Assembly (NCBI RefSeq): GCF_001752395.1
Contig: NZ_MKEK01000001.1
Location: 2,409,147-2,473,146, forward strand
DNA from: Rheinheimera salexigens
GTDB lineage: Bacteria; Pseudomonadota; Gammaproteobacteria; Enterobacterales; Alteromonadaceae
Direction: 5' to 3'
Length of the DNA stretch: 64,000 nucleotides
In this document: positions 1 through 64,000 of the stretch, one piece after another
Numbering within the stretch: the first letter of the stretch is position 1
Layout of the letters: each line of letters opens with the position of its first letter
Program-made: the position numbers and the translations under genes
Notes under the pieces: generated by a model
What the model was told of the DNA's origin: nothing
Database searches by the model: none
Seen by the model: only the letters and a program-made list of their open reading frames with translations

Positions 1-1203
1 TTTTGCGCGCTTCCGCTACGTGCAGAGCCGCAAGCACTGACATTACAACAGGCAATAGATAAAACACTGCAACACAACCCGCAGCTGCATCAGTTTAAAT
101 TTACCCAACAGCGACTGCTGGCAGAGCGTGATGTGCAAAGCCTTAAACCCGGTTATCAACTCGGTGTAGAGCTTGAGAACGTTGCGGGCACCGGAGAGGC
201 CAGAGGGCTGGCCGGTGCTGAGCTGACAGTCGCCTTATCTTCCGTGATAGAGCTGGATAACAAAGCTCAGTGGCGCGCTGCGGTAGTAGACGCCAGGCTC
301 AATACTCTTGATTGGCAGCAACAAGCGCAAACCCTCGATGTGCTGGCCGAACTTACCCGCAACTACATTAATCTGCTAGCCAGCCAGCAGGAATTGACAC
401 TGACAGAAGAGGCAGTAGAGCTCTCAGAAGCCCTGCTGCAAAGCGCTGAAAAACGTGCCGCCAGCGGTGCCTTGTCAGATGCTGAAATCATGAGGGCAAA
501 GGCGCAACTGGCTCAGGTTCAGATCGGGCGGGACGCCCTGTTGCAGCGCATTGAGCGGCAAAAGATAGCCATAGCACGTTTTTGGGGTGATACCAGCGCC
601 AACTTTAACGTTGTGGCAGGTAATTTGTTTGCTTTTGGTCAAAGCCGCCCTTTTGCCGAGCTGTATCAGCGGCTGCAACAATCGCCGGCGTTAACCATTT
701 TTGCCTCTGAACGTCGGTTAAAAGACGCTGAAGTGCGACTGGCGCAAAGCCAAAACCGCGCAGATCTGAGTTGGCAAGTAGGGGTAAGACGCTATCAGGC
801 CAGTGACGATACAGGCCTTACCTTTGGTATCTCAGTGCCATTATTTGCTGAACGTCGCAATAGTGCAGCCATCGAAGCTGCGCTGGCAGAGCGAAACAAT
901 GTCGAGTATCGGCAGCAGGATAGCTTACTGATCCTGCATGAACGCTTGTTTGATGCCTACTCGCAACGACAGCAATTTATTACCAGTCACCAACAGTTGG
1001 CGCAGTACGTGATCCCCAACCTGGAACAAGCGCTGGATCTTACGCGTGATGCATACCAGCGCGGGCGCTCAAATTATCAAGATTGGCTTAATGCCCAGCA
1101 AGAATTGTTGCAGGCAAAAAGACAAATACTGGAAACCGCCACTGCGGTGCTATTGAGCCAGGCGACGATTGAACAGCTTACCGCCGAGCCGGTAACGCAG
1201 TAA
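1..1203 (+). CDS. czcC: CzcC/CusC-like outer membrane efflux protein (5' partial)
   Basis: The frame is open from base 1, so the start lies outside the window. The visible part begins shortly before a typical TolC-family repeat (ALTLQQAIDKTLQHNPQL, about residues 12-29 of the visible part) and continues as long helical, Gln/Ala-rich coiled-coil sequence with two homologous halves. In known HME-RND systems this protein forms the outer membrane channel that carries metal cations out with CzcA and CzcB. It is followed 78 bases later by the adaptor gene and then the pump on the same strand, which fixes its role as the C component of a CBA operon. The metal specificity cannot be read from this protein alone. 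Confidence 0.88.
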   Translation, partial: FCALPLRAEPQALTLQQAIDKTLQHNPQLHQFKFTQQRLLAERDVQSLKPGYQLGVELENVAGTGEARGLAGAELTVALSSVIELDNKAQWRAAVVDARLNTLDWQQQAQTLDVLAELTRNYINLLASQQELTLTEEAVELSEALLQSAEKRAASGALSDAEIMRAKAQLAQVQIGRDALLQRIERQKIAIARFWGDTSANFNVVAGNLFAFGQSRPFAELYQRLQQSPALTIFASERRLKDAEVRLAQSQNRADLSWQVGVRRYQASDDTGLTFGISVPLFAERRNSAAIEAALAERNNVEYRQQDSLLILHERLFDAYSQRQQFITSHQQLAQYVIPNLEQALDLTRDAYQRGRSNYQDWLNAQQELLQAKRQILETATAVLLSQATIEQLTAEPVTQ

Positions 1204-1281
1204 CTGACAAGATTATTGCCCCGGTGCCGCACTTCATTAACTGTGCGACGTGGCAAACAGAATATACAGGAAGATAGCATT

Positions 1282-2319
1282 ATGAAGTCACATGTAACAC
1301 TGGCAATGTTTATTGCAGCCTGGCTGATGCCGATGCAAGTAATGGCCGCCAATGAGCAAGAACATGCGCATGTCCATGCCAAAGAGCAAGCGGTAAAACC
1401 GCAATCTGACGCTAAGAAAAATGAAGAGCACGAAAAACACGGCGAGAACGAAGAACATGAAGAACACAATGAGCATGAAGGGCACGACGAAAACGACGAG
1501 CATGAACACAATGAAACCCTGAGCAGCCGCATTAGTGATGATATGGCTACGGCGGTAAATATTGTCACAGACCGTGCTGACAGCCAGCGATTACGCCAAC
1601 ATCAGGTTGTTTATGGCAAGCTTAGCGCTGATCCAAACCGCATCAGCCATGTTAATGCCCGTTTTCCCGGTATTCTTACCTCGGTGAAATTCTCGCTGGG
1701 TGACAGCGTAAAAGCAGGCGATGTACTGGCCGTTGTTGAGTCAAATGAGAGCTTAAATACCTATGCCATTAAAGCACCAATTGACGGCGTTATTATTCAG
1801 CGCAGCGCCAATGTTGGTGAGGTCGCACAGCAGCAGACGCTATTCAGCATTGCTGATTTTGGCAGCCTGTGGGCAGATTTTCGCCTGTACCCGTCACAAC
1901 AAGTTGCTGTCGCGACAGGACAAAACGTGGTCATTCTGGCCGCTGACACTGAGATTAACGGCGTAATTGCACATATCATCCCGTCATTAACCCAGCCCTA
2001 TCAACTGGCCAGAGTTAAGCTGGATAACCGTGACGGTAAACTGTCGTCCGGGCAATTAATCGAGGGTGCTGTAATAAGCGGTGAATTCAACGTTGAGCTT
2101 GCCGTTAAAAAATCGGCCATTCAAATACTGGACAATCAAAGCGGTGTCTTCGTGAAAAACAATACCGAATATGTCTTTACCCCATTGCAGCTTGGCCGTA
2201 GCGACATGGATTATGTCGAAGTGATTGCCGGTTTAAAGCCCGGCCAGTGGTATGTCACGACAAATAGCTATCTGTTAAAAGCGGATATTGAGAAATCTGA
2301 AGCCGAGCACGCGCATTAA
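1282..2319 (+). CDS. czcB: CzcB/CusB-like periplasmic adaptor (membrane fusion protein)
   Basis: About 345 residues. I chose the ATG at 1282 over upstream in-frame codons because it has an AGGAAG ribosome site and opens with a signal-like segment (MKSHVTLAMFIAAWLMP). Residues about 25-80 are extremely His/Glu-rich with many EH, HEH and GHDE repeats, a likely metal-scavenging segment. A biotinyl-lipoyl-like hairpin (KAPIDGVIIQRSANVGEVA) and beta-barrel segments follow, as in HlyD-family adaptors. In the family this subunit bridges the inner membrane pump and the outer membrane channel. It sits between czcC and czcA with 9 bases to czcA, so the three are surely co-transcribed. Confidence 0.9.
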   Translation: MKSHVTLAMFIAAWLMPMQVMAANEQEHAHVHAKEQAVKPQSDAKKNEEHEKHGENEEHEEHNEHEGHDENDEHEHNETLSSRISDDMATAVNIVTDRADSQRLRQHQVVYGKLSADPNRISHVNARFPGILTSVKFSLGDSVKAGDVLAVVESNESLNTYAIKAPIDGVIIQRSANVGEVAQQQTLFSIADFGSLWADFRLYPSQQVAVATGQNVVILAADTEINGVIAHIIPSLTQPYQLARVKLDNRDGKLSSGQLIEGAVISGEFNVELAVKKSAIQILDNQSGVFVKNNTEYVFTPLQLGRSDMDYVEVIAGLKPGQWYVTTNSYLLKADIEKSEAEHAH

Positions 2320-5451
<3,132 letters not shown>

Positions 5452-5462
5452 TCATTAACCTG

Positions 5463-5491
5463 CTTCGCTGCAGCATTGGGCTGCAGCGAAG
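5463..5491 (+). terminator. Hairpin downstream of czcCBA
   Basis: A perfect 11-bp stem (CTTCGCTGCAG with CTGCAGCGAAG) and 7-base loop starts 12 bases after the czcA stop. It lacks a clean U-tract (AACGTTTTGG follows), so it may be a weak or bidirectional terminator between convergent czcA and the DUF3703 gene. Confidence 0.5.
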
Positions 5492-5516
5492 AACGTTTTG
5501 GCAATAGTATGGGTGT

Positions 5517-5927
5517 TTATGCTAATACGATTAAAACGATAACCGCGTAAATAGTCAGGCGTATTAAGACGTCCCGCCAAATGGGGCTGTCAGCTAGCAA
5601 GGGTTGCAAGTCAGCTGGCAAGGGCACTGGCTTTAAAGCAGAGATATTCGCGCCTCCAGGATTTCCCCTTGGAACCCAACCAAATATAAAACCCGGAACC
5701 GTTGCTATCAAACGGACGATCTGACCAATAACCTCGCGATTATCATTGCGTTTAAGCCCAATTCGTAACATCTGCCAGTGCGTCGCTATGTGCGGTATAA
5801 AATATCTCTGCCCTAAAATATGCGCTCTTTCAAGAGACTTAAACGCATTGTCTAAATCATTGACTTGTTCAGCCTCCATGGCTGAGCGCATACTGATTTG
5901 GTACTCATGTTTAATTTTTTTATTCAT
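5517..5927 (-). CDS. DUF3703 family protein
   Basis: 136 residues with the DUF3703 pattern: an N-terminal helical pair (LDNAFKSLERAHILGQRY), a conserved THWQMLRIGLKR segment, then GFIFGWVPRGNPGGANIS and one C-terminal transmembrane helix (LIRLTIYAVIVLIVLA). The biochemical role is unknown; family members are often found beside czc/cus metal efflux genes, and this one is convergent with czcA just upstream. A small membrane-anchored accessory protein of metal resistance is a reasonable inference, not shown by the sequence. Confidence 0.75.
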   Translation of the reverse strand: MNKKIKHEYQISMRSAMEAEQVNDLDNAFKSLERAHILGQRYFIPHIATHWQMLRIGLKRNDNREVIGQIVRLIATVPGFIFGWVPRGNPGGANISALKPVPLPADLQPLLADSPIWRDVLIRLTIYAVIVLIVLA

Positions 5928-6089
5928 TTACTATCACTAAGATAATGAGTCTGCGAAAGAAAAGAGCTATCCTCGATCGCTAAATAAGAGACGCGAAGCA
6001 TATCACTGATTATTAAATTAAAGCTTAACTTAAGTGTACTCTTTAGAGACTACATACATTAGATAATGATAAGACATAGATTCTATTCT

Positions 6090-6221
6090 GCACTTTAATG
6101 TGCATTAAAGTGCAGATTTTTAACTAGATCAGCAACAAAGTGTATACCTTGTCACTAACATAGTGAATTCTGATACAGCTGTCACTACCTTAGCTAAAAT
6201 TTACAATTATGCAACACAGAT
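6090..6221. repeat. 132-bp diverged repeat, copy A (with dyads)
   Basis: Aligns without gaps to 51619-51750 (94 of 132 positions identical by my hand count), same orientation. It starts with a 10-bp inverted repeat TGCACTTTAA/TTAAAGTGCA with a 6-base loop (6089-6114), then has dyads of the form TCACTA-N3-TAGTGA and ends ...GCAACACA. It lies in the 539-base gap between the DUF3703 and immunity genes; the rest of that gap (5928-6089, 6222-6340) shows nothing I recognise. It could be a transposon end with repeated transposase sites or a multi-operator region. Confidence 0.6.
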
Positions 6222-6340
6222 AAGCTGCATGAGCGTATAGAACGCTGATGCTTAGTAATGTGAGTTCAAGCGAATAGCGGCGTATTCTCCGAGGCCTGTT
6301 TCAGGTGTGTTTTGAAAATCATCACTGGTAAAAAGAAAAA

Positions 6341-6363
6341 TCCCCAGCGAGGAATGCTGGGGA
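6341..6363 (-). terminator. Rho-independent terminator of the toxin/immunity unit
   Basis: 8-bp GC-rich stem TCCCCAGC/GCTGGGGA, 7-base loop, followed on the minus strand by TTTTTCTTTTT. It lies about 100 bases after the immunity gene stop. Confidence 0.75.
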
Positions 6364-6466
6364 CTAAAATTGCTCTACTACCTTGCGATCAGCCTAGCTG
6401 AACTTCCTGCTTAAAGTTCTTTTGTTTAGGTTATCAGAGTTCTTATCAGAGGAAGTCCGACTTCAT

Positions 6467-7039
6467 TTAAAAAATGTTTAATAAATCTTCATCAAATCTT
6501 ACGCCTGTGAGATGGTGATTTTCACAGCATTGTTTAAATGCTTCAGATACGAATAATGCTTTATAGCCCTCAAGCTCAGACTTAAAAATGTTTAAGTCCT
6601 GCAGGCTATCTTCATCAAAGACAAGTGTTTCTAATCCGCACTCAAACCCGTCCAGGTATTTTTTTAAGCATAACTCTGCCTGCTCTTTTCCTGCAGACAG
6701 ACAGTTGAAAAAGTCATAGTAAACACCATCAATTATCAGCGGCAATAACTCACCGTCTTTCGCAATTAACGGCATCAGGCACTCTTTCGCTTTACTGTTC
6801 AGCAGTAAGAAGCCCCCCCAAAACGATACGTCAGGTAGCGGTGTTCCATTTTGAAACGGTTCGCTTAAAGGACATTCTGGCTGCACCCAGCGTTCTTTAA
6901 TGCTCTCGTGCAATCTGGAAAACCGGCGAACCAACTTTAAATCTGTATCACCAATCAACTTGGCCACTTGTATCAGATCCAAATCCGGCACTTCGTACGA
7001 ATTAATCTCTCGTTTTAAGCGATAAACTTTCGTGCTCAT
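6467..7039 (-). CDS. Probable immunity protein (Imm11/DUF1629-like)
   Basis: 190 residues, soluble, acidic, no signal peptide or membrane segment. The layout (N-terminal YRLKREINSYEVPDLDL, middle PLPDVSFWGGFLLLNSKAKE, then FVSEAFKQCCENHHLTGVRF at the C-terminus) resembles Imm11/DUF1629 immunity proteins of polymorphic toxin systems; the match is by eye and moderate. It starts 20 bases after the stop of the AHH-nuclease gene on the same strand, the classic toxin-immunity order, and shares its terminator. Its likely job is to bind and neutralise that nuclease in the producing cell. If the family assignment is wrong, the genetic context still favours an immunity role. Confidence 0.65.
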   Translation of the reverse strand: MSTKVYRLKREINSYEVPDLDLIQVAKLIGDTDLKLVRRFSRLHESIKERWVQPECPLSEPFQNGTPLPDVSFWGGFLLLNSKAKECLMPLIAKDGELLPLIIDGVYYDFFNCLSAGKEQAELCLKKYLDGFECGLETLVFDEDSLQDLNIFKSELEGYKALFVSEAFKQCCENHHLTGVRFDEDLLNIF

Positions 7040-7059
7040 AATTAACTACTTCTTTTTTC

Positions 7060-7764
7060 TTAAAGGATTTTAACCGGATGCGTGCCAGTTTTAAGCTGCA
7101 CTTTAACAGCATGAAGCCGATTTAAATAAAGTGCTTCAGGCAGATTGTCATTAGACAGCAAATCACTAATCCACTCTTCATACTGATAGGTATGCAGCTT
7201 GCGGTGAGCAGGGGCTTCAGGAGTAGCCCAATCATCAGGGGTATTTCGGGTAAAGTTTCTCAACCACACACCGTTTACAGGATCGTTAATACCAATGCCG
7301 TACTGATGCAAATTAAGCCGACAAGTCAACATATCCACTTTCAAATATCGGCCTTTGCCTGGAATAATATGGTGGGCTTCATGAAATGATGTCGGCTTCA
7401 CTTCGCCAACGGCTCGCAAATTTCTTACAAGACGCTTTGTTGGGTGGTGTTCCTCAGTCTGCAATTCAGTAGTGGATTTTAACTTATTAGCTGCACGGTA
7501 ATCGGTCAGCTGTGTTTGCAATCTGACATGGGCGGCGATCTTTCGCCGCTCCATCCGTAAATGCTTTTGGTCACGCTCACACTTAGCAATTCGCTGTAGT
7601 TTGGCTTGTGGACACTCGTTTTTGGGTGCAGCTTTATTTCGCTCAAGATGAAACGCTCGGGCCTTAACCTCATAGTTATAGATAACCATTTCGAGTGGGC
7701 TTGGGTTCAACGGGCGTTGCGGCATTGGCATAGCAGGAAAGTTATGTGCAGTAGTCGGTTTCAT
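7060..7764 (-). CDS. AHH-type HNH nuclease, toxin-like
   Basis: 234 residues. The C-terminal half has the AHH nuclease signature FHEAHHIIPGKG (about residues 131-142), then RLNLHQYGIGINDPVNGVWL and a final HRKLHTYQYEEWISDLL, as in AHH/HNH toxin domains that cut nucleic acid. Residues 1-120 are basic and helical with no PAAR, VgrG, Rhs or signal sequence visible, so the secretion route is unclear; it could be a cargo effector or an orphan toxin moved from a longer protein. Paired with the downstream immunity gene. No T6SS or contact-inhibition gene is visible in the window. Confidence 0.75.
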   Translation of the reverse strand: MKPTTAHNFPAMPMPQRPLNPSPLEMVIYNYEVKARAFHLERNKAAPKNECPQAKLQRIAKCERDQKHLRMERRKIAAHVRLQTQLTDYRAANKLKSTTELQTEEHHPTKRLVRNLRAVGEVKPTSFHEAHHIIPGKGRYLKVDMLTCRLNLHQYGIGINDPVNGVWLRNFTRNTPDDWATPEAPAHRKLHTYQYEEWISDLLSNDNLPEALYLNRLHAVKVQLKTGTHPVKIL

Positions 7765-7881
7765 CCTGAAGTTTACTCCCTATTTCTCTCAACAGTTGAC
7801 CGCATTCTATTATCTGAGCCATTTGACATCAATCATTTGTAAATCTATTTTTAACCAATAATTCACTTTTAGGATTTGGTT

Positions 7882-8127
7882 ATGGATAATCAGCGTGTTA
7901 CTGAACAACAGGCAGTGCAACTTCTACAGCAATGGAATGGTGTTGGTCATGATTTGCCGTCTCTGGCAAAAATCAAACCGGCCAGCGATGAACAGTCAAT
8001 ACTGCTATTACTACCCGGCTATTTGTGTAACCAGTGGTATCAGGTAGGTGAAACCTATAGCTGCTATACAGAGGCATTAACCTGCTTAGGCACTCTGATA
8101 GATAGAAGTCGAACGGCAATGCAATAA
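7882..8127 (+). CDS. Small hypothetical protein upstream of umuDC
   Basis: 81 residues from the ATG at 7882, preceded by TTTTAGGA at good spacing; an in-frame TTG six bases upstream is a weaker alternative. Mostly helical N-terminus (VTEQQAVQLLQQWNGVG) and a central hydrophobic stretch LLLLPGYLCNQWY. I do not recognise the family. It is on the same strand as umuDC but lies before the LexA box, so it need not share SOS control. Confidence 0.55.
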   Translation: MDNQRVTEQQAVQLLQQWNGVGHDLPSLAKIKPASDEQSILLLLPGYLCNQWYQVGETYSCYTEALTCLGTLIDRSRTAMQ

Positions 8128-8188
8128 CCGAACTGAGCGCGAATTACAGTCACCGGTATCAGAATTGCCAATTCTGGCTTGCCTGATA

Positions 8189-8208
8189 TACTGTATATAT
8201 ATACATAT
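8189..8208 (+). promoter_or_regulatory. LexA (SOS) box of umuDC
   Basis: TACTGTATATATATACATAT matches the gammaproteobacterial LexA consensus (CTG-N10-CAG in an AT-rich core) at 17 of 20 positions, the last CAG being CAT. It ends 11 bases before the umuD start, the expected place for repression. Confidence 0.85.
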
Positions 8209-8219
8209 ATGAGGTGGGT

Positions 8220-8651
8220 ATGTCAGCAGTATTTATTGGTAATGCCGATTTCTGGCCGAAACAACAAATTCCCTTCTATAGCGATCCGGTCAAGGCGGGC
8301 TTTCCCTCACCGGCACAAGATTATGTTGAGCGAACGCTAGACTTGAATGAGCTGTGTATTCGCCACCCTAATGCTACGTTTTTTGTTCGGGTTGAGGGTG
8401 ATTCGATGATAGAGACAGGTATTTATGATGGTGATGTATTGGTAGTAGACCGCTCCGTAGATGCCGAACATGGTGATATCGTGGTAGCAGCAGTAGGCAA
8501 CGAGTTTACGGTTAAAGAGCTATGTACCCGGCCATCGCTTATGTTGTTACCGCGCAATCCGGCTTACAAACCGATACGACCACGTAACGGTGAAGAGCTG
8601 AACATCTTTGGCGTAGTGACCAACGTTATTAGGCAAATGAAACGCAAATGA
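8220..8651 (+). CDS. umuD: UmuD, SOS-induced polymerase V accessory protein
   Basis: 143 residues from the ATG at 8220 (an in-frame GTG at 8214 overlaps the ribosome site GAGG, so I reject it). The self-cleavage site is A26-G27 (VKAGFPSP), as in LexA-type cleavage, and the Ser/Lys catalytic pair is S62 (VEGDSMIE) and K99 (FTVKEL), with the 37-residue spacing of the family. RecA-stimulated cleavage gives UmuD', which joins UmuC in DNA polymerase V for translesion synthesis. It overlaps umuC by 4 bases and has a LexA box directly upstream. Confidence 0.94.
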   Translation: MSAVFIGNADFWPKQQIPFYSDPVKAGFPSPAQDYVERTLDLNELCIRHPNATFFVRVEGDSMIETGIYDGDVLVVDRSVDAEHGDIVVAAVGNEFTVKELCTRPSLMLLPRNPAYKPIRPRNGEELNIFGVVTNVIRQMKRK

Positions 8652-9925
8652 TAACACCGGTATTTGCACTGGTAGACTGCAATAACTTTTACGCCAGCTG
8701 CGAAAAGTTATTCCGACCTGACCTAACAGACAAGCCGGTCGTTGTGTTATCTAACAATGATGGCTGTGTGGTCGCCCGGTCTAAAGAAGCGAAGAAACTC
8801 GGCATTAAAATGGGTGTTCCGGTATTTCAGATTCGTGAGTTAATCCAGAAACATGGTGTAGTGGCATTCTCTTCCAATTATGCGCTGTATGCCGATATGT
8901 CACAGCGCGTTATGAACACCCTTGAAAGTCTGGCTCCTCGGGTGGAAGTGTATTCTATCGACGAATCTTTTCTGGATTTAACCGGCGTTGATTTTAGCCA
9001 GAGCCTTACAGACTTTGGCATGCAGGTACGAAAAGTCGTACAAAAGTACACAGGGATTACCGTTTGTGTGGGTATAGCGCCAACCAAAACATTGGCTAAA
9101 CTGGCTAACCATGCTGCCAAAACCTGGCCCAAAACCGGTGGTGTGGTGGATTTAACTGACAAAGTGCGCCAGCGCAAGTTATTGGCCTTGTTGCCGGTAA
9201 ATGAGGTTTGGGGTATCGGCGGCAAGCTGACTAAGCGGTTACAGCAACTTGGTATTAATACTGCACTGCAACTTGCCGACGCTGACCCAGAGTATATTCG
9301 TCAGCAATTTTCTGTAGTGGTTGAGCGCACTGTACGAGAACTTAACGGCGAAAGCTGTATTGCACTGGAAGAGATGGCACCGACTAAAAAACAGATTGTC
9401 AGCAGCCGCGCCTTTGGTGAACGCATCACTGATAAACAACAAATGCGTGAGGCAATAAGCGAATACATCAGCCGTGCTTGCAAGAAGCTGCGCCAAGAGC
9501 AGCAAACCGCAAAACACTTAACGGTATTCTTACGTACCAGCCCGTTTAGTGACAAAGATGCTCCTTATAGTGCCAGCAAAAGTGTTGAACTTGATAGACC
9601 AAGTAGCGATACACGAATCTTTCTTATACATGCAATGCAGCTGCTTGATGGTCTATGGCTAAACGGTTACCGCTATGCCAAAGCAGGAGTAATGCTGGCC
9701 GACTTCTATGATCCCGGCGTGTGTCAACCTGGCCTGTTTGATGAACCCATGGTACAAAAAGAAACTGACCAAAAACTGATGCAGCTAATGGATACCCTTA
9801 ATAGCAAACATAGCAAGACACTTTGGTTCGCCAGCCAGGGTACAAAGCAAGAATGGGGTATGAAACGCGAGCTGCTCTCGCCGGCTTACACAACAAACTG
9901 GCGAGAACTTCCGATAGCTAGATAA
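8648..9925 (+). CDS. umuC: UmuC, catalytic subunit of DNA polymerase V
   Basis: 425 residues, normal UmuC length. Y-family palm motifs are present: LVDCNNFYASCEK (D10) and YSIDESFLDL (Asp/Glu near residue 103), plus the steric region NNDGCVVARSKEAKKLG. Helix-hairpin-helix VNEVWGIGGKLTKRLQQLG follows near residue 190. PGLFDEP near residue 361 is a likely beta-clamp binding motif. It is translationally coupled to umuD by an ATGA overlap and makes an error-prone polymerase for damaged templates. All key residues look intact, so the operon is probably functional. Confidence 0.95.
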   Translation: MITPVFALVDCNNFYASCEKLFRPDLTDKPVVVLSNNDGCVVARSKEAKKLGIKMGVPVFQIRELIQKHGVVAFSSNYALYADMSQRVMNTLESLAPRVEVYSIDESFLDLTGVDFSQSLTDFGMQVRKVVQKYTGITVCVGIAPTKTLAKLANHAAKTWPKTGGVVDLTDKVRQRKLLALLPVNEVWGIGGKLTKRLQQLGINTALQLADADPEYIRQQFSVVVERTVRELNGESCIALEEMAPTKKQIVSSRAFGERITDKQQMREAISEYISRACKKLRQEQQTAKHLTVFLRTSPFSDKDAPYSASKSVELDRPSSDTRIFLIHAMQLLDGLWLNGYRYAKAGVMLADFYDPGVCQPGLFDEPMVQKETDQKLMQLMDTLNSKHSKTLWFASQGTKQEWGMKRELLSPAYTTNWRELPIAR

Positions 9926-9998
9926 TTTCCGCTTTGAGCGAAAAGCAGAGATTCAGCACCTCAACACAATCCGCATGCGAATGACCGCTTTTACCGCA

Positions 9999-10021
9999 AA
10001 ACCGGACATGAAGCCCGGTTT
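9999..10021. terminator. Hairpin between umuC and intI
   Basis: AAACCGG/CCGGTTT stem with a 9-base loop followed by TATTTAAAA; placed between the convergent ends of umuC and intI, so it may serve both. Confidence 0.45.
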
Positions 10022-10034
10022 ATTTAAAACGAAA

Positions 10035-10994
10035 TTATCGGTCTATAGGGCTAATTGTCCCTGATGAATGTTGACCGATGACATGTGTATATATTTGAGT
10101 TGTCTTCAAATCCGTATGCCCTAACAGCTCTTGAACTGTACGAATGTCTGTTCCCGCTTTTAAAAGCTGCGTTGCGAAAGAGTGCCTGAATGTGTGTGCG
10201 GTAACGTGTTTCTGAACACCTGACCGTATAACAGCGCTCCTTAATTTCTTTGTTAGGGACGTCCAATGCAAGTGATGGCGGCAAACATATCCATCCACTG
10301 GATGCTTACACCTGACAGATGATGGGAATATAAATTGCCACTTAAAATCAGAAATTGCGTAAGGGTATTTTCGAGCGAGCCCTGGCGGGAGACTTGTTTT
10401 ACCCTCACCTTCGCAAAGATCCTTTTCATGAAGATCACGAACCTTTTCAATATGCAATTTAAGGGGTTCAGCAAGCTTTTCAGGTAACATCGTGACTCGA
10501 TCTTTACCGCCTTTGCCACGAAATACATAGACATTCCTTGACTCAAAATCGATATCTTTAACTCTTAGCATTAATAGTTCTGCTTTCCTTAGCCCACAAC
10601 CATATAAAAGCGAAAACATCAGTTTATAGCTACCGGATAGCTGATTGATGATACTCATTGCTTCGTTATGAGATAAGACGGATGGAACCCGTTTAGGTGC
10701 GCGTGCTTTTATCGTATCAGGTAGTAAAGTAAGTTCTCTCTGAAGTATATGTTTATACATGAAGACGATAGCGCAAAGCGCCAAGTTTTGAGTAGACGCC
10801 GTAACTTGTCGGTTTACGGCTAAATATGTCAAAAAATTAGTTACCTCTTGTTCCCCCATGTTCTTAGGATGCTGTTTTTTGTTAAACAAAATGAAGCGTT
10901 TTATCCAAAGTAAATAGGTTTTTTCAGTCTGAATTGAGTAATGCTTGGTTCGCATAACCTGTCTGATGCTTTCAAGGAAAGGTGAACGAGTCAT
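10035..10994 (-). CDS. intI: Integron integrase IntI
   Basis: 319 residues. Tyrosine recombinase residues are all visible: R136 ([10 protein letters not shown]), K162/K164 region, H267-R270 (HTFRHSFA), H293 (LLGHTDL) and Y302 (TTQIYTH). The extra domain that separates IntI from XerC/D is present at about residues 206-235 ([20 protein letters not shown]), which binds the extrahelical bases of folded attC. It inserts and excises gene cassettes at attI. It points away from two cassettes with proper attC sites beginning about 270 bases upstream, the canonical integron layout. No frameshift is seen, so it may be active. It is of chromosomal type, not the class 1 enzyme. Confidence 0.95.
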
Positions 10995-11022
10995 GTAAGC
11001 TCCTTTGTTGATTATCGAGTGT

Positions 11023-11139
11023 GTTACTGAGACTTCTCAGTAACACCTGATGATAAGGATGCTAAATCAAGATAAGGCATTGATATTAATAATATTACCC
11101 CGTTTTGGGGTGGAGGCATTACTGAGAAGTCTCAGTAAT
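11023..11139. promoter_or_regulatory. Paired palindromes in the intI upstream/attI region
   Basis: Two perfect 22-bp palindromes with the same core, TTACTGAGA-NN-TCTCAGTAA, at 11023-11044 and 11118-11139, 95 bases apart; a third, degenerate half-copy (GTTACTGAGAGGTCT) lies at 11235-11249, just before the first cassette. The first is 29 bases from the intI start, so binding there could repress intI. The CTG-N8-CAG spacing differs from a LexA box. The remaining bases of 10995-11319 hold no gene. Confidence 0.6.
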
Positions 11140-11260
11140 GTCGTAAATTAAAAGTAAATTAAGTCCTTAACTAGCTTCTTAAGTTATTGATTTTCAGTAA
11201 ACTCATAGGTATAAATTTGTTTTGCCTTTCGGATGTTACTGAGAGGTCTACATAATAACT

Positions 11261-11267
11261 GTTATGC
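11261..11267 (+). other. attI/cassette 1 junction (core GTTATGC)
   Basis: GTTATGC matches the GTTRRRY core. Its extended form GTTATGCGT is the reverse complement of the left core ACGCATAAC of the first attC (11535-11543), as expected for a cassette inserted here; this makes cassette 1 span about 11262-11622. Confidence 0.7.
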
Positions 11268-11319
11268 GTAATATGTGTCTACCGCATAGCTTTTAACATC
11301 TGACACATGGAGATATCAA

Positions 11320-11502
11320 ATGAAAAAATTAACATGGTTATTCGCGGCATCACTACTTTCTTGGTCGACTGCAAGCTTTGCATCTCCTTTAATGGAGCAA
11401 TGGGCTGGTACTGGCGCGGATGCAGATAAGATTTTTTGCAAGTATGGTGATGGCGAAGTAAAAGTTATCTATGGCAATCAAAACTGTCCTCTATCTAATT
11501 AA
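11320..11502 (+). CDS. Cassette 1: small secreted protein of unknown function
   Basis: 60 residues with a clear signal peptide (MKKLTWLFAASLLSWSTASFA) and a mature part of about 39 residues containing two Cys (FCKYGD, QNCPLSN), which could form a disulfide. Start ATG has ATGGAGATATCAA upstream. It is the only gene of the first integron cassette, with an attC 35 bases downstream. I know no family for it. Confidence 0.7.
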   Translation: MKKLTWLFAASLLSWSTASFASPLMEQWAGTGADADKIFCKYGDGEVKVIYGNQNCPLSN

Positions 11503-11536
11503 GCCTACTCTTAACAACCGTAGTGTTGTGCAATAC

Positions 11537-11628
11537 GCATAACAAGTTGCTTAAACGGAAAAATAACAGTTGGCCATCGCTTCGCGATTATAGCCAACCA
11601 TTTTTATCCGCTTAGCAAGGCGTTAGGT
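11537..11628 (+). other. attC site of cassette 1
   Basis: Left core GCATAAC and right core GTTAGGT enclose an imperfect inverted repeat: AACAAGTTGCTTAAACGG pairs with CCGCTTAGCAAGGCGTT, and inner arms GTTGGC/GCCAAC close on CGCTTCGCG. About 92 bp. The cut would fall at G11622. Confidence 0.9.
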
Positions 11629-11697
11629 TTTCGATTGCGAATGTGTACAACCATCAAGTGAGTTTGAAAAAATACAAATATACCTGAGGAGAAAAAA

Positions 11698-11949
11698 ATG
11701 AAATGTCCTATATGTGTTGATGAGAATCTAGTGATGGCCGATCGTCAAGGTATAGAAATAGATTATTGTTCAAAGTGTCGAGGTGTTTGGTTGGATCGCG
11801 GGGAGCTAGACAAAATTATTGAGCGCAGTGTATCTACGCCACAACCTCAGTCTAGGGGAGACTATCGCGAGACATCCAGACACTCTAGCAGTCATGGCTA
11901 CCATAAGAAAAAGAAGGGTGGTCTGTTGGGTGAGCTTTTTGATTTCTAG
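11698..11949 (+). CDS. Cassette 2: TFIIB-type zinc-ribbon protein
   Basis: 83 residues. MKCPICVDENL and YCSKCRGVWLDRGELDKI make a CPxC...CxxC zinc ribbon of the zf-TFIIB family (PF13453); after residue 50 the chain is low-complexity, Ser/Lys-rich, ending GGLLGELFDF. Such small proteins are widespread but their role is not settled. AGGAG upstream supports the ATG. It is the second integron cassette (starting at about 11623), and its attC core follows 15 bases after the stop but is split by an IS. Confidence 0.85.
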   Translation: MKCPICVDENLVMADRQGIEIDYCSKCRGVWLDRGELDKIIERSVSTPQPQSRGDYRETSRHSSSHGYHKKKKGGLLGELFDF

Positions 11950-11966
11950 CATGAGCACAGTAAAAC

Positions 11967-13560
11967 CTAACACATATGAGCCTTCTCGGAGTCAATAGGT
12001 AAAGCCGCTCTTCTGGCCGCGCTAGCGGCCAGTTTGTTGTCCATCAGCAAGATACTCTGCTTCATCTGTCATCATGGTTGCCAGGCGATAGCCTGCAACA
12101 AACACATATAGGGGCTCTCTTATCTCACTCTCAGTGAGTGCCTGCTGATTTCAGCATCCTTGCTGACAGCAGGGGCACCAGACATTCATCGGTTAACCTG
12201 TTGCTGGCACTATTCAAGGCGACGGGCTTAAAGCCAGTTAGTTTCAGGCTCAGTACAGGTGCAAACCATCTTGCTGATGGTAATGCGCGGCGACAAGGTG
12301 TCTAATCAAGCGCGCTGGCTACGGCAGTGTGCCAGAAGGCCGGTGGTTCAGCATGTTGCTATTGGCTACCAGCCTTCATTTGAGCATCAGCCATGGTGTT
12401 CCAGTTAGACGTTCAGCTCACCTTGTCCCGCGACTTAACACGTTAAGAAACGTTCTTCATTGAACACCTTCTGATTTTTTAGCATGTAGTAAACACAACG
12501 GCCAATTTTATGCGCGAGCGCGGAGAGTGCTTTGGCTTTGCTCATGCGCTTTTGTAGCTTGAGTAAGTAAGATTTGGCTTTGTCGTTACCGCGCAGATAA
12601 AGCACAGCAATCTCACCGAAGGCCCACTTCAAATGCGCATTGCCAATTTTATTACCCTGAGTGCCATAGCTTTTACCCGCAGATTCTGCTTTACACTTAA
12701 TCAACCGACTATATGAAGCAAAGTCTTGAACGGTATTAAAGCGTTCAATATGGCCAACTTCGTACAGGATAGTCAGTGCCAGAATGCGGCCAATACCGGG
12801 AAAACTGGTCAGGATATGGTAATCGTTGCCGTTATGATGCTTAGCATGTTTTTCAATAAAGCATTCAATAGAACTAAGTTCTTGGTTGTAAAAAGCAATG
12901 ATGTTTAAGTCCAGATCAACATTGCGCTGTACGAACTGATCATCAAAGCGATCTCGCATAGCTTCGCGGGCGTTAGGGTAGCGTAAATTTAGGTTGTTAG
13001 GGGGTAAATTGTACTGGCTAGTGGTGTTTTTTACATGTGCTTTTAAGTCGGCGCCATGGCGAACAATACGAGTGCGGCGGCGCAATAAATCACGGGCAGA
13101 GCGCATTTCTGGCGGATACACATAGGCCTGCGGGAAATTGCCACCGCGAATAAGGTGAGCAATTTTATAGGAATCTATGCGATCATTTTTTGCTTTGCCG
13201 CCATGAATGGCCTTCATATACAAAGCATGACCAAGAATAAAATCGATACCATGTTCAGCACATAAGTCGCTTACCCAGTACCAGCAGTGCATGCACTCAA
13301 CGCCAACGACAACATTACCGATATAAGGTGCTAAGATATCTAGTAATGGTTCTGGCAATGCTTTGATTTCACGGTGTAAGATGGTTTCACCGGCAGCATC
13401 CAGAATGCAAACGTATAAAGAGCGAGCATGCAAATCAATTCCACAATAGTACGGATGTTGTGTAGTATAAAATTTCATTGGGTCTTCTCCTTTTGGGTTT
13501 CGTCGCCTTTCAGCTTAGCCAATCTGGCAAAGCTGAGGGAGAAGGCTCAATGATTATCAA
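11967..13560 (-). mobile_element. IS1111-type IS110-superfamily element, copy 1
   Basis: 1,594 bp shared with 56043-57636 (inverted), from CTAACACATATG to ATGATTATCAA. It has subterminal inverted repeats (TGAGCCTTCTC about 10 bases inside each end), no target duplication, an 82-base region upstream of the transposase and about 465 bases of non-coding sequence downstream. Subterminal repeats plus a long 3' non-coding region are the IS1111-group layout, in which a guide (seek/bridge) RNA is made from the non-coding end. It sits in an attC site, transposase opposite to the cassettes. The non-coding part is 11967-12434. Confidence 0.85.
12435..13478 (-). CDS. IS110-superfamily (DEDD) transposase, copy 1
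   Basis: 347 residues, identical in sequence to the copy at 56125-57168. N-terminal RuvC-like DEDD domain: D15 (CGIDLHARS), E near residue 60 (VVGVECMHCWY), and KNDRIDSYKIA carrying the last Asp residues. The C-terminal Tnp20 part has SFPGIGRILALTILYEVG and the conserved SAGKSYGTQGNKIGN segment containing the catalytic Ser. Enzymes of this type recombine a circular element with target DNA using an element-encoded guide RNA. Intact and probably active given two identical copies. ATG at 13478 is preceded by AAAAGGAGAAGACCC on its strand. Confidence 0.92.
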   Translation of the reverse strand: MKFYTTQHPYYCGIDLHARSLYVCILDAAGETILHREIKALPEPLLDILAPYIGNVVVGVECMHCWYWVSDLCAEHGIDFILGHALYMKAIHGGKAKNDRIDSYKIAHLIRGGNFPQAYVYPPEMRSARDLLRRRTRIVRHGADLKAHVKNTTSQYNLPPNNLNLRYPNAREAMRDRFDDQFVQRNVDLDLNIIAFYNQELSSIECFIEKHAKHHNGNDYHILTSFPGIGRILALTILYEVGHIERFNTVQDFASYSRLIKCKAESAGKSYGTQGNKIGNAHLKWAFGEIAVLYLRGNDKAKSYLLKLQKRMSKAKALSALAHKIGRCVYYMLKNQKVFNEERFLTC

Positions 13561-13790
13561 ACGGCTGCACCGGACAAATTTCTGCTGTCACCTTTTGTGC
13601 AAAAACACGCACAAAAGCCGCCATCAAAAATTTGCGCGGTGAGCCGGGCGTTCTGCTAACACCTAAAAGCGGACTTTACAGCCTTAAAGTTGGAATGTCT
13701 GCAATTGGCACACAGCAGAAGTATCACTTGCGTCACCAAATTCATCAAATAGCTCATACTACTATCTGAACGGTAAATTGAGTTTAAGCA

Positions 13791-14486
13791 ATGTGCGGCA
13801 GACTTAACGTAATTGACGATCCCGGCGTTCGAAAACTGTGTGAAGGGCTACAGATACAGCTGTCCCCTGAGAGCCAAATATTTAGCAGGTTTATCAGGGC
13901 TTCAAATCAGGTCAGTATTGTCAGGCAGAAAGATGGCGTCCGTAGAATGGACAATGCTACTTGGTGACTGTTACTTGAACCATGCGATACCGGCTTTAAG
14001 CCTTCTAAATACACCTCTTTTAACACCCGTTATGACAAACTAAATGTTAAGGGCTCTGCTGGCTACCAGGCATACCGCCATAGTCGGTGTGTTATTCCAG
14101 CTAAGGGCTTTGGTGAAACTGAGTACCTGAACAACAAGCCTCTTCATTATCATGACCTTGTTGCTAAAGATGGTGCGATATTACTCGGTGGTCTGTGCCG
14201 GGAATGGGTTAACAAAGATACCGGTGAAACAGCATTATCTTGCTCTGTAATAACACTACCGCCCCACCCCAAACTGATACACATTCATAGCAAGGCATCA
14301 CCACTATTACTGCCGCCAGACATGAATTTGGTAAACCGCTGGCTCGATGAAAGCATTACTGACCCAAACGAGTTTGAGCCATTGCTGCAGCCACATATAC
14401 CTTATGGCCTGATAGCCCAGCAGATAGATAAACCTAGCAGTTTTAAAGCCATAAACGAGACAATCTTCATTCCGAAAGACTTATGA
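13791..14486 (+). pseudogene. SRAP-domain (SOS response-associated peptidase) gene with in-frame TGA
   Basis: Reading from ATG 13791 gives MCGRLNVIDDPGV..., with the catalytic Cys2 of the SRAP/YedK/HMCES family, which crosslinks to abasic sites in DNA. At codon 59 (13965-13967) TGA stands where a second Trp of an NATWW motif is expected (TGG to TGA). The same frame then runs on without a stop for 172 codons (LLLEPCDTGFKPSKY, FNTRYDKLN, CVIPAKGFGETEY) to TGA at 14484. It is a divergent SRAP (FGET instead of FYEW). It may be a recent pseudogene, or the stop may be read through at some level. It lies 4 kb from umuDC, another DNA damage gene. Confidence 0.8.
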
Positions 14487-14621
14487 TGCTCTAAAGCTTT
14501 GTAAGCACTGTCAAAACTATCAAAACCATCATTAAGTACCTATCAAAATATCATGTAATAGTACAATGGTAATGAGAAGCATTATTAATTAATGTAAGTT
14601 TTGACAGTGAAATACTAAGTA

Positions 14622-15419
14622 TTAACTCCAGATAAATTTATCCCAAATCTTCGTATGGATCATCCATCTGCATAATCTTACATGTTTTAATCTAGGCCTT
14701 CTGCTTGGCTTATTTTCATCTTCGATATAGTTTTCGCCACTTTTCAACCTATACGAACGCTGGTTTTCCTCAATAATATCAGTCACAGTTAGGTATCCGA
14801 AGTTATGAAGGTTTGCTAGTGCTTCAGAGATCACCTTAGTGCTCGCATTCGGTATCAGGCTTTGGCAAACATCATAAAGATTGGAATATTTTTCATCAAA
14901 GTACTGGTAGGTCTCTTTACCATGGTACTTATCCATAATATAAATGCCGTCGATATCGCCATATCGCCGCTCTAAATCAATACCTGTACTAGTGGCTCTA
15001 ACTATACATACCAAACCGCGAAACTCAGGATCAACAAATTCAGCCGCCATTAGGTCATACAGATAAAGTGCTATCTTAGTCTCTGCTAGCGTTAGTTGCT
15101 GGTTATGTAGAACGTTTTTAATGTAGTAGTCTCTGTCAGCACTAGCCCAGTGGTTTAGGTTAGCTCCCCGATTTTTGACCTCTGCTTTTTTCTTTGCACG
15201 ACGCCCTATAGGTTCGCTAGTATTACTAGGCTCTTCATCATTGTCTTTATCCTCAGAATCCTGAGTCTTTTTTGCGAAAAATCCTTTTTTAAGATAAAGC
15301 CACAAGCTCGGCCTTTCGCAGCTATCCGGAAGAACCCAAATAGGGTCATCAAAAGTGCCAACTCTAGATTTTTTCTTCACTTCAACGCTACCTCGGCGAG
15401 AATTGCCAATCTGATTCAA
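14622..15419 (-). CDS. Hypothetical protein of a replicon-like element
   Basis: 265 residues, basic and charged, no membrane segment. A low-complexity acidic linker (SEDKDNDEEPSN) followed by a basic patch (GRRAKKKAEVKNRG) splits an N-terminal part from a C-terminal helical domain; IALYLYDLMAAEF and SEALANLHNFGYLTVTDII look like a winged-helix replication or regulatory fold. I know no family for it. It is divergent from the DUF3987 gene across about 500 AT-rich bases and could regulate or help replicate that element. Confidence 0.6.
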   Translation of the reverse strand: MNQIGNSRRGSVEVKKKSRVGTFDDPIWVLPDSCERPSLWLYLKKGFFAKKTQDSEDKDNDEEPSNTSEPIGRRAKKKAEVKNRGANLNHWASADRDYYIKNVLHNQQLTLAETKIALYLYDLMAAEFVDPEFRGLVCIVRATSTGIDLERRYGDIDGIYIMDKYHGKETYQYFDEKYSNLYDVCQSLIPNASTKVISEALANLHNFGYLTVTDIIEENQRSYRLKSGENYIEDENKPSRRPRLKHVRLCRWMIHTKIWDKFIWS

Positions 15420-15923
15420 AGCATGTTTTCAGGTTTTGACCGTATTGCAGGTGTATTTTTTAAAACCTTATCAAATTTTTTCTGGTTATTTTCTACTTTT
15501 TTCAAAAATCTGCATTTCCTTTATGTTATTCCAATGCAAAAACCAGTGCCAAAAAGCATAAATATCTGTTTAATTTCAATAGGATAATTAACGAAGGAAA
15601 AACCAGATAAGTTAGGCCGTGTTGATCTTAAAAATTTATTACTATAAGATATTGTTTTTATTGATTATTTCAGTGTAAAAATTTTTACTTTTAAAATAGT
15701 GACACTAACTGCTTTCCTACCTATTAAAGGAACAGCGTAACACCCTTTAAAAATGCTGCCCTCACCATAAGTACCTACTTCAGATTAATCCCACAAAGAA
15801 ACAACTCAATTTTTAACATTAAAATCAGTTAGTTACACACACTCCCTCTGATGTACTTGTGGCTATGTAATTCACTCCTATCAGTATTAAATACCCCTTG
15901 TCGACAACATATAGGAGAACGAC
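15420..15923. other. AT-rich divergent intergenic region of the replicon-like element
   Basis: About 500 bases of AT-rich sequence with no gene I can support. It separates divergent genes and holds several A/T runs (15460-15510, 15640-15700). A replication origin or promoters would be expected here by position, but I find no iterons or strong dyad. AGGAGAACGAC precedes the ATG at 15924. Confidence 0.4.
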
Positions 15924-17660
15924 ATGACATCTAATAACCGTAACCAGAAATCAAACAAAGCCACTAAGCCTGTGTCCAAAGCCGCAAATGACGTCCTTCC
16001 ACTTTCTATAGAGGTTGTAAAAAAGCAACTTGCTAAAAGGCCAGGCAATAAAAATAAATCGTTAAGCAGTTCAACCGATAAGCAATTGCAACGTCCCAAT
16101 AAAGGCTTTTTATCTATTAACTTACCGAAGCATTTACCTAAGGAGGTAGACGAGGTTAAAGAAGTACAGATGCGCAAGAAACAACTCGAAAGTACGGCTA
16201 ATCCGAGCCCTAAAAATCCAACGCCAGATTGCTTTCCGCCGCAGTTATATAACCTAGTTATGGCTCTTGCAGCTCTTTCTAATTCATATACCAGTTATTC
16301 TGCTGTATGCGTTTATATGTTGCTTAGCAACTTACTATCTCGCTTCTTTACCATACAACCGGATTCCGGCAACCCAAATTACATTGTCTCCCCTAACCAA
16401 TCCGGCATCCTAATTGGCCCCCCAAGTATTAAAAAGTCACCAGTGCTTAACAGTATCTTAAAGCCTGTCTATGAGTTCCTAGAGAGGATGGCAACAATGC
16501 ACAGGCCAAGCGCTGTAGACATAAAGCTTCAGAATCGTAAAAAAAGCTACTACTTGAAGAAAGCAGATAAAAAGTTGCAGGAAGCTTTAGATTTACGCGA
16601 AGAAAACCCAATTGCCTCAGAAAAACTGGAAAATGAAGCTAAGGAATTAATTCGTCTCGCTGATCCTATCTCGGAGTATGACAAGCATAAACATCTAGTC
16701 GTCAGCAATTGCACAGCAATGGGTCTGGCTACTGTAGTTGATGACTCTGAAATGCCACTATTAGTCGTTCAAGATGAATTAGGCAATCTGCTAAAAGAAA
16801 CTCTCTCGGCAGGGAACAAAACCAAAGAGCTATTAATCGGTTTAATGGATGGTATGTCACCTGAGAATTACGTGAATGCCAACCGCGTTTATGAGACTCG
16901 TAATAAAAAGGTTTCGATCATTGGCGCCACCCCAACAGAAACGTTAAACGCATTCAAGCATGCTGTAAATGACGGCTTTATTATGCGCTTCACGTTGGTG
17001 GCATTGCCTGACCAGAAGGCTATTAAGTCAAAGGAAATTCAAAACACGGTTATAAATTCTGGACTTTCAGGCTGGAACCAATTGATCGGCAACTTGGTTA
17101 CTCAAATTCCCTCAGAGTTGACCACTATTAAGCTGTCCGCAAAAGCAGAAGAAAAACTTGATTCAATTAACGACGTATACGAACAACGCATCGCGAGCGA
17201 CAATACTGTTCAGAAGATTAAAAGCCTTTTGGGGAAACGGCCATCCTTTGTTGCATCCATAGCGCTGGTGAATGCGTTTGCCCGTTATGAATTTGACCTT
17301 GAGAAGCTTACCAAAGGCAAAGTTATGCAGCAGGATATTGATTTAGCATCAAAATACGCTGAAGTCACTGAATCACATTTTGCCGTCGCTTTTGGTGTAC
17401 ATAGCAATATCGAAGAGCAACAGGCGCTCGAGTTACTGAATCGCATCACCGAATCACGTTTTGCTACTGAAGTCTTTACGGCTAGCCAGATCGCTAAGAA
17501 TGAATGGTCTGGTTTTAAAGACCCTAAGTTTGTCGAATCACTACTGTTAGTGCTGCGCGAATATGCGTTGGTTCGTATCGTAAGTAATTCGTCATCGAGC
17601 AACAAGGGCGGTCGTCCTACTCGCAAATGGGCAGTCGTAAGCGAATTAGTGGAGGTTTAA
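15924..17660 (+). CDS. DUF3987 (YfjI-like) family protein
   Basis: 578 residues. After a basic disordered N-terminus (residues 1-100) comes the DUF3987 core: FPPQLYNLVMALAALSNSY, a P-loop-like GPPSIKKSPVLNS (about residue 160), VVQDELGNLLKETLSAGNK with acidic Walker B-like residues, and VSIIGATPTETLNAF. Such proteins are usually on phages, plasmids and integrative elements and resemble primase-associated helicase parts. A helical insert with KKADKKLQEALDL lies at residues 205-250. It is followed 2 bases later by the initiator-like gene, so the two form an operon. Confidence 0.75.
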   Translation: MTSNNRNQKSNKATKPVSKAANDVLPLSIEVVKKQLAKRPGNKNKSLSSSTDKQLQRPNKGFLSINLPKHLPKEVDEVKEVQMRKKQLESTANPSPKNPTPDCFPPQLYNLVMALAALSNSYTSYSAVCVYMLLSNLLSRFFTIQPDSGNPNYIVSPNQSGILIGPPSIKKSPVLNSILKPVYEFLERMATMHRPSAVDIKLQNRKKSYYLKKADKKLQEALDLREENPIASEKLENEAKELIRLADPISEYDKHKHLVVSNCTAMGLATVVDDSEMPLLVVQDELGNLLKETLSAGNKTKELLIGLMDGMSPENYVNANRVYETRNKKVSIIGATPTETLNAFKHAVNDGFIMRFTLVALPDQKAIKSKEIQNTVINSGLSGWNQLIGNLVTQIPSELTTIKLSAKAEEKLDSINDVYEQRIASDNTVQKIKSLLGKRPSFVASIALVNAFARYEFDLEKLTKGKVMQQDIDLASKYAEVTESHFAVAFGVHSNIEEQQALELLNRITESRFATEVFTASQIAKNEWSGFKDPKFVESLLLVLREYALVRIVSNSSSSNKGGRPTRKWAVVSELVEV

Positions 17661-17662
17661 TC

Positions 17663-18982
17663 ATGGGAACATTTCAACCACGTTTCATCGCCGTTAACGA
17701 CTACAGTGGATTTATTACTGAATTAAGCGCCTTCCGGCGCTTAATGGACCGCCGTGTACCTAAAGAGTTTCTGGCACAACAGTCAATAGGCAATCCGATG
17801 TTACCGTCAGATCTTAAGTCGCTAGCCAGTGTATGTAAGGAAAAGCCTTTTACAGTGAGCGCGACGAATAAATCACTGTTTCACTATCATAACTTGGTCG
17901 CTAGCCAACTCGCTAATCCGGCACAGTGGCTACATATTCCAATCGTTGATTCCTTAAGTTTCACAGCACGTTCTTCAAAGGCGGAGTTAAAAAGGTTAAC
18001 TAAGACCCTTGAAACCAAGCTCATCACCGACCGTTTAAATATTCGACCTCGGAAAAAGTGTAGTAAGGAATATGCCGAAGAGAACATGATTAGGAACTAC
18101 TACAAAAAAACGGTAGGTATCCGTTATCGAACTGAACGCGGACTCTCGGAGCCAATCTATTTTTCTTTCGGCCTAAAAACTAAGGATAATGACTTATCGC
18201 TTAAGCCATTGCGTTTTTCGTTCAACCCGGCAAGGTTTGAACCAGAAACCTTAGAAAAGATATTTGAGGCGTTAAGCGATTTAAAACTATTCGATTGCCT
18301 ACTAAAAACACTACAGAAAGCGGTTATTACTCGGGTTGATTTGGCCATAGATACGGTTGGCATCCCAGTGCCGATGTTAATCGTCGGACAGGCGAATGTA
18401 TGTAATTACAAAACATACACAAACCACGCCCACATTGATTACGGCGACATAAATGCCGCAACGCAATACATTGGTGGCCTTGATAAGACTCACATTTTAG
18501 TTTACGACAAAGTTCTGAAGCAGTTGGTGAAAAAACAGAAACATATCACAGTACTTTTAAGTCCTGAAGGTAACCCTTTTGTTCTGTCTCGCTATGAATG
18601 GTGTTATAAACCGCAGGGTAATAACGGCCGCAAGATTAAGCTTAAGGATTTAAACACGATTACGTATATGTTTCGCGGCAAAAAGTTTTTCAGCCCATTA
18701 CTTTATCGGGAGTTTGACGAGGATAAACAAACATTTCTTGAAGATGGGGTTATAAACACTCTAGCGAAACAGTCAAAACTCATAACAGTGCCCAATAAAC
18801 CTCGGCCACTAAAACGTGATTCTGCCCAGAAAAAACAACGGTATCGTATGGATCAGATAAATATCATGCTGAAAATGCTTGAGAAATATAAGCTTCACAT
18901 CGACCACGATTGGTTTAAAGCACAGCAAAACCGCACACTTACTGAGCTTTATGAGTGCATGATCCACTTCAGCAAAAACTAA
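17663..18982 (+). CDS. Rolling-circle-type replication initiator-like protein (Rep_trans-like)
   Basis: 439 residues from ATG 17663, preceded by GGAGG; an in-frame upstream start would overlap the DUF3987 gene and is less likely. TRVDLAIDTVG, then QYIGGLDKTHILVYDKVLK and LSRYEWCYK follow the order of the Rep_trans/replication initiation factor family (phage RstA-like and Gram-positive plasmid Rep), where the Tyr in the VYDK region area and acidic residues nick the origin. The assignment is by motif and moderate. Together with DUF3987 and a tyrosine recombinase it suggests a small integrative element that can replicate. Confidence 0.6.
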   Translation: MGTFQPRFIAVNDYSGFITELSAFRRLMDRRVPKEFLAQQSIGNPMLPSDLKSLASVCKEKPFTVSATNKSLFHYHNLVASQLANPAQWLHIPIVDSLSFTARSSKAELKRLTKTLETKLITDRLNIRPRKKCSKEYAEENMIRNYYKKTVGIRYRTERGLSEPIYFSFGLKTKDNDLSLKPLRFSFNPARFEPETLEKIFEALSDLKLFDCLLKTLQKAVITRVDLAIDTVGIPVPMLIVGQANVCNYKTYTNHAHIDYGDINAATQYIGGLDKTHILVYDKVLKQLVKKQKHITVLLSPEGNPFVLSRYEWCYKPQGNNGRKIKLKDLNTITYMFRGKKFFSPLLYREFDEDKQTFLEDGVINTLAKQSKLITVPNKPRPLKRDSAQKKQRYRMDQINIMLKMLEKYKLHIDHDWFKAQQNRTLTELYECMIHFSKN

Positions 18983-19036
18983 GCGAGCACACCAAATAGC
19001 CGTGTCAAAAATACCACTCGACATTCCAACCAGACC

Positions 19037-19065
19037 AGCGCTACCATAGTGTAGCGCTCTTTTTT
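19037..19065 (+). terminator. Rho-independent terminator after the initiator gene
   Basis: AGCGCTAC/GTAGCGCT perfect 8-bp stem, 6-base loop, then CTTTTTT; 55 bases after the stop of the initiator gene. Confidence 0.85.
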
Positions 19066-19121
19066 GCGCTCCCTTTCTCACTCTATTTCAATCTGATTAT
19101 CACTATCTAACGAGGTGCTCT

Positions 19122-19718
19122 ATGAGTACAGCTTCGCCGTATTCGCTTTACCTGAGCAGGCTATCGGCTAATAGCAAAACGTCTATTGCGTCACAGCTTC
19201 GCAGTATCGCTAAAATCATGGACTGGCCGGAAGATGATGTCTGCCGGTTTCATTGCATCAACTATCAGGACATGCTGCAGATACGCGCTTTGCTTCAGCA
19301 TGCTGGCTGGTCAGCTCGTTCAATTAACCGGGCACAGGTGGCTATTCGCAGTATCGTCAAAGTCGCGGTTATGATGAAGCTTGCCGATAGCGAACAGCTT
19401 AACCAGCTCAGTAGCTTAAGTAAGCTAAAGCATGCCGAATATCCCGGTACAGCGCTGACCAAACAGCAGGTTCAGGCGCTCTTTGCGCTGCTTGAACGCT
19501 CTATTACCCCTACCGGTATTCGCAATGTTGCGCTATTCGCCGTACTGCTGGGTACAGGACTTAGGCGTAGCGAGCTGGTGGCGCTTCAGCTTAAAGATGT
19601 GGATATCAACAAACAGACTCTTTTAGTACGTCACGGTAAAGGCAATAAGTCCCGCACCGTGTTCTTGCCCGATTGGTGCCTGAACTATCTGCAGCGGTGG
19701 TTAGTACTGCGCTCCAAG
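19122..19718 (+). pseudogene. Tyrosine recombinase truncated by IS21
   Basis: About 199 codons of a XerC/D-like recombinase survive: an N-terminal SAM-like core-binding domain (SIASQLRSIAKIMDWPEDD) and the start of the catalytic domain with the first active Arg (LLGTGLRRSELVALQL) and Lys hairpin (LLVRHGKGNKSRTVFLP). The gene is cut by the IS21 left end at about 19719, so the H-x-x-R box and the nucleophilic Tyr are gone and no remainder appears beyond the IS. It cannot be active. It was probably the integrase of the preceding replicon-like element. Confidence 0.85.
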
Positions 19719-19759
19719 CTGTTACCAACAATGCAAAACTGATCCACTATAACAATTGA

Positions 19760-21609
<1,850 letters not shown>

Positions 21610-21661
21610 TGGATCACTTTTAAATTGTTGGGGTGGATCACTATTGGATTGTTGTTGACAG

Positions 21662-23254
21662 CAAGCTAAAACCGCGTGCGTGCAACGTAACGGCAGCCTG
21701 ATCGAAATCCCCATTACTGAGGTTATCGCTGGTGACATCATCGAAGTGCGCCCAGGTGAGCGCATTCCAGTGGACGGTGAAGTGACCGAAGGCAACAGCT
21801 ATGTTGATGAGTCTATGATCACTGGCGAACCGGTGCCGGTAGCAAAAACGCTGAACAGTAGGCTGGTCGGCGGTACGGTGAATCAGAAAGGTGCATTGAC
21901 CTTCCGCGCAACAGCGGTGGGCGGTGCCACCGTGCTCTCACAAATCATTCGCATGGTCGAACAGGCACAAGGCTCGAAGCTGCCCATTCAAGCACTGGTA
22001 GATAAAGTCACCATGTGGTTTGTGCCAGCGGTGATGGCGGTGGCGCTATTCACCTTTCTGGTTTGGCTGATTTTTGGCCCATCGCCTGCGCTGAGCTTTG
22101 CTCTTGTTAATGCCGTCGCAGTACTCATTATTGCCTGCCCTTGTGCTATGGGTTTGGCCACGCCCACTTCAATTATGGTTGGCACAGGTGCTGGTGCAGA
22201 GCTGGGTGTGCTGTTCCGTAAAGGCGAAGCATTGCAATCGCTAAAGGATGCCAAGGTGGTTGCCGTGGATAAAACCGGTACTTTAACCGAAGGCCGCCCG
22301 ACATTAACGGATTTGGAAATCAGCGCAGGTTTCGAGCGCCAGCAGGTGCTTGCTCTGATAGCTGCGGTTGAAGCCAAGTCTGAGCACCCTATCGCTCGGG
22401 CTATCGTTGAGGCTGCCGAAAGCGAAGGTATTAGTATTCCAGATATCAGCGATTTCCAATCAATCACCGGCTTTGGTGTGCAAGCACTGGTCAACGGCAA
22501 ACGGGTGGAAATTGGAGCAGACCGCTACATGCGTGAACTTGGCCTGAGTGTTGAAGTGTTCGCGTCCAGTGCTGAACGCATGGGGCATGAAGGCAGATCT
22601 CCACTTTATGCGGCGATTGACGGTAAGCTTGCAGCGATTGTGGCAGTGGCTGATCCGATCAAAGCAAGCACCCCAGCAGCCATTGCTGCACTGCATCAGC
22701 TTGGCCTAAAAGTGGTGATGATTACCGGCGATAACCGCCGCACCGCAGAAGCGATTGCGCGCCAGCTAGGCATTGATGAAGTGATTGCCGAGGTGCTGCC
22801 AGCCGATAAAGTTGATGCGGTGCGCAAACTCAAAGTTCAGTATGGTCAGCTGGCATTTATTGGTGATGGTATCAACGATGCGCCTGCGTTGGCTGAAGCC
22901 GATGTTGGCCTCGCCGTTGGCACTGGCACCGATATCGCCATCGAAGCCGCCGACGTGGTGCTGATGTCCGGCAGCCTGATGGGTGTACCCACCGCTATTG
23001 CATTATCACGAGCCACCATTGGCAATATTCGTCAAAACCTGTTCTGGGCCTTTGCTTATAATACAGCGTTGATTCCAGTGGCCGCCGGTGTGCTTTATCC
23101 GAGTTTTGGGATTCTTTTATCACCGATTTTCGCTGCGGGCGCGATGGCATTGTCGAGCATCTTTGTTCTAGTGAATGCGCTGCGCTTGCGCGGTTTTCGT
23201 GCACCACAAAACACAGCGGAACCTGCGCAACTGACGCAGTCGGCATCAATGTAA
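21662..23254 (+). pseudogene. copA: CopA copper P1B-type ATPase, 5' end lost at IS21
   Basis: The frame is open from the IS21 junction ([11 protein letters not shown]...). Present are the actuator loop MITGEPVPV, the copper-site helix [15 protein letters not shown], the phosphorylation motif [11 protein letters not shown], the SEHPIARA box and [12 protein letters not shown], ending at a normal C-terminus after about 530 codons. The cytoplasmic metal-binding domain(s) and first four membrane helices, roughly the first 250-300 residues of a normal CopA, are missing. It would export Cu(I) if complete; as it stands it is almost certainly inactive. The GC-rich, well-kept sequence suggests recent truncation. 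cueR follows 13 bases later. Confidence 0.88.
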
Positions 23255-23267
23255 AGGAAGCATAGAC

Positions 23268-23666
23268 ATGAACATCGGACAAGCAGCGAAAGCCTCAGGC
23301 GTCTCGGCCAAGATGATCCGCTATTATGAGCAGATCAAACTGATTCCCCCAGCCAGTCGCAGGGAGTCGGGTTATCGTTATTATTCCGCGTCTGATGTAC
23401 ACATGCTGCAATTTATCCGTCGAGGGCGTGATCTGGGTTTTACTATGACCCAGATCCATGAGCTTTTAAGCCTCTGGCGCGATAAATCACGCCAGAGTGC
23501 TGACGTAAAACGTATTGCTATGACTCATGTAGCAGAGCTGCGCGAGAAGATCGATGGTCTGGAACAAATGGCCAATACGTTACAGACATTGATTGAATGC
23601 TGCTCTGGCAATGACCGGCCAGACTGCCCAATTCTAGCCGACCTCGAAAACCCAAGAGATAGGTAG
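23268..23666 (+). CDS. cueR: CueR-type copper-responsive MerR regulator
   Basis: 132 residues. MerR winged helix at the N-terminus (MNIGQAAKASGVSAKMIRYYE), dimer helix, and the metal loop CCSGNDRPDCPI with C112 and C120 at the positions of the Cu(I)/Ag(I) ligands of E. coli CueR, plus S77 that marks monovalent-metal sensors. It activates copA by distorting its promoter. Here it follows truncated copA on the same strand, so its usual target has been cut off; it may still act elsewhere. Confidence 0.92.
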   Translation: MNIGQAAKASGVSAKMIRYYEQIKLIPPASRRESGYRYYSASDVHMLQFIRRGRDLGFTMTQIHELLSLWRDKSRQSADVKRIAMTHVAELREKIDGLEQMANTLQTLIECCSGNDRPDCPILADLENPRDR

Positions 23667-23731
23667 GAACCTCAAGGTGCGACGCCTAGCATTTATGGAC
23701 AGGTTAATGTTGCCGAGCGTAACAAGCAAGC

Positions 23732-24460
23732 TTATCGTATGAGCAACCAACACCCTAATAGCAGAAGTAAGTAATTCATTAGCTTTAAAAATACCTGTTT
23801 GTCTATAGTGGTATTTATTTTTACGCCAACACAGTTGCCTATAATGGCTAGTGGAAAAAACAGCAGTGCGGTTAATATAGTCGCACTAGGTAGTAAGCCA
23901 AACGAGATTGCGGCTATTAGTTTAAGCATGTTCATCATGGCAAAAAATATGGCTGCTGTAGCCACAAACTTACTGGGGCTTAGGCCAATAGCTGTAAAAT
24001 AAATAATAATAGGCGGGCCACCAGCGTGCACTAAACTACTGGTAATACCAGAAAACATCGACATTATTACCGCACCCACTTTATTGCTAAGAAAAGTGAG
24101 ACGAGTTTGTTTAAACAAGATGTTTTTTAAGGCAAAAACAATACAGATAGTAGCAATGATTAGACGCAGATAGTGAGGGTTTATCACGTCGATAATTAAG
24201 TAAGCGACAATAACACCCATTATTGCCCCAGGGATAAGCGGCAGTAGCAGCCGATTGTCCCATTTTCGCCAAAAGCTTTTTACACTTAATATGTCACCAA
24301 TAATTAATAACGGCAGCATTAAAGCAATGGCTTGGCTAGCGGGCAACTTAAGCATTAATAGGGGCACGGCAAATACACCTAGCGCCCCCGCAAAGGCTGA
24401 TTTTGAAATACCAATTAGTACCACAACGAATGCTATTAATGCCAGAGTTGTTACGTCCAT
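23732..24460 (-). CDS. TauE/SafE family (TSUP) membrane permease
   Basis: 242 residues with about 8 hydrophobic helices and the TSUP pattern: GISKSAFAGALGVFAVPLL near residue 20 and SSLVHAGGPPIIIYF near residue 140. Family members export sulfite, sulfoacetate or similar anions; the substrate cannot be told from sequence. It lies 13 bases after the pirin gene and is probably co-transcribed with it under the nearby LysR gene. Confidence 0.88.
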   Translation of the reverse strand: MDVTTLALIAFVVVLIGISKSAFAGALGVFAVPLLMLKLPASQAIALMLPLLIIGDILSVKSFWRKWDNRLLLPLIPGAIMGVIVAYLIIDVINPHYLRLIIATICIVFALKNILFKQTRLTFLSNKVGAVIMSMFSGITSSLVHAGGPPIIIYFTAIGLSPSKFVATAAIFFAMMNMLKLIAAISFGLLPSATILTALLFFPLAIIGNCVGVKINTTIDKQVFLKLMNYLLLLLGCWLLIR

Positions 24461-24473
24461 ATTAAAGCACTAC

Positions 24474-25169
24474 TTATTGCTTTGGCGGTAATTCAAACCA
24501 CAGGGCTTCAAGCGCTGATGTGGCTGTAAGCACAAGTTGTTGTTTTGGTTCCATGGCAAAAGCATCACCGGCAGCAAAAGACTCGCCATCTACCTTAAAT
24601 TCGCCTTTAATTAAGTGTAAATAGCCAATGCGATCACCCGGTGTTAAGTTAAAGCTTTCTTTATCGCTTAATACCAATCGCGATAAACGTGCGTCTTGGT
24701 TCAACGATAAAGTACCGTTTTCTCCGCTGGCAGTAACAAGTGGTGTTAGCGGTCCACTTTGTGGAATGGTGTTTTGCTCATAACTTGGCTTAATACCCAT
24801 TTTATTGGGCTGGATCCAAATTTGTAAAAACTTGACCTTTTCCGTTTCTGACGGGTTAAATTCTGAATGCATCACGCCACTACCAGCACTCATGCGCTGC
24901 ACATCACCAGCGGGAACAATGTGCTTATTGCCCTCACTGTCTTCATGCTTTAACGCACCTTCAGTCACATAAGAGATAATTTCCATGTCACGGTGACCGT
25001 GAGTGCCAAAACCTTGGCCGGGCATAACCATATCGTCGTTAATCACCCGCAGAGCCGAAACGCCCATATGTTTAGGATCTTGGTAGCTGCCAAAAGAAAA
25101 ACTGTGCTTACTCACTAACCAGCCTAAATTGACCGCGCCTCTATCTGCAGCTCGTCTAATGTATTTCAT
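24474..25169 (-). CDS. Pirin family protein (YhaK-like bicupin)
   Basis: 231 residues. N-terminal cupin with FGTHGHRDMEIISYV and SGVMHSEFNPSE, matching the pirin metal-binding His/Glu set, then a second cupin half (GDRIGYLHLIKGEF). In E. coli yhaK lies next to the LysR gene yhaJ; the same pairing is seen here. Pirins bind iron and may act as redox sensors or quercetinase-like enzymes; the function here is not known. ATG follows AAGGAATTAAACC. Confidence 0.9.
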   Translation of the reverse strand: MKYIRRAADRGAVNLGWLVSKHSFSFGSYQDPKHMGVSALRVINDDMVMPGQGFGTHGHRDMEIISYVTEGALKHEDSEGNKHIVPAGDVQRMSAGSGVMHSEFNPSETEKVKFLQIWIQPNKMGIKPSYEQNTIPQSGPLTPLVTASGENGTLSLNQDARLSRLVLSDKESFNLTPGDRIGYLHLIKGEFKVDGESFAAGDAFAMEPKQQLVLTATSALEALWFELPPKQ

Positions 25170-25280
25170 GGTTTAATTCCTTCTCTAATGACAATGAGGC
25201 TAGTTTAACGTTTACCTGAAACGATTAAAATTAGTTAATCTAGCGCCTATCATTCTAATTATACGAATGCTCACTAAGAT

Positions 25281-26174
25281 CTATGAAACTTGCAGTGATT
25301 GACAACGGTATCTTAACTCGCCTAAAAACGCTCTCGCTGCCGGGCCTAAGCTGTCACCATCTTTAAAAATGAGGTGCAACTGCATAGAACGGCGACTATT
25401 GTTACGTAACGGCAGCGGCAGTAATTGGCCACTAGCAAGCTGTTGCTCAATAGCGCTGCTGGGTAGCCAGGCAAAGCCCAGACCATTACAAATCATATCT
25501 ATAGAAGTGCGTAAATGGCTGACCGTCCAACGTTGATTGGCGCCTAGCCAGCCGGCATCGCTTTTATTAAGCAAGGCTGAGTCTCTAACCACCACTTGGC
25601 GATGGCTTTTTAAGTCTTGCTCTGACAGATCTCGGTTAAAGGCATGTAAAGCATGTTCAGGGTTGGCCACCGCCATAAAATCTATCTGGCATAGTTGCTC
25701 ACTAAAGCCATCTATTAAGGCCACTGGCGAAATAGCAATATCGACATCAGCATTTTTTATTAACTCGCTGGCGCCGCTGAGGACAGATTCCACCAGTTCA
25801 ATTTGCAACATCGGGTATTGAGCCGAAACGCTCTCTAACACTTGATACAAAATAGCATGGGGAAACATTTCATCCACCGCAATGCGTAAGTGTGATTCTG
25901 TACCTTGGCCCAGGGTTTGGCCGACAATTTCTAATTTAGCTGCTTCATTCAGCAGAAAGTTAGCTCTTCTTAACATTAGAGTACCGGCTTCGGTTAATAC
26001 TGTTTTGCGGCCTTCGATTGCAAATAACTTGACGTTTAACGTGCTTTCTATTTTGCCAACCGCATTATGGATACTAGACTGACTTTTATGGATGCCTTGA
26101 GCGGCTTGGTTAAAACCGCCAAATTGCACCACGGAGCGAAACACCCGCCATTGCTCTAGTGTTACTCTAAGCAT
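25281..26174 (-). CDS. LysR-family transcription regulator
   Basis: 297 residues. N-terminal winged helix (EQWRVFRSVVQFGGFNQAA, QSSIHNAVGKIESTL) and a periplasmic-binding-like effector domain (GTESHLRIAVDEMFPH onward). It sits 111 bases upstream of the pirin gene on the same strand and resembles YhaJ by context, so it likely controls pirin and the permease. The inducer is unknown. Confidence 0.9.
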   Translation of the reverse strand: MLRVTLEQWRVFRSVVQFGGFNQAAQGIHKSQSSIHNAVGKIESTLNVKLFAIEGRKTVLTEAGTLMLRRANFLLNEAAKLEIVGQTLGQGTESHLRIAVDEMFPHAILYQVLESVSAQYPMLQIELVESVLSGASELIKNADVDIAISPVALIDGFSEQLCQIDFMAVANPEHALHAFNRDLSEQDLKSHRQVVVRDSALLNKSDAGWLGANQRWTVSHLRTSIDMICNGLGFAWLPSSAIEQQLASGQLLPLPLRNNSRRSMQLHLIFKDGDSLGPAARAFLGELRYRCQSLQVS

Positions 26175-26196
26175 TTAGACCTCTTTGTCTGGTTAA

Positions 26197-26555
26197 TTAA
26201 CAATTGGATCTGACCCCGAAGCGTGATGACCCCGAAGCGTGAGCACTTGGTATTGCGGTAAGTTGTAGGAAATTTGCTTCTACCTGCTGCTGATTTTTGG
26301 CCTTACTTTTCTGTTCTACGCCCCAGAGCTGCACCATTTTCTGTGTATTCAATGCATAAATATCATGCTGGTTTTGTTTAAAAGCCGCGTCTAACGCTTC
26401 ATGTCGCATTTGTGTAGCCGACCTAAGATATCGTCCTTGAGGTATATAAAATATGAACAGAACGTTATTAAAGCATTGAAATCAGCTGTTGGCAATTACG
26501 CCATACTAAAGCGTAAATGGCCAGCTGTGGGTTGGTAACAATTGTAACAATTGGA
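26197..26555. repeat. Short repeats around an unidentified gene fragment
   Basis: CAATTGGATCTGACCCCGAAG occurs as near-identical copies at about 26201 and 26539 in the same orientation, with a further GACCCCGAAGCGTGA at 26225. Between them, on the minus strand (26197-26409), an open frame with KMVQLWGVEQKSKAKNQQQ may be the tail of a decayed gene, reading into the repeat. The sequence looks like terminal or REP-type repeats of a mobile element; I cannot name it. Confidence 0.45.
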
Positions 26556-26559
26556 TCTG

Positions 26560-27885
26560 ACCCCGAAGGTGTGGAGGCAGAGCAACAATCCATTAGCTAT
26601 ACCCGTAAAAAGCCGGTGCGTAAGCCACTGCCAAAAGACTTACCTCGTGAGCAGGTTATTCACGACATCATCGACAAAACCTGTGATTGCTGTGGCGGTG
26701 AGCTACATAAAATGGGTGAAGATAAGTCAGAAAAGCTTGAGTTCATACCCGCTAAAATCAAAGTGATTGAGCATATTAGGCCTAAATACGCCTGCCGTCA
26801 CTGTGATAAATCCTCAACTCAGACACAGATTAAACAAGCCTCAATGCCTGCCATGCCCATCAACAAAGGCATTGCAACCAGCAGTTTGCTCAGTCAGCTT
26901 ATCACCAGTAAATACCAATACGGGTTACCGCTGTATCGCCAGGAAGCGATGTTTAAGCAATACGGTATTGAACTCAGTCGACAGACCATGAGCAGCTGGA
27001 TAGACAAATCAGCCTCACTCTTCGCGCCATTAGTTGAACGGCTTAAAGCCGAGCTGTTAAGGCAACCCACGCTGTTTGCCGATGAAACGCCATTAAAGGT
27101 GGTGAAATCGGACAAAGTAAACAGTTACATGTGGGTGTATTGCTCGGGTCGAGATTCACCAGACCCGAATAATCCCATCCCTAATATCGTACTTTACGAC
27201 TTCCACAATAGTCGCGCGGCCGCCTGCGTGGTCAATTATCTTGATGGATATCAAGGGTACTTGCACGTGGATGGCTATCAAGCCTATGCCAGAACAGAGG
27301 CAACCTTAATTGGCTGCTGGGCGCATGCTCGTCGTAAATTTATCGACGCGAAAAAGCTACAAGGTAAAAACAAAACCGGCAAAGCGGATGTGGTATTGAG
27401 CCTTATCCAAAAACTGTACGGCGTTGAGTCACGCATCAAAGATAAAAGTGTGGATGACAAATATACGGCAAGACAAGAGGTTAGCCTGCCTATTCTTAGC
27501 AAGCTAAAAATATGGCTTGAGCAGGATCAGCCAAATTTAGTGGGGAACAGCAAACTGATAGAGGCAGCTAATTACCTGGCAAATCAATGGCACAAGCTCA
27601 TACGCTATGTTGATGAAGGCCGACTTAGCATCGATAATAATAGAGCAGAACGCGCGGTAAAACCGTTTGTGATAGGCCGAAAGAATTGGTTATTTAGCCA
27701 AACGGCTAACGGTGCCCATGCTAGTGCCACCCTTTACAGCATTGTGGAAACCGCCAAGATAAATGGTCTAATCCCATTTAATTACATCTGTGCTTGCCTT
27801 GATGAACTGTGCCAGCCTGAGCCCGATATCGACAGCTTGTTACCCTGGAATTTTAAAACATAGGTGTAGTTCGCTAGACGCTCAC
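26560..27885 (+). mobile_element. IS66 remnant with 5'-truncated tnpC
   Basis: About 434 codons of an IS66 TnpC: zinc-ribbon (KTCDCCGGELHKMGED, CRHCDK), catalytic residues FADETPLKV, HVDGYQAY and NNRAERAVKPFVIGR, ending DSLLPWNF. The N-terminal leucine-zipper part and tnpA/tnpB are missing; homology starts around GVEAEQQ. The right inverted repeat GCTAGACGCTCAC ends at 27885. Its sequence clearly differs from the complete IS66 at 53296-55670, so they are separate arrivals. Confidence 0.85.
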
Positions 27886-28011
27886 GTTATATCTTTGCAT
27901 GTACGCAACATATTTTTGGTGTTAGGGGTTATATCTTTGCATGTACGCAACATATTTTTGGTGTTGAGAGCTTGTACCTTTGTATGTACATAACATATTC
28001 TTGGTGTTTTA
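27886..28011. repeat. 42-bp tandem repeats at the IS66 edge
   Basis: Two near-perfect 42-bp units (27886-27927, 27928-27969; GTTATATCTTTGCATGTACG at the start, CATATTTTTGGTGTT at the end) and a diverged third (27970-28011). They start exactly at the IS66 right end. Confidence 0.85.
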
Positions 28012-28069
28012 TTTATTTGTAGGGCTATATTCGTCGTATTTTATGGGAAGTTATTAAAAATAGGTCTAC

Positions 28070-28117
28070 ATTACATATTTTTGGTGTTATTGAGAGCACA
28101 TACCAAAAATATGTAAT
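28070..28117. repeat. 16-bp inverted repeat using the tandem repeat motif
   Basis: ATTACATATTTTTGGT (28070-28085) and its exact reverse complement (28102-28117), 16-base spacer. The ATATTTTTGGTGTT motif of the 42-bp repeats is reused here. It lies just after the minus-strand gene at 28125 and may act as a terminator or protein site. Confidence 0.7.
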
Positions 28118-28124
28118 ATGCTTT

Positions 28125-28427
28125 TTAATATGGAATATCTAAATTATCTATAGTCAGTTTATTCGCAATATCTATTTCTTCTTTGCTGGATGCTTGTTCT
28201 GCGCGGTTATTACGCCTTTCAATCAAGGTTGTAGCTATTTTATTAGATAGCTTCTCATTACCAGTGTAATTGTATGCAGAAAGTAACAGTTTAAGTTCTG
28301 CAGTTGATAATTTTTTACCATTGCCTTCAGACTTTAATTGCTGCCTTTTAAGCTCTAGCTTTTTAATAGTTGTAATAGCATCGCGTTCATTAAATTCCTC
28401 AATATTGCCTTTTGTTATCCAACTCAT
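28125..28427 (-). CDS. Small hypothetical protein at the end of the eptA operon
   Basis: About 100 residues from the ATG at 28427 (a start at 28451 is also possible). Lys/Glu-rich and helical, with IKKLELKRQQLKSEGNGKK suggesting a coiled coil; no membrane segment. I do not recognise it. It lies 42 bases after dgkA on the same strand and could be the last gene of that operon. Confidence 0.5.
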   Translation of the reverse strand: MSWITKGNIEEFNERDAITTIKKLELKRQQLKSEGNGKKLSTAELKLLLSAYNYTGNEKLSNKIATTLIERRNNRAEQASSKEEIDIANKLTIDNLDIPY

Positions 28428-28469
28428 AAGGAATTTGATAGCTATATACATTCTAATAACATTTACACT

Positions 28470-28847
28470 TCATAAGCTCAAGTGCTGAATAAATACACCA
28501 GCCCATATTAAAGTTGCGATGATAACGCTCACCATCACAGCCAAAGAGCCTAAGTCTTTCGCTAAACCTGACAGCGGATGAATTTCCGCGCCAATTCTAT
28601 CGACTACTGCCTCAATAGCGGTATTGAAGATTTCTGCCAACAATACGAATAATAAAGCGCACCAAAGAAACACGTACTCAAAAAGTGAAAATGGAAAGAA
28701 TAAACAGCCCACAACGAGAAGAACTGACAGCCAGAATTCTTGTTTAAACGCTGCTTCATTTGCTATCAGCCATTTAAACGCTCTGAGTGAATGCCCCGCT
28801 GCTAGGTATATTCGTTTTATTCCCGTCGGCTTTTGCTTAGTACCCAT
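28470..28847 (-). CDS. dgkA: Diacylglycerol kinase DgkA
   Basis: About 125 residues from the ATG at 28847, preceded by AGGAGCCAATC. Three membrane helices and the DgkA signature AEIFNTAIEAVVDRIG plus EAAFKQEFWL. The enzyme phosphorylates diacylglycerol to phosphatidic acid in the inner membrane. Diacylglycerol is the by-product when phosphoethanolamine transferases strip phosphatidylethanolamine, so its place in an eptA operon makes biochemical sense. It overlaps the PAP2 gene by 11 bases. Confidence 0.92.
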   Translation of the reverse strand: MGTKQKPTGIKRIYLAAGHSLRAFKWLIANEAAFKQEFWLSVLLVVGCLFFPFSLFEYVFLWCALLFVLLAEIFNTAIEAVVDRIGAEIHPLSGLAKDLGSLAVMVSVIIATLIWAGVFIQHLSL

Positions 28848-29568
28848 TGATTGGCTCCTGTTGGCTATTCTTAGCATTAGGTTTGGAATTAGGAAAGTGT
28901 AAGGTACGAAACACTACCGCGGCTATCAAACAAATGATTAACCATGACAACGTCATCGTTGTTAGTGTGTGACTTAAAAAATGGTCACCTATCGCCATCT
29001 TATAACTCCCCATAATCCAGCCAGTAGAAACAGCAAACGCTATCGCAATACATTGGTATTTCGGACGATAAAACAAAAAGAATAATGACATTAAGGCAAA
29101 ACCACCGCTGGCATGACCCGCAGGAAAGCACTTGTACTTTTTAGTTGACTCAAACGATTCAGGCATTAATTCAAACGCCTTAACATAAGGGACATCGCCG
29201 CCATATAGTTCAAGCTGCGCAGGACAAGCACCATTGGTTGTTGCTTTTAAACCGCCGATGACTGACGGCACTAACATCAAAGAGAAAATAACCACTAATA
29301 ATCGCTTTTGAAAGTGCTTAGAGTACTTGCGTCTACAAGCGATAACGTAAAAAGCAATGAGCGACAGTGCCAACAAAATAATGCTGTATTTAGGCAACAA
29401 GTAAAAAATAAAACGATAAGGCTCTTCATATTTATCAATTAACCACGTTTGGTTGGATGCATTGAATAACAAATTTTGAAGCCAAATATCGCTATTTGTT
29501 GTTTCAAATAAAAAAGCAATAAGCGTTAATGCATACATTGAATAAAGCAGGTGTTTACTCAAGTTCAA
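28837..29568 (-). CDS. PAP2-family membrane phosphatase (lipid A phosphatase-like)
   Basis: 243 residues with about six membrane helices. PAP2 active-site blocks are visible: KATTNGACP (block 1, degenerate), CFPAGHASGGFAL (block 2) and SYKMAIGDHFLSHTL (block 3, His followed by an altered Asp position). Family enzymes remove phosphate from lipids, including lipid A 1- or 4'-phosphates (LpxE/LpxF) and undecaprenyl or phosphatidate phosphates. Between a CDF gene and dgkA, downstream of eptA, a role in outer membrane lipid remodelling is likely; the exact substrate is not. Overlaps the CDF gene by 14 bases. Confidence 0.85.
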   Translation of the reverse strand: MNLSKHLLYSMYALTLIAFLFETTNSDIWLQNLLFNASNQTWLIDKYEEPYRFIFYLLPKYSIILLALSLIAFYVIACRRKYSKHFQKRLLVVIFSLMLVPSVIGGLKATTNGACPAQLELYGGDVPYVKAFELMPESFESTKKYKCFPAGHASGGFALMSLFFLFYRPKYQCIAIAFAVSTGWIMGSYKMAIGDHFLSHTLTTMTLSWLIICLIAAVVFRTLHFPNSKPNAKNSQQEPINGY

Positions 29569-30457
29569 AACAATTCTCCATTTGCAAGGTGTTCCCTACT
29601 ACCACTTCTATGGTCGAGTGGTGAATACCGTATTGAGCTGCGAGCAAATCTTTAATTGGCTTAAGATCTTGGAATTGTTCCATCGTTTTTAAGTTAACAC
29701 TGGTTTCTAAATACACTTCGCTATCATCTAATTGCCACACATGAATGTGTCTTACTTTTTCAACATTCTCCATTGATTCGATATCCTTACAAATCTTATC
29801 GATATCGATATCAACGGGGACCGCTTGCATTAAAATACGAATACTTTGCTTAGCTAAAATAATACCGTGGTACACCACATAAACCGAGATAAGTATGGTT
29901 GCCAATAAATCGACAACATACCATTGATATAAAATGATCAAACTACCCGCAACAATGACAACGACAGAAGCAAAGGCATCAGATAAATTATGAATAAATG
30001 CCGCTCTGAGATTCAAGTTATTCTTCGCGCCTGCTTGATAAGTCAACCACGCGGTTATGGAATCAATCACTAAGGCTATTGTCGCAATCCAAACAACAAT
30101 CCAACCATCAATAGGTTGAGGGTTAAAGTACTTCTCAACTGCGGCATAAATGAGATATATACCAAGAATAATAAGGGTAGTACTGTTGATTAATGCCCCG
30201 ATAATTTCAGCCCGTTTAAAACCAAAAGTCATTTGGCTATTAGCGGGTTTTCTTGCAATTTTTCTCGCAACAATCGCAATAACGATAGCGCCTGCATCAC
30301 TGAGGTTATGAAGCGCATCAGCAATCAAGGATAAACTACCTGATAAAACCCCGCCGATAACTTGGGCCACAGTAAGTAAAATATTGATAAATACTGCCAT
30401 GCTTAATTTTCCGTCATGGTTATGTGCATGGCTGTGCGTATGGTTATTATTTGACAT
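29555..30457 (-). CDS. CDF (CzcD/ZitB-like) zinc exporter
   Basis: 300 residues. His-rich start (NNNHTHSHAHNHDG), six membrane helices, and two paired HxxxD-type metal sites: SLIADALHNLSDAG in helix 2 and AFIHNLSDAFAS in helix 5; cytoplasmic C-terminal domain with VRHIHVWQLDD. The HxxxD pairs are typical of Zn/Cd exporters. EptA enzymes need zinc, so co-expression with eptA (genes exactly abutting) may balance metal during envelope stress; this link is inference. ATG at 30457 touches the eptA stop. Confidence 0.92.
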   Translation of the reverse strand: MSNNNHTHSHAHNHDGKLSMAVFINILLTVAQVIGGVLSGSLSLIADALHNLSDAGAIVIAIVARKIARKPANSQMTFGFKRAEIIGALINSTTLIILGIYLIYAAVEKYFNPQPIDGWIVVWIATIALVIDSITAWLTYQAGAKNNLNLRAAFIHNLSDAFASVVVIVAGSLIILYQWYVVDLLATILISVYVVYHGIILAKQSIRILMQAVPVDIDIDKICKDIESMENVEKVRHIHVWQLDDSEVYLETSVNLKTMEQFQDLKPIKDLLAAQYGIHHSTIEVVVGNTLQMENCFELE

Positions 30458-32074
30458 TTACTCTTCCTCTTGCATAACAAATAGTGGTGATGGCGCTTTT
30501 TCAGGCAATGACATATCTGTGCTGATATTTAACGCATGTAGTAAAGAAAAAGAAAAAGCATCGTGAGAACTTTCTTTTTTACTTTGTTTGACCGTACTTT
30601 CCATATCAACGTGTGATGAAGAGCCGAACCAAGCAATTAAAGGTACATGAGTCTGTTCTTCAGGCGCCAGCATGTAAGGCATACCATGTAAGTAGAGTCC
30701 GTTCTTACCTAACGATTCACCATGATCGCCAATATAAAACATGGCAGTTTCAAAGTTGGTATTGTTCTCTTCTAATAAATTAATGGTTTCATTGATAAAG
30801 TAATCGGTATAGAGAATGGCATTATCATACGCATTAACAATTTCGCTAGTTTCACAGGCGGAGAGTTCGCTTGTTTGACAGGCAGGAGTGAACTTCTCAA
30901 AGTCTTTGGGGTATCGTTTGTAATATGCCGGGCCGTGGTTGCCCATTTGATGAAGCACTATGAGTACACTACCTTCTTGATCATCAATATACCCCTGTAA
31001 ACCGTCTAACATACCAATGTCACGACACTCTATATCGCACACTGAATTTAGCTCAGGTGATTTGAAATTTTGGTATTCGACACGATCTGCGACGCCTTTT
31101 GAACTAGAGTTATTGTCTCGCCAAAGGACACTTACCCCGGCTTTGGAAATAACATCTAATACGTTTTGTGTTCGCCGTGCTTTTTTATTATCAAATGACT
31201 CTCGGTTATCGAATGAAAACATACAAGGGACCGAAATCGCGGTTGATGTGCCACAAGCATAGAATTTATCAAAACTAATTAAATCATCTCTTTGAGCTAA
31301 TAATGGTGTAGTTTCTCGTTTATAGCCATTTATAGAAAGATTACCCGCATGGACAGTTTCACCGACAATGACAATGTAGAGTTTTTTATGCGACTCTTTA
31401 TCAATATCATTGGCAGAGTTTACTACCATTAAAAATTCGTTATTTTCTTGCTGTTCAAGCACGTCCTTGAGGAAAAATCCCGTAGAGTAAATGGGATAGA
31501 TAGGATTTAAGTAAAATCTTAATGGCTTGTGTTCTCTAAAGAAATTAGTGAATTGAGCACTAAAAATATAAAGTGAAACAGTAATTACACCAAGTGCCAT
31601 GATGGTATTACTTATTTGTAGCCAACAGTTTTTTGTCCATGACGATTTATCTATTTTGACCATAAAAAGGCAAGCTATAGGTACTATGGCTAACAACAAA
31701 ACAGTTAAAAAATACTCAAATGACAGTAAGTCAGTTGCTTCATCGATATTCGTTTCAGCAATGTTTTGAATCATTACATTATCAATGATGGTGCCAAAGC
31801 TATCGGTATAATAACCAGCCATGGCAGATAAGAGTAAAAGACTGCTCAGTACTATTCGAACGGGAATGATAATACTGAAAAATGACACAATAATGGTTAA
31901 TACACTCATTACCACAAGAGTCAGCGCGATAATAAAACCTTGATTATCTTGCCACGGGTATACCGAATTAACTTGTTCAAAAAATGTAGAATTGCCCGTC
32001 ACTATAATAAATAGCACGGTGGCGATAATAAGGAGGTTTGGCGAATAATTGAAAAACGACAGCTTTTTCATCAT
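30458..32074 (-). CDS. eptA: Phosphoethanolamine-lipid A transferase (EptA/MCR-like)
   Basis: 538 residues. Five N-terminal membrane helices, then a periplasmic alkaline phosphatase-like domain. VGETVHAGNLSINGYKRET holds the zinc-bound nucleophile Thr, CGTSTAISVPCMFS a conserved Cys pair, and YIGDHGESLGKNGLYLHGMP the Asp-His zinc ligands. The enzyme moves phosphoethanolamine from phosphatidylethanolamine to lipid A, lowering negative charge and binding of polymyxins and metals. It starts the operon eptA-CDF-PAP2-dgkA. The pairing with dgkA is the one known from mcr-3-like loci. Residue detail is by eye. Confidence 0.92.
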   Translation of the reverse strand: MMKKLSFFNYSPNLLIIATVLFIIVTGNSTFFEQVNSVYPWQDNQGFIIALTLVVMSVLTIIVSFFSIIIPVRIVLSSLLLLSAMAGYYTDSFGTIIDNVMIQNIAETNIDEATDLLSFEYFLTVLLLAIVPIACLFMVKIDKSSWTKNCWLQISNTIMALGVITVSLYIFSAQFTNFFREHKPLRFYLNPIYPIYSTGFFLKDVLEQQENNEFLMVVNSANDIDKESHKKLYIVIVGETVHAGNLSINGYKRETTPLLAQRDDLISFDKFYACGTSTAISVPCMFSFDNRESFDNKKARRTQNVLDVISKAGVSVLWRDNNSSSKGVADRVEYQNFKSPELNSVCDIECRDIGMLDGLQGYIDDQEGSVLIVLHQMGNHGPAYYKRYPKDFEKFTPACQTSELSACETSEIVNAYDNAILYTDYFINETINLLEENNTNFETAMFYIGDHGESLGKNGLYLHGMPYMLAPEEQTHVPLIAWFGSSSHVDMESTVKQSKKESSHDAFSFSLLHALNISTDMSLPEKAPSPLFVMQEEE

Positions 32075-32150
32075 TATTCCCTAAATTTAGGATGCAAAAA
32101 TTCGAAGCTAATAAAAGCCTACTATTGAATCTCTGCATCGAGTGAAAATG

Positions 32151-32188
32151 ACTGGCTAAGCCCTGCTTTTGACAAGAGCTTAGCTAGT
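32151..32188. terminator. Hairpin between czcA2 and eptA
   Basis: ACTGGCTAAGC and GCTTAGCTAGT pair over 11 bp with one mismatch, 16-base loop; a possible terminator for the czcCBA operon on the minus strand. No strong U-tract. Confidence 0.4.
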
Positions 32189-32270
32189 AGCGATTTATAG
32201 TGCTATCAAATTAGTTACTTACTTTATTAATTTGTAAGTTAATGAGTAAGTCACTAAGTTATCTAGCGCG

Positions 32271-35200
32271 TTAGTCTCTAAGATCTTTGATTTTGGCTTT
32301 TGAGAACCAAGCATATAAAACCGGTAACACAAACAAGGTGAGTAACGTTGCAGTAACCAAACCGCCAACAATAACACTCGCCAGTGGTCGTTGAATTTCA
32401 GCGCCAACTCCATTGGACATCAGCATTGGAATTAAACCTAACGCAGAAGTAATGGCGGTCATTAATACTGGACGTAAACGAGATACTGCCCCATCAAAAA
32501 CAGCTTTTGAGGTGTCTATACCATCTTTTACCAGCTGGTTAATGCTTTCTACCATGACTACACCATTAAGCACGGCGACACCAAACAAAGTGATAAAGCC
32601 GACTGAACTTGGCACTGACAAGTATTGACCTGAAATATACAGTGAGAAAATACCACCTATAACGGCCAAGGGTACATTCACTAAAATAAGCATCGCTTGA
32701 CCAACAGAGCCAAAGGCGAAATAAAGTAGCAAGGCAATTAGTGCCAATGATAGAGGCACTACCACTGATAGTCGCTGCTGCGCACGTTGTTGGTTTTCAA
32801 ATTGACCACCAATCACTACAGAATAACCTGCAGGTAAATCTACTTTGCTATCAATAACTGCACGAATGTCGCTAACAACACTTCCCATGTCTCGACCTTG
32901 AACATTGGCTTGAATTACCACGCGTCGCTGTACATCATCACGTCGCACTTGTGGTGGGCCAGATTCAAAACTGACGGTAGCAATATCGCCTAAACGTACC
33001 CAAGCACCCGTAGGTGATTGTATTCTCAGATCTGCAATAGCTTCTTGGTTATCACGGTATTTTTCTTCAATGCGAACATAAATATCATAACGTTCATTAC
33101 CATTGATTATTTGGCCAGCGCTAACGCCACCGATACCGTTTTTAACCACTTCCATGACATCGCCAACTGACAAACTAAAACGTGACAATTGCTGTCTTTT
33201 CGGTTTAATCACTAACTGTGCTTCACCAGCGATTTGCTCTAAGGCTACATCTCTTGCGCCATCAATTTGTTTGATTGCCGCTTCAATTTCTTGACCTTTG
33301 CTCGCCAACATATCTAATTCTGGTCCAAACAATTTAATGGCAAGTTGCGCTTTAACTCCTGACAGTAATTCATCTACACGAGTCGCTATGGGCTGTGAAA
33401 AGTTAAGTAATAACCCTGGGAATTGCTCAAGTTTCTCTTCCATTAAACCTTGTAATTCAACGCGATTTTTGGCACTTGTCCATTCTGAAACAGGTTTTAA
33501 GCCAATGTAAATTTCGATGTTATTAACTGGTTCAGGATCACCGCCGATTTCAGCACGTCCAATTCGACTTAGGGTATATTCAACTTCGGGGAACTCCATT
33601 AACTTTTCTTCAAGAATTGGAGCAACCGACAAGGCTGTTTCTAAACTTGCTGATGGCGCTAATGTTGCTCTTAGGTTAATGGTACCCTCTTCTAATTCTG
33701 GTACAAATTCAGTCCCTATTTGAGGTATTAAAGATGCTGCACCCACAAGTAACAATAATGAAGCAATAATAACTACTTTCGTGTGTTTCATCGCGGCTTT
33801 GAGGCCTTTTCGATAAAGCTTATCTAATGGTTTTAAGACAAAACTTTCTCTTTCTTTAACGCCTTTATTAAACATAAAGGTTGCTAAGGCTGGAACCACA
33901 AACAGTGCCACTAAAATAGCCGAAATAACCGCTAAAATAATACTGATAGCCATCGGCTGGAACAATTTAGCTTCCACTCCTTCAAAGCTAAATAACGGTG
34001 TAAATACCACTAAAATAATAGAGGCAGCAAAAAATACCGGGCGTGCAACTTCTTTTCCTGCTTCTTTTAATCGTAGAGGAATGCCTTCTTTATCATGTTC
34101 TACATCGTGGGGATCAGCATCTGTGCCTAACGTTCTCGCTTGCGCATTTTTGTAATGTGTTGAATCAGGTCTATTAAGGTGTTTGAACATGTTTTCAACC
34201 ATCACAACAGAGCCATCAACCAACATACCAATAGCAACAGCGATACCACCTAACGACATTAAGTTTGCCGATAAACCTATCCAAGACATCACCATTAAGG
34301 CGATAGCGATTGAAATAGGAATTGAAATTAACACTAAAAAGGTTGCGCGTAAGTTCATTAAAAACAGAGCAAGTACGATAGCGATAAATATAAATGCCAG
34401 CGCTAATGCTTGCACTACAGTATCAACTGCTTTAGTAATTAAATCTGCCTGATCGTAGAAAGGTTCAAAACGTACGCCTTCAGGTAGTGCTTGGTTGATC
34501 ATTGGAATACGTGCACTTATACCGTCGATTGTCGCTTTAGTATTTGCGCCCATACGTTTCAATACGATACCTGAAACCACTTCACCTAAGTTTTCAATGT
34601 TACCCTGTGCATCTCTGCGCGTCATAGTAACTGCGCCTTGGCGTATTTCACTACCCAGCGAAACCTTGGCTACATCTTCGATAGTCACCACAGTACCATC
34701 AACCGTTTTAACCGGTACTTGTCTAATATCAGCTAAACCTGCTTCGCCACTATTAAACCAACCTGTGCCACGAATAACTAATTGCTCTTGTCCACGGTTC
34801 ATGTACCAACCGCCAACATTGGCATTGTTGTTATCGAGTGCAGTAACAATATCGTCTTGCGTTAACTCATATGATAATAATTTACTTGGCTCAATGTTGA
34901 CTTGATACTGTCTGACGTTGCCGCCAAAAGATAAGACGTCGGTAACACCATCTACCGGCATAACCAATAACTTTACTATCCAATCGTTCAAGCTCCTTAA
35001 GGTCATAGAATCATAACCAGAATCTTTATCTGCAATTAACAAATACTGAAAAACTTGACCCAAACCTGAGGTGTTAGGTCCCATTGCTGGTGTGCCCACG
35101 CCTTGCGGAATTAACTCTTTTGCCGCTTGTAAACGCTCAAATACTAACTGGCGAGCAAAGTAGATGTCTGTGCCTTCTTTAAAGACAACAGTAACACCCG

Positions 35201-35471
35201 ATAAACCCGTTTTTGAAATAGAGCGTACTTGCTCTACATCAGGCAACGCATACATTACTGCTTCAATGGGATAGGTTATTAACTGCTCTACTTCTTCAGC
35301 GGCTAAGCCCGGTGCTTCAGTATTAACCGCTACCTGAACATTGGTTACATCAGGAAAAGCATCTAAATTTAGTTTTGGGATCACCATAACAGAGCCTGCC
35401 ATAGTAGCAATTAGGGCGATAATTACTAAGAGTCGATTATTGATCGACCAATCAATCATTTTATTAAACAT
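32271..35471 (-). CDS. Second heavy-metal RND pump (CzcA/CusA family)
   Basis: 1,066 residues, complete. Start SINNRLLVIIALIATMAG, FPDVTNVQVAVNTEAPG near residue 40 and GVGAEIQRPLASV near the end are HME-RND hallmarks. Helix 4 reads GIAVAIGMLVDGSVVMVEN: the first acidic residue of the CzcA-type DFG motif is absent, as in CusA-type pumps, so it likely differs in substrate from the pump at 2329-5451. It is the last gene of a czcI-C-B-A operon on the minus strand, 12 bases after the adaptor gene. Confidence 0.92.
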   Translation of the reverse strand: MFNKMIDWSINNRLLVIIALIATMAGSVMVIPKLNLDAFPDVTNVQVAVNTEAPGLAAEEVEQLITYPIEAVMYALPDVEQVRSISKTGLSGVTVVFKEGTDIYFARQLVFERLQAAKELIPQGVGTPAMGPNTSGLGQVFQYLLIADKDSGYDSMTLRSLNDWIVKLLVMPVDGVTDVLSFGGNVRQYQVNIEPSKLLSYELTQDDIVTALDNNNANVGGWYMNRGQEQLVIRGTGWFNSGEAGLADIRQVPVKTVDGTVVTIEDVAKVSLGSEIRQGAVTMTRRDAQGNIENLGEVVSGIVLKRMGANTKATIDGISARIPMINQALPEGVRFEPFYDQADLITKAVDTVVQALALAFIFIAIVLALFLMNLRATFLVLISIPISIAIALMVMSWIGLSANLMSLGGIAVAIGMLVDGSVVMVENMFKHLNRPDSTHYKNAQARTLGTDADPHDVEHDKEGIPLRLKEAGKEVARPVFFAASIILVVFTPLFSFEGVEAKLFQPMAISIILAVISAILVALFVVPALATFMFNKGVKERESFVLKPLDKLYRKGLKAAMKHTKVVIIASLLLLVGAASLIPQIGTEFVPELEEGTINLRATLAPSASLETALSVAPILEEKLMEFPEVEYTLSRIGRAEIGGDPEPVNNIEIYIGLKPVSEWTSAKNRVELQGLMEEKLEQFPGLLLNFSQPIATRVDELLSGVKAQLAIKLFGPELDMLASKGQEIEAAIKQIDGARDVALEQIAGEAQLVIKPKRQQLSRFSLSVGDVMEVVKNGIGGVSAGQIINGNERYDIYVRIEEKYRDNQEAIADLRIQSPTGAWVRLGDIATVSFESGPPQVRRDDVQRRVVIQANVQGRDMGSVVSDIRAVIDSKVDLPAGYSVVIGGQFENQQRAQQRLSVVVPLSLALIALLLYFAFGSVGQAMLILVNVPLAVIGGIFSLYISGQYLSVPSSVGFITLFGVAVLNGVVMVESINQLVKDGIDTSKAVFDGAVSRLRPVLMTAITSALGLIPMLMSNGVGAEIQRPLASVIVGGLVTATLLTLFVLPVLYAWFSKAKIKDLRD

Positions 35472-35483
35472 AATCTTATTCCC

Positions 35484-36830
35484 CTAGTGGCCGTGCGGAT
35501 CAAATCCGCCTTTTGCTATTTCTGACGCAACAAAAAAGGCACCTTTTGTTACCAAACGGGTATTAGGCTCAATACCGATAATTTGACGGTAATTGCCTAA
35601 TGGCTGACCTAATTCAACTTCAACGGCTTTAAATTCACCAGAATGGTCTTCAACAAATACCGTCCAATCACCATCGGCACCACGCATTAATGCTGTTTCT
35701 GGTACTGCCATTACAGGGCTTTGCGTATCAAACTGAAAATTTACATTAACAAACATGCCTGAATGCAAACTGTCATCAGTATTTTCAACCGACAGTCTAA
35801 CGATTCGGGTACGCGTACTTGGATCAATGGTATGTGCTTCTTGAATGACCTTGGCAACATGCACTTGCCCGGCAAACTCAACTTTTGCAATGGTGCCAAT
35901 AGGAAGACTTAATTTTTTATTTGGCGAAACACGCGCTTCAACCCATAAGTCTTTTTCATCAGCCAATACCATGATTTTTTCACCGGCAGGCACACGTTGT
36001 CCTTGAGAGAAATCATCACTTAAAACCACACCAGAGCGCTGAGCGACTAAGGTATATTCACCAAGATTTGATGAGTTGTTTTTTACAATATCTTTAATGG
36101 CTGCTTTGGTTAAACCAAAGGCAGTTAATCGACCATAAGCTGAAATGTAATCTGTTTCACTGGCTATTAGGCGGCTTTCACTGACGGTGCCAAGGCCCAA
36201 TTTTTTAGTTCGTTGCCACTCACTGTAAGCAACACGATATTGTGCTTGTGCTTCGGCCATTGATTCACTAAATAAGGTAACTAAAGACTGACCCTTAGTC
36301 ACATGTTCACCTAAAATAGCATGACGACTGATCACTACCGATTCAGTACGTGAAGAGACAATGTAACTGGTATAACCGTTCGCTTTTATTTCTCCTGGTG
36401 CATAGATACTTTTAGCAAAAATTGCCGGCTTTAAGTTAGTCACTTTGATATTGGCGAGTGCCATTTTTTCTGGACTAAAACTTATGCCTTCTTCATGTTC
36501 TTCTTCAGCTGTTTCTTTACTCGCTGTTTCACTACCATGGTCATGACCGTCATCAGATTTCTCCTCCGCAGCATGGTCGTCTTTGCTTTCATCACTACCA
36601 TGTTCATGACCACTTTCGTCATGCACTTCTTCACTTTCAGAGTCATGATCATGGTCAGTTTTTAATACGATGGATTGCTCTACTGCTGGCGTTTTTTCTA
36701 GAGCGGCATCGTTATATGATAATGCCGTAGTTGACACGACAGCTAAGCCAGTAAATAAACTACTTAGGGTAATGAGTTTTATTTTTTTCACTATTTTATG
36801 AGATGTTTTATCAGTTATTTTATTTTTCAT
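35484..36830 (-). CDS. Periplasmic adaptor of the second RND system
   Basis: About 448 residues from ATG 36830 (GGAATTAAAA upstream; an ATG 24 bases earlier lacks a good site). A membrane anchor or signal (LITLSSLFTGLAVVSTTA) is followed by a His/Asp/Glu-rich stretch (DHDHDSESEEVHDESGHEHG and further repeats to about residue 100), likely metal-binding. The CusB-like core has NGYTSYIVSSRTESVVI and the lipoyl-like hairpin VAQRSGVVLSDDFSQGQRV. Works with the following pump and preceding channel. Confidence 0.9.
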   Translation of the reverse strand: MKNKITDKTSHKIVKKIKLITLSSLFTGLAVVSTTALSYNDAALEKTPAVEQSIVLKTDHDHDSESEEVHDESGHEHGSDESKDDHAAEEKSDDGHDHGSETASKETAEEEHEEGISFSPEKMALANIKVTNLKPAIFAKSIYAPGEIKANGYTSYIVSSRTESVVISRHAILGEHVTKGQSLVTLFSESMAEAQAQYRVAYSEWQRTKKLGLGTVSESRLIASETDYISAYGRLTAFGLTKAAIKDIVKNNSSNLGEYTLVAQRSGVVLSDDFSQGQRVPAGEKIMVLADEKDLWVEARVSPNKKLSLPIGTIAKVEFAGQVHVAKVIQEAHTIDPSTRTRIVRLSVENTDDSLHSGMFVNVNFQFDTQSPVMAVPETALMRGADGDWTVFVEDHSGEFKAVEVELGQPLGNYRQIIGIEPNTRLVTKGAFFVASEIAKGGFDPHGH

Positions 36831-36892
36831 TTTTAATTCCAAATTCTGTAACAATTCACGCTCATCAAGCCGCGTAAAGTGATATAATAGGT

Positions 36893-38131
36893 TTAGTTTA
36901 ATAGCTTAGTTGCCGCATTTAATTGGCCTACATCGAGTAGCCATTGCACTTCGCTTATTTTGAACTGGGCTTGTAATTCAATGCCCGCGTATAAACCTTC
37001 CGCTCTTTGTTGTAATGCCAATAAATAATCCGAGGTATTTAAATCACCTACTTGCCATTGTTTTTGCAATAACTGCGCGCTGTGTTCGCCGCGTCCTTGC
37101 ATTAACTGTTGCCAACGGCCAAGGTATTTTTTATTAGAGATTAGTGAGGCAGTACTTGCCTGTATCAAATACTTTTGCTTACGCATTACTGAACGAAAAT
37201 TTGCTTCTGCGGCGATAGCTTGTTGGTTTTGTGCTTTGGCATTAGCTTGGTAATCATTACGAATATTTAACGGCATAGAAAAAGTAACTCCGACAACATT
37301 ATCGACATCCTTTTTTCCGGCACTAATTCCAATGGTAGGATCGGCTTTGGTTTCAAGCATGGCATATTGAGCTTTACTTTTTTGCATTTGCCACAGTGCT
37401 TGAGAGGCTAATACTTGCGGGTGCTGCGTTAACCACTGCTCAGCTACTTGAAAGTTTGTAACGCCTAAGCCCTGCTCTGGATATGCTTGTGTATCAGGAC
37501 GCCAATCAGGCAACAACTCATTAACCTTGGCTTGAGCTTGTGTTAACTGTGCTTGTATTTGGGCCGTTTTATTAAGCATTTGCGACAAATTCAAGAAAGT
37601 TAACTCAGCATCAACCTGACCAAGATCGCCAGCTTTCTGCCTTTTAGTTACAATTTTAAGCAAGGTTTCTAACTGTTGCTCTTGTTCAAAAGCAAGTGAC
37701 GACTTATCCATGGCAAGTTGCCAATTAATAAGTGCTTTTAAGGCTTGTGCTTTTTTCTGCTCTATCGCATAAGTGAATTGTTTACTGGCCGCCGTTAATA
37801 TTTTATCGCCGATAGCAGCATTAACAGCCTGCTTATCCCACAAGTCAATCGTTTGGCTAATACCAATATTGTAATTATTTCCGTCACCTTCACGCTCGTA
37901 ACCTGTCGATAGTTCTGGGTTGTAAAGTGGTAACTTACTGCCCTGTGCTTTGGAAAATTCAGCATTCATGAGTTCACGTGCTGAGACAATATCAGGGTGT
38001 TTATTGATTTGCCGATCGAGCCAGTCACTCGATAGCGTTGGCTTAGCAAAAGCGAAGCTACTAACAGATAAACTTGCTGAAAAGCCGATAAATAATGCGA
38101 TTCCAGCAGATTTTGCTGAGAAAAATTTCAT
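36893..38131 (-). CDS. Outer membrane channel of the second RND system (CzcC-like)
   Basis: 412 residues with a signal peptide (GIALFIGFSASLSVSSFAFA) and a TolC-fold with two repeats (SDWLDRQINKHPDIVSARELM; VAEQWLTQHPQVLASQALW). Glycine-rich strand GNNYNIGISQTIDLW is typical of CzcC. It is preceded by the CzcI-like gene and followed by the adaptor and pump, an arrangement of one operon. Confidence 0.88.
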   Translation of the reverse strand: MKFFSAKSAGIALFIGFSASLSVSSFAFAKPTLSSDWLDRQINKHPDIVSARELMNAEFSKAQGSKLPLYNPELSTGYEREGDGNNYNIGISQTIDLWDKQAVNAAIGDKILTAASKQFTYAIEQKKAQALKALINWQLAMDKSSLAFEQEQQLETLLKIVTKRQKAGDLGQVDAELTFLNLSQMLNKTAQIQAQLTQAQAKVNELLPDWRPDTQAYPEQGLGVTNFQVAEQWLTQHPQVLASQALWQMQKSKAQYAMLETKADPTIGISAGKKDVDNVVGVTFSMPLNIRNDYQANAKAQNQQAIAAEANFRSVMRKQKYLIQASTASLISNKKYLGRWQQLMQGRGEHSAQLLQKQWQVGDLNTSDYLLALQQRAEGLYAGIELQAQFKISEVQWLLDVGQLNAATKLLN

Positions 38132-38235
38132 AATAATCTCTTAATTTAATAATAAAATGCCGCAACTAAACCAACTAGGCTACATTAAGCGCTAGTTAAG
38201 AATAAATTTGTTACGAATATAGCTTTAAAACTAAA

Positions 38236-38583
38236 TTAAACGATTGGGGGGCGTATAGGTTCTTCAGTGAATATTTTATCTACATGATCAGCATAAAAAT
38301 ATTGATTTGTAATAATAAGTTTAGGGGTCTGTAGTGTAGATTTATTACTGGCAACCCACTGTGTGTGAGTGCCTTGACAGTGACCACAATGATGGCAATC
38401 TTTAATATTATGTTCAGTGTCAGATGATTCATCGAAAAGTTCAATATCATCACTATCATGGGAATGTTCTGTTTGAATATGTAGAGAGTCAAACTGGTGA
38501 CTTTCATTTGAATTAGCCACAGAAGCAAACGACTGCAATGCAATCGATAGTACTACTAACAAACTAATCCAAGTATTTTTCAT
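38236..38583 (-). CDS. CzcI-like small periplasmic metal-binding protein
   Basis: 115 residues: signal peptide (MKNTWISLLVVLSIALQSFA), His/Asp-rich stretch (HIQTEHSHDSDDIELFD) and a Cys/His cluster CHHCGHCQGTHTQW that can bind metal. Small His-rich periplasmic proteins of this layout (CzcI or zinc chaperone-like) often open czcCBA operons and tune their expression. The family match is by layout and position. The next gene, czcC, is about 105 bases downstream. Confidence 0.7.
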   Translation of the reverse strand: MKNTWISLLVVLSIALQSFASVANSNESHQFDSLHIQTEHSHDSDDIELFDESSDTEHNIKDCHHCGHCQGTHTQWVASNKSTLQTPKLIITNQYFYADHVDKIFTEEPIRPPIV

Positions 38584-38752
38584 TTTTACTCTAACATCAA
38601 AATTTTAAAAAACATGGTAGTCAAGAAACCCACTCAAGTCAATCAAATTAAGTAGTTTATACAGGACAATCCACGGCAAGATCATTATAAATTGAACTTC
38701 TAGAACAAGTAGCGATCAGATCAAGGCATTATAATCACCTTGGTCACTTAAT

Positions 38753-39180
38753 ATGAGCGCTACTTTTCTGAAACACTTTGATTCAATTACCGATCCTCGC
38801 ATTGAACGCTGTAAAAAGCATGAACTTATCGATATTCTCCTCTTAGCCATTAGTGCTGTACTCTCCGGCGCAGAAGGATGGGAGGATATTGAAGATTTTG
38901 GGCATCTAAAACTTGATTGGTTAAAAAAATATGGCGCTTTCAAAGAGGGTATCCCAAGACACGACACCATTGCCCGTGTCATTTGTCGGTTAAAATCAGA
39001 TGAAATAGAGCATTCATTTCAATCTTGGATATCATCACTTATTGAAACCACTGGTGCTGATATCATTGCCATTGATGGAAAAACAGCACGTCGTTCATTT
39101 ACAACCAAAGATAGAAAAAGTGCCTTACATACCGTCAGCGCATGGAGCTGCCAACACCAATTAGGGGTTTTGCGCCCATC
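38753..39180 (+). pseudogene. ISAs1-family transposase, 3' truncated
   Basis: About 140 codons of the N-terminal half: FDSITDPRIERCKKHELIDI, SGAEGWEDIEDFG, and IIAIDGKTARRSF with the first catalytic Asp of the DDE fold. Homology stops after SCQHQLGVL, where the sequence switches to unrelated DNA next to a resolvase fragment on the other strand. Inactive remnant; ISAs1 transposases are normally about 370 residues. Confidence 0.85.
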
Positions 39181-39195
39181 CCCTCGAAATTAACC

Positions 39196-39567
39196 TTAGT
39201 CTAAATTTTTAAGCTTTTTTCTAACTCTAATTACCGTACTTCGACTAACTCCAACTGCTTCAGCCGTTTTATTAATACTAAATCCAGCTTCAGTAAACGA
39301 GGCAATCCTATCATGAGCCTCTAAATCAGGCTGACGACCGTGATAAAGTCCCTTTTGCTGTGCTTTTACAATACCTTCTTTTTGCTTACGTTCACGTTCT
39401 CGATATTCTTTATATGCACTGGCCGCTAATATTTCTAACAGCATATTATTAATAGCACTAAGTATTGATCTCATAAAATCATCACTTGGAAAACTGCCAA
39501 ATGTTAAATGACTGGTTGGTAGATCTAAATGTTGTGGTTTAATATTGTTGTAACAACGGTAACTTTA
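39196..39567 (-). pseudogene. Serine resolvase/invertase C-terminal fragment
   Basis: The frame is open from 39567 (YRCYNNIKPQHLDLPTSH...) and matches the part of serine recombinases after the catalytic domain: LPTSHLTFGSFPSDDF, the long helix LEILAASAYKEYRERERKQK and a C-terminal HTH (FSINKTAEAVGVSRSTVIR). The N-terminal catalytic Ser and its surroundings are missing. It is probably left from a transposon (resolvases often accompany mer genes) whose other parts are gone. Confidence 0.8.
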
Positions 39568-39685
39568 CTTATTTAATAGAAGAAAAAACAAAATCAATTA
39601 GCGATGTTTAAACTGGTATTCATTGATGGTCACTTTAATTAGATATAAAGTAAGTAAACAAAAAGTCAGTAAGGTAATTGATAAC

Positions 39686-40078
39686 GTGTCTAAACGAACC
39701 ATAAGTATGTTGGCTAAAGAACTGAGTGTAAATGTCGAAACAATTCGCTTTTATGAACGCAAAGGCTTAATTAAACAACCACCAAAGCCTATGCAGGGCT
39801 ATAGACATTACCCGAAAGAAACGGTAAATAGAATACATTTTATCAAGCGTTCTCAAGAATTAGGTTTTACGCTAAATGAGATTGAAGGGTTACTTGCGTT
39901 AAACGATAGTCCATGTAGTAAAGTACAAGAATTAGCTAATAAAAAACTGATCGCAGTACAAAAAAAGATGGCTGACTTGTTGTTGTTAGAACACGCTTTG
40001 GAAGAACATTTAGGACAATGCCAAAATAATGATGACGATAGCCACTGCCCAATAATTGATTCGTTGCAACCGAAGTAA
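39686..40078 (+). CDS. merR: MerR, mercury-responsive regulator
   Basis: About 130 residues from the GTG at 39686; an ATG at 39623 would add 21 Lys/Val-rich residues and cannot be excluded. HTH (ISMLAKELSVNVETIRFYERKGL), and three Cys at the MerR Hg(II) positions: SPCSKVQELANKKL and GQCQNNDDDSHCPII. It represses and, with Hg(II), activates the mer promoter by untwisting a long spacer. Transcribed in the same direction as merTPCA, unlike Tn21 where it is divergent. Confidence 0.9.
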   Translation: MSKRTISMLAKELSVNVETIRFYERKGLIKQPPKPMQGYRHYPKETVNRIHFIKRSQELGFTLNEIEGLLALNDSPCSKVQELANKKLIAVQKKMADLLLLEHALEEHLGQCQNNDDDSHCPIIDSLQPK

Positions 40079-40209
40079 ATGATTTACTTAACTACCATTT
40101 CCCACTAAAACAGCATATCCAATTTTACTTCTGCGCCTTAATTCAAGTTAGCTTATTCCCCGTATCTGTCGTAGCAGATTATCAAAGATAAATTTTTTAT
40201 AAATCACCC

Positions 40210-40241
40210 TTGACTCCGTACTTAGGTACATGCAATACACT
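40210..40241 (+). promoter_or_regulatory. mer promoter/operator
   Basis: TTGACTCCGTACTTAGGTAC carries a -35 box and the MerR half-site dyad CCGTAC/GGTAC; a -10-like ATACAC/TACACT lies 19-20 bases after the -35, the over-long spacer that MerR activators need. Confidence 0.8.
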
Positions 40242-40268
40242 TGCATTATCACTTAATGAGGTATCTAT

Positions 40269-40616
40269 ATGAATCAAAAAGAATCAAACCTTCCAATGAT
40301 AGGAGGCATCATAGCAGCATTAGGCGCAGGCGTATGCTGTGTAGGTCCTTTGCTCCTGTTATTACTTGGGGTAAGTGGCTCATGGATTGGTAATTTAACT
40401 GCATTTGAACCCTATAGGCCATTATTTATCGCATTTGTAGTGTTGTTGTTTGGTTACTCAGGTTGGAAAATTTACCGTCCTGTAGAAGAGTGTGAGCCGG
40501 GAACGGCCTGTGCAATTCCTAAGAAACAGCAACAACGAAAAGTCATTTTCTGGCTGAGCGCTATAGTTGCGACAATTTTAGTGACCAGTAATTATTGGAT
40601 ACTTTTGTTTGCTTAA
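40269..40616 (+). CDS. merT: MerT, mercuric ion transporter
   Basis: 115 residues, three membrane helices. The Cys pair in helix 1 (GAGVCCVGPLLLL) and the second pair in the cytoplasmic loop (EECEPGTACAIP) are the MerT Hg(II) relay sites. It takes Hg(II) from MerP and passes it inward to MerA. First gene of merTPCA. Confidence 0.93.
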   Translation: MNQKESNLPMIGGIIAALGAGVCCVGPLLLLLLGVSGSWIGNLTAFEPYRPLFIAFVVLLFGYSGWKIYRPVEECEPGTACAIPKKQQQRKVIFWLSAIVATILVTSNYWILLFA

Positions 40617-40662
40617 TATACAGATCAAGAAATTTATAACATTTTAAAATTTGGAGCTAATT

Positions 40663-40947
40663 ATGAAAAAATTATTATTAACCGCACTGCTTTCACTTTC
40701 TAGTTTTGGTGCTTTTGCTGAAGTAAAAACAGTTACACTGGAAGTGCCAACGATGAACTGTGCGACATGTCCAATCACAGTTAAAAAGTCATTAGAAAAT
40801 GTTGATGGCGTTGAAAATGCGAAAGTTACCTACAAGCCTAAGCTAGCTGTTGTTTCTTTTGATGACACTAAAACCAACATCAATGCATTAATTGCAGCGA
40901 CTACCAACGCTGGCTACCCTTCAAATTTAAAAAGTGAAAATAAGTAA
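40663..40947 (+). CDS. merP: MerP, periplasmic mercury-binding protein
   Basis: 94 residues from ATG 40663 (TTGGAGCTAATT upstream; an ATG-like start 12 bases earlier gives no better site). Signal peptide MKKLLLTALLSLSSFGAFA and an HMA domain with the metal site PTMNCATCPITVKKSL (Cys-x-x-Cys). It captures Hg(II) in the periplasm for MerT. Its stop overlaps the merC start. Confidence 0.93.
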   Translation: MKKLLLTALLSLSSFGAFAEVKTVTLEVPTMNCATCPITVKKSLENVDGVENAKVTYKPKLAVVSFDDTKTNINALIAATTNAGYPSNLKSENK

Positions 40948-41366
40948 TGTTTAGCCCCTTAGAACTAGTTACGCGTATCGGAGATAAAGCAGGCTCTATA
41001 GGTGCACTTGTTTCGGCAATGGGATGCGCCATGTGTTTTCCCGCGATAGCTAGTCTTGGTGCGGCAATTGGGATGGGATTTCTTAGTCAGTGGGAAGGGG
41101 TATTTATCAATACGTTGTTACCACTGTTTGCAGTATTAGCGCTGGCAATGAATATCTTAGGCTGGTTTAGCCATCGTCAATGGCACCGTAGTTTTATCGG
41201 TTCAATTGGCCCCATTTTGGTTTTACTCTCTTTATACCCTTGGTTCCAGTACGGGTGGAGTTCATACGTTACTTATACGGGGCTAGGACTAATGGTTGCT
41301 GTATCAATTTGGGACATGGTTTCTCCTGCGAATAAACACTGTGATGATGAAACTTGTACCGCTTAA
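40947..41366 (+). CDS. merC: MerC, mercury transport protein
   Basis: 139 residues, four membrane helices. SAMGCAMCFPAIASLGAAIG holds the Cys pair of the first helix; a C-terminal CDDETCTA pair matches the cytoplasmic Cys of MerC. It is an alternative Hg(II) importer to MerT. Start overlaps the merP stop by one base. Confidence 0.93.
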   Translation: MFSPLELVTRIGDKAGSIGALVSAMGCAMCFPAIASLGAAIGMGFLSQWEGVFINTLLPLFAVLALAMNILGWFSHRQWHRSFIGSIGPILVLLSLYPWFQYGWSSYVTYTGLGLMVAVSIWDMVSPANKHCDDETCTA

Positions 41367-41383
41367 CTTTTTAAGAGGAATAA

Positions 41384-42826
<1,443 letters not shown>

Positions 42827-42855
42827 TCATTTAACGGTAATGTACTTACAGAAAT

Positions 42856-42913
42856 GTTAATGGAGTGCCAATTGATTGAATGTAATCAAGATATCTTAAG
42901 GCATTCCATTAAC
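42856..42913. repeat. Inverted repeat after merA
   Basis: GTTAATGGAGTGCC and GGCATTCCATTAAC pair with one mismatch over 14 bp, 30-base spacer. It lies between merA and the MerD-like gene and could be an RNA hairpin or a regulatory site. Confidence 0.6.
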
Positions 42914-42939
42914 AACACAAATTGGAAGCATGCTAAATC

Positions 42940-43263
42940 ATGATTAAATCTAAGGTTGAAAACATTCCTGTTGGTGAAGTCAGTTTTTTGACAGAGATAC
43001 CTGACATCAATAAGTTCATTAGTAGTGATGATGCGTTGGATTTTCCTTTGAGTATTTCTCAACTGGCACTAGCTGCACAAACATCTGTCCATACGGTAAG
43101 AAATTATGTTCTTGAGAACTTAGTACACTGCGAAGAAAAAACTAAGTCAGGCCATTCACTTTACGGCTTATGTGCATTAAAGAGATTAAATTTCATGCTG
43201 TTCCTTCGCAATACGTCTGAATCTTCGAAACATTACCAAAGAAATAGGATATCTAACAGATAA
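42940..43263 (+). CDS. MerD-like protein, C-terminally short
   Basis: 107 residues. After 35 residues of unique N-terminus, FPLSISQLALAAQTSVHTVRNYVLENLVH and GHSLYGLCALKRLNFML match the MerR-superfamily HTH in MerD form (MerD: [22 protein letters not shown]). The dimer helix expected after this is replaced by SSKHYQRNRISNR and a stop, so the gene may be frameshifted or truncated near 43215. MerD normally competes with MerR at the mer operator to switch the operon off. Its place after merA fits. Confidence 0.6.
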   Translation: MIKSKVENIPVGEVSFLTEIPDINKFISSDDALDFPLSISQLALAAQTSVHTVRNYVLENLVHCEEKTKSGHSLYGLCALKRLNFMLFLRNTSESSKHYQRNRISNR

Positions 43264-43282
43264 AACTTAAAGAGATAAAGCT

Positions 43283-43339
43283 TGGTGCCTAGGGCCGGAC
43301 TCGAACCGGCACGTTATTTCTAACGGTGGATTTTGAATG
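43283..43339 (-). other. tRNA-Leu 3' fragment (probable attachment site)
   Basis: On the minus strand this is the 3' part of a tRNA-Leu: anticodon loop TTCAAAATCC (anticodon CAA), variable arm, T arm GGTTCGAGTCC and acceptor end GGCACCA. The D arm and 5' acceptor strand are missing, so it is not a working tRNA. Such 3' fragments are left at the edge of elements integrated in leuX-type tRNA genes; integrases follow at once. Confidence 0.8.
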
Positions 43340-43446
43340 AACTTCATATACCTTCATGTTGCTGCAAAATCAGCAGCTTACGCTCTCAACAAGGCAAACT
43401 TTGCAAAAACTTTGCAAAATGAGAGCGCCGAACATGGAGCTCAACA

Positions 43447-44724
43447 ATGTCAAAAGTCATCGAAAAACATCGCCTTACACCAGACCTGCAAATCTACAAG
43501 CAAAGTAACTGTTATAACTGGATTGCCCGCCTAAAAATAAACAAAACCCACTTTTCCCGCACTACCAAAACCCGTGATCTGAGCGAGGCTATAGCTAAGG
43601 CTCATCGAATTTTTATCGAATATGAAATCCGTTACGAAACCAACAACTTTGTCGTAGAGACCAAACGCTTCGCATTTGTAGCAGATAAGGTTATCCAGCA
43701 AATGAAGTAAGCCTTAACTGCTGGTATGGGCAAAGTCATCTATGACGATTATATAGGCGCACTGCGTAAATACCATATAGCATTTTTTGGTAGTACGCAT
43801 GTGACCAGAATTGACGATGACCTTCTCACCGAGTTCGACCAATGGCGGGTTACTCAGCTTGGTCGCGTCCCTGCCAAGTCAACAGTTCAGAATCACAACG
43901 CAGCCCTGCAAATGGTGTTTGACTATGCGGTAAAAAAGAAGTGGATGCTGGTTAGCCAAGTTCCTTCGCTGGAAAACAAAGGTGTGGGCGGCCAACGCCG
44001 TGCTGCTTTCAACATTGACGAATATCTTAAGGTCCGTGAGAAAATAGAAGAAATCCAGCATGAAAGCCGCAAAGAGAAGACCCGGCAGATCAGAGAGCTT
44101 TTATTGGATTATATGGACTTCGCTATCCTAACGGGCATGAGGCCAGGCTCTGAAATGGATAACCTGACTTGGGCTGATATGCACATTGAACGTGATACTG
44201 AGCGTTGCCGCTTTTATGTTACGGTTCGCAAAGGCAAAACAACTAAGTACACTGGCACCAGAGAAATTGTCTGTAAAGAAGCCATAGTGAAAGTACTCCA
44301 ACGCCTGAGCCACCGCTTTCCGAACAGGCAAAAGGACAATAGAATCTTTGTATTACCCGATGGTGCTTCGGCCAAAGAAATGCCACGGCATTTCGAAAAA
44401 GCACTTGAATTAACTAAACTAAAGAATTCCCAACAGGGGGAAAGAAGTTTATATTCATTACGTCACAGCTATATCACTTGGGAGCTTATGGCCCAAAATG
44501 TCAGTATTGATGTGTTAGCGCGACAATGTGGCACAGGCATCCAGATGATTGAGCAGCATTACAGCCATGTCATTCCGAGAATGTTCGGTCGGCAACTCTC
44601 TGGGGTGGAGCTTGAAACCAAGAAGCTGGTGAATAAGCAGTTCTCAGAAGTACACTACGACGAGCTGCTGCAAAATCAAATTGCTCGCTGGGCGCAAAAC
44701 TATAAGCAGCGAGGTTTCATCTAA
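43447..44724 (+). pseudogene. Tyrosine integrase 1 with an in-frame stop
   Basis: One continuous frame of about 425 codons broken only by TAA at 43708-43710 (QQMK-stop-ALTAGMGKVI). The halves align with the intact neighbour (44738-46024): N-terminal arm-binding-like domain, then catalytic ILTGMRPGSEMDNL (first Arg), SLYSLRHSYITW (HxxR-like R-H) and the Tyr in IEQHYSHVIP. The stop removes the N-terminal 88 residues from the catalytic part; re-initiation at ATG 43726 is possible but would lack DNA-arm binding. Lies next to the tRNA-Leu fragment. Upstream, CGCTCTCA/TGAGAGCG (43381-43427) encloses two ACTTTGCAAAA repeats, possible arm sites. Confidence 0.85.
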
Positions 44725-44737
44725 TAAGGAGTAATTG

Positions 44738-46024
44738 GTGGCGTATCTGCAGAAAATAACCATCATTGATGGCCTCTACATTTTCACCCAGCAGAACTCC
44801 AAACGGTGGTATGCACGCTTTAAGATCGACAAGAAGCATATCACCTACTCCACTGGCGAATCCGACCAAGAAACTGCCAAAATCAAAGCAACCGATGAAT
44901 ATTACAAACGCCGGGCCGAACATGAGCTCGGCATTCGGGCAGGTGCGCAAAAATTTGAAGACATTGCCAATGAAGTAATAGAAGACCTGAACAAAGACAT
45001 AGCCAACGCAAAAAAAACTGGCCAATCAATTAAAACTAAAAGCAATTACATTGGTATTCTGAATAAGTACCACATCCCCTTTTTCACAGGCAAACGAATC
45101 AATGCGATTAATCAAGCTGCTATGGACGCATTCTCAGTATGGCGAACAGAGAAGTTTGGTAGTGAGATGTCGAGTTCTTCTTTGCAAAACCATAATGCAG
45201 TGCTTGGCAGAGTATTCGAAAAGGCACTTAAATCAGGCCAAATTACTAAGTACCATATTCCTGCCTTCGATACAAAAGGTAAGCGCCAGCAACGCCGTGC
45301 AGCTTTCAGCTGGGAAGAGTTCAGGAAAATATCTGACTACATTTTTGATGACATGCATCGTACCAAGAACAAGACCAGCAAAATGCTGCTTGAGCTATTG
45401 TACGACTATATCGACTTTGTGGTAGCAACTGGTATGAGGCCAGGCACAGAGGTTGAGCATGTGGAATGGCGTGATATCAGCTTCAGGTTAAATGACGGCG
45501 TACCAGAAATCACCGTAGCTGTGCGCAAGGGTAAGACAACCGAATTCACCGGTGTCCGGCAAGTAGTGGTGCGCAGTGATTTTATAGCAAACCTTGAGGA
45601 TTTGGTAACACGATTCCCTAACAGACAAGCCAATGAGAAAGTCTTCCTATTGGCAAACGGAAAAGACCCAAAGAGCTTGAGCCGCAAGTTCTCTGACATA
45701 TTGGCTAAACTTAACCTGAAGAAAAGCCCTTACGGCGAACGTACACTTTACTCCCTGCGCCACTCATACATTACCTGGAACCTGAAAACCAAAGCTGATA
45801 TTGCATCACTGGCTAAGCAATGTGGCACCAGTATTGAAATGATTGACCGCACTTACAGCCACCTATTACCGACTATGTTCCGGCAAGAATTTAGCGGCGT
45901 GGCGTATGAACAAAAAGAGCCTGATTCTTTAACGCGGCGTGAGCCAAGTCAGAAAGTCAGAGCTGGAAATATTAAAAACTATGGACAATTTGAGAAACGT
46001 TTTTTAGAACGGGGCTTTGTTTAA
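44738..46024 (+). CDS. Tyrosine integrase 2, intact
   Basis: About 428 residues from the GTG at 44738 (AAGGAG upstream; TTG at 44735 also possible). Catalytic residues: first Arg in VVATGMRPGTEVEHV, Lys hairpin TVAVRKGKTTEFTG, SLRHSYITWNL, and Tyr in IDRTYSHLLP. It is a diverged paralogue of integrase 1 (shared segments such as FSGV, NHNAVLGRVF/NHNAALQMVF), 13 bases downstream of it. Tandem integrases at a tRNA edge suggest an island end; which side was the island cannot be decided from one att copy. Confidence 0.88.
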   Translation: MAYLQKITIIDGLYIFTQQNSKRWYARFKIDKKHITYSTGESDQETAKIKATDEYYKRRAEHELGIRAGAQKFEDIANEVIEDLNKDIANAKKTGQSIKTKSNYIGILNKYHIPFFTGKRINAINQAAMDAFSVWRTEKFGSEMSSSSLQNHNAVLGRVFEKALKSGQITKYHIPAFDTKGKRQQRRAAFSWEEFRKISDYIFDDMHRTKNKTSKMLLELLYDYIDFVVATGMRPGTEVEHVEWRDISFRLNDGVPEITVAVRKGKTTEFTGVRQVVVRSDFIANLEDLVTRFPNRQANEKVFLLANGKDPKSLSRKFSDILAKLNLKKSPYGERTLYSLRHSYITWNLKTKADIASLAKQCGTSIEMIDRTYSHLLPTMFRQEFSGVAYEQKEPDSLTRREPSQKVRAGNIKNYGQFEKRFLERGFV

Positions 46025-46107
46025 CATTTACCGGTGACTATCTTTGGTTTATCTAATTTACCGTCCGAAATTAGTAGACCACTTCACCTCAAAAAAGCAC
46101 GGCTAAA

Positions 46108-46482
46108 TCATTGCTTGTCTTTTTGATAAATTACCACCTTGGGTGCTGGCGCTACGCCCATTTTGTACACATTCCAAGGCCTGTCTGTAGGTGGTAACAC
46201 ATCATCACCGCCAATTTCGTATGCTAAGTGGCCGTCTAGGCGGCAAATGCGCCAACATTTAAAACCTATCGAATAAGAGATTGCCGGACTTCTGGCTGCA
46301 TTGCCATCGGCACGGTCCCAGGCCATCTTGCCGTTCCAATAGCCGGGGCTGGAACTGATGATAGCCTCTGATACTGTCGGCGGTGCTGCTGACGGTACAT
46401 ACAGGCCATCGACTTCCGGTAGGCCAGAACCGCTTACTTCAATAAATAAGGTGTTAGCAGGTAAATTGCTCAAGTCTATCAT
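46108..46482 (-). CDS. Conserved hypothetical protein
   Basis: 124 residues, soluble. IEVSGSGLPEVDGLYVPSA, SSPGYWNGKMAWDRADGN and WRICRLDGHLAYEIG give a compact, Trp/Gly-rich beta fold; I do not know the family name. No signal or membrane segment. It is followed upstream by a DksA/TraR-type gene on the same strand, 34 bases away. Confidence 0.65.
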   Translation of the reverse strand: MIDLSNLPANTLFIEVSGSGLPEVDGLYVPSAAPPTVSEAIISSSPGYWNGKMAWDRADGNAARSPAISYSIGFKCWRICRLDGHLAYEIGGDDVLPPTDRPWNVYKMGVAPAPKVVIYQKDKQ

Positions 46483-46516
46483 TTTGTGCTCCTAGTAAAG
46501 CGTATTTTGTCCTGCG

Positions 46517-46861
46517 CTAGTGGTTATCGGCGCAGCTAAGGCAGTAACGGCAGGCAGGGTTGATACCTAGTCTGGCTGCACCTATCACTTCATCACAAGC
46601 CTGACAGTAACCGTAATCGCCGGTTTCTAACCGTTTTAACGCAGCAGCTATTTCCACCAGCTGGCGGGCACGACGCCGTGCCAGCTCCTGTGCCATGGCC
46701 TGTGCTTGCATGGCATCCATTCTTGAAAGCCGTCCAACGCTCTGTTGATCCAGCGCAACCGGGGCACTGCTTTGCTGCGCCTGCACTGCTTCCTGCTGCA
46801 GCTTTTGCTGTTCAGCCAGTAGTTTGGTGTGAAACTCTGCCAGTTGTTGGGTCGTTAACAT
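46517..46861 (-). CDS. DksA/TraR-family C4 zinc-finger protein
   Basis: 114 residues. N-terminal coiled coil (residues 5-40), then RLETGDYGYCQACDEVIGAARLG and PACRYCLSCADNH, giving the CxxC...CxxC zinc finger of the DksA/TraR family. Such short members may bind RNA polymerase through its secondary channel; the acidic tip residues of true DksA are not evident. Lies between the hypothetical gene and a Nudix gene, all minus strand. Confidence 0.88.
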   Translation of the reverse strand: MLTTQQLAEFHTKLLAEQQKLQQEAVQAQQSSAPVALDQQSVGRLSRMDAMQAQAMAQELARRRARQLVEIAAALKRLETGDYGYCQACDEVIGAARLGINPACRYCLSCADNH

Positions 46862-46877
46862 CGGTAACCTGCCAAAA

Positions 46878-47408
46878 CTATGCTGTGCAATCAGTTAAAC
46901 ACTCTGCAGCGATGGTTTCAAGCAGCAGGGTTTCACGCACTATCGATAAACCGGTCGAGTCCGATTCGCTAGCTATCACGGCTTTGTTGTGCGCGATAGC
47001 ATCAAAAATATTAACCCATTGCACCTGCATGCCGTTGGCGTGCTCGTAATCTTCCAGTTGCGGTGTGCCGAGCTCGCCGTCTACCTGGCATAGGTAGCAG
47101 TATGAGCGCATAAACATCACATCGATATTATTGCGATGCCAGGGCCGGTACTCGTCGACCATACCAAATTCAGCCAGCACACTGATGTGTTGCGCCCCGG
47201 TTTCTTCTGCCAGTTCACGCACTAACGCCCCCTGAAGTGTTTCACCATCGTCTACGCCACCACCCGGCAGGCTGTAGTCGTTATAACGGCGGGTATACAG
47301 CAGCAATATCTGCTCATCCCTTAGCACGATTGCGCGGGTGGCAATTCGCTCTGCGATAGTATGCTCAGCTTGTGGCTGAATATGTGTCAAACAACTTAAT
47401 AACCGCAT
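46878..47408 (-). CDS. Nudix hydrolase
   Basis: 176 residues. The Nudix box is complete: GGGVDDGETLQGALVRELAE followed by ETGA (G-x5-E-x7-R-E-x2-E-E-x-G). It hydrolyses a nucleoside diphosphate linked to some group; the substrate is not evident. It starts directly after the broken MFS gene (16 bases) on the same strand. Confidence 0.9.
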   Translation of the reverse strand: MRLLSCLTHIQPQAEHTIAERIATRAIVLRDEQILLLYTRRYNDYSLPGGGVDDGETLQGALVRELAEETGAQHISVLAEFGMVDEYRPWHRNNIDVMFMRSYCYLCQVDGELGTPQLEDYEHANGMQVQWVNIFDAIAHNKAVIASESDSTGLSIVRETLLLETIAAECLTDCTA

Positions 47409-47423
47409 ATTTTCCTTAATCAG

Positions 47424-48642
47424 TTAGGTGCCAGTTGACACTGTTGTATTGTCAAAAGCCAGCCAGGCACAAAGAGTTGCAAACATTACACTGATCGCAA
47501 GTATCGAGAAGAATTGCCCGCCTGACATGCCATGGTCGATAAACAAACCAAACACCCAGGGCGCGGCAGCAGTGGCCAGCATCATAATAGCAGTAGCCAG
47601 AGAGCGGATAGCACCAATATGAGTAACACCATATATTTCAGCCCACAGCGCGCTGAACACCGGATGCGCGCTGCCAATAGCAAGCCCCAGAAGCGCCATA
47701 AACAGCAGTGCCAGCCAACTACCTTCAAGCATGGCCAGCGAAAGCAGGGCAAAAAAATAGTGGAAGCATAACAAAGCGCACTAAGCGTCGTGCGCTGTAA
47801 CGGTCTACCAGGGCGCCGGCCCACATGGCGCTTAACCAGTGCATAATGCCATACAGCACAAAGCTGGATGCCAGTAAGGTTGTCGTCCAGCTTTTTTCTT
47901 CAAGTAAATACTGCTGCTGAATAAACAGACCGGTCAGGATAAAAGGGCCAGCCAGCAAGGCGGGTAGAATCAGCCAAAAACGTTTATCGGCTAATACATG
48001 GCGGCGGCTATACTGGATTTGAGTACCAGCAACTGGCGTAACCGGTAACACGCGTTGCACCACTGATTTTCGCAGCAATGTCAGGCTTAATGGGCCATAT
48101 AGCAGCGGGATGCTCAATGCCAACCAAAACCAGCTCTACTGCCAGCCAACAGTAGTAATAAGTGCCACAGCAAGCGCTGGCAGTAATATCTCGCCTACTG
48201 GCACGCCGCTGGCCGACACGCTAAGCGCTTTGCCACGATTATACTGAAAGTATCTGGCCATAGTGGTTTGGGCGGTATGCGGCATTAAACCCTGGCCACA
48301 CAGCCGCAGTAAAAACAGCGCGATACCAAACAGCAATGCGCTATCGGCCTGCGATAACAGCAAGCAGGCCGCCATCAGGCCGCTGGCCACTAGTACAGTA
48401 AAAACGGCTAATGGTAAGCGGTCTATCAAGCCGCCAAGTGCCATGATCAACAAACCGCTGAACAGTGTTGCCACAGCATAAAGCAGACCATAGTCGGCAG
48501 CTGACAGGCCGAAGCTGTGCTGAATACCGGCACCAAACCAGCTGATAAAAAACGACTGGCCAAGATTTCCCCAGAACACGGTAACGAAACCAAAACCCAG
48601 CAATGGCCATTGCCGGGTAATAAACTGCAGATAGCTTTTCAT
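47424..48642 (-). pseudogene. MFS transporter with a stop codon and a frameshift
   Basis: The three open pieces together make one 12-helix MFS protein of about 405 residues: 48642-48136 (GLSAADYGLLYAVATLFSG, GGLIDRLPL), 48123-47725 and 47774-47424 (FSALWAEIYGVTHIGAIRSL). Lesion 1 is an in-frame TAG at 48136-48138 (GWQ-stop-SWFWLA). Lesion 2 is a frame change near a run of seven A at 47751-47757. Two independent lesions argue for a real pseudogene, though the homopolymer one could be a sequencing error. Substrate unknown. Confidence 0.85.
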
Positions 48643-48655
48643 TTTGCGCTGATGA

Positions 48656-49510
48656 TTAACGCAAAATAAGTAAAGAGCACTTAGCTTTGCTAATCATTGC
48701 TGTGGTGGTACTGCCAACAATAAACTGCCTGATGCGCGAGTGGCCGTATGCCCCCATTACCAACAAGTCGATATTGTGCTGCTGTTGATACTGGTGCAGT
48801 ACTTCTTCCGGCTCGCCGCCAACGATGCTAATTGTTGTGTCAAAACCGGCGCTACGTAAAATTGCGGCGGCAGTAGCCATTTGTGCTTCTGTGGCGGCAG
48901 TGGTAGCGCCGGCCATCACTACATGCACAGGTAAGCCTTTGCCCAGCGGGCTGGCGGCCAGCATTTCCAGGCCTTTAAGTGCAGTGACACTGCCATCAAA
49001 CGCCAGCATAATACTTTTTGGCTCGGTGTAGTTTTGCTGGGTTAGCAGTATTGGCTTGTGAAGTGTGCGAATAACCCGCTCGACGTGCAGTCCTATATGG
49101 CCGTGCGCATCGGCGCTGCTCATGCCTCGCTTGCCTAATACCAGCAGTCGGGTCTCTTCTTCAAGCTCAGTTAAAGTTTCTACTAACTGGCCGTGGCGCA
49201 GGCGCTCGTCTACTTCACTGACACCTGCTGCTTCAGCACATTCCTTGGCAGCATCTAAAATAATGCGGCCGCTTTCCATAGCTAACTTCCCATGTTTTTC
49301 ATCCAGCTCAGCCAGTTGCGCTAATAATGTTTCCTGGCTGCCCAGGCCAATACTACCGCTAAGATCGGTAGTAGTTGGTTTGGCTGATTTGTCCAGAACA
49401 TGAATAACCGACATCGCGACATTCAGTTTTTTTGCCGCCCAGGCCGCATAGTCACATACCGCTTGTGCATAAGGTGAGGCGTCAATACACGCCAGTACTT
49501 TTCTGCTCAT
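48656..49510 (-). CDS. Tandem universal stress protein (UspA domains)
   Basis: 284 residues with two Usp domains: 1-145 (VLACIDASPYAQAVCDYA, VLGKRGMSSADAHGHIG) and 150-284 (SIMLAFDGSVTALKGLEML, LVMGAYGHSRIRQFIVGSTT). The second has the G-2x-G-9x-G-S/T ATP-binding pattern. It lies 10 bases after the sulP gene on the same strand; a SulP-Usp pair is a common arrangement, suggesting joint function in anion uptake or stress. Confidence 0.92.
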   Translation of the reverse strand: MSRKVLACIDASPYAQAVCDYAAWAAKKLNVAMSVIHVLDKSAKPTTTDLSGSIGLGSQETLLAQLAELDEKHGKLAMESGRIILDAAKECAEAAGVSEVDERLRHGQLVETLTELEEETRLLVLGKRGMSSADAHGHIGLHVERVIRTLHKPILLTQQNYTEPKSIMLAFDGSVTALKGLEMLAASPLGKGLPVHVVMAGATTAATEAQMATAAAILRSAGFDTTISIVGGEPEEVLHQYQQQHNIDLLVMGAYGHSRIRQFIVGSTTTAMISKAKCSLLILR

Positions 49511-49520
49511 AATGTATCTC

Positions 49521-51005
49521 CTAGTGGCCCATCAGTTTTTCAACTGCGTCAGGCTGGTTATGTACAGCAAATTTGTCTACCAGGGTGGCGCTGGCTTCGT
49601 TTAAGCCAATGATTTCTACTTGTGTACCCTCACGACGGAATTTAATAACTACTTTATCAAGCGAGCTGATAGCGGTAATATCCCAAAAATGCGCTTTGCT
49701 TAAATCGATAGTCACTTTTTCCACCGCGTCTTTAAAGTCAAAGGCAGCAACAAACTGCTCGCTGGAGCTGAAAAACACCTGACCGATAACACTGTAAGTC
49801 CGCTGGTGGCCATCTTTTGCCAGGGTAGAGCCGACATACAGGATTTGGCCAACCTTATTAGCAAAAAATAGTGCACTTAGCAGCACACCGACTAATACCC
49901 CATATGCCAGGTTGTGAGTTGCTACAACCACAATCACCGTCATTATCATTACCACTGACGAACTCTTCGGGTTTTTCGTTAAATCTTTTACCGAGCCCCA
50001 GCTAAAAGTACCAATCGCAACCATGATCATCACTGCCACCAGTGCTGCCATTGGGATCATGCCTACCCATTTGTCTAAAAAAACCACCATAATCAGCAGG
50101 ATAACACCAGCCAGCAGGGTAGATAACCGTGTTCGGCCACCAGATTTCACGTTAATAATCGACTGGCCAATCATGGCGCAACCGGCCATACCACCAATTA
50201 AGCCGGAGCCAATATTGGCGACACCCTGGCCAACACATTCGCGGTTTTTATCGCTGCTGGTATCGGTTAAATCATCCACTATAGTGGCGGTCATTAACGA
50301 TTCCAGAATACCTACTACTGCCAGCGCTAAAGCGTACGGGAAGATAATTTGCAAGGTTTCAAAGTTCAGTGGTACTTCAGGCCATAAGAAAATCGGCAGG
50401 CTGTCCGGCAGCTCGCCCATATCGGCCACAGTGCGGATATCAAGACCAAAATAAAACGCCAGTGCGGTTAACACCACAATACACACCAGGGGTGAGGGAA
50501 TGGTTTTAGTGATATAAGGAAACAGGTAAATGATCGCCAGACCTAACGCAGTCATACCGTACACGGTAACGGTGCCATAGGTGCCGCTAAGCTCGGGCAG
50601 TTGCGCCATAAAAATCAGGATAGCTAAGGCGTTTACAAAACCGGTAACCACAGAGCGCGAGACAAAGCGCATTAAATCGCCCAGTTTAAACAGGCCAAAC
50701 ACAATTTGAAGAATACCTGTAAGCAAGGTCGCGGCTAACAGATACTGTAAGCCATGCTCTTTTACCAGCAAGATCATTAACAGCGCCATAGCGCCAGTAG
50801 CAGCCGATATCATGCCGGAGCGAGCGCCGGTAAAAGAGATAATTAAACAAATAGCGAACGAGGCATATAAACCCACTTTAGGGTCAACACCAGCAATAAT
50901 GGAAAAGGCAATGGCTTCAGGTATTAGCGCTAAGGCCACAACGATGGCAGCGAGAAAGTCCCCTTTAATATTAGAGAACCAGCTCTGCTGAATTGATTTC
51001 AACAT
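49521..51005 (-). CDS. SulP/SLC26 family anion transporter with STAS domain
   Basis: 494 residues. SulP core at the N-terminus ([36 protein letters not shown]) with 10-14 membrane helices, [20 protein letters not shown] in the middle, and a C-terminal STAS domain ([19 protein letters not shown], from about residue 415). Transports sulfate, bicarbonate or another anion, often with Na+ or H+; the ion cannot be told. First gene of a two-gene unit with usp. Upstream 51006-51618 has no gene I can support. Confidence 0.9.
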
Positions 51006-51618
51006 ACAATATCCAATGAGTTAAATAAAACGGTAACAACAGGGAAACACAGCATAAATTGCACTAAAAAGTTGCACTACGTTTCCAACTTTACTGGCAA
51101 TTTTCAATGTGTTATCTAATTACACCGGCTTATCCTCACTGAATTTAAACTAAACTTGGTTAAGTTTTAAGCGCAATATTTTAGTACTTTTGGCTAGATA
51201 AAGCCAGTGAAAATACCACTTAAAGCAAAAACATCCACTAAATTGCCGATTTACGCTACTTTTGCGTTGTTGCGTCAGCAGCCAATAACTGCTGGGCACA
51301 GCTGACTACGATGATATAGGCGATAATGAAACGCTTCTGAAAGCCATTATTGCGCGCTGCATCAAAATAAAAATTGATCCCTAGATTTTGTAGGCTGAGG
51401 GGCATTCCTAGTTCAGCATAAGCATCGCCAAGGAGTATACGAGTAGCAACCTATTATGCCGACAAATACGTTAATTTGGACTATCAACGATATCATAGAC
51501 ATGCACCGACCTCGCTGAGGTTACTAATCTTCTTAGATTGTGAGTTAAGTAGCATCAGAATGTATAAGCACACAATCTTCAGAGATTTTTTATAACGACA
51601 ATCTGATAATGTTGTTTT

Positions 51619-51750
51619 GCACTTTAACACTTATTAAAGTGCACTATTTTCACTAGCTTAGTGACAAACAGTACTATCTGTTACTAATTTAGTGAATTTA
51701 TCAAAAGCTGTCACTACTTTAGATAAAAACAACATATTTGCAACACAAAT
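51619..51750. repeat. 132-bp diverged repeat, copy B
   Basis: Partner of 6090-6221, ungapped, 94 of 132 identical by hand. The hairpin TGCACTTTAA/TTAAAGTGCA is kept (51618-51643) with a different loop, and the TCACTA-N3-TAGTGA dyads are clearer here (TCACTAGCTTAGTGA, TTACTAATTTAGTGA). It lies just beyond the truncated last cassette of the minus-strand array. Confidence 0.6.
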
Positions 51751-51779
51751 CATTACTCTATTACTTCAGATAGCTGAAG

Positions 51780-51974
51780 TTATATTGTGTGTCTAGCAAA
51801 GTCTGGGAAGTTCAGTTTTAGCCAGTGTTTCATGTCTTGAGGATCGGTATGTTTATTAGTGTGTTCATCAAAAAATAGGAATGGACAATTAAACTCATTG
51901 GCTAATTGTTTTACAATTATGGTTTTCCCTGCCCCTGATATCCCACTGACTTCAACTACTTTTGTGTAATTCAT
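51780..51974 (-). pseudogene. Truncated P-loop kinase/ATPase, remnant of the last cassette
   Basis: 64 codons: a clean start (CTAGGATAGT before ATG) and a Walker A motif EVSGISGAGKTIIVKQLANE, then the frame stops after FARHTI, much shorter than any kinase of this type. It starts about 38 bases after the attC right end (allowing for the inserted elements), on the same strand as the other cassettes, so it is probably the first third of cassette 5, cut off near copy B. Confidence 0.6.
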
Positions 51975-52111
51975 ACTATCCTAGTGTGACAAAGCTTGAT
52001 TGCAAACTAGACATAATGACTCCCCACGAGGTGCTGACCTCCGAGTTCGTGGGTTAGTTTCGCAACCAGAGCCATACTGTATTTGTTGAACATACAATAT
52101 CGGAGGTCAGC

Positions 52112-53266
52112 ATGGTTAACAATAGCATAACTTTTATAGGCTTAGATACTCACAAAGAGTTCTTTGAAGTGGCTTATATTGAAGACAATCGTGAGGCAAA
52201 ACCCATCAGCCTGGGCCGGATTAACGGCACTAAACCGGCACTGCAAAAACTAGTGCGACAGTTTGAATCAAAACATCCTAGCTCTACCCTGCATTTCGTC
52301 TATGAAGCAGGCCCTTGTGGTTACTGGATTTATCGCTTTTTAACCAGTTTAGGTCATTGTTGTTATGTCGTAGCACCGTCGTTAATTCCTAAAAAAGCCG
52401 GTGAGCGGGTGAAAACCGATAAACGTGATGCGGTAAAACTGGCGTTGTTGCTACGTTCAGGCGATATGGCCCCTATCTATGTGCCCGAGCCAGAAGATGA
52501 AGCGATGCGTGATTTATCACGTGCCCGTGAAACGGCGATGAAGGATTTAAAAGACGCCAAGTATCAGCTTAAAGCCATGCTGCTTCGCAACAACATCCGC
52601 TGTGAGATACAAGATAATTGGTCAGCTAAACATCTGCGCTGGCTCACTGAACTAATATTACCGCACCCTTCACAACAGATTGTTTTACAGGAAGCTATTC
52701 AAACCATTACCGAGCGTATTCGTCGCCTGGAGCCGCTGGATAACGAACTCAGTTACCATGTGAAAAACTGGCGTTACTATCCTGTAGTGAAAGCCATTCA
52801 GGCCATGCGCGGTGTGCGTTTATTAGTGGCTGTTGGCGTCATTGCCGAGCTGGGTGATTTATCCCGCTTCGACCACCCCAGAAAACTAATGAGCTACCTC
52901 GGCTTAGTCCCCTCTGAGCATTCCAGTGGCGGTAAACGCAGGCAAGGTGGCATTACGCGAACGGGTAACACCCGTGCCAGGCGCTTACTGGTTGAAGGTG
53001 CTCATACCTATCGTTATGCCGCCAATGTCTCGACGGAGTTGCAAAAGCGACAGGAAAGCCTGAGCAAAGAAATCGTCGACATCGCCTGGCAAGCGCAGCT
53101 TAGATTGTGCCGGCGTTATCAGCGGTTAATGAAGCGCGGCAAACACTACAACTTAGTGGTCACGGCCATCGCTCGAGAGATGATTGCCTATATCTGGGCC
53201 ATCTCAAGAGAAGTCGTGCTGACACCGGTTAATCCGGCCAAACGGTTATCCAGGGTGCCAGCATGA
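52112..53266 (+). CDS. IS110-superfamily transposase of the IS1111 group (element 2)
   Basis: 384 residues. DEDD domain with FIGLDTHKEFFEV (first Asp), HFVYEAGPCGYWI (Glu) and GERVKTDKRDAVKLALLL (last two Asp); C-terminal Tnp20 with IQAMRGVRLLVAVGVIAELG and YLGLVPSEHSSGGKRRQGG (catalytic Ser). No sequence identity beyond fold to the other IS110-type transposase in the window. Complete and in frame, with CGGAGGTCAGC before ATG. Confidence 0.93.
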   Translation: MVNNSITFIGLDTHKEFFEVAYIEDNREAKPISLGRINGTKPALQKLVRQFESKHPSSTLHFVYEAGPCGYWIYRFLTSLGHCCYVVAPSLIPKKAGERVKTDKRDAVKLALLLRSGDMAPIYVPEPEDEAMRDLSRARETAMKDLKDAKYQLKAMLLRNNIRCEIQDNWSAKHLRWLTELILPHPSQQIVLQEAIQTITERIRRLEPLDNELSYHVKNWRYYPVVKAIQAMRGVRLLVAVGVIAELGDLSRFDHPRKLMSYLGLVPSEHSSGGKRRQGGITRTGNTRARRLLVEGAHTYRYAANVSTELQKRQESLSKEIVDIAWQAQLRLCRRYQRLMKRGKHYNLVVTAIAREMIAYIWAISREVVLTPVNPAKRLSRVPA

Positions 53267-53317
53267 GTAACAGGTTAGAGTTAATGCATTGGATCGTAAG
53301 CGTCTAGCTAACGACAC

Positions 53318-54856
53318 CTATCCTTGCTTTATGTTCCAAGGTAACAGTGGTTCTAGATTATCAGGCTGCTCAGCTAGGTGCTGTAAGCAAGTAGAAATAT
53401 AGTCATGCACCATAATATCGTTGGCCTTTGCCGTTTCAACAAGACTATACAGTATGGCACTGGCATGGGCGCCCTTGCTGGTGTTTGAGAACAGCCAGTT
53501 TTTTCGACCTATTACGAATGGCTTTATTGCTCGCTCGGCGCGGTTGTTATCAATACTGAGTCTGCCATCTTCTAGGTAACGCCGGAACTTTTCAAACTGA
53601 TTTATCCCATAGCTAATGGCTTTACCCAGCGGTATTTTCGGTGGCATTTTGTCTTGATGCTTTATCAGCCACTGATACAATTCATCCACTATCGGCTTGG
53701 CTTTTTGCTGCCTAATGTTGAATTTTTCTTCAGCCGTTTTATCTTTAATGGCTTGCTCTATGCCGTACAGCTTACCAATGAGGTTCAGTACCACGTCTGC
53801 TTTACCCGTTTTCTTATTATCTCCTTTGGCTTCGATGAATTTCCGGCGTATATGCGCAAGACACGCAACCAGTGTTGCCTGCGTTTGCTCGTAAGCTTTA
53901 TAACCATCAACCTGCAGATACCCTTGATAACCTGCAAGAAAATCAACAGTACATTGGCCTGCTCGGCTATTGTTATAGTCAAATAATACAATATTGCGGC
54001 CTTTACCGGCCTTATCATCACCACAACAATACACCCACATATAGCTTGTTGCTTTATCCGCGTTAATCACCTTTAACGGGGTTTCATCGCCATGAATAAC
54101 CGCTTGAGATAACAACACCTCTTTTAAGCGTTGATACAGTGGTGACATCAGTTCAGCACAACGTATCATCCAGCTGGACATGGTTTGTCTGCTCAATTCA
54201 ATTTCGATGTTAGCAAACAGTGTTTCTTGGCGATAAAGCGGTAAGCCAAACTGGTATTTACAGGTAATTATTTGACTTAGCAAACTGGGCGTGGCGATAC
54301 TTTTTGCAATGGCCGTTGCGGGCATAGGGGCGGTTTTTATCACACTTTCAATACCTTCACGCTCACAGTGGCGGCAGGTATATTTAGGGCGAATAGTTTT
54401 AATCACTTTGATATGCGCCGGTACAAATTCTAAGGCTTCACTGCTGCTTTCACCCATTTTGTGCAAGGGGCTTTGACAGCCATCACACACTTTGTCACTG
54501 TCATCTAAGTCAACAACTACGTTAACTCTGGGCAACTGCTTTGGCAGTGGTGTGCGTTTAGGCTTGGTTTTGTCTTTCTTTACTAAGGGAGACGCCGCTA
54601 ATAGCGCGTTATCATGTTCATCAAGCGTTTCTTCCGCTTCATTGAAGACCTCATCTGCGCCTGGCATTTTTTCTGATTTCTTGGCGTACTCTTTGGCAAG
54701 CTTGGCGTTGTAGGCTGCAAGTAACTCATGAATTTGTGCGTCTTTCTTAGCCAATTCTTCGTCTTTTTTTGCCACAACAAGGTGCAACTCAAGCAGCATA
54801 CGCTTGAGTTGCTCTGGGTCGTCAGGTAATGAGTGGGCATCAATTTTCATGGCCAC
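53318..54856 (-). CDS. tnpC: IS66 transposase TnpC
   Basis: 512 residues. N-terminal leucine-zipper-like coiled coil (PDDPEQLKRMLLELHLVVAKK), zinc ribbon (VCDGCQSPLHKMGES, CRHCERE), DDE core with VIHGDETPLKVI, LQVDGYKAYEQ and NNRAERAIKPFVIGR, and the IS66 C-terminus ending LEPLLPWNI. Intact, the catalytic subunit of IS66. Confidence 0.95.
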   Translation of the reverse strand: MAMKIDAHSLPDDPEQLKRMLLELHLVVAKKDEELAKKDAQIHELLAAYNAKLAKEYAKKSEKMPGADEVFNEAEETLDEHDNALLAASPLVKKDKTKPKRTPLPKQLPRVNVVVDLDDSDKVCDGCQSPLHKMGESSSEALEFVPAHIKVIKTIRPKYTCRHCEREGIESVIKTAPMPATAIAKSIATPSLLSQIITCKYQFGLPLYRQETLFANIEIELSRQTMSSWMIRCAELMSPLYQRLKEVLLSQAVIHGDETPLKVINADKATSYMWVYCCGDDKAGKGRNIVLFDYNNSRAGQCTVDFLAGYQGYLQVDGYKAYEQTQATLVACLAHIRRKFIEAKGDNKKTGKADVVLNLIGKLYGIEQAIKDKTAEEKFNIRQQKAKPIVDELYQWLIKHQDKMPPKIPLGKAISYGINQFEKFRRYLEDGRLSIDNNRAERAIKPFVIGRKNWLFSNTSKGAHASAILYSLVETAKANDIMVHDYISTCLQHLAEQPDNLEPLLPWNIKQG

Positions 54857-54934
54857 AATCTAGCAGAATTTACTCGTATTTTCTTGCTGGCAGAGCAGAT
54901 AATTACTGGCGTGGTGGCAATGATCGTTGACTCG

Positions 54935-55294
54935 TCATTCGATCTCTTCTAGATCAGACTGATAGCGCAATGCTTGATGACCAAGCACATCATAACCCGA
55001 TAATAACCCAATAAGTTGTTGCTCGGTGAGCTCAAACTCCAGCTCATCTAATTGACTGGGCCATTTAAACTTATGCTTTTCTAATCGTTTGTACCACAAA
55101 GCAAAACCTGTTTTATCCCAGTACACTAACTTGAGCTTGTCTTTGGCTTTATTACAAAATAAAAATAATGCGCCAGTATAGACATCGCGTTTTAACTCGC
55201 TTTCAACGATAGCAACAAGTCCATCAATAGACTTTCGAAAGTCCACAACATCGCGGTGCAAGTAAATACTGTCGGGTTTAACGAACATTTTCAT
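54935..55294 (-). CDS. tnpB: IS66 accessory protein TnpB (Orf2)
   Basis: 119 residues of the IS66 Orf2 family: DSIYLHRDVVDFRKSIDGLV and LFLFCNKAKDKLKLVYWDKT and GFALWYKRLEKHKF are the usual blocks. Required for transposition together with TnpA and TnpC; exact role unclear. Start overlaps the tnpA stop by 4 bases. Confidence 0.95.
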   Translation of the reverse strand: MKMFVKPDSIYLHRDVVDFRKSIDGLVAIVESELKRDVYTGALFLFCNKAKDKLKLVYWDKTGFALWYKRLEKHKFKWPSQLDELEFELTEQQLIGLLSGYDVLGHQALRYQSDLEEIE

Positions 55295-55590
55295 TCGGCA
55301 AGCTCGCGTAATAATTGACTTAGGAAGGTGGCGGAGGTTGTTGTCGGCAAGCTGAGTGTTACATTGCCAATCGCAAGAGTGAACGGCTGTTGCTGCTCGA
55401 TAACGTCGATTTGTTTGGTGATTTTGGCACGAATAAAATGACCAGATGACGCACTAAGCTTGTTTCTTGTGGCATAAAACGTGTTTTTTGATAAAGCATG
55501 TTGTTGGCAATACTCAGCAATAGTTAAATCGCTAGTTTGTTGCTCTTCGATAATGTTGCGCCACTGCTCAAGGCTACGTGATTTCCTCAT
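55291..55590 (-). CDS. tnpA: IS66 accessory protein TnpA (Orf1)
   Basis: 99 residues with an N-terminal HTH (SLEQWRNIIEEQQTSDLTIA, EYCQQHALSKNTFYATRNKL) as in IS66 Orf1, then a hydrophobic C-terminal tail. Likely binds the IS ends. Start preceded by AGGAGATAATC. Confidence 0.92.
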   Translation of the reverse strand: MRKSRSLEQWRNIIEEQQTSDLTIAEYCQQHALSKNTFYATRNKLSASSGHFIRAKITKQIDVIEQQQPFTLAIGNVTLSLPTTTSATFLSQLLRELAE

Positions 55591-56042
55591 GATTATCTCC
55601 TCATTGAAACGTGGAAATAGCCTAAAGGATTTAACGAGTTATTGGCAGGTGCACTTTGCTAGACGCTTACATTGGATCAAGCAGCGGGTGTGGCACAACC
55701 ACCGACGGCGTTGCCTATAGGGATGTAGGTAAGGGGCGTGAGCAGGAGCGGAAGCTTTAGGATGGCAACAGTCTCACGCCTGTTGAACCTCGAACCTAGA
55801 CTGAAGACAGGTGCCACGGCGGAACAAGTAAGGTAGGCTCTGTTAGCGAAAGCTAATAATCCACGTATACCAGCATGACAACCGACGAACATTACCAGCT
55901 TCATCTAGTGCATTAACTCACTTTACTAGCAAAAATAATGGTTCTTTATTGAGCAGAAAATTACTCAATCTGCTTGACGTGGGGAGTCATACCAGACGCT
56001 TAGCTCACCGGCGCGACGTCAGGAGCGTCCGCGTGGAGCTTA

Positions 56043-57636
56043 TTGATAATCATTGAGCCTTCTCCCTCAGCTTTGCCAGATTGGCTAAGCTGAAAGGCGA
56101 CGAAACCCAAAAGGAGAAGACCCAATGAAATTTTATACTACACAACATCCGTACTATTGTGGAATTGATTTGCATGCTCGCTCTTTATACGTTTGCATTC
56201 TGGATGCTGCCGGTGAAACCATCTTACACCGTGAAATCAAAGCATTGCCAGAACCATTACTAGATATCTTAGCACCTTATATCGGTAATGTTGTCGTTGG
56301 CGTTGAGTGCATGCACTGCTGGTACTGGGTAAGCGACTTATGTGCTGAACATGGTATCGATTTTATTCTTGGTCATGCTTTGTATATGAAGGCCATTCAT
56401 GGCGGCAAAGCAAAAAATGATCGCATAGATTCCTATAAAATTGCTCACCTTATTCGCGGTGGCAATTTCCCGCAGGCCTATGTGTATCCGCCAGAAATGC
56501 GCTCTGCCCGTGATTTATTGCGCCGCCGCACTCGTATTGTTCGCCATGGCGCCGACTTAAAAGCACATGTAAAAAACACCACTAGCCAGTACAATTTACC
56601 CCCTAACAACCTAAATTTACGCTACCCTAACGCCCGCGAAGCTATGCGAGATCGCTTTGATGATCAGTTCGTACAGCGCAATGTTGATCTGGACTTAAAC
56701 ATCATTGCTTTTTACAACCAAGAACTTAGTTCTATTGAATGCTTTATTGAAAAACATGCTAAGCATCATAACGGCAACGATTACCATATCCTGACCAGTT
56801 TTCCCGGTATTGGCCGCATTCTGGCACTGACTATCCTGTACGAAGTTGGCCATATTGAACGCTTTAATACCGTTCAAGACTTTGCTTCATATAGTCGGTT
56901 GATTAAGTGTAAAGCAGAATCTGCGGGTAAAAGCTATGGCACTCAGGGTAATAAAATTGGCAATGCGCATTTGAAGTGGGCCTTCGGTGAGATTGCTGTG
57001 CTTTATCTGCGCGGTAACGACAAAGCCAAATCTTACTTACTCAAGCTACAAAAGCGCATGAGCAAAGCCAAAGCACTCTCCGCGCTCGCGCATAAAATTG
57101 GCCGTTGTGTTTACTACATGCTAAAAAATCAGAAGGTGTTCAATGAAGAACGTTTCTTAACGTGTTAAGTCGCGGGACAAGGTGAGCTGAACGTCTAACT
57201 GGAACACCATGGCTGATGCTCAAATGAAGGCTGGTAGCCAATAGCAACATGCTGAACCACCGGCCTTCTGGCACACTGCCGTAGCCAGCGCGCTTGATTA
57301 GACACCTTGTCGCCGCGCATTACCATCAGCAAGATGGTTTGCACCTGTACTGAGCCTGAAACTAACTGGCTTTAAGCCCGTCGCCTTGAATAGTGCCAGC
57401 AACAGGTTAACCGATGAATGTCTGGTGCCCCTGCTGTCAGCAAGGATGCTGAAATCAGCAGGCACTCACTGAGAGTGAGATAAGAGAGCCCCTATATGTG
57501 TTTGTTGCAGGCTATCGCCTGGCAACCATGATGACAGATGAAGCAGAGTATCTTGCTGATGGACAACAAACTGGCCGCTAGCGCGGCCAGAAGAGCGGCT
57601 TTACCTATTGACTCCGAGAAGGCTCATATGTGTTAG
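56043..57636 (+). mobile_element. IS1111-type IS110-superfamily element, copy 2
   Basis: Same 1,594-bp length and ends as copy 1 at 11967-13560, inverted relative to it. Subterminal IR TGAGCCTTCTC lies about 10 bases inside each end. Non-coding 57169-57604 has several foldable arms (ACTGGCCGC/GCGGCCAG near 57571; GCCTGGCAACC near 57521), the likely guide RNA region. Sits in the attC of cassette 4 at the same core position as copy 1, transposase opposite to the cassettes. Confidence 0.88.
56125..57168 (+). CDS. IS110-superfamily (DEDD) transposase, copy 2
   Basis: 347 residues, same protein sequence as 12435-13478. All DEDD and Ser-motif residues are intact (CGIDLHARS; KNDRIDSYK; GKSYGTQGNKIGN). 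AAAAGGAGAAGACCCA precedes ATG. The identity between copies 43 kb apart means recent transposition or gene conversion. Confidence 0.95.
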   Translation: MKFYTTQHPYYCGIDLHARSLYVCILDAAGETILHREIKALPEPLLDILAPYIGNVVVGVECMHCWYWVSDLCAEHGIDFILGHALYMKAIHGGKAKNDRIDSYKIAHLIRGGNFPQAYVYPPEMRSARDLLRRRTRIVRHGADLKAHVKNTTSQYNLPPNNLNLRYPNAREAMRDRFDDQFVQRNVDLDLNIIAFYNQELSSIECFIEKHAKHHNGNDYHILTSFPGIGRILALTILYEVGHIERFNTVQDFASYSRLIKCKAESAGKSYGTQGNKIGNAHLKWAFGEIAVLYLRGNDKAKSYLLKLQKRMSKAKALSALAHKIGRCVYYMLKNQKVFNEERFLTC

Positions 57637-58588
57637 ATTCATGGGTATCCAAGAATACTGGATCTTTTGAAAGCCTATTTTCAATTTCAGTAGCATCTAG
57701 ACCTTTTGCTAGCTTTAAATACGAATCTGCTTCACTCTCCGAACCCATAGATTTGTGAAGTCTTGCAATATTATAGAATGCAATAGCTTTAGACCCTTCG
57801 TGAATAGCTTCAATATCACTGATAACCTTTAAAATAGAAATGGTATCGATCTTTACTGAATCTTCGCATTTCAAAGCTTCAGCAGCCAGAAGGTCTGCTT
57901 CAACCCAATACCGTCTGCTTGCATTTGAATTCAGATACTCTTTCGCTTTTTCGGGATAGCCATACATTGAAAGCGCTGATGCAATTTCGTGTCTCTGTTC
58001 CCCGCCAATAGAGCGACCAAGAACAAACCTTTTAAACATCAAAGGGAGCGCTTTCCTGCCACGTTTCGTTGACATTAAAAAGGCGAAAATTCCTGCATAT
58101 GCTGCAATTAACGAAATGAATATTGGCTCCTTTTTATCGCCTTTGTTGTAACCAATTATTTTCCCAACCACCCCTTTTCCCCTAAGAGAAATTGCAGCAC
58201 CGCCTGACTGTGGCGAAGTAGCTCTATACATAACGGAAACATTGGCACCCTCACTTGGATTGAGCCCATCAATTCTCAGAGTAATTGAGTTGTCTTTTAC
58301 TTCTTTCGTATGCGAAATTGCGGTATCAATAGCTATTCGGGAGCGCTCGATCACTTCATCGGAAAAGCTGACTACGAGAACGACATCTTCAATTATTTTG
58401 TCACCAGAATTCTTTATCTCAACCTGCTGGATAAATAAAGAATTGCTGGGCTCATCAAAAGGTATGCTCTGTATAGAGTTATAGGTGAGCTCGGCCTTTT
58501 CCGTTTGCCACCAAAATAATGACATTCCGGTTACTATGGTAACAAGCCCTGTAACAAGGGCCGTTGCAATAATAGATTTCCAATTCAT
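57605..58588 (-). CDS. Cassette 4: membrane protein with TPR-like C-terminus, end altered by an IS
   Basis: 327 residues. N-terminal transmembrane helix (IIATALVTGLVTIVTGMSLFW), an extracytoplasmic beta-rich domain of about 120 residues (VEIKNSGDKIIEDVVLVVSF), a second helix (PIFISLIAAYAGIFAFLMS) and a cytoplasmic helical part with TPR-like repeats (ALSMYGYPEKAKEYLN, NIARLHKSMGSESEADSYL). No family recognised. The last nine residues (NTYEPSRSQ) come from the IS end; without it the frame would run about 16 codons into attC before a stop. Confidence 0.75.
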   Translation of the reverse strand: MNWKSIIATALVTGLVTIVTGMSLFWWQTEKAELTYNSIQSIPFDEPSNSLFIQQVEIKNSGDKIIEDVVLVVSFSDEVIERSRIAIDTAISHTKEVKDNSITLRIDGLNPSEGANVSVMYRATSPQSGGAAISLRGKGVVGKIIGYNKGDKKEPIFISLIAAYAGIFAFLMSTKRGRKALPLMFKRFVLGRSIGGEQRHEIASALSMYGYPEKAKEYLNSNASRRYWVEADLLAAEALKCEDSVKIDTISILKVISDIEAIHEGSKAIAFYNIARLHKSMGSESEADSYLKLAKGLDATEIENRLSKDPVFLDTHESNTYEPSRSQ

Positions 58589-58607
58589 GACATATCCATA
58601 TTTAAGA

Positions 58608-58697
58608 ATCTAACGCCCCGCTAAACATCGAGCGTTAGCGAGTCCGGTGGAGGCCACGCCTTTTGTGGCCGGAACGAATTTGAGCGGTTTGTTATGT
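58608..58697 (-). other. attC site of cassette 3
   Basis: Minus strand: left core ACATAAC, AACAAACCGCTCAAATTCG pairing with CGATGTTTAGCGGGGCGTT, loop arms GGCCACAAAAGGCGTGGCC, right core GTTAGAT. About 90 bp; a classic attC. Confidence 0.92.
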
Positions 58698-58700
58698 GAT

Positions 58701-59438
58701 TTATAGTGCACGACTTAAATCAACCGTATAGCCTGCATGCTGTAGCTCTTTTGCTATATCCATTTTCCACGCACCACGATCATCTAAATCAATATACACA
58801 ACTCCGCTAATATCATTCGGGGTTTCAACGCCACCCTTGACGAGAGCTGTAACTTTAGAGCGCCCCAGTCGCCCAATGAAATATCCATGCTCAAACACTA
58901 CATTCTGACGCGCCCTCGGCTTATTTTCTTCCCCTGCTTTTGAACCAACATCACATGGCGTGTATAAAACAATAGCGTACCCAACGTCACCGTAAGACTC
59001 GATTTTTTCAATTATGGTTTTACTTGAGCTTGCCTGCTCATGAAGAATTATTGGATTTAGACCAATCTGCTCAATAAACCGAGCCAAAGTTAATTTAGCT
59101 AGATCGTCGTGTCCGTGAACAATAAAAACCTTTGGATTATTGCCGCTCTGAGATGCGACCAGCTTAGGTTCCTTTTTTCCATCTGACTTTTTGACGATCA
59201 TTTGATAGCCTGCCGGTATAGATCCCAGACCTTCATGAAATCCAGGGTCTATAACTTCGTACAGCTCAATGCCACCATTGGACATTTTTCGCTCAACAAA
59301 ATCACCTGACTCAATCAGAATATCGGATTGCTGAATGAATATTTTATTCTTTTGAACACTGGCAGGGATGTCCGCATGCTCTTCGCCACTAGAGCGCATC
59401 ACTCTTACTCTATCATTGAGCATGTCTTTAAATGGCAT
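58701..59438 (-). CDS. Cassette 3: TIR-like nucleotide-binding protein (CAP12/Pycsar effector type, PF10137)
   Basis: 245 residues from ATG 59438 (GGAGTAGAT upstream); the longer frame to 59591 only translates the preceding attC. Residues 1-100 are an extra N-terminal domain. Residues 103-245 are the TIR-like domain: PKVFIVHGHDDLAKLTLARF, LHEQASSSKTIIEK, GYAIVLYTPCDVG, and NVVFEHGYFIGRLGR with E183 as the likely catalytic Glu. In CBASS and Pycsar systems this domain cleaves NAD+ on sensing a cyclic nucleotide or phage. No cyclase gene is nearby, so any defence role is inference. Confidence 0.85.
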   Translation of the reverse strand: MPFKDMLNDRVRVMRSSGEEHADIPASVQKNKIFIQQSDILIESGDFVERKMSNGGIELYEVIDPGFHEGLGSIPAGYQMIVKKSDGKKEPKLVASQSGNNPKVFIVHGHDDLAKLTLARFIEQIGLNPIILHEQASSSKTIIEKIESYGDVGYAIVLYTPCDVGSKAGEENKPRARQNVVFEHGYFIGRLGRSKVTALVKGGVETPNDISGVVYIDLDDRGAWKMDIAKELQHAGYTVDLSRAL

Positions 59439-59462
59439 ATCTACTCCTTGATTGGTTTGATC

Positions 59463-59559
59463 ACATAACCCCGCGTTAAGGTGTGACGCACGTTTGGCTA
59501 CACTTGAGCAAAGCGAAAATGCCAAGCGTAAGGAATCACTCTTAAACGCTTTGTTATAC
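59463..59559 (-). other. attC site of cassette 2 of the minus array
   Basis: Left core GTATAAC, then AACAAAGCGTTTAAGAGTG pairing with CACACCTTAACGCGGGGTT, right core GTTATGT. About 97 bp. The stop codon TAA of the DUF6236 gene lies within the left core. Confidence 0.92.
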
Positions 59560-60411
59560 GAGTTCTCTTTGGATACTCGAAAGATATGCAAAATGTTTGT
59601 ACTCAGCGGGTATGTTACGTCCGACGCCCAATTCGCGATAGCTAAATTTCAGCGCACAAGCCCCTAAAGCTGCCACATTGAGCCCCTGCATATATGGTTG
59701 ATAATTTTCTGGCAAATAACCATTGCCCAGCATCATTGCATTACTTACACCAAACCACGGGTCAGTCGCTATTGCCGTTAAAGAACGTTTAACTCTTTGA
59801 AATCCAGTTTCTTTCATCACGCGATTGAAATCGTTTAAATCACGATGAAGTTTATTGATTGCTTTATTCTTTCGCTTAGGTATATCTTGGCTTGTAACTA
59901 CAGCATCTACAATTGAATCCATAGCATCACGTAATGCTAAAAGCTCTGGCAACCTTTTACTTTTAAAATCAATAACTTCTGAAAGGGGGACATCACCTGT
60001 TGGAATTTGAATAGCATTGTACAATTCAAATTCTAAACACCCTTGTGTCTTTGCATATTGCTGAGGAATAATTAATTGATCCGTTGGCTGGGCAATACTC
60101 CACTCTTCATTTTTAACTTTGTTATTTTCTTCGTAAGCAGCCATTTGAGTTGCTAGTGGTAAAAATCCATTTTGATCACCTCGTAACTCACGAAATCGTA
60201 CTGCTGTAGACTTAGCAATCCCTTCCTGAATTAAGAAGTCAACATCCTGACCACCACCAATATGAATCATATTGTTTGTTGGATAATCTATCTTGTCCCA
60301 AAAAAGAAGGTAATTTCTGATATTTATAGGTTCAACAGAACCATTCATTTGTAATCCATGCCCATTATTCAAGATTGAATAATTTGGAGTAATTATTATA
60401 CCGCGTTCCAT
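59554..60411 (-). CDS. Cassette 2 of the minus array: DUF6236 family protein
   Basis: 285 residues, soluble. RGIIITPNYSILNNGHGLQM at the start, LLFWDKIDYPTNNMIHIGGG, and TDPWFGVSNAMMLGN near residue 220 fit the DUF6236 family by eye. Function unknown; the family appears in cassette and mobile contexts. AGGAGGCTAA precedes ATG. Stop is inside the attC core, as often seen in compact cassettes. Confidence 0.65.
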   Translation of the reverse strand: MERGIIITPNYSILNNGHGLQMNGSVEPINIRNYLLFWDKIDYPTNNMIHIGGGQDVDFLIQEGIAKSTAVRFRELRGDQNGFLPLATQMAAYEENNKVKNEEWSIAQPTDQLIIPQQYAKTQGCLEFELYNAIQIPTGDVPLSEVIDFKSKRLPELLALRDAMDSIVDAVVTSQDIPKRKNKAINKLHRDLNDFNRVMKETGFQRVKRSLTAIATDPWFGVSNAMMLGNGYLPENYQPYMQGLNVAALGACALKFSYRELGVGRNIPAEYKHFAYLSSIQRELV

Positions 60412-60425
60412 TTAGCCTCCTGCTC

Positions 60426-60511
60426 GTATAACGCTTAACATATGGGGATTTTAGGATCGCTTTGGGGCGAAGCCCAGCGAGTAAAATTCCCACCATAATG
60501 TTTTGTTATGT
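60426..60511 (-). other. attC site of cassette 1 of the minus array
   Basis: Left core ACATAAC, arms ATTATGGTGGGAATTTTA / TAAAATCCCCATATGTTAA, loop GGGCTTCGCCC, right core GTTATAC. About 86 bp. Confidence 0.9.
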
Positions 60512-60736
60512 GTTTAATATATTACTAAGCTTTTTACATAAGTAATAAACTACAAAAGCGTTTATAGCTCCGAAGATGGCCAATAACTTTATTGCAACTA
60601 GAGTATGCGGTGCCTGAGCATATAAAAAACCTACAGCAAAAAATGAAATAGCCACTAAAACAAATGCCAAAATCATAGCTAATTTAAAGTCGATTTTATT
60701 ATCTCTAATTTTAATTGTATCCATTACATTTGACAT
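60506..60736 (-). CDS. Cassette 1 of the minus array: small two-helix membrane protein
   Basis: 76 residues from ATG 60736. Two transmembrane helices (LAMILAFVLVAISFFAVGFLY cut short; LVAIKLLAIFGAINAFVVYY) and short charged ends. A longer frame to 60853 would only translate the cassette junction. Unknown function; its TAA stop sits in the attC core. Small membrane proteins are common integron cargo. Confidence 0.7.
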   Translation of the reverse strand: MSNVMDTIKIRDNKIDFKLAMILAFVLVAISFFAVGFLYAQAPHTLVAIKLLAIFGAINAFVVYYLCKKLSNILNT

Positions 60737-61131
60737 ATTGAACCTTACTTTGAGTAACACATAACAACTATTATCAGAGGAAACTTTCCTTTTATTCTGA
60801 CAAAGGAGCTTCTTATTAGTAACTCCCCATATTATTAACAAAAGCAGTAACACTTTGCTATCACTATCTTATTATTAAACTGTTTCAAGGAGACATTTGT
60901 GCAAATCAGGAAAGTTTCCTGATTTCGTGACTTGGCAGGAAAACATTCAACACTGGTTATAAGTACAGCTAAAACGATACTTATTTTATGTTCCTTAAAT
61001 ACTAAATAAGCGAGATATCAATGTCTGCTACTCACAACTCAAAGCAGACTATAAACGTATTAGGTCGAACGGAAAATACATTGAGATAATTGACGCTCTA
61101 ACGTAAACAAAAGTTGGTATGCTATTTTCAA
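60737..61131. other. Upstream edge of the cassette array, with palindrome
   Basis: The first cassette starts at core ACATAAC/GTTATGT (60759-60765). No attC arm or integrase lies beyond it. A perfect 23-bp palindrome with core AGGAAA-G-TTTCCT spans 60903-60925, and the same core with C in the middle occurs at 60778-60790. It could be a terminator, an operator or attI remains. The rest shows nothing. Confidence 0.5.
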
Positions 61132-62016
61132 CTATTCAAGTTGTAATAGGGGTTTAATAAAGTCTAGAAATGCAGATATCCGTTTAGCCACAGGAGAGGA
61201 TTTATAGTAAACAGCATTTATTTTTTCTCTTTCTGTATTGATTAAGCGATATGAATTTAATAATGTTATCAAAGCGCCTGATGCAATATCTGCATCTACC
61301 ATAAACCCTGATAAACAGGCGATACCATTTCCTGATAACGCTAGTTGTCGTATTGTCTCTCCATTACTTGCCGTTAAAGTAGGAACAACAAGCTCCCCTC
61401 CTTTAATAGGCCATTTATTCAGTGATTTAATGTCCGAAAATCCAATAATATCATGATGTTTTAGGTCTTGAGGGAGTTTAACCATCCCTCGTCTAGCAAT
61501 ATACTCAGGTGACGCAACAATATGGAGAGGACTTCTGCCGAGTACTTTTGCGTGTAAAGTTGAATCTTCGAGCTTACCGATGCGAATGGCAACATCGGTC
61601 CTATTTTCTATTAAATCAATAAACCCTTCATTGGATCTAAGTTCAAGCTCTATGTCTGGATAGGCTAATTTAAAAGGTTGGATCAAAGGAATAAGTTGAT
61701 GAAATATAAACGGGCTAGCAGCATTAATCCGTAACCTACCAGCAGGTAATGCCCCTCGCGTAATAATGTCATCTTCTGCCACTTGAATAGACTGCAAAGC
61801 GGTTCGTACCGTGTTTACGAATTTTCTACCTTCGTCTGTGAGTTCTGTGCGTCTTGTTGTTCTGGTTAAAATATTAACGCCTAGTTGCCGCTCTACTTTG
61901 CTTACAGCTCTAGATACACGAGCGACTTGAATATTTAGCACATCGGCAGCCGCAGAAAATCCTCCCGAGTCGACAACACAAAGCAAAAGTTCCAAATCAT
62001 CTGAACGTGTTTTCAA
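61132..62016 (-). CDS. LysR-family regulator
   Basis: 294 residues. HTH at residues 1-60 (DLELLLCVVDSGGFSAAADVL, RVSRAVSKVERQLGV, RTTRRTELTDEG) and a periplasmic-binding-like domain (GRLRINAASPFIFHQLIPLI). Of the CrgA/DsdC-like short type. It is divergent from the MFS exporter across 154 bases and probably controls it, the usual LysR arrangement. Confidence 0.9.
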   Translation of the reverse strand: MKTRSDDLELLLCVVDSGGFSAAADVLNIQVARVSRAVSKVERQLGVNILTRTTRRTELTDEGRKFVNTVRTALQSIQVAEDDIITRGALPAGRLRINAASPFIFHQLIPLIQPFKLAYPDIELELRSNEGFIDLIENRTDVAIRIGKLEDSTLHAKVLGRSPLHIVASPEYIARRGMVKLPQDLKHHDIIGFSDIKSLNKWPIKGGELVVPTLTASNGETIRQLALSGNGIACLSGFMVDADIASGALITLLNSYRLINTEREKINAVYYKSSPVAKRISAFLDFIKPLLQLE

Positions 62017-62170
62017 TTGAGCATTCCCATCATTTTCTGCAAAAGTAATTTGTTAATAATACCATTTATCGCAACATTATAGCGATTAATAATAGCGACT
62101 ACAAAGTGATGCTCAATTTTATTGTTATCACTTTCAACCATTCACTTTTTAAAAATACTTGGAGATGATT

Positions 62171-63355
62171 ATGCCATTAGCATTACTTGCATTAGCACTC
62201 AGCGCCTTTGCAATAGGCACGACAGAATTTGTTATCGTAGGTTTACTCCCTACTATGGCTCAAGACCTAAATGTTTCGATTCCTTCCGCTGGCTTACTAG
62301 TGAGTTTGTATGCACTTGGTGTTGCAATTGGTGCCCCTGTACTTACTGCGTTAACTGGTAAATGGAACAGGAAACACGTTCTATTATTTGTTATGGGCTT
62401 ATTTGTTTTTGGTAATCTAGTGGCGTGGCAAGCACCAAGTTTTGAAGCGCTTATTGTAGCCCGAATCCTAACGGGGCTAGCACATGGTGTCTTTTTCTCA
62501 ATCGGCTCTACTATTGCAACAGGTTTAGTATCCAAAGAGAAAGCAGCTAGCGCCATAGCAATAATGTTTACTGGATTGACTGTTGCTTTGGTTACTGGCG
62601 TGCCACTAGGGACTTATATAGGACAACAATTTGGCTGGGAAGCAACATTTTTAACCGTTTCAGCACTAGGATTAATTGCGATGCTAGGCAGTGCAATACT
62701 CGTCCCTAATAATTTAACTCAAGCTAAACCCACAAGAATTTCAGCCCAATTAAAAGTCTTAACCCAACCAAGATTGCTATTAGTTTACGCCATTACAGCT
62801 GTCGGATATGGAGGCACTTTTGTCGCGTTTACTTATTTAGCTCCTATTCTCAATCAAATTACAGGGTTAGATCCTAGTGTTATTGGCTTGGTTATGTTGG
62901 TTTATGGCGTATCTGTTGCTATCGGTAATATTTGGGGCGGGAAAATGGCTGATAAAATGGGGCCTATTAAGGCACTAACCATTATTTTTGCTGGCCTTGC
63001 TGCAATATTATTTGTATTTAACTTTACTGCTGTAAATCCTATCGCCGCAATAATTACCATTTTAGTATGGGGAGCTTTTGCCTTTGGTAACGTGCCAGGC
63101 TTACAAGTCTATGTTGTAAAATTAGCAGAGCAGCATACCCCAGACGCCGTCGATGTTGCTTCAGGTTTGAACATAGCAGCTTTCAATGTCGGCATTGCAC
63201 TTGGAGCCTGGGGAGGTGGACTCATTGTTGAACTGTCTGGATTAATGAATACACCTTGGGTTGGTGCTGTTGTGGTACTAATTGCGTTGGCACTTACCCG
63301 AGTTAGTGGTGCCTTAGATAACAGAGAAATGGCGTTATCCTGTAAAGTTGCTTAA
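62171..63355 (+). CDS. MFS exporter of the AraJ/YdhP type
   Basis: About 394 residues from ATG 62171 (TTGGAGATGATT upstream; in-frame TTG 62159 and ATG 62165 are too close to the ribosome site). Twelve helices; FAIGTTEFVIVGLLPTMAQD in helix 1 and GAPVLTALTGKWNRKHVLLF with the loop 2-3 motif are DHA1/AraJ hallmarks, plus GVPLGTYIGQQFGWEATF in helix 5. Exports sugars or drugs; substrate unknown. Likely regulated by the divergent LysR. Confidence 0.9.
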   Translation: MPLALLALALSAFAIGTTEFVIVGLLPTMAQDLNVSIPSAGLLVSLYALGVAIGAPVLTALTGKWNRKHVLLFVMGLFVFGNLVAWQAPSFEALIVARILTGLAHGVFFSIGSTIATGLVSKEKAASAIAIMFTGLTVALVTGVPLGTYIGQQFGWEATFLTVSALGLIAMLGSAILVPNNLTQAKPTRISAQLKVLTQPRLLLVYAITAVGYGGTFVAFTYLAPILNQITGLDPSVIGLVMLVYGVSVAIGNIWGGKMADKMGPIKALTIIFAGLAAILFVFNFTAVNPIAAIITILVWGAFAFGNVPGLQVYVVKLAEQHTPDAVDVASGLNIAAFNVGIALGAWGGGLIVELSGLMNTPWVGAVVVLIALALTRVSGALDNREMALSCKVA

Positions 63356-63724
63356 CTCTTCAAAAAATTTGCTAACGTCTGTTTTCGAGAAACACGGATC
63401 TTCTGATAGCTTAATCGAAGATCCATTTTTCGCTTACTAGGATCGTTTACTAAAAGTGCTGTAAATGTCTTCAATTGGCACTAAAGAGACATTAAATTTT
63501 ACTCGTAAATACGTTGCAATTAGTGAACCACTAAATGCATTAAACATTACCCTAAAAAGGGATAGATCAAGTATTAGCTAGTACAACGAATACCGACCAA
63601 CATCAGCATTAGTTGTTGGGGGGATCACCAAACAAACTATTCGCTCAATTGATAAATATAAACTTACTCTCGAAAGCTTTCACATTTTAATAGCAATTTT
63701 AGTGCAGCTTTTACTAAATAAAAT
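63356..63724. other. Intergenic region after the MFS gene
   Basis: No gene supported. A weak hairpin (ACGGATCTTCTGATAGC to GAAGATCC, 63391-63426) follows the MFS stop at about 35 bases and may be its terminator. Confidence 0.4.
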
Positions 63725-64000
63725 TCAAAACTCAATATCCATCTCATCTTCAAAAGTAATTAACTTTTCAGACGCTTCAGCTGGCATATCTGCTTGTGCA
63801 TTTAATTTTTTTATCATTAATCTTGTTTTACAAGCGATGATTAGAAAGTGAATAAAGTTCATCACTACTGTCTGCTTTTGGACTTTTCCATTTTCTCTCT
63901 CAGTTTCAAACCATAACCACATAAGGCCTTTCTCTGCCTCTTTCGGCCAATACTTGGGTTGCTTTATGAGCTTGTTTTTCACTTTTGGAGGTTCAGGTTG
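63725..64000 (-). CDS. Unidentified protein, 5' part outside the window
   Basis: The minus-strand frame is open to the right edge (PEPPKVKNKLIKQPKYW...), so the start is not visible; a GTG at 63982 is only a possible start. About 90 visible residues, basic then acidic at the C-terminus (LITFEDEMDIEF), with one hydrophobic stretch (VMNFIHFLIIACKTRLMIKKL). No family recognised. Confidence 0.5.
   Translation of the reverse strand, partial: QPEPPKVKNKLIKQPKYWPKEAEKGLMWLWFETERENGKVQKQTVVMNFIHFLIIACKTRLMIKKLNAQADMPAEASEKLITFEDEMDIEF

Follow-up and report, generated by a model that had tools for sequence, protein, structure and literature searches.

Why should two copies of one insertion sequence (IS) lie at the same place, and in the same orientation, within two attC recombination sites of a single chromosomal region? 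This question is raised by the 64,000-nucleotide stretch of Rheinheimera salexigens analyzed here (the window; G000:C1:2409147-2473146 of a 3,441,881-base genome in two contigs of 3,438,923 and 2,958 bases; Table 1). The original prediction that both copies occupy attCs in this uniform way is borne out. The two copies of this IS1111-type element have every letter the same over 1,583 bp, both lie just inside an R'' box, and they make up the single inverted repeat pair found in the window by repeat comparison (11964-13570 and 56033-57639). Given that the assembly of strain KH87T is a 454 assembly with gaps closed in silico (PMC5159575), their perfect identity could be partly a consensus effect. 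The genome holds four full copies; for the two outside the window, identity to the query is 98 and 99%. Being identical, inverted and 42.5 kb apart, copies 1 and 2 could invert the segment between them by recombination.

Table 1 Features of the window, in positions of the 64,000-nucleotide stretch
Feature	Position	Strand	Remark
Integron integrase, 319 aa	10035..10994	-	TIGR02249 421 bits, cut-off 265
Intact attC of the cassette before that of copy 1	11537..11628	+	anchored score 16.8
R'' box ACCTAAC of attC split by copy 1	11965..11971	+	read from sequence
IS copy 1	11974..13556	-	1,583 bp by 7+3 ends
Transposase of copy 1, 347 aa	12435..13478	-	
Remainder of attC split by copy 1	13558..13656	+	anchored score 18.6
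Remainder of attC split by copy 2	55992..56045	-	R' end degenerate
IS copy 2, ends set by empty site	56046-57630	+	TG on either side (56044-56045, 57631-57632)
IS copy 2	56047..57629	+	1,583 bp by 7+3 ends
Left subterminal inverted repeat, copy 2	56054..56064	+	TGAGCCTTCTC
Transposase of copy 2, 347 aa, IS110/IS1111 type	56125..57168	+	PF01548, PF02371; NF033542 205 bits, cut-off 140
Putative RNA T segment	57358..57369	+	GAAACUAACUGG; CUAAC complements GTTAG of attC R'' box; placed solely on position and complementarity
Putative RNA B segment	57380..57393	+	GUCGCCUUGAAUAG; CUUG repeats attC left flank; tree test without support
Putative RNA donor segment, then covarying hairpin	57491..57526	+	UAUGUGUU repeats right IS end and target
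Right subterminal inverted repeat, copy 2	57616..57626	+	GAGAAGGCTCA
R'' box ATCTAAC of attC split by copy 2	57632..57638	-	read from sequence
Intact attC-like site, copy 2 cluster	58609..58697	-	read by eye
Intact attC, copy 2 cluster	60433..60511	-	anchored score 16.4

The element has the anatomy of the IS1111 family. Its DEDD transposase has a C-terminal Transposase_20 domain and a length within the family range of 330-350 aa, and D15, E61, D99 and D102 are invariant in all 79 transposases aligned (from 84 loci). The position of the C-terminal Ser-Gly motif reads Ser-Ala (S in 79/79, A in 78/79 aligned); PMC11187229 describes S(T)G in the family and, occasionally, TA. The subterminal inverted repeats are perfect and 11 bp long (11-13 bp in the family), and the stretch from the stop codon to the right IS end is non-coding for 464 bp, in line with the long 3' non-coding region of IS1111 elements. 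Remote protein similarity extends to IS621 (E 2e-4) and ISCro4 (E 1.3e-5). The wider family is very large, since the protein search scored only its 8,000 best candidates and all of these had E <= 1e-3. Directly beside copy 2 lie another IS110-type transposase gene (52112-53266, plus strand; 384 aa), whose product matches the TIGR-Tas endonuclease model weakly, and an IS66 element (53318-55590, minus strand).

In both window attCs the split point is just inside the R'' box. Copy 2 adjoins GTTAGAT, which is ATCTAAC on the minus strand, the very core it had been said to abut; for copy 1 the core is ACCTAAC. The transposase runs opposite to the cassettes at both sites, again as foreseen: copy 1 is on the minus strand within a plus-strand cassette array adjoining the integrase gene, and copy 2 is on the plus strand within a minus-strand cluster that has two more attC-like sites. 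The R' end of the copy 2 site reads GAC instead of AAC. Because a score that requires AAC gives this site only 7.0, and that of own copy L004 only 8.8 (18.6 and 18.8 for the other two own sites), these two are attCs by reading. So read, all four full genome copies lie at the same place and in the same orientation. The base pattern after the core is TTAG in the two occupied window attCs and TTAT in three intact ones, which is five sites only, and the larger locus set gave no rule for the base after GTTA.

Instead of inserting repeatedly, the IS could have spread through the movement of cassettes or through duplication, a route that agrees with its location in attCs and with the identity of the two window copies. 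The four occupied attCs of the genome, however, differ from each other on both sides of the IS, and we regard this route as extremely improbable.

In a search of the genome, the N-terminal integrase domain was found at three places: the window gene, 423098 and 2479912. The gene at G000:C1 423098 (L108) encodes a second such integron integrase, with 462 bits against TIGR02249, and the IS copy at 428962 is about 5.6 kb away from it; the genome paper mentions one integron (PMC5159575). The one at 2479912, outside the window and about 10 kb beyond the copy 2 cluster, scores 154 bits, short of the integron cut-off of 265. Next to copy 2, two minus-strand genes (58701-59591 and 59554-60411) encode a Cap12/Pycsar-type TIR protein (PF10137 132 bits; PADLOC candidate PDC-S35 277 bits) and a DUF6236 protein, and are likely a defence cassette. 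The 327-aa cassette open reading frame beside copy 2 (57605-58588, minus strand) had no Pfam, NCBIfam or PADLOC match at E 0.001.

Is this habit shared by relatives of the element? A scan of genome contigs gave 195 relatives, of which the best 80, from 28 named genera, form a set of 84 loci together with the four own copies. The left junction is TTGA in 83/84 loci and the right junction GTGTTA in 64 of the 69 that have a right end; with the four of four genome copies, these counts confirm that the placement exceeds chance. In the left flanks, YAACG occurs in 57/78 loci (387/1,641 control positions) and GTC in 53/78 (149/1,641), with both features in 43/78. An anchored attC score of at least 12 was reached by 52/79 loci against 172/708 controls, and of at least 14 by 39/79 against 90/708, where the controls include real attCs and the score misses some true attCs and passes some non-attC sites. 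The left flanks are thus enriched for attC features and, judged from these patterns, are mostly attC insertions. An unanchored palindrome test of the flanks, which was without power, was passed by 3/80. A search for an intact form of the attC of copy 1 matched only occupied sites (1/394 genomes of the order, 2/8 chosen genomes).

L094 has right-end-only footprints of this IS at 6337, 9038 and 14802-15075; two of these lie about 2.7 kb from each other in a stretch that is repeated, and the third includes part of the RNA region. In L093, a Catenovulum plasmid, there are two tandem right ends with a spacing of 22 bp, a pattern that would result from double use of a single IS end. Across the genus, about 40 right-end places came to light. 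A 33-bp right-end footprint by a single N lies near 4012 of L097 in an hsdM-like gene (by eye) and is absent from three relatives; it is either an old insertion outside attC or an assembly gap.

The exact insertion point depends on what an empty site looks like. The ends of copies 1 and 2 were set by the 7+3 bp rule quoted for IS1111 (PMC11187229), a family described as making no target duplication, and joining the flanks by this rule gives the empty site TTGAGTGTTA. This candidate has nine genome copies, none with both attC features, and GTCCN{8,16}TTGAGTGTTA was matched in 2/16 IS-host genomes, neither match being an attC by reading, so the flanks do not seem to join by the 7+3 rule here. 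Intact attCs of the same type read CTTG/TTARRY at the R'' box (the slash marks the insertion point). Among 42 attC sites, 25 have TTGTTA and 9 hold the IS by pattern, which leaves 8 of other kinds, L041 with a variant IS among them; TTG/TTA is therefore present in 25/32 unoccupied sites (the 42 less the 9 pattern-IS sites and L041). Close empty and occupied pairs are L132 (TTATTAATTAGCTTGTTATATG) with occupied L069, and L070 with occupied L034 and L079; the comparison is between attCs that resemble each other rather than between the occupied and empty forms of a single cassette.

Given that the empty attC reads TTG/TTA, the product of insertion is TG-[IS]-TG-TTA, which gives copy 1 a typical attC start, CCTAACAAACGG. 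An earlier placement of copy 2 at 56043-57636 (1,594 bp) was right in that both copies have equal lengths; because intact attCs have this empty site, the 1,594 bp include the target bases TTG and GTTAG, which both sites share, and by the 7+3 ends the IS is 1,583 bp long. The empty-site ends leave 14 nt between the repeats at the predicted circle junction, as against the published 7+3. The junction between the repeats would read TATG-TG-ATAATCAT by the empty-site ends and TAT-TAATCAT by 7+3. By eye, the predicted junction has TTGACT, 18 nt and GATAAT, a better promoter than the 7+3 junction.

What might bring the element to this point is suggested by its 3' non-coding region. Here UAUGUGUU repeats the right end, core and target, and the hairpin that follows covaries among 60 sequences. 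The conserved match near 57500 is TATGTGTT, to the right IS end and target. GTTTGTT, named earlier as an example of a guide segment in the same place, is not conserved, being present in only 13 of the 65 relatives with the motif (69 searched); it fits the empty site of copy 1, and its last letters are within the covarying hairpin stem. The right end and the RNA agree in 62/66 copies (3/69 gave no match) by a first pattern, which placed L062 and L091 wrongly, and in 61/61 copies by a stricter one (65 right ends scored). The right-end states TAT, TAG, TAA and ATG are each repeated in the RNA segment. TAG is found in seven copies, and the tree needs just one switch from TAT to TAG to account for them. 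In elements outside the clade, TAA (L112, L113) and ATG (L092, L114, L115) are likewise repeated in the RNA, the right ends of L114 and L115 being placed by eye; L110 and L111 gave no ends.

Farther upstream, at 57341-57412, the stem ACACCTG and CAGGT encloses a loop in which GAAACUAACUGG and CGCCUUGAAUAG flank a stretch of variable length. At the tip of this stem the bases differ between copies, with pairing mostly kept (32 sequences extracted, 30 of them distinct; the pattern missed 37/69). Within the loop, CUAAC at 57362-57366 and GCCUUG at 57383-57388 are short matches to attC, with the top-strand complement first. The original prediction was to be given up if the RNA matched neither flank; segments of the 3' non-coding region do match attC. 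By eye, no consistent match was found for a left-end guide within the clade. None of the Rfam families scored up to its gathering threshold in the window, which counts neither for nor against an RNA guide.

If the RNA reads the target, guide and target may be expected to vary together, and this was examined in 70 of the 84 loci, after leaving out 8 in which the motif or sufficient sequence was missing, 3 with a short flank and 3 duplicates. The B segment and attC agree at position -4 in 47/70 loci (against 34.2 under the null; shuffling gives p 0.0014, permutation of RNA haplotypes 0.0039 and 0.0057) and at -5 in 23/70 (p 0.020, 0.038, 0.047); among nine positions shuffled, only -10 was also below 0.05 (0.046). 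The -4 association finds no support when independent pairs are taken from the tree (0.8 in favor and 1.0 against, from 5 pairs), and it may come from shared ancestry of the IS and host attC. Both window copies mismatch the guide at -4. The weakness of this association on the tree is what one would expect if the transposase alone chose the site and the RNA matches were remnants or chance. Against such a choice by protein only, the right-end segment agrees in 61/61 copies, three more states are repeated inside or outside the clade, and PMC11187229 reports the non-coding region as needed in ISEc11. We consider protein-only choice very improbable. RNA guidance is supported because it is known in the family (seekRNA; Siddiquee 2024) and because the RNA segment changes with the right end.

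Does the guide suffice? In the IS-free window there are 60 TTGTTA sites, and by guide match the two occupied ones score 7 of 11, lower than 14 others. The genome has 18 occurrences of GCCTTGTTAG, none occupied; one lies in an attC (L167, 19.4) and 17 score 5.2-12.4. Guide match alone does not single out the occupied sites. These results speak against the idea that a few double-stranded bases around the core decide everything, with the attC consensus happening to hold CTTGTTARRY, although selection against gene hits could still explain them. The same idea draws support from the footprint in the hsdM-like gene (by eye), which suggests insertion outside attC, and from the flanks of L037, L038, L046 and L071, which score low and are not attC-like. 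We hold it to be a serious possibility, if a tentative one. The attC preference could come from selection against gene hits, from attC folding or from further attC sequence. That the clade reads attC as a structure, with the folded bottom strand or the L boxes recruiting the transposase-RNA complex and the short guide only setting the core, seems to us doubtful; if true, the clade would represent an RNA-guided recombinase that recognizes a DNA hairpin. The original prediction of guide-RNA-directed insertion into a structured site is supported in its first part, in that segments of the 3' non-coding region match the right end plus target and attC; that a structured site is needed is a conjecture.

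We think it very likely that this is an IS1111-family element whose DEDD transposase is aimed at attC by an RNA from its own 3' non-coding region. This RNA would pair both to the IS end and to attC. Insertion would take place at the R'' box, in the TG core of attC (...TG/TTARRY, bottom strand), and would leave the transposase gene facing against the cassettes. Circle excision, RNA processing, RNA-transposase binding and catalysis would proceed as in the family. More loosely, we suspect that attC offers a further cue, besides the short guide match, by which it is selected. The anatomy, insertion point, orientation, empty site, RNA segment tracking the right end and two-armed attC-matching loop are direct observations of this study.

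The closest known likeness is to the IS1111-attC group (ISPst6, ISKpn4, ISPa21, ISPa25), which shares the IS1111 anatomy, the use of one attC end in one orientation and a 3' non-coding RNA. The group and its seekRNA are already published, and ISKpn4 and ISPst6 seekRNAs match attC, as PMC11187229 states. All four own copies use one end of attC in one orientation, and relatives are enriched for this placement. The likeness to the named members is one of published description. Their names were absent among the plasmid matches listed (60 of 172; 60 of 238). Among the 60 of 172 plasmid records listed, transposase identities drop from at least 55% to 48, 38 and then about 33% or less, and no IS name is attached to the 12 records whose best place has 60-80% identity. 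No description of this clade was found in the literature covered, which was mostly open-access (PMC11187229, PMC11616780, PMC11208160, PMC11089894, PMC12444791, PMC3589745, PMC11322120).

As in the seekRNA system of ISEc11, ISPa11 and ISKpn4, where NCR-derived RNA is essential for ISEc11 (PMC11187229), the RNA lies downstream of the transposase gene and the top-strand complement is 5' of the bottom-strand match. Segments complementary to the top and bottom target strands, top first, are present in R. salexigens, as short matches to which the tree test lent no support. In contrast to that system as described there, the R. salexigens IS has longer ends, by the empty site, and Ser-Ala instead of Ser-Gly. 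With the IS621 bridge RNA, as described in PMC11208160, it has in common separate RNA loops that read target and donor, and a short core; it differs from IS621 in having the RNA at the 3' side and long subterminal repeats, and the protein similarity is remote. With its numerous natural insertions, more than one right-end state and well-defined targets in attC, the clade offers a ready set for decoding the donor and target letters of the RNA, and the same insertions suit the question of whether attC folding matters. The clade, for which no IS name was seen, is a large addition to those RNA-guided elements whose home is the integron and whose insertions divide cassette sites. The R. salexigens IS is a real element of the IS1111-attC type, and given that the attC habit is known from other members, it represents no new kind of system but a good further example.
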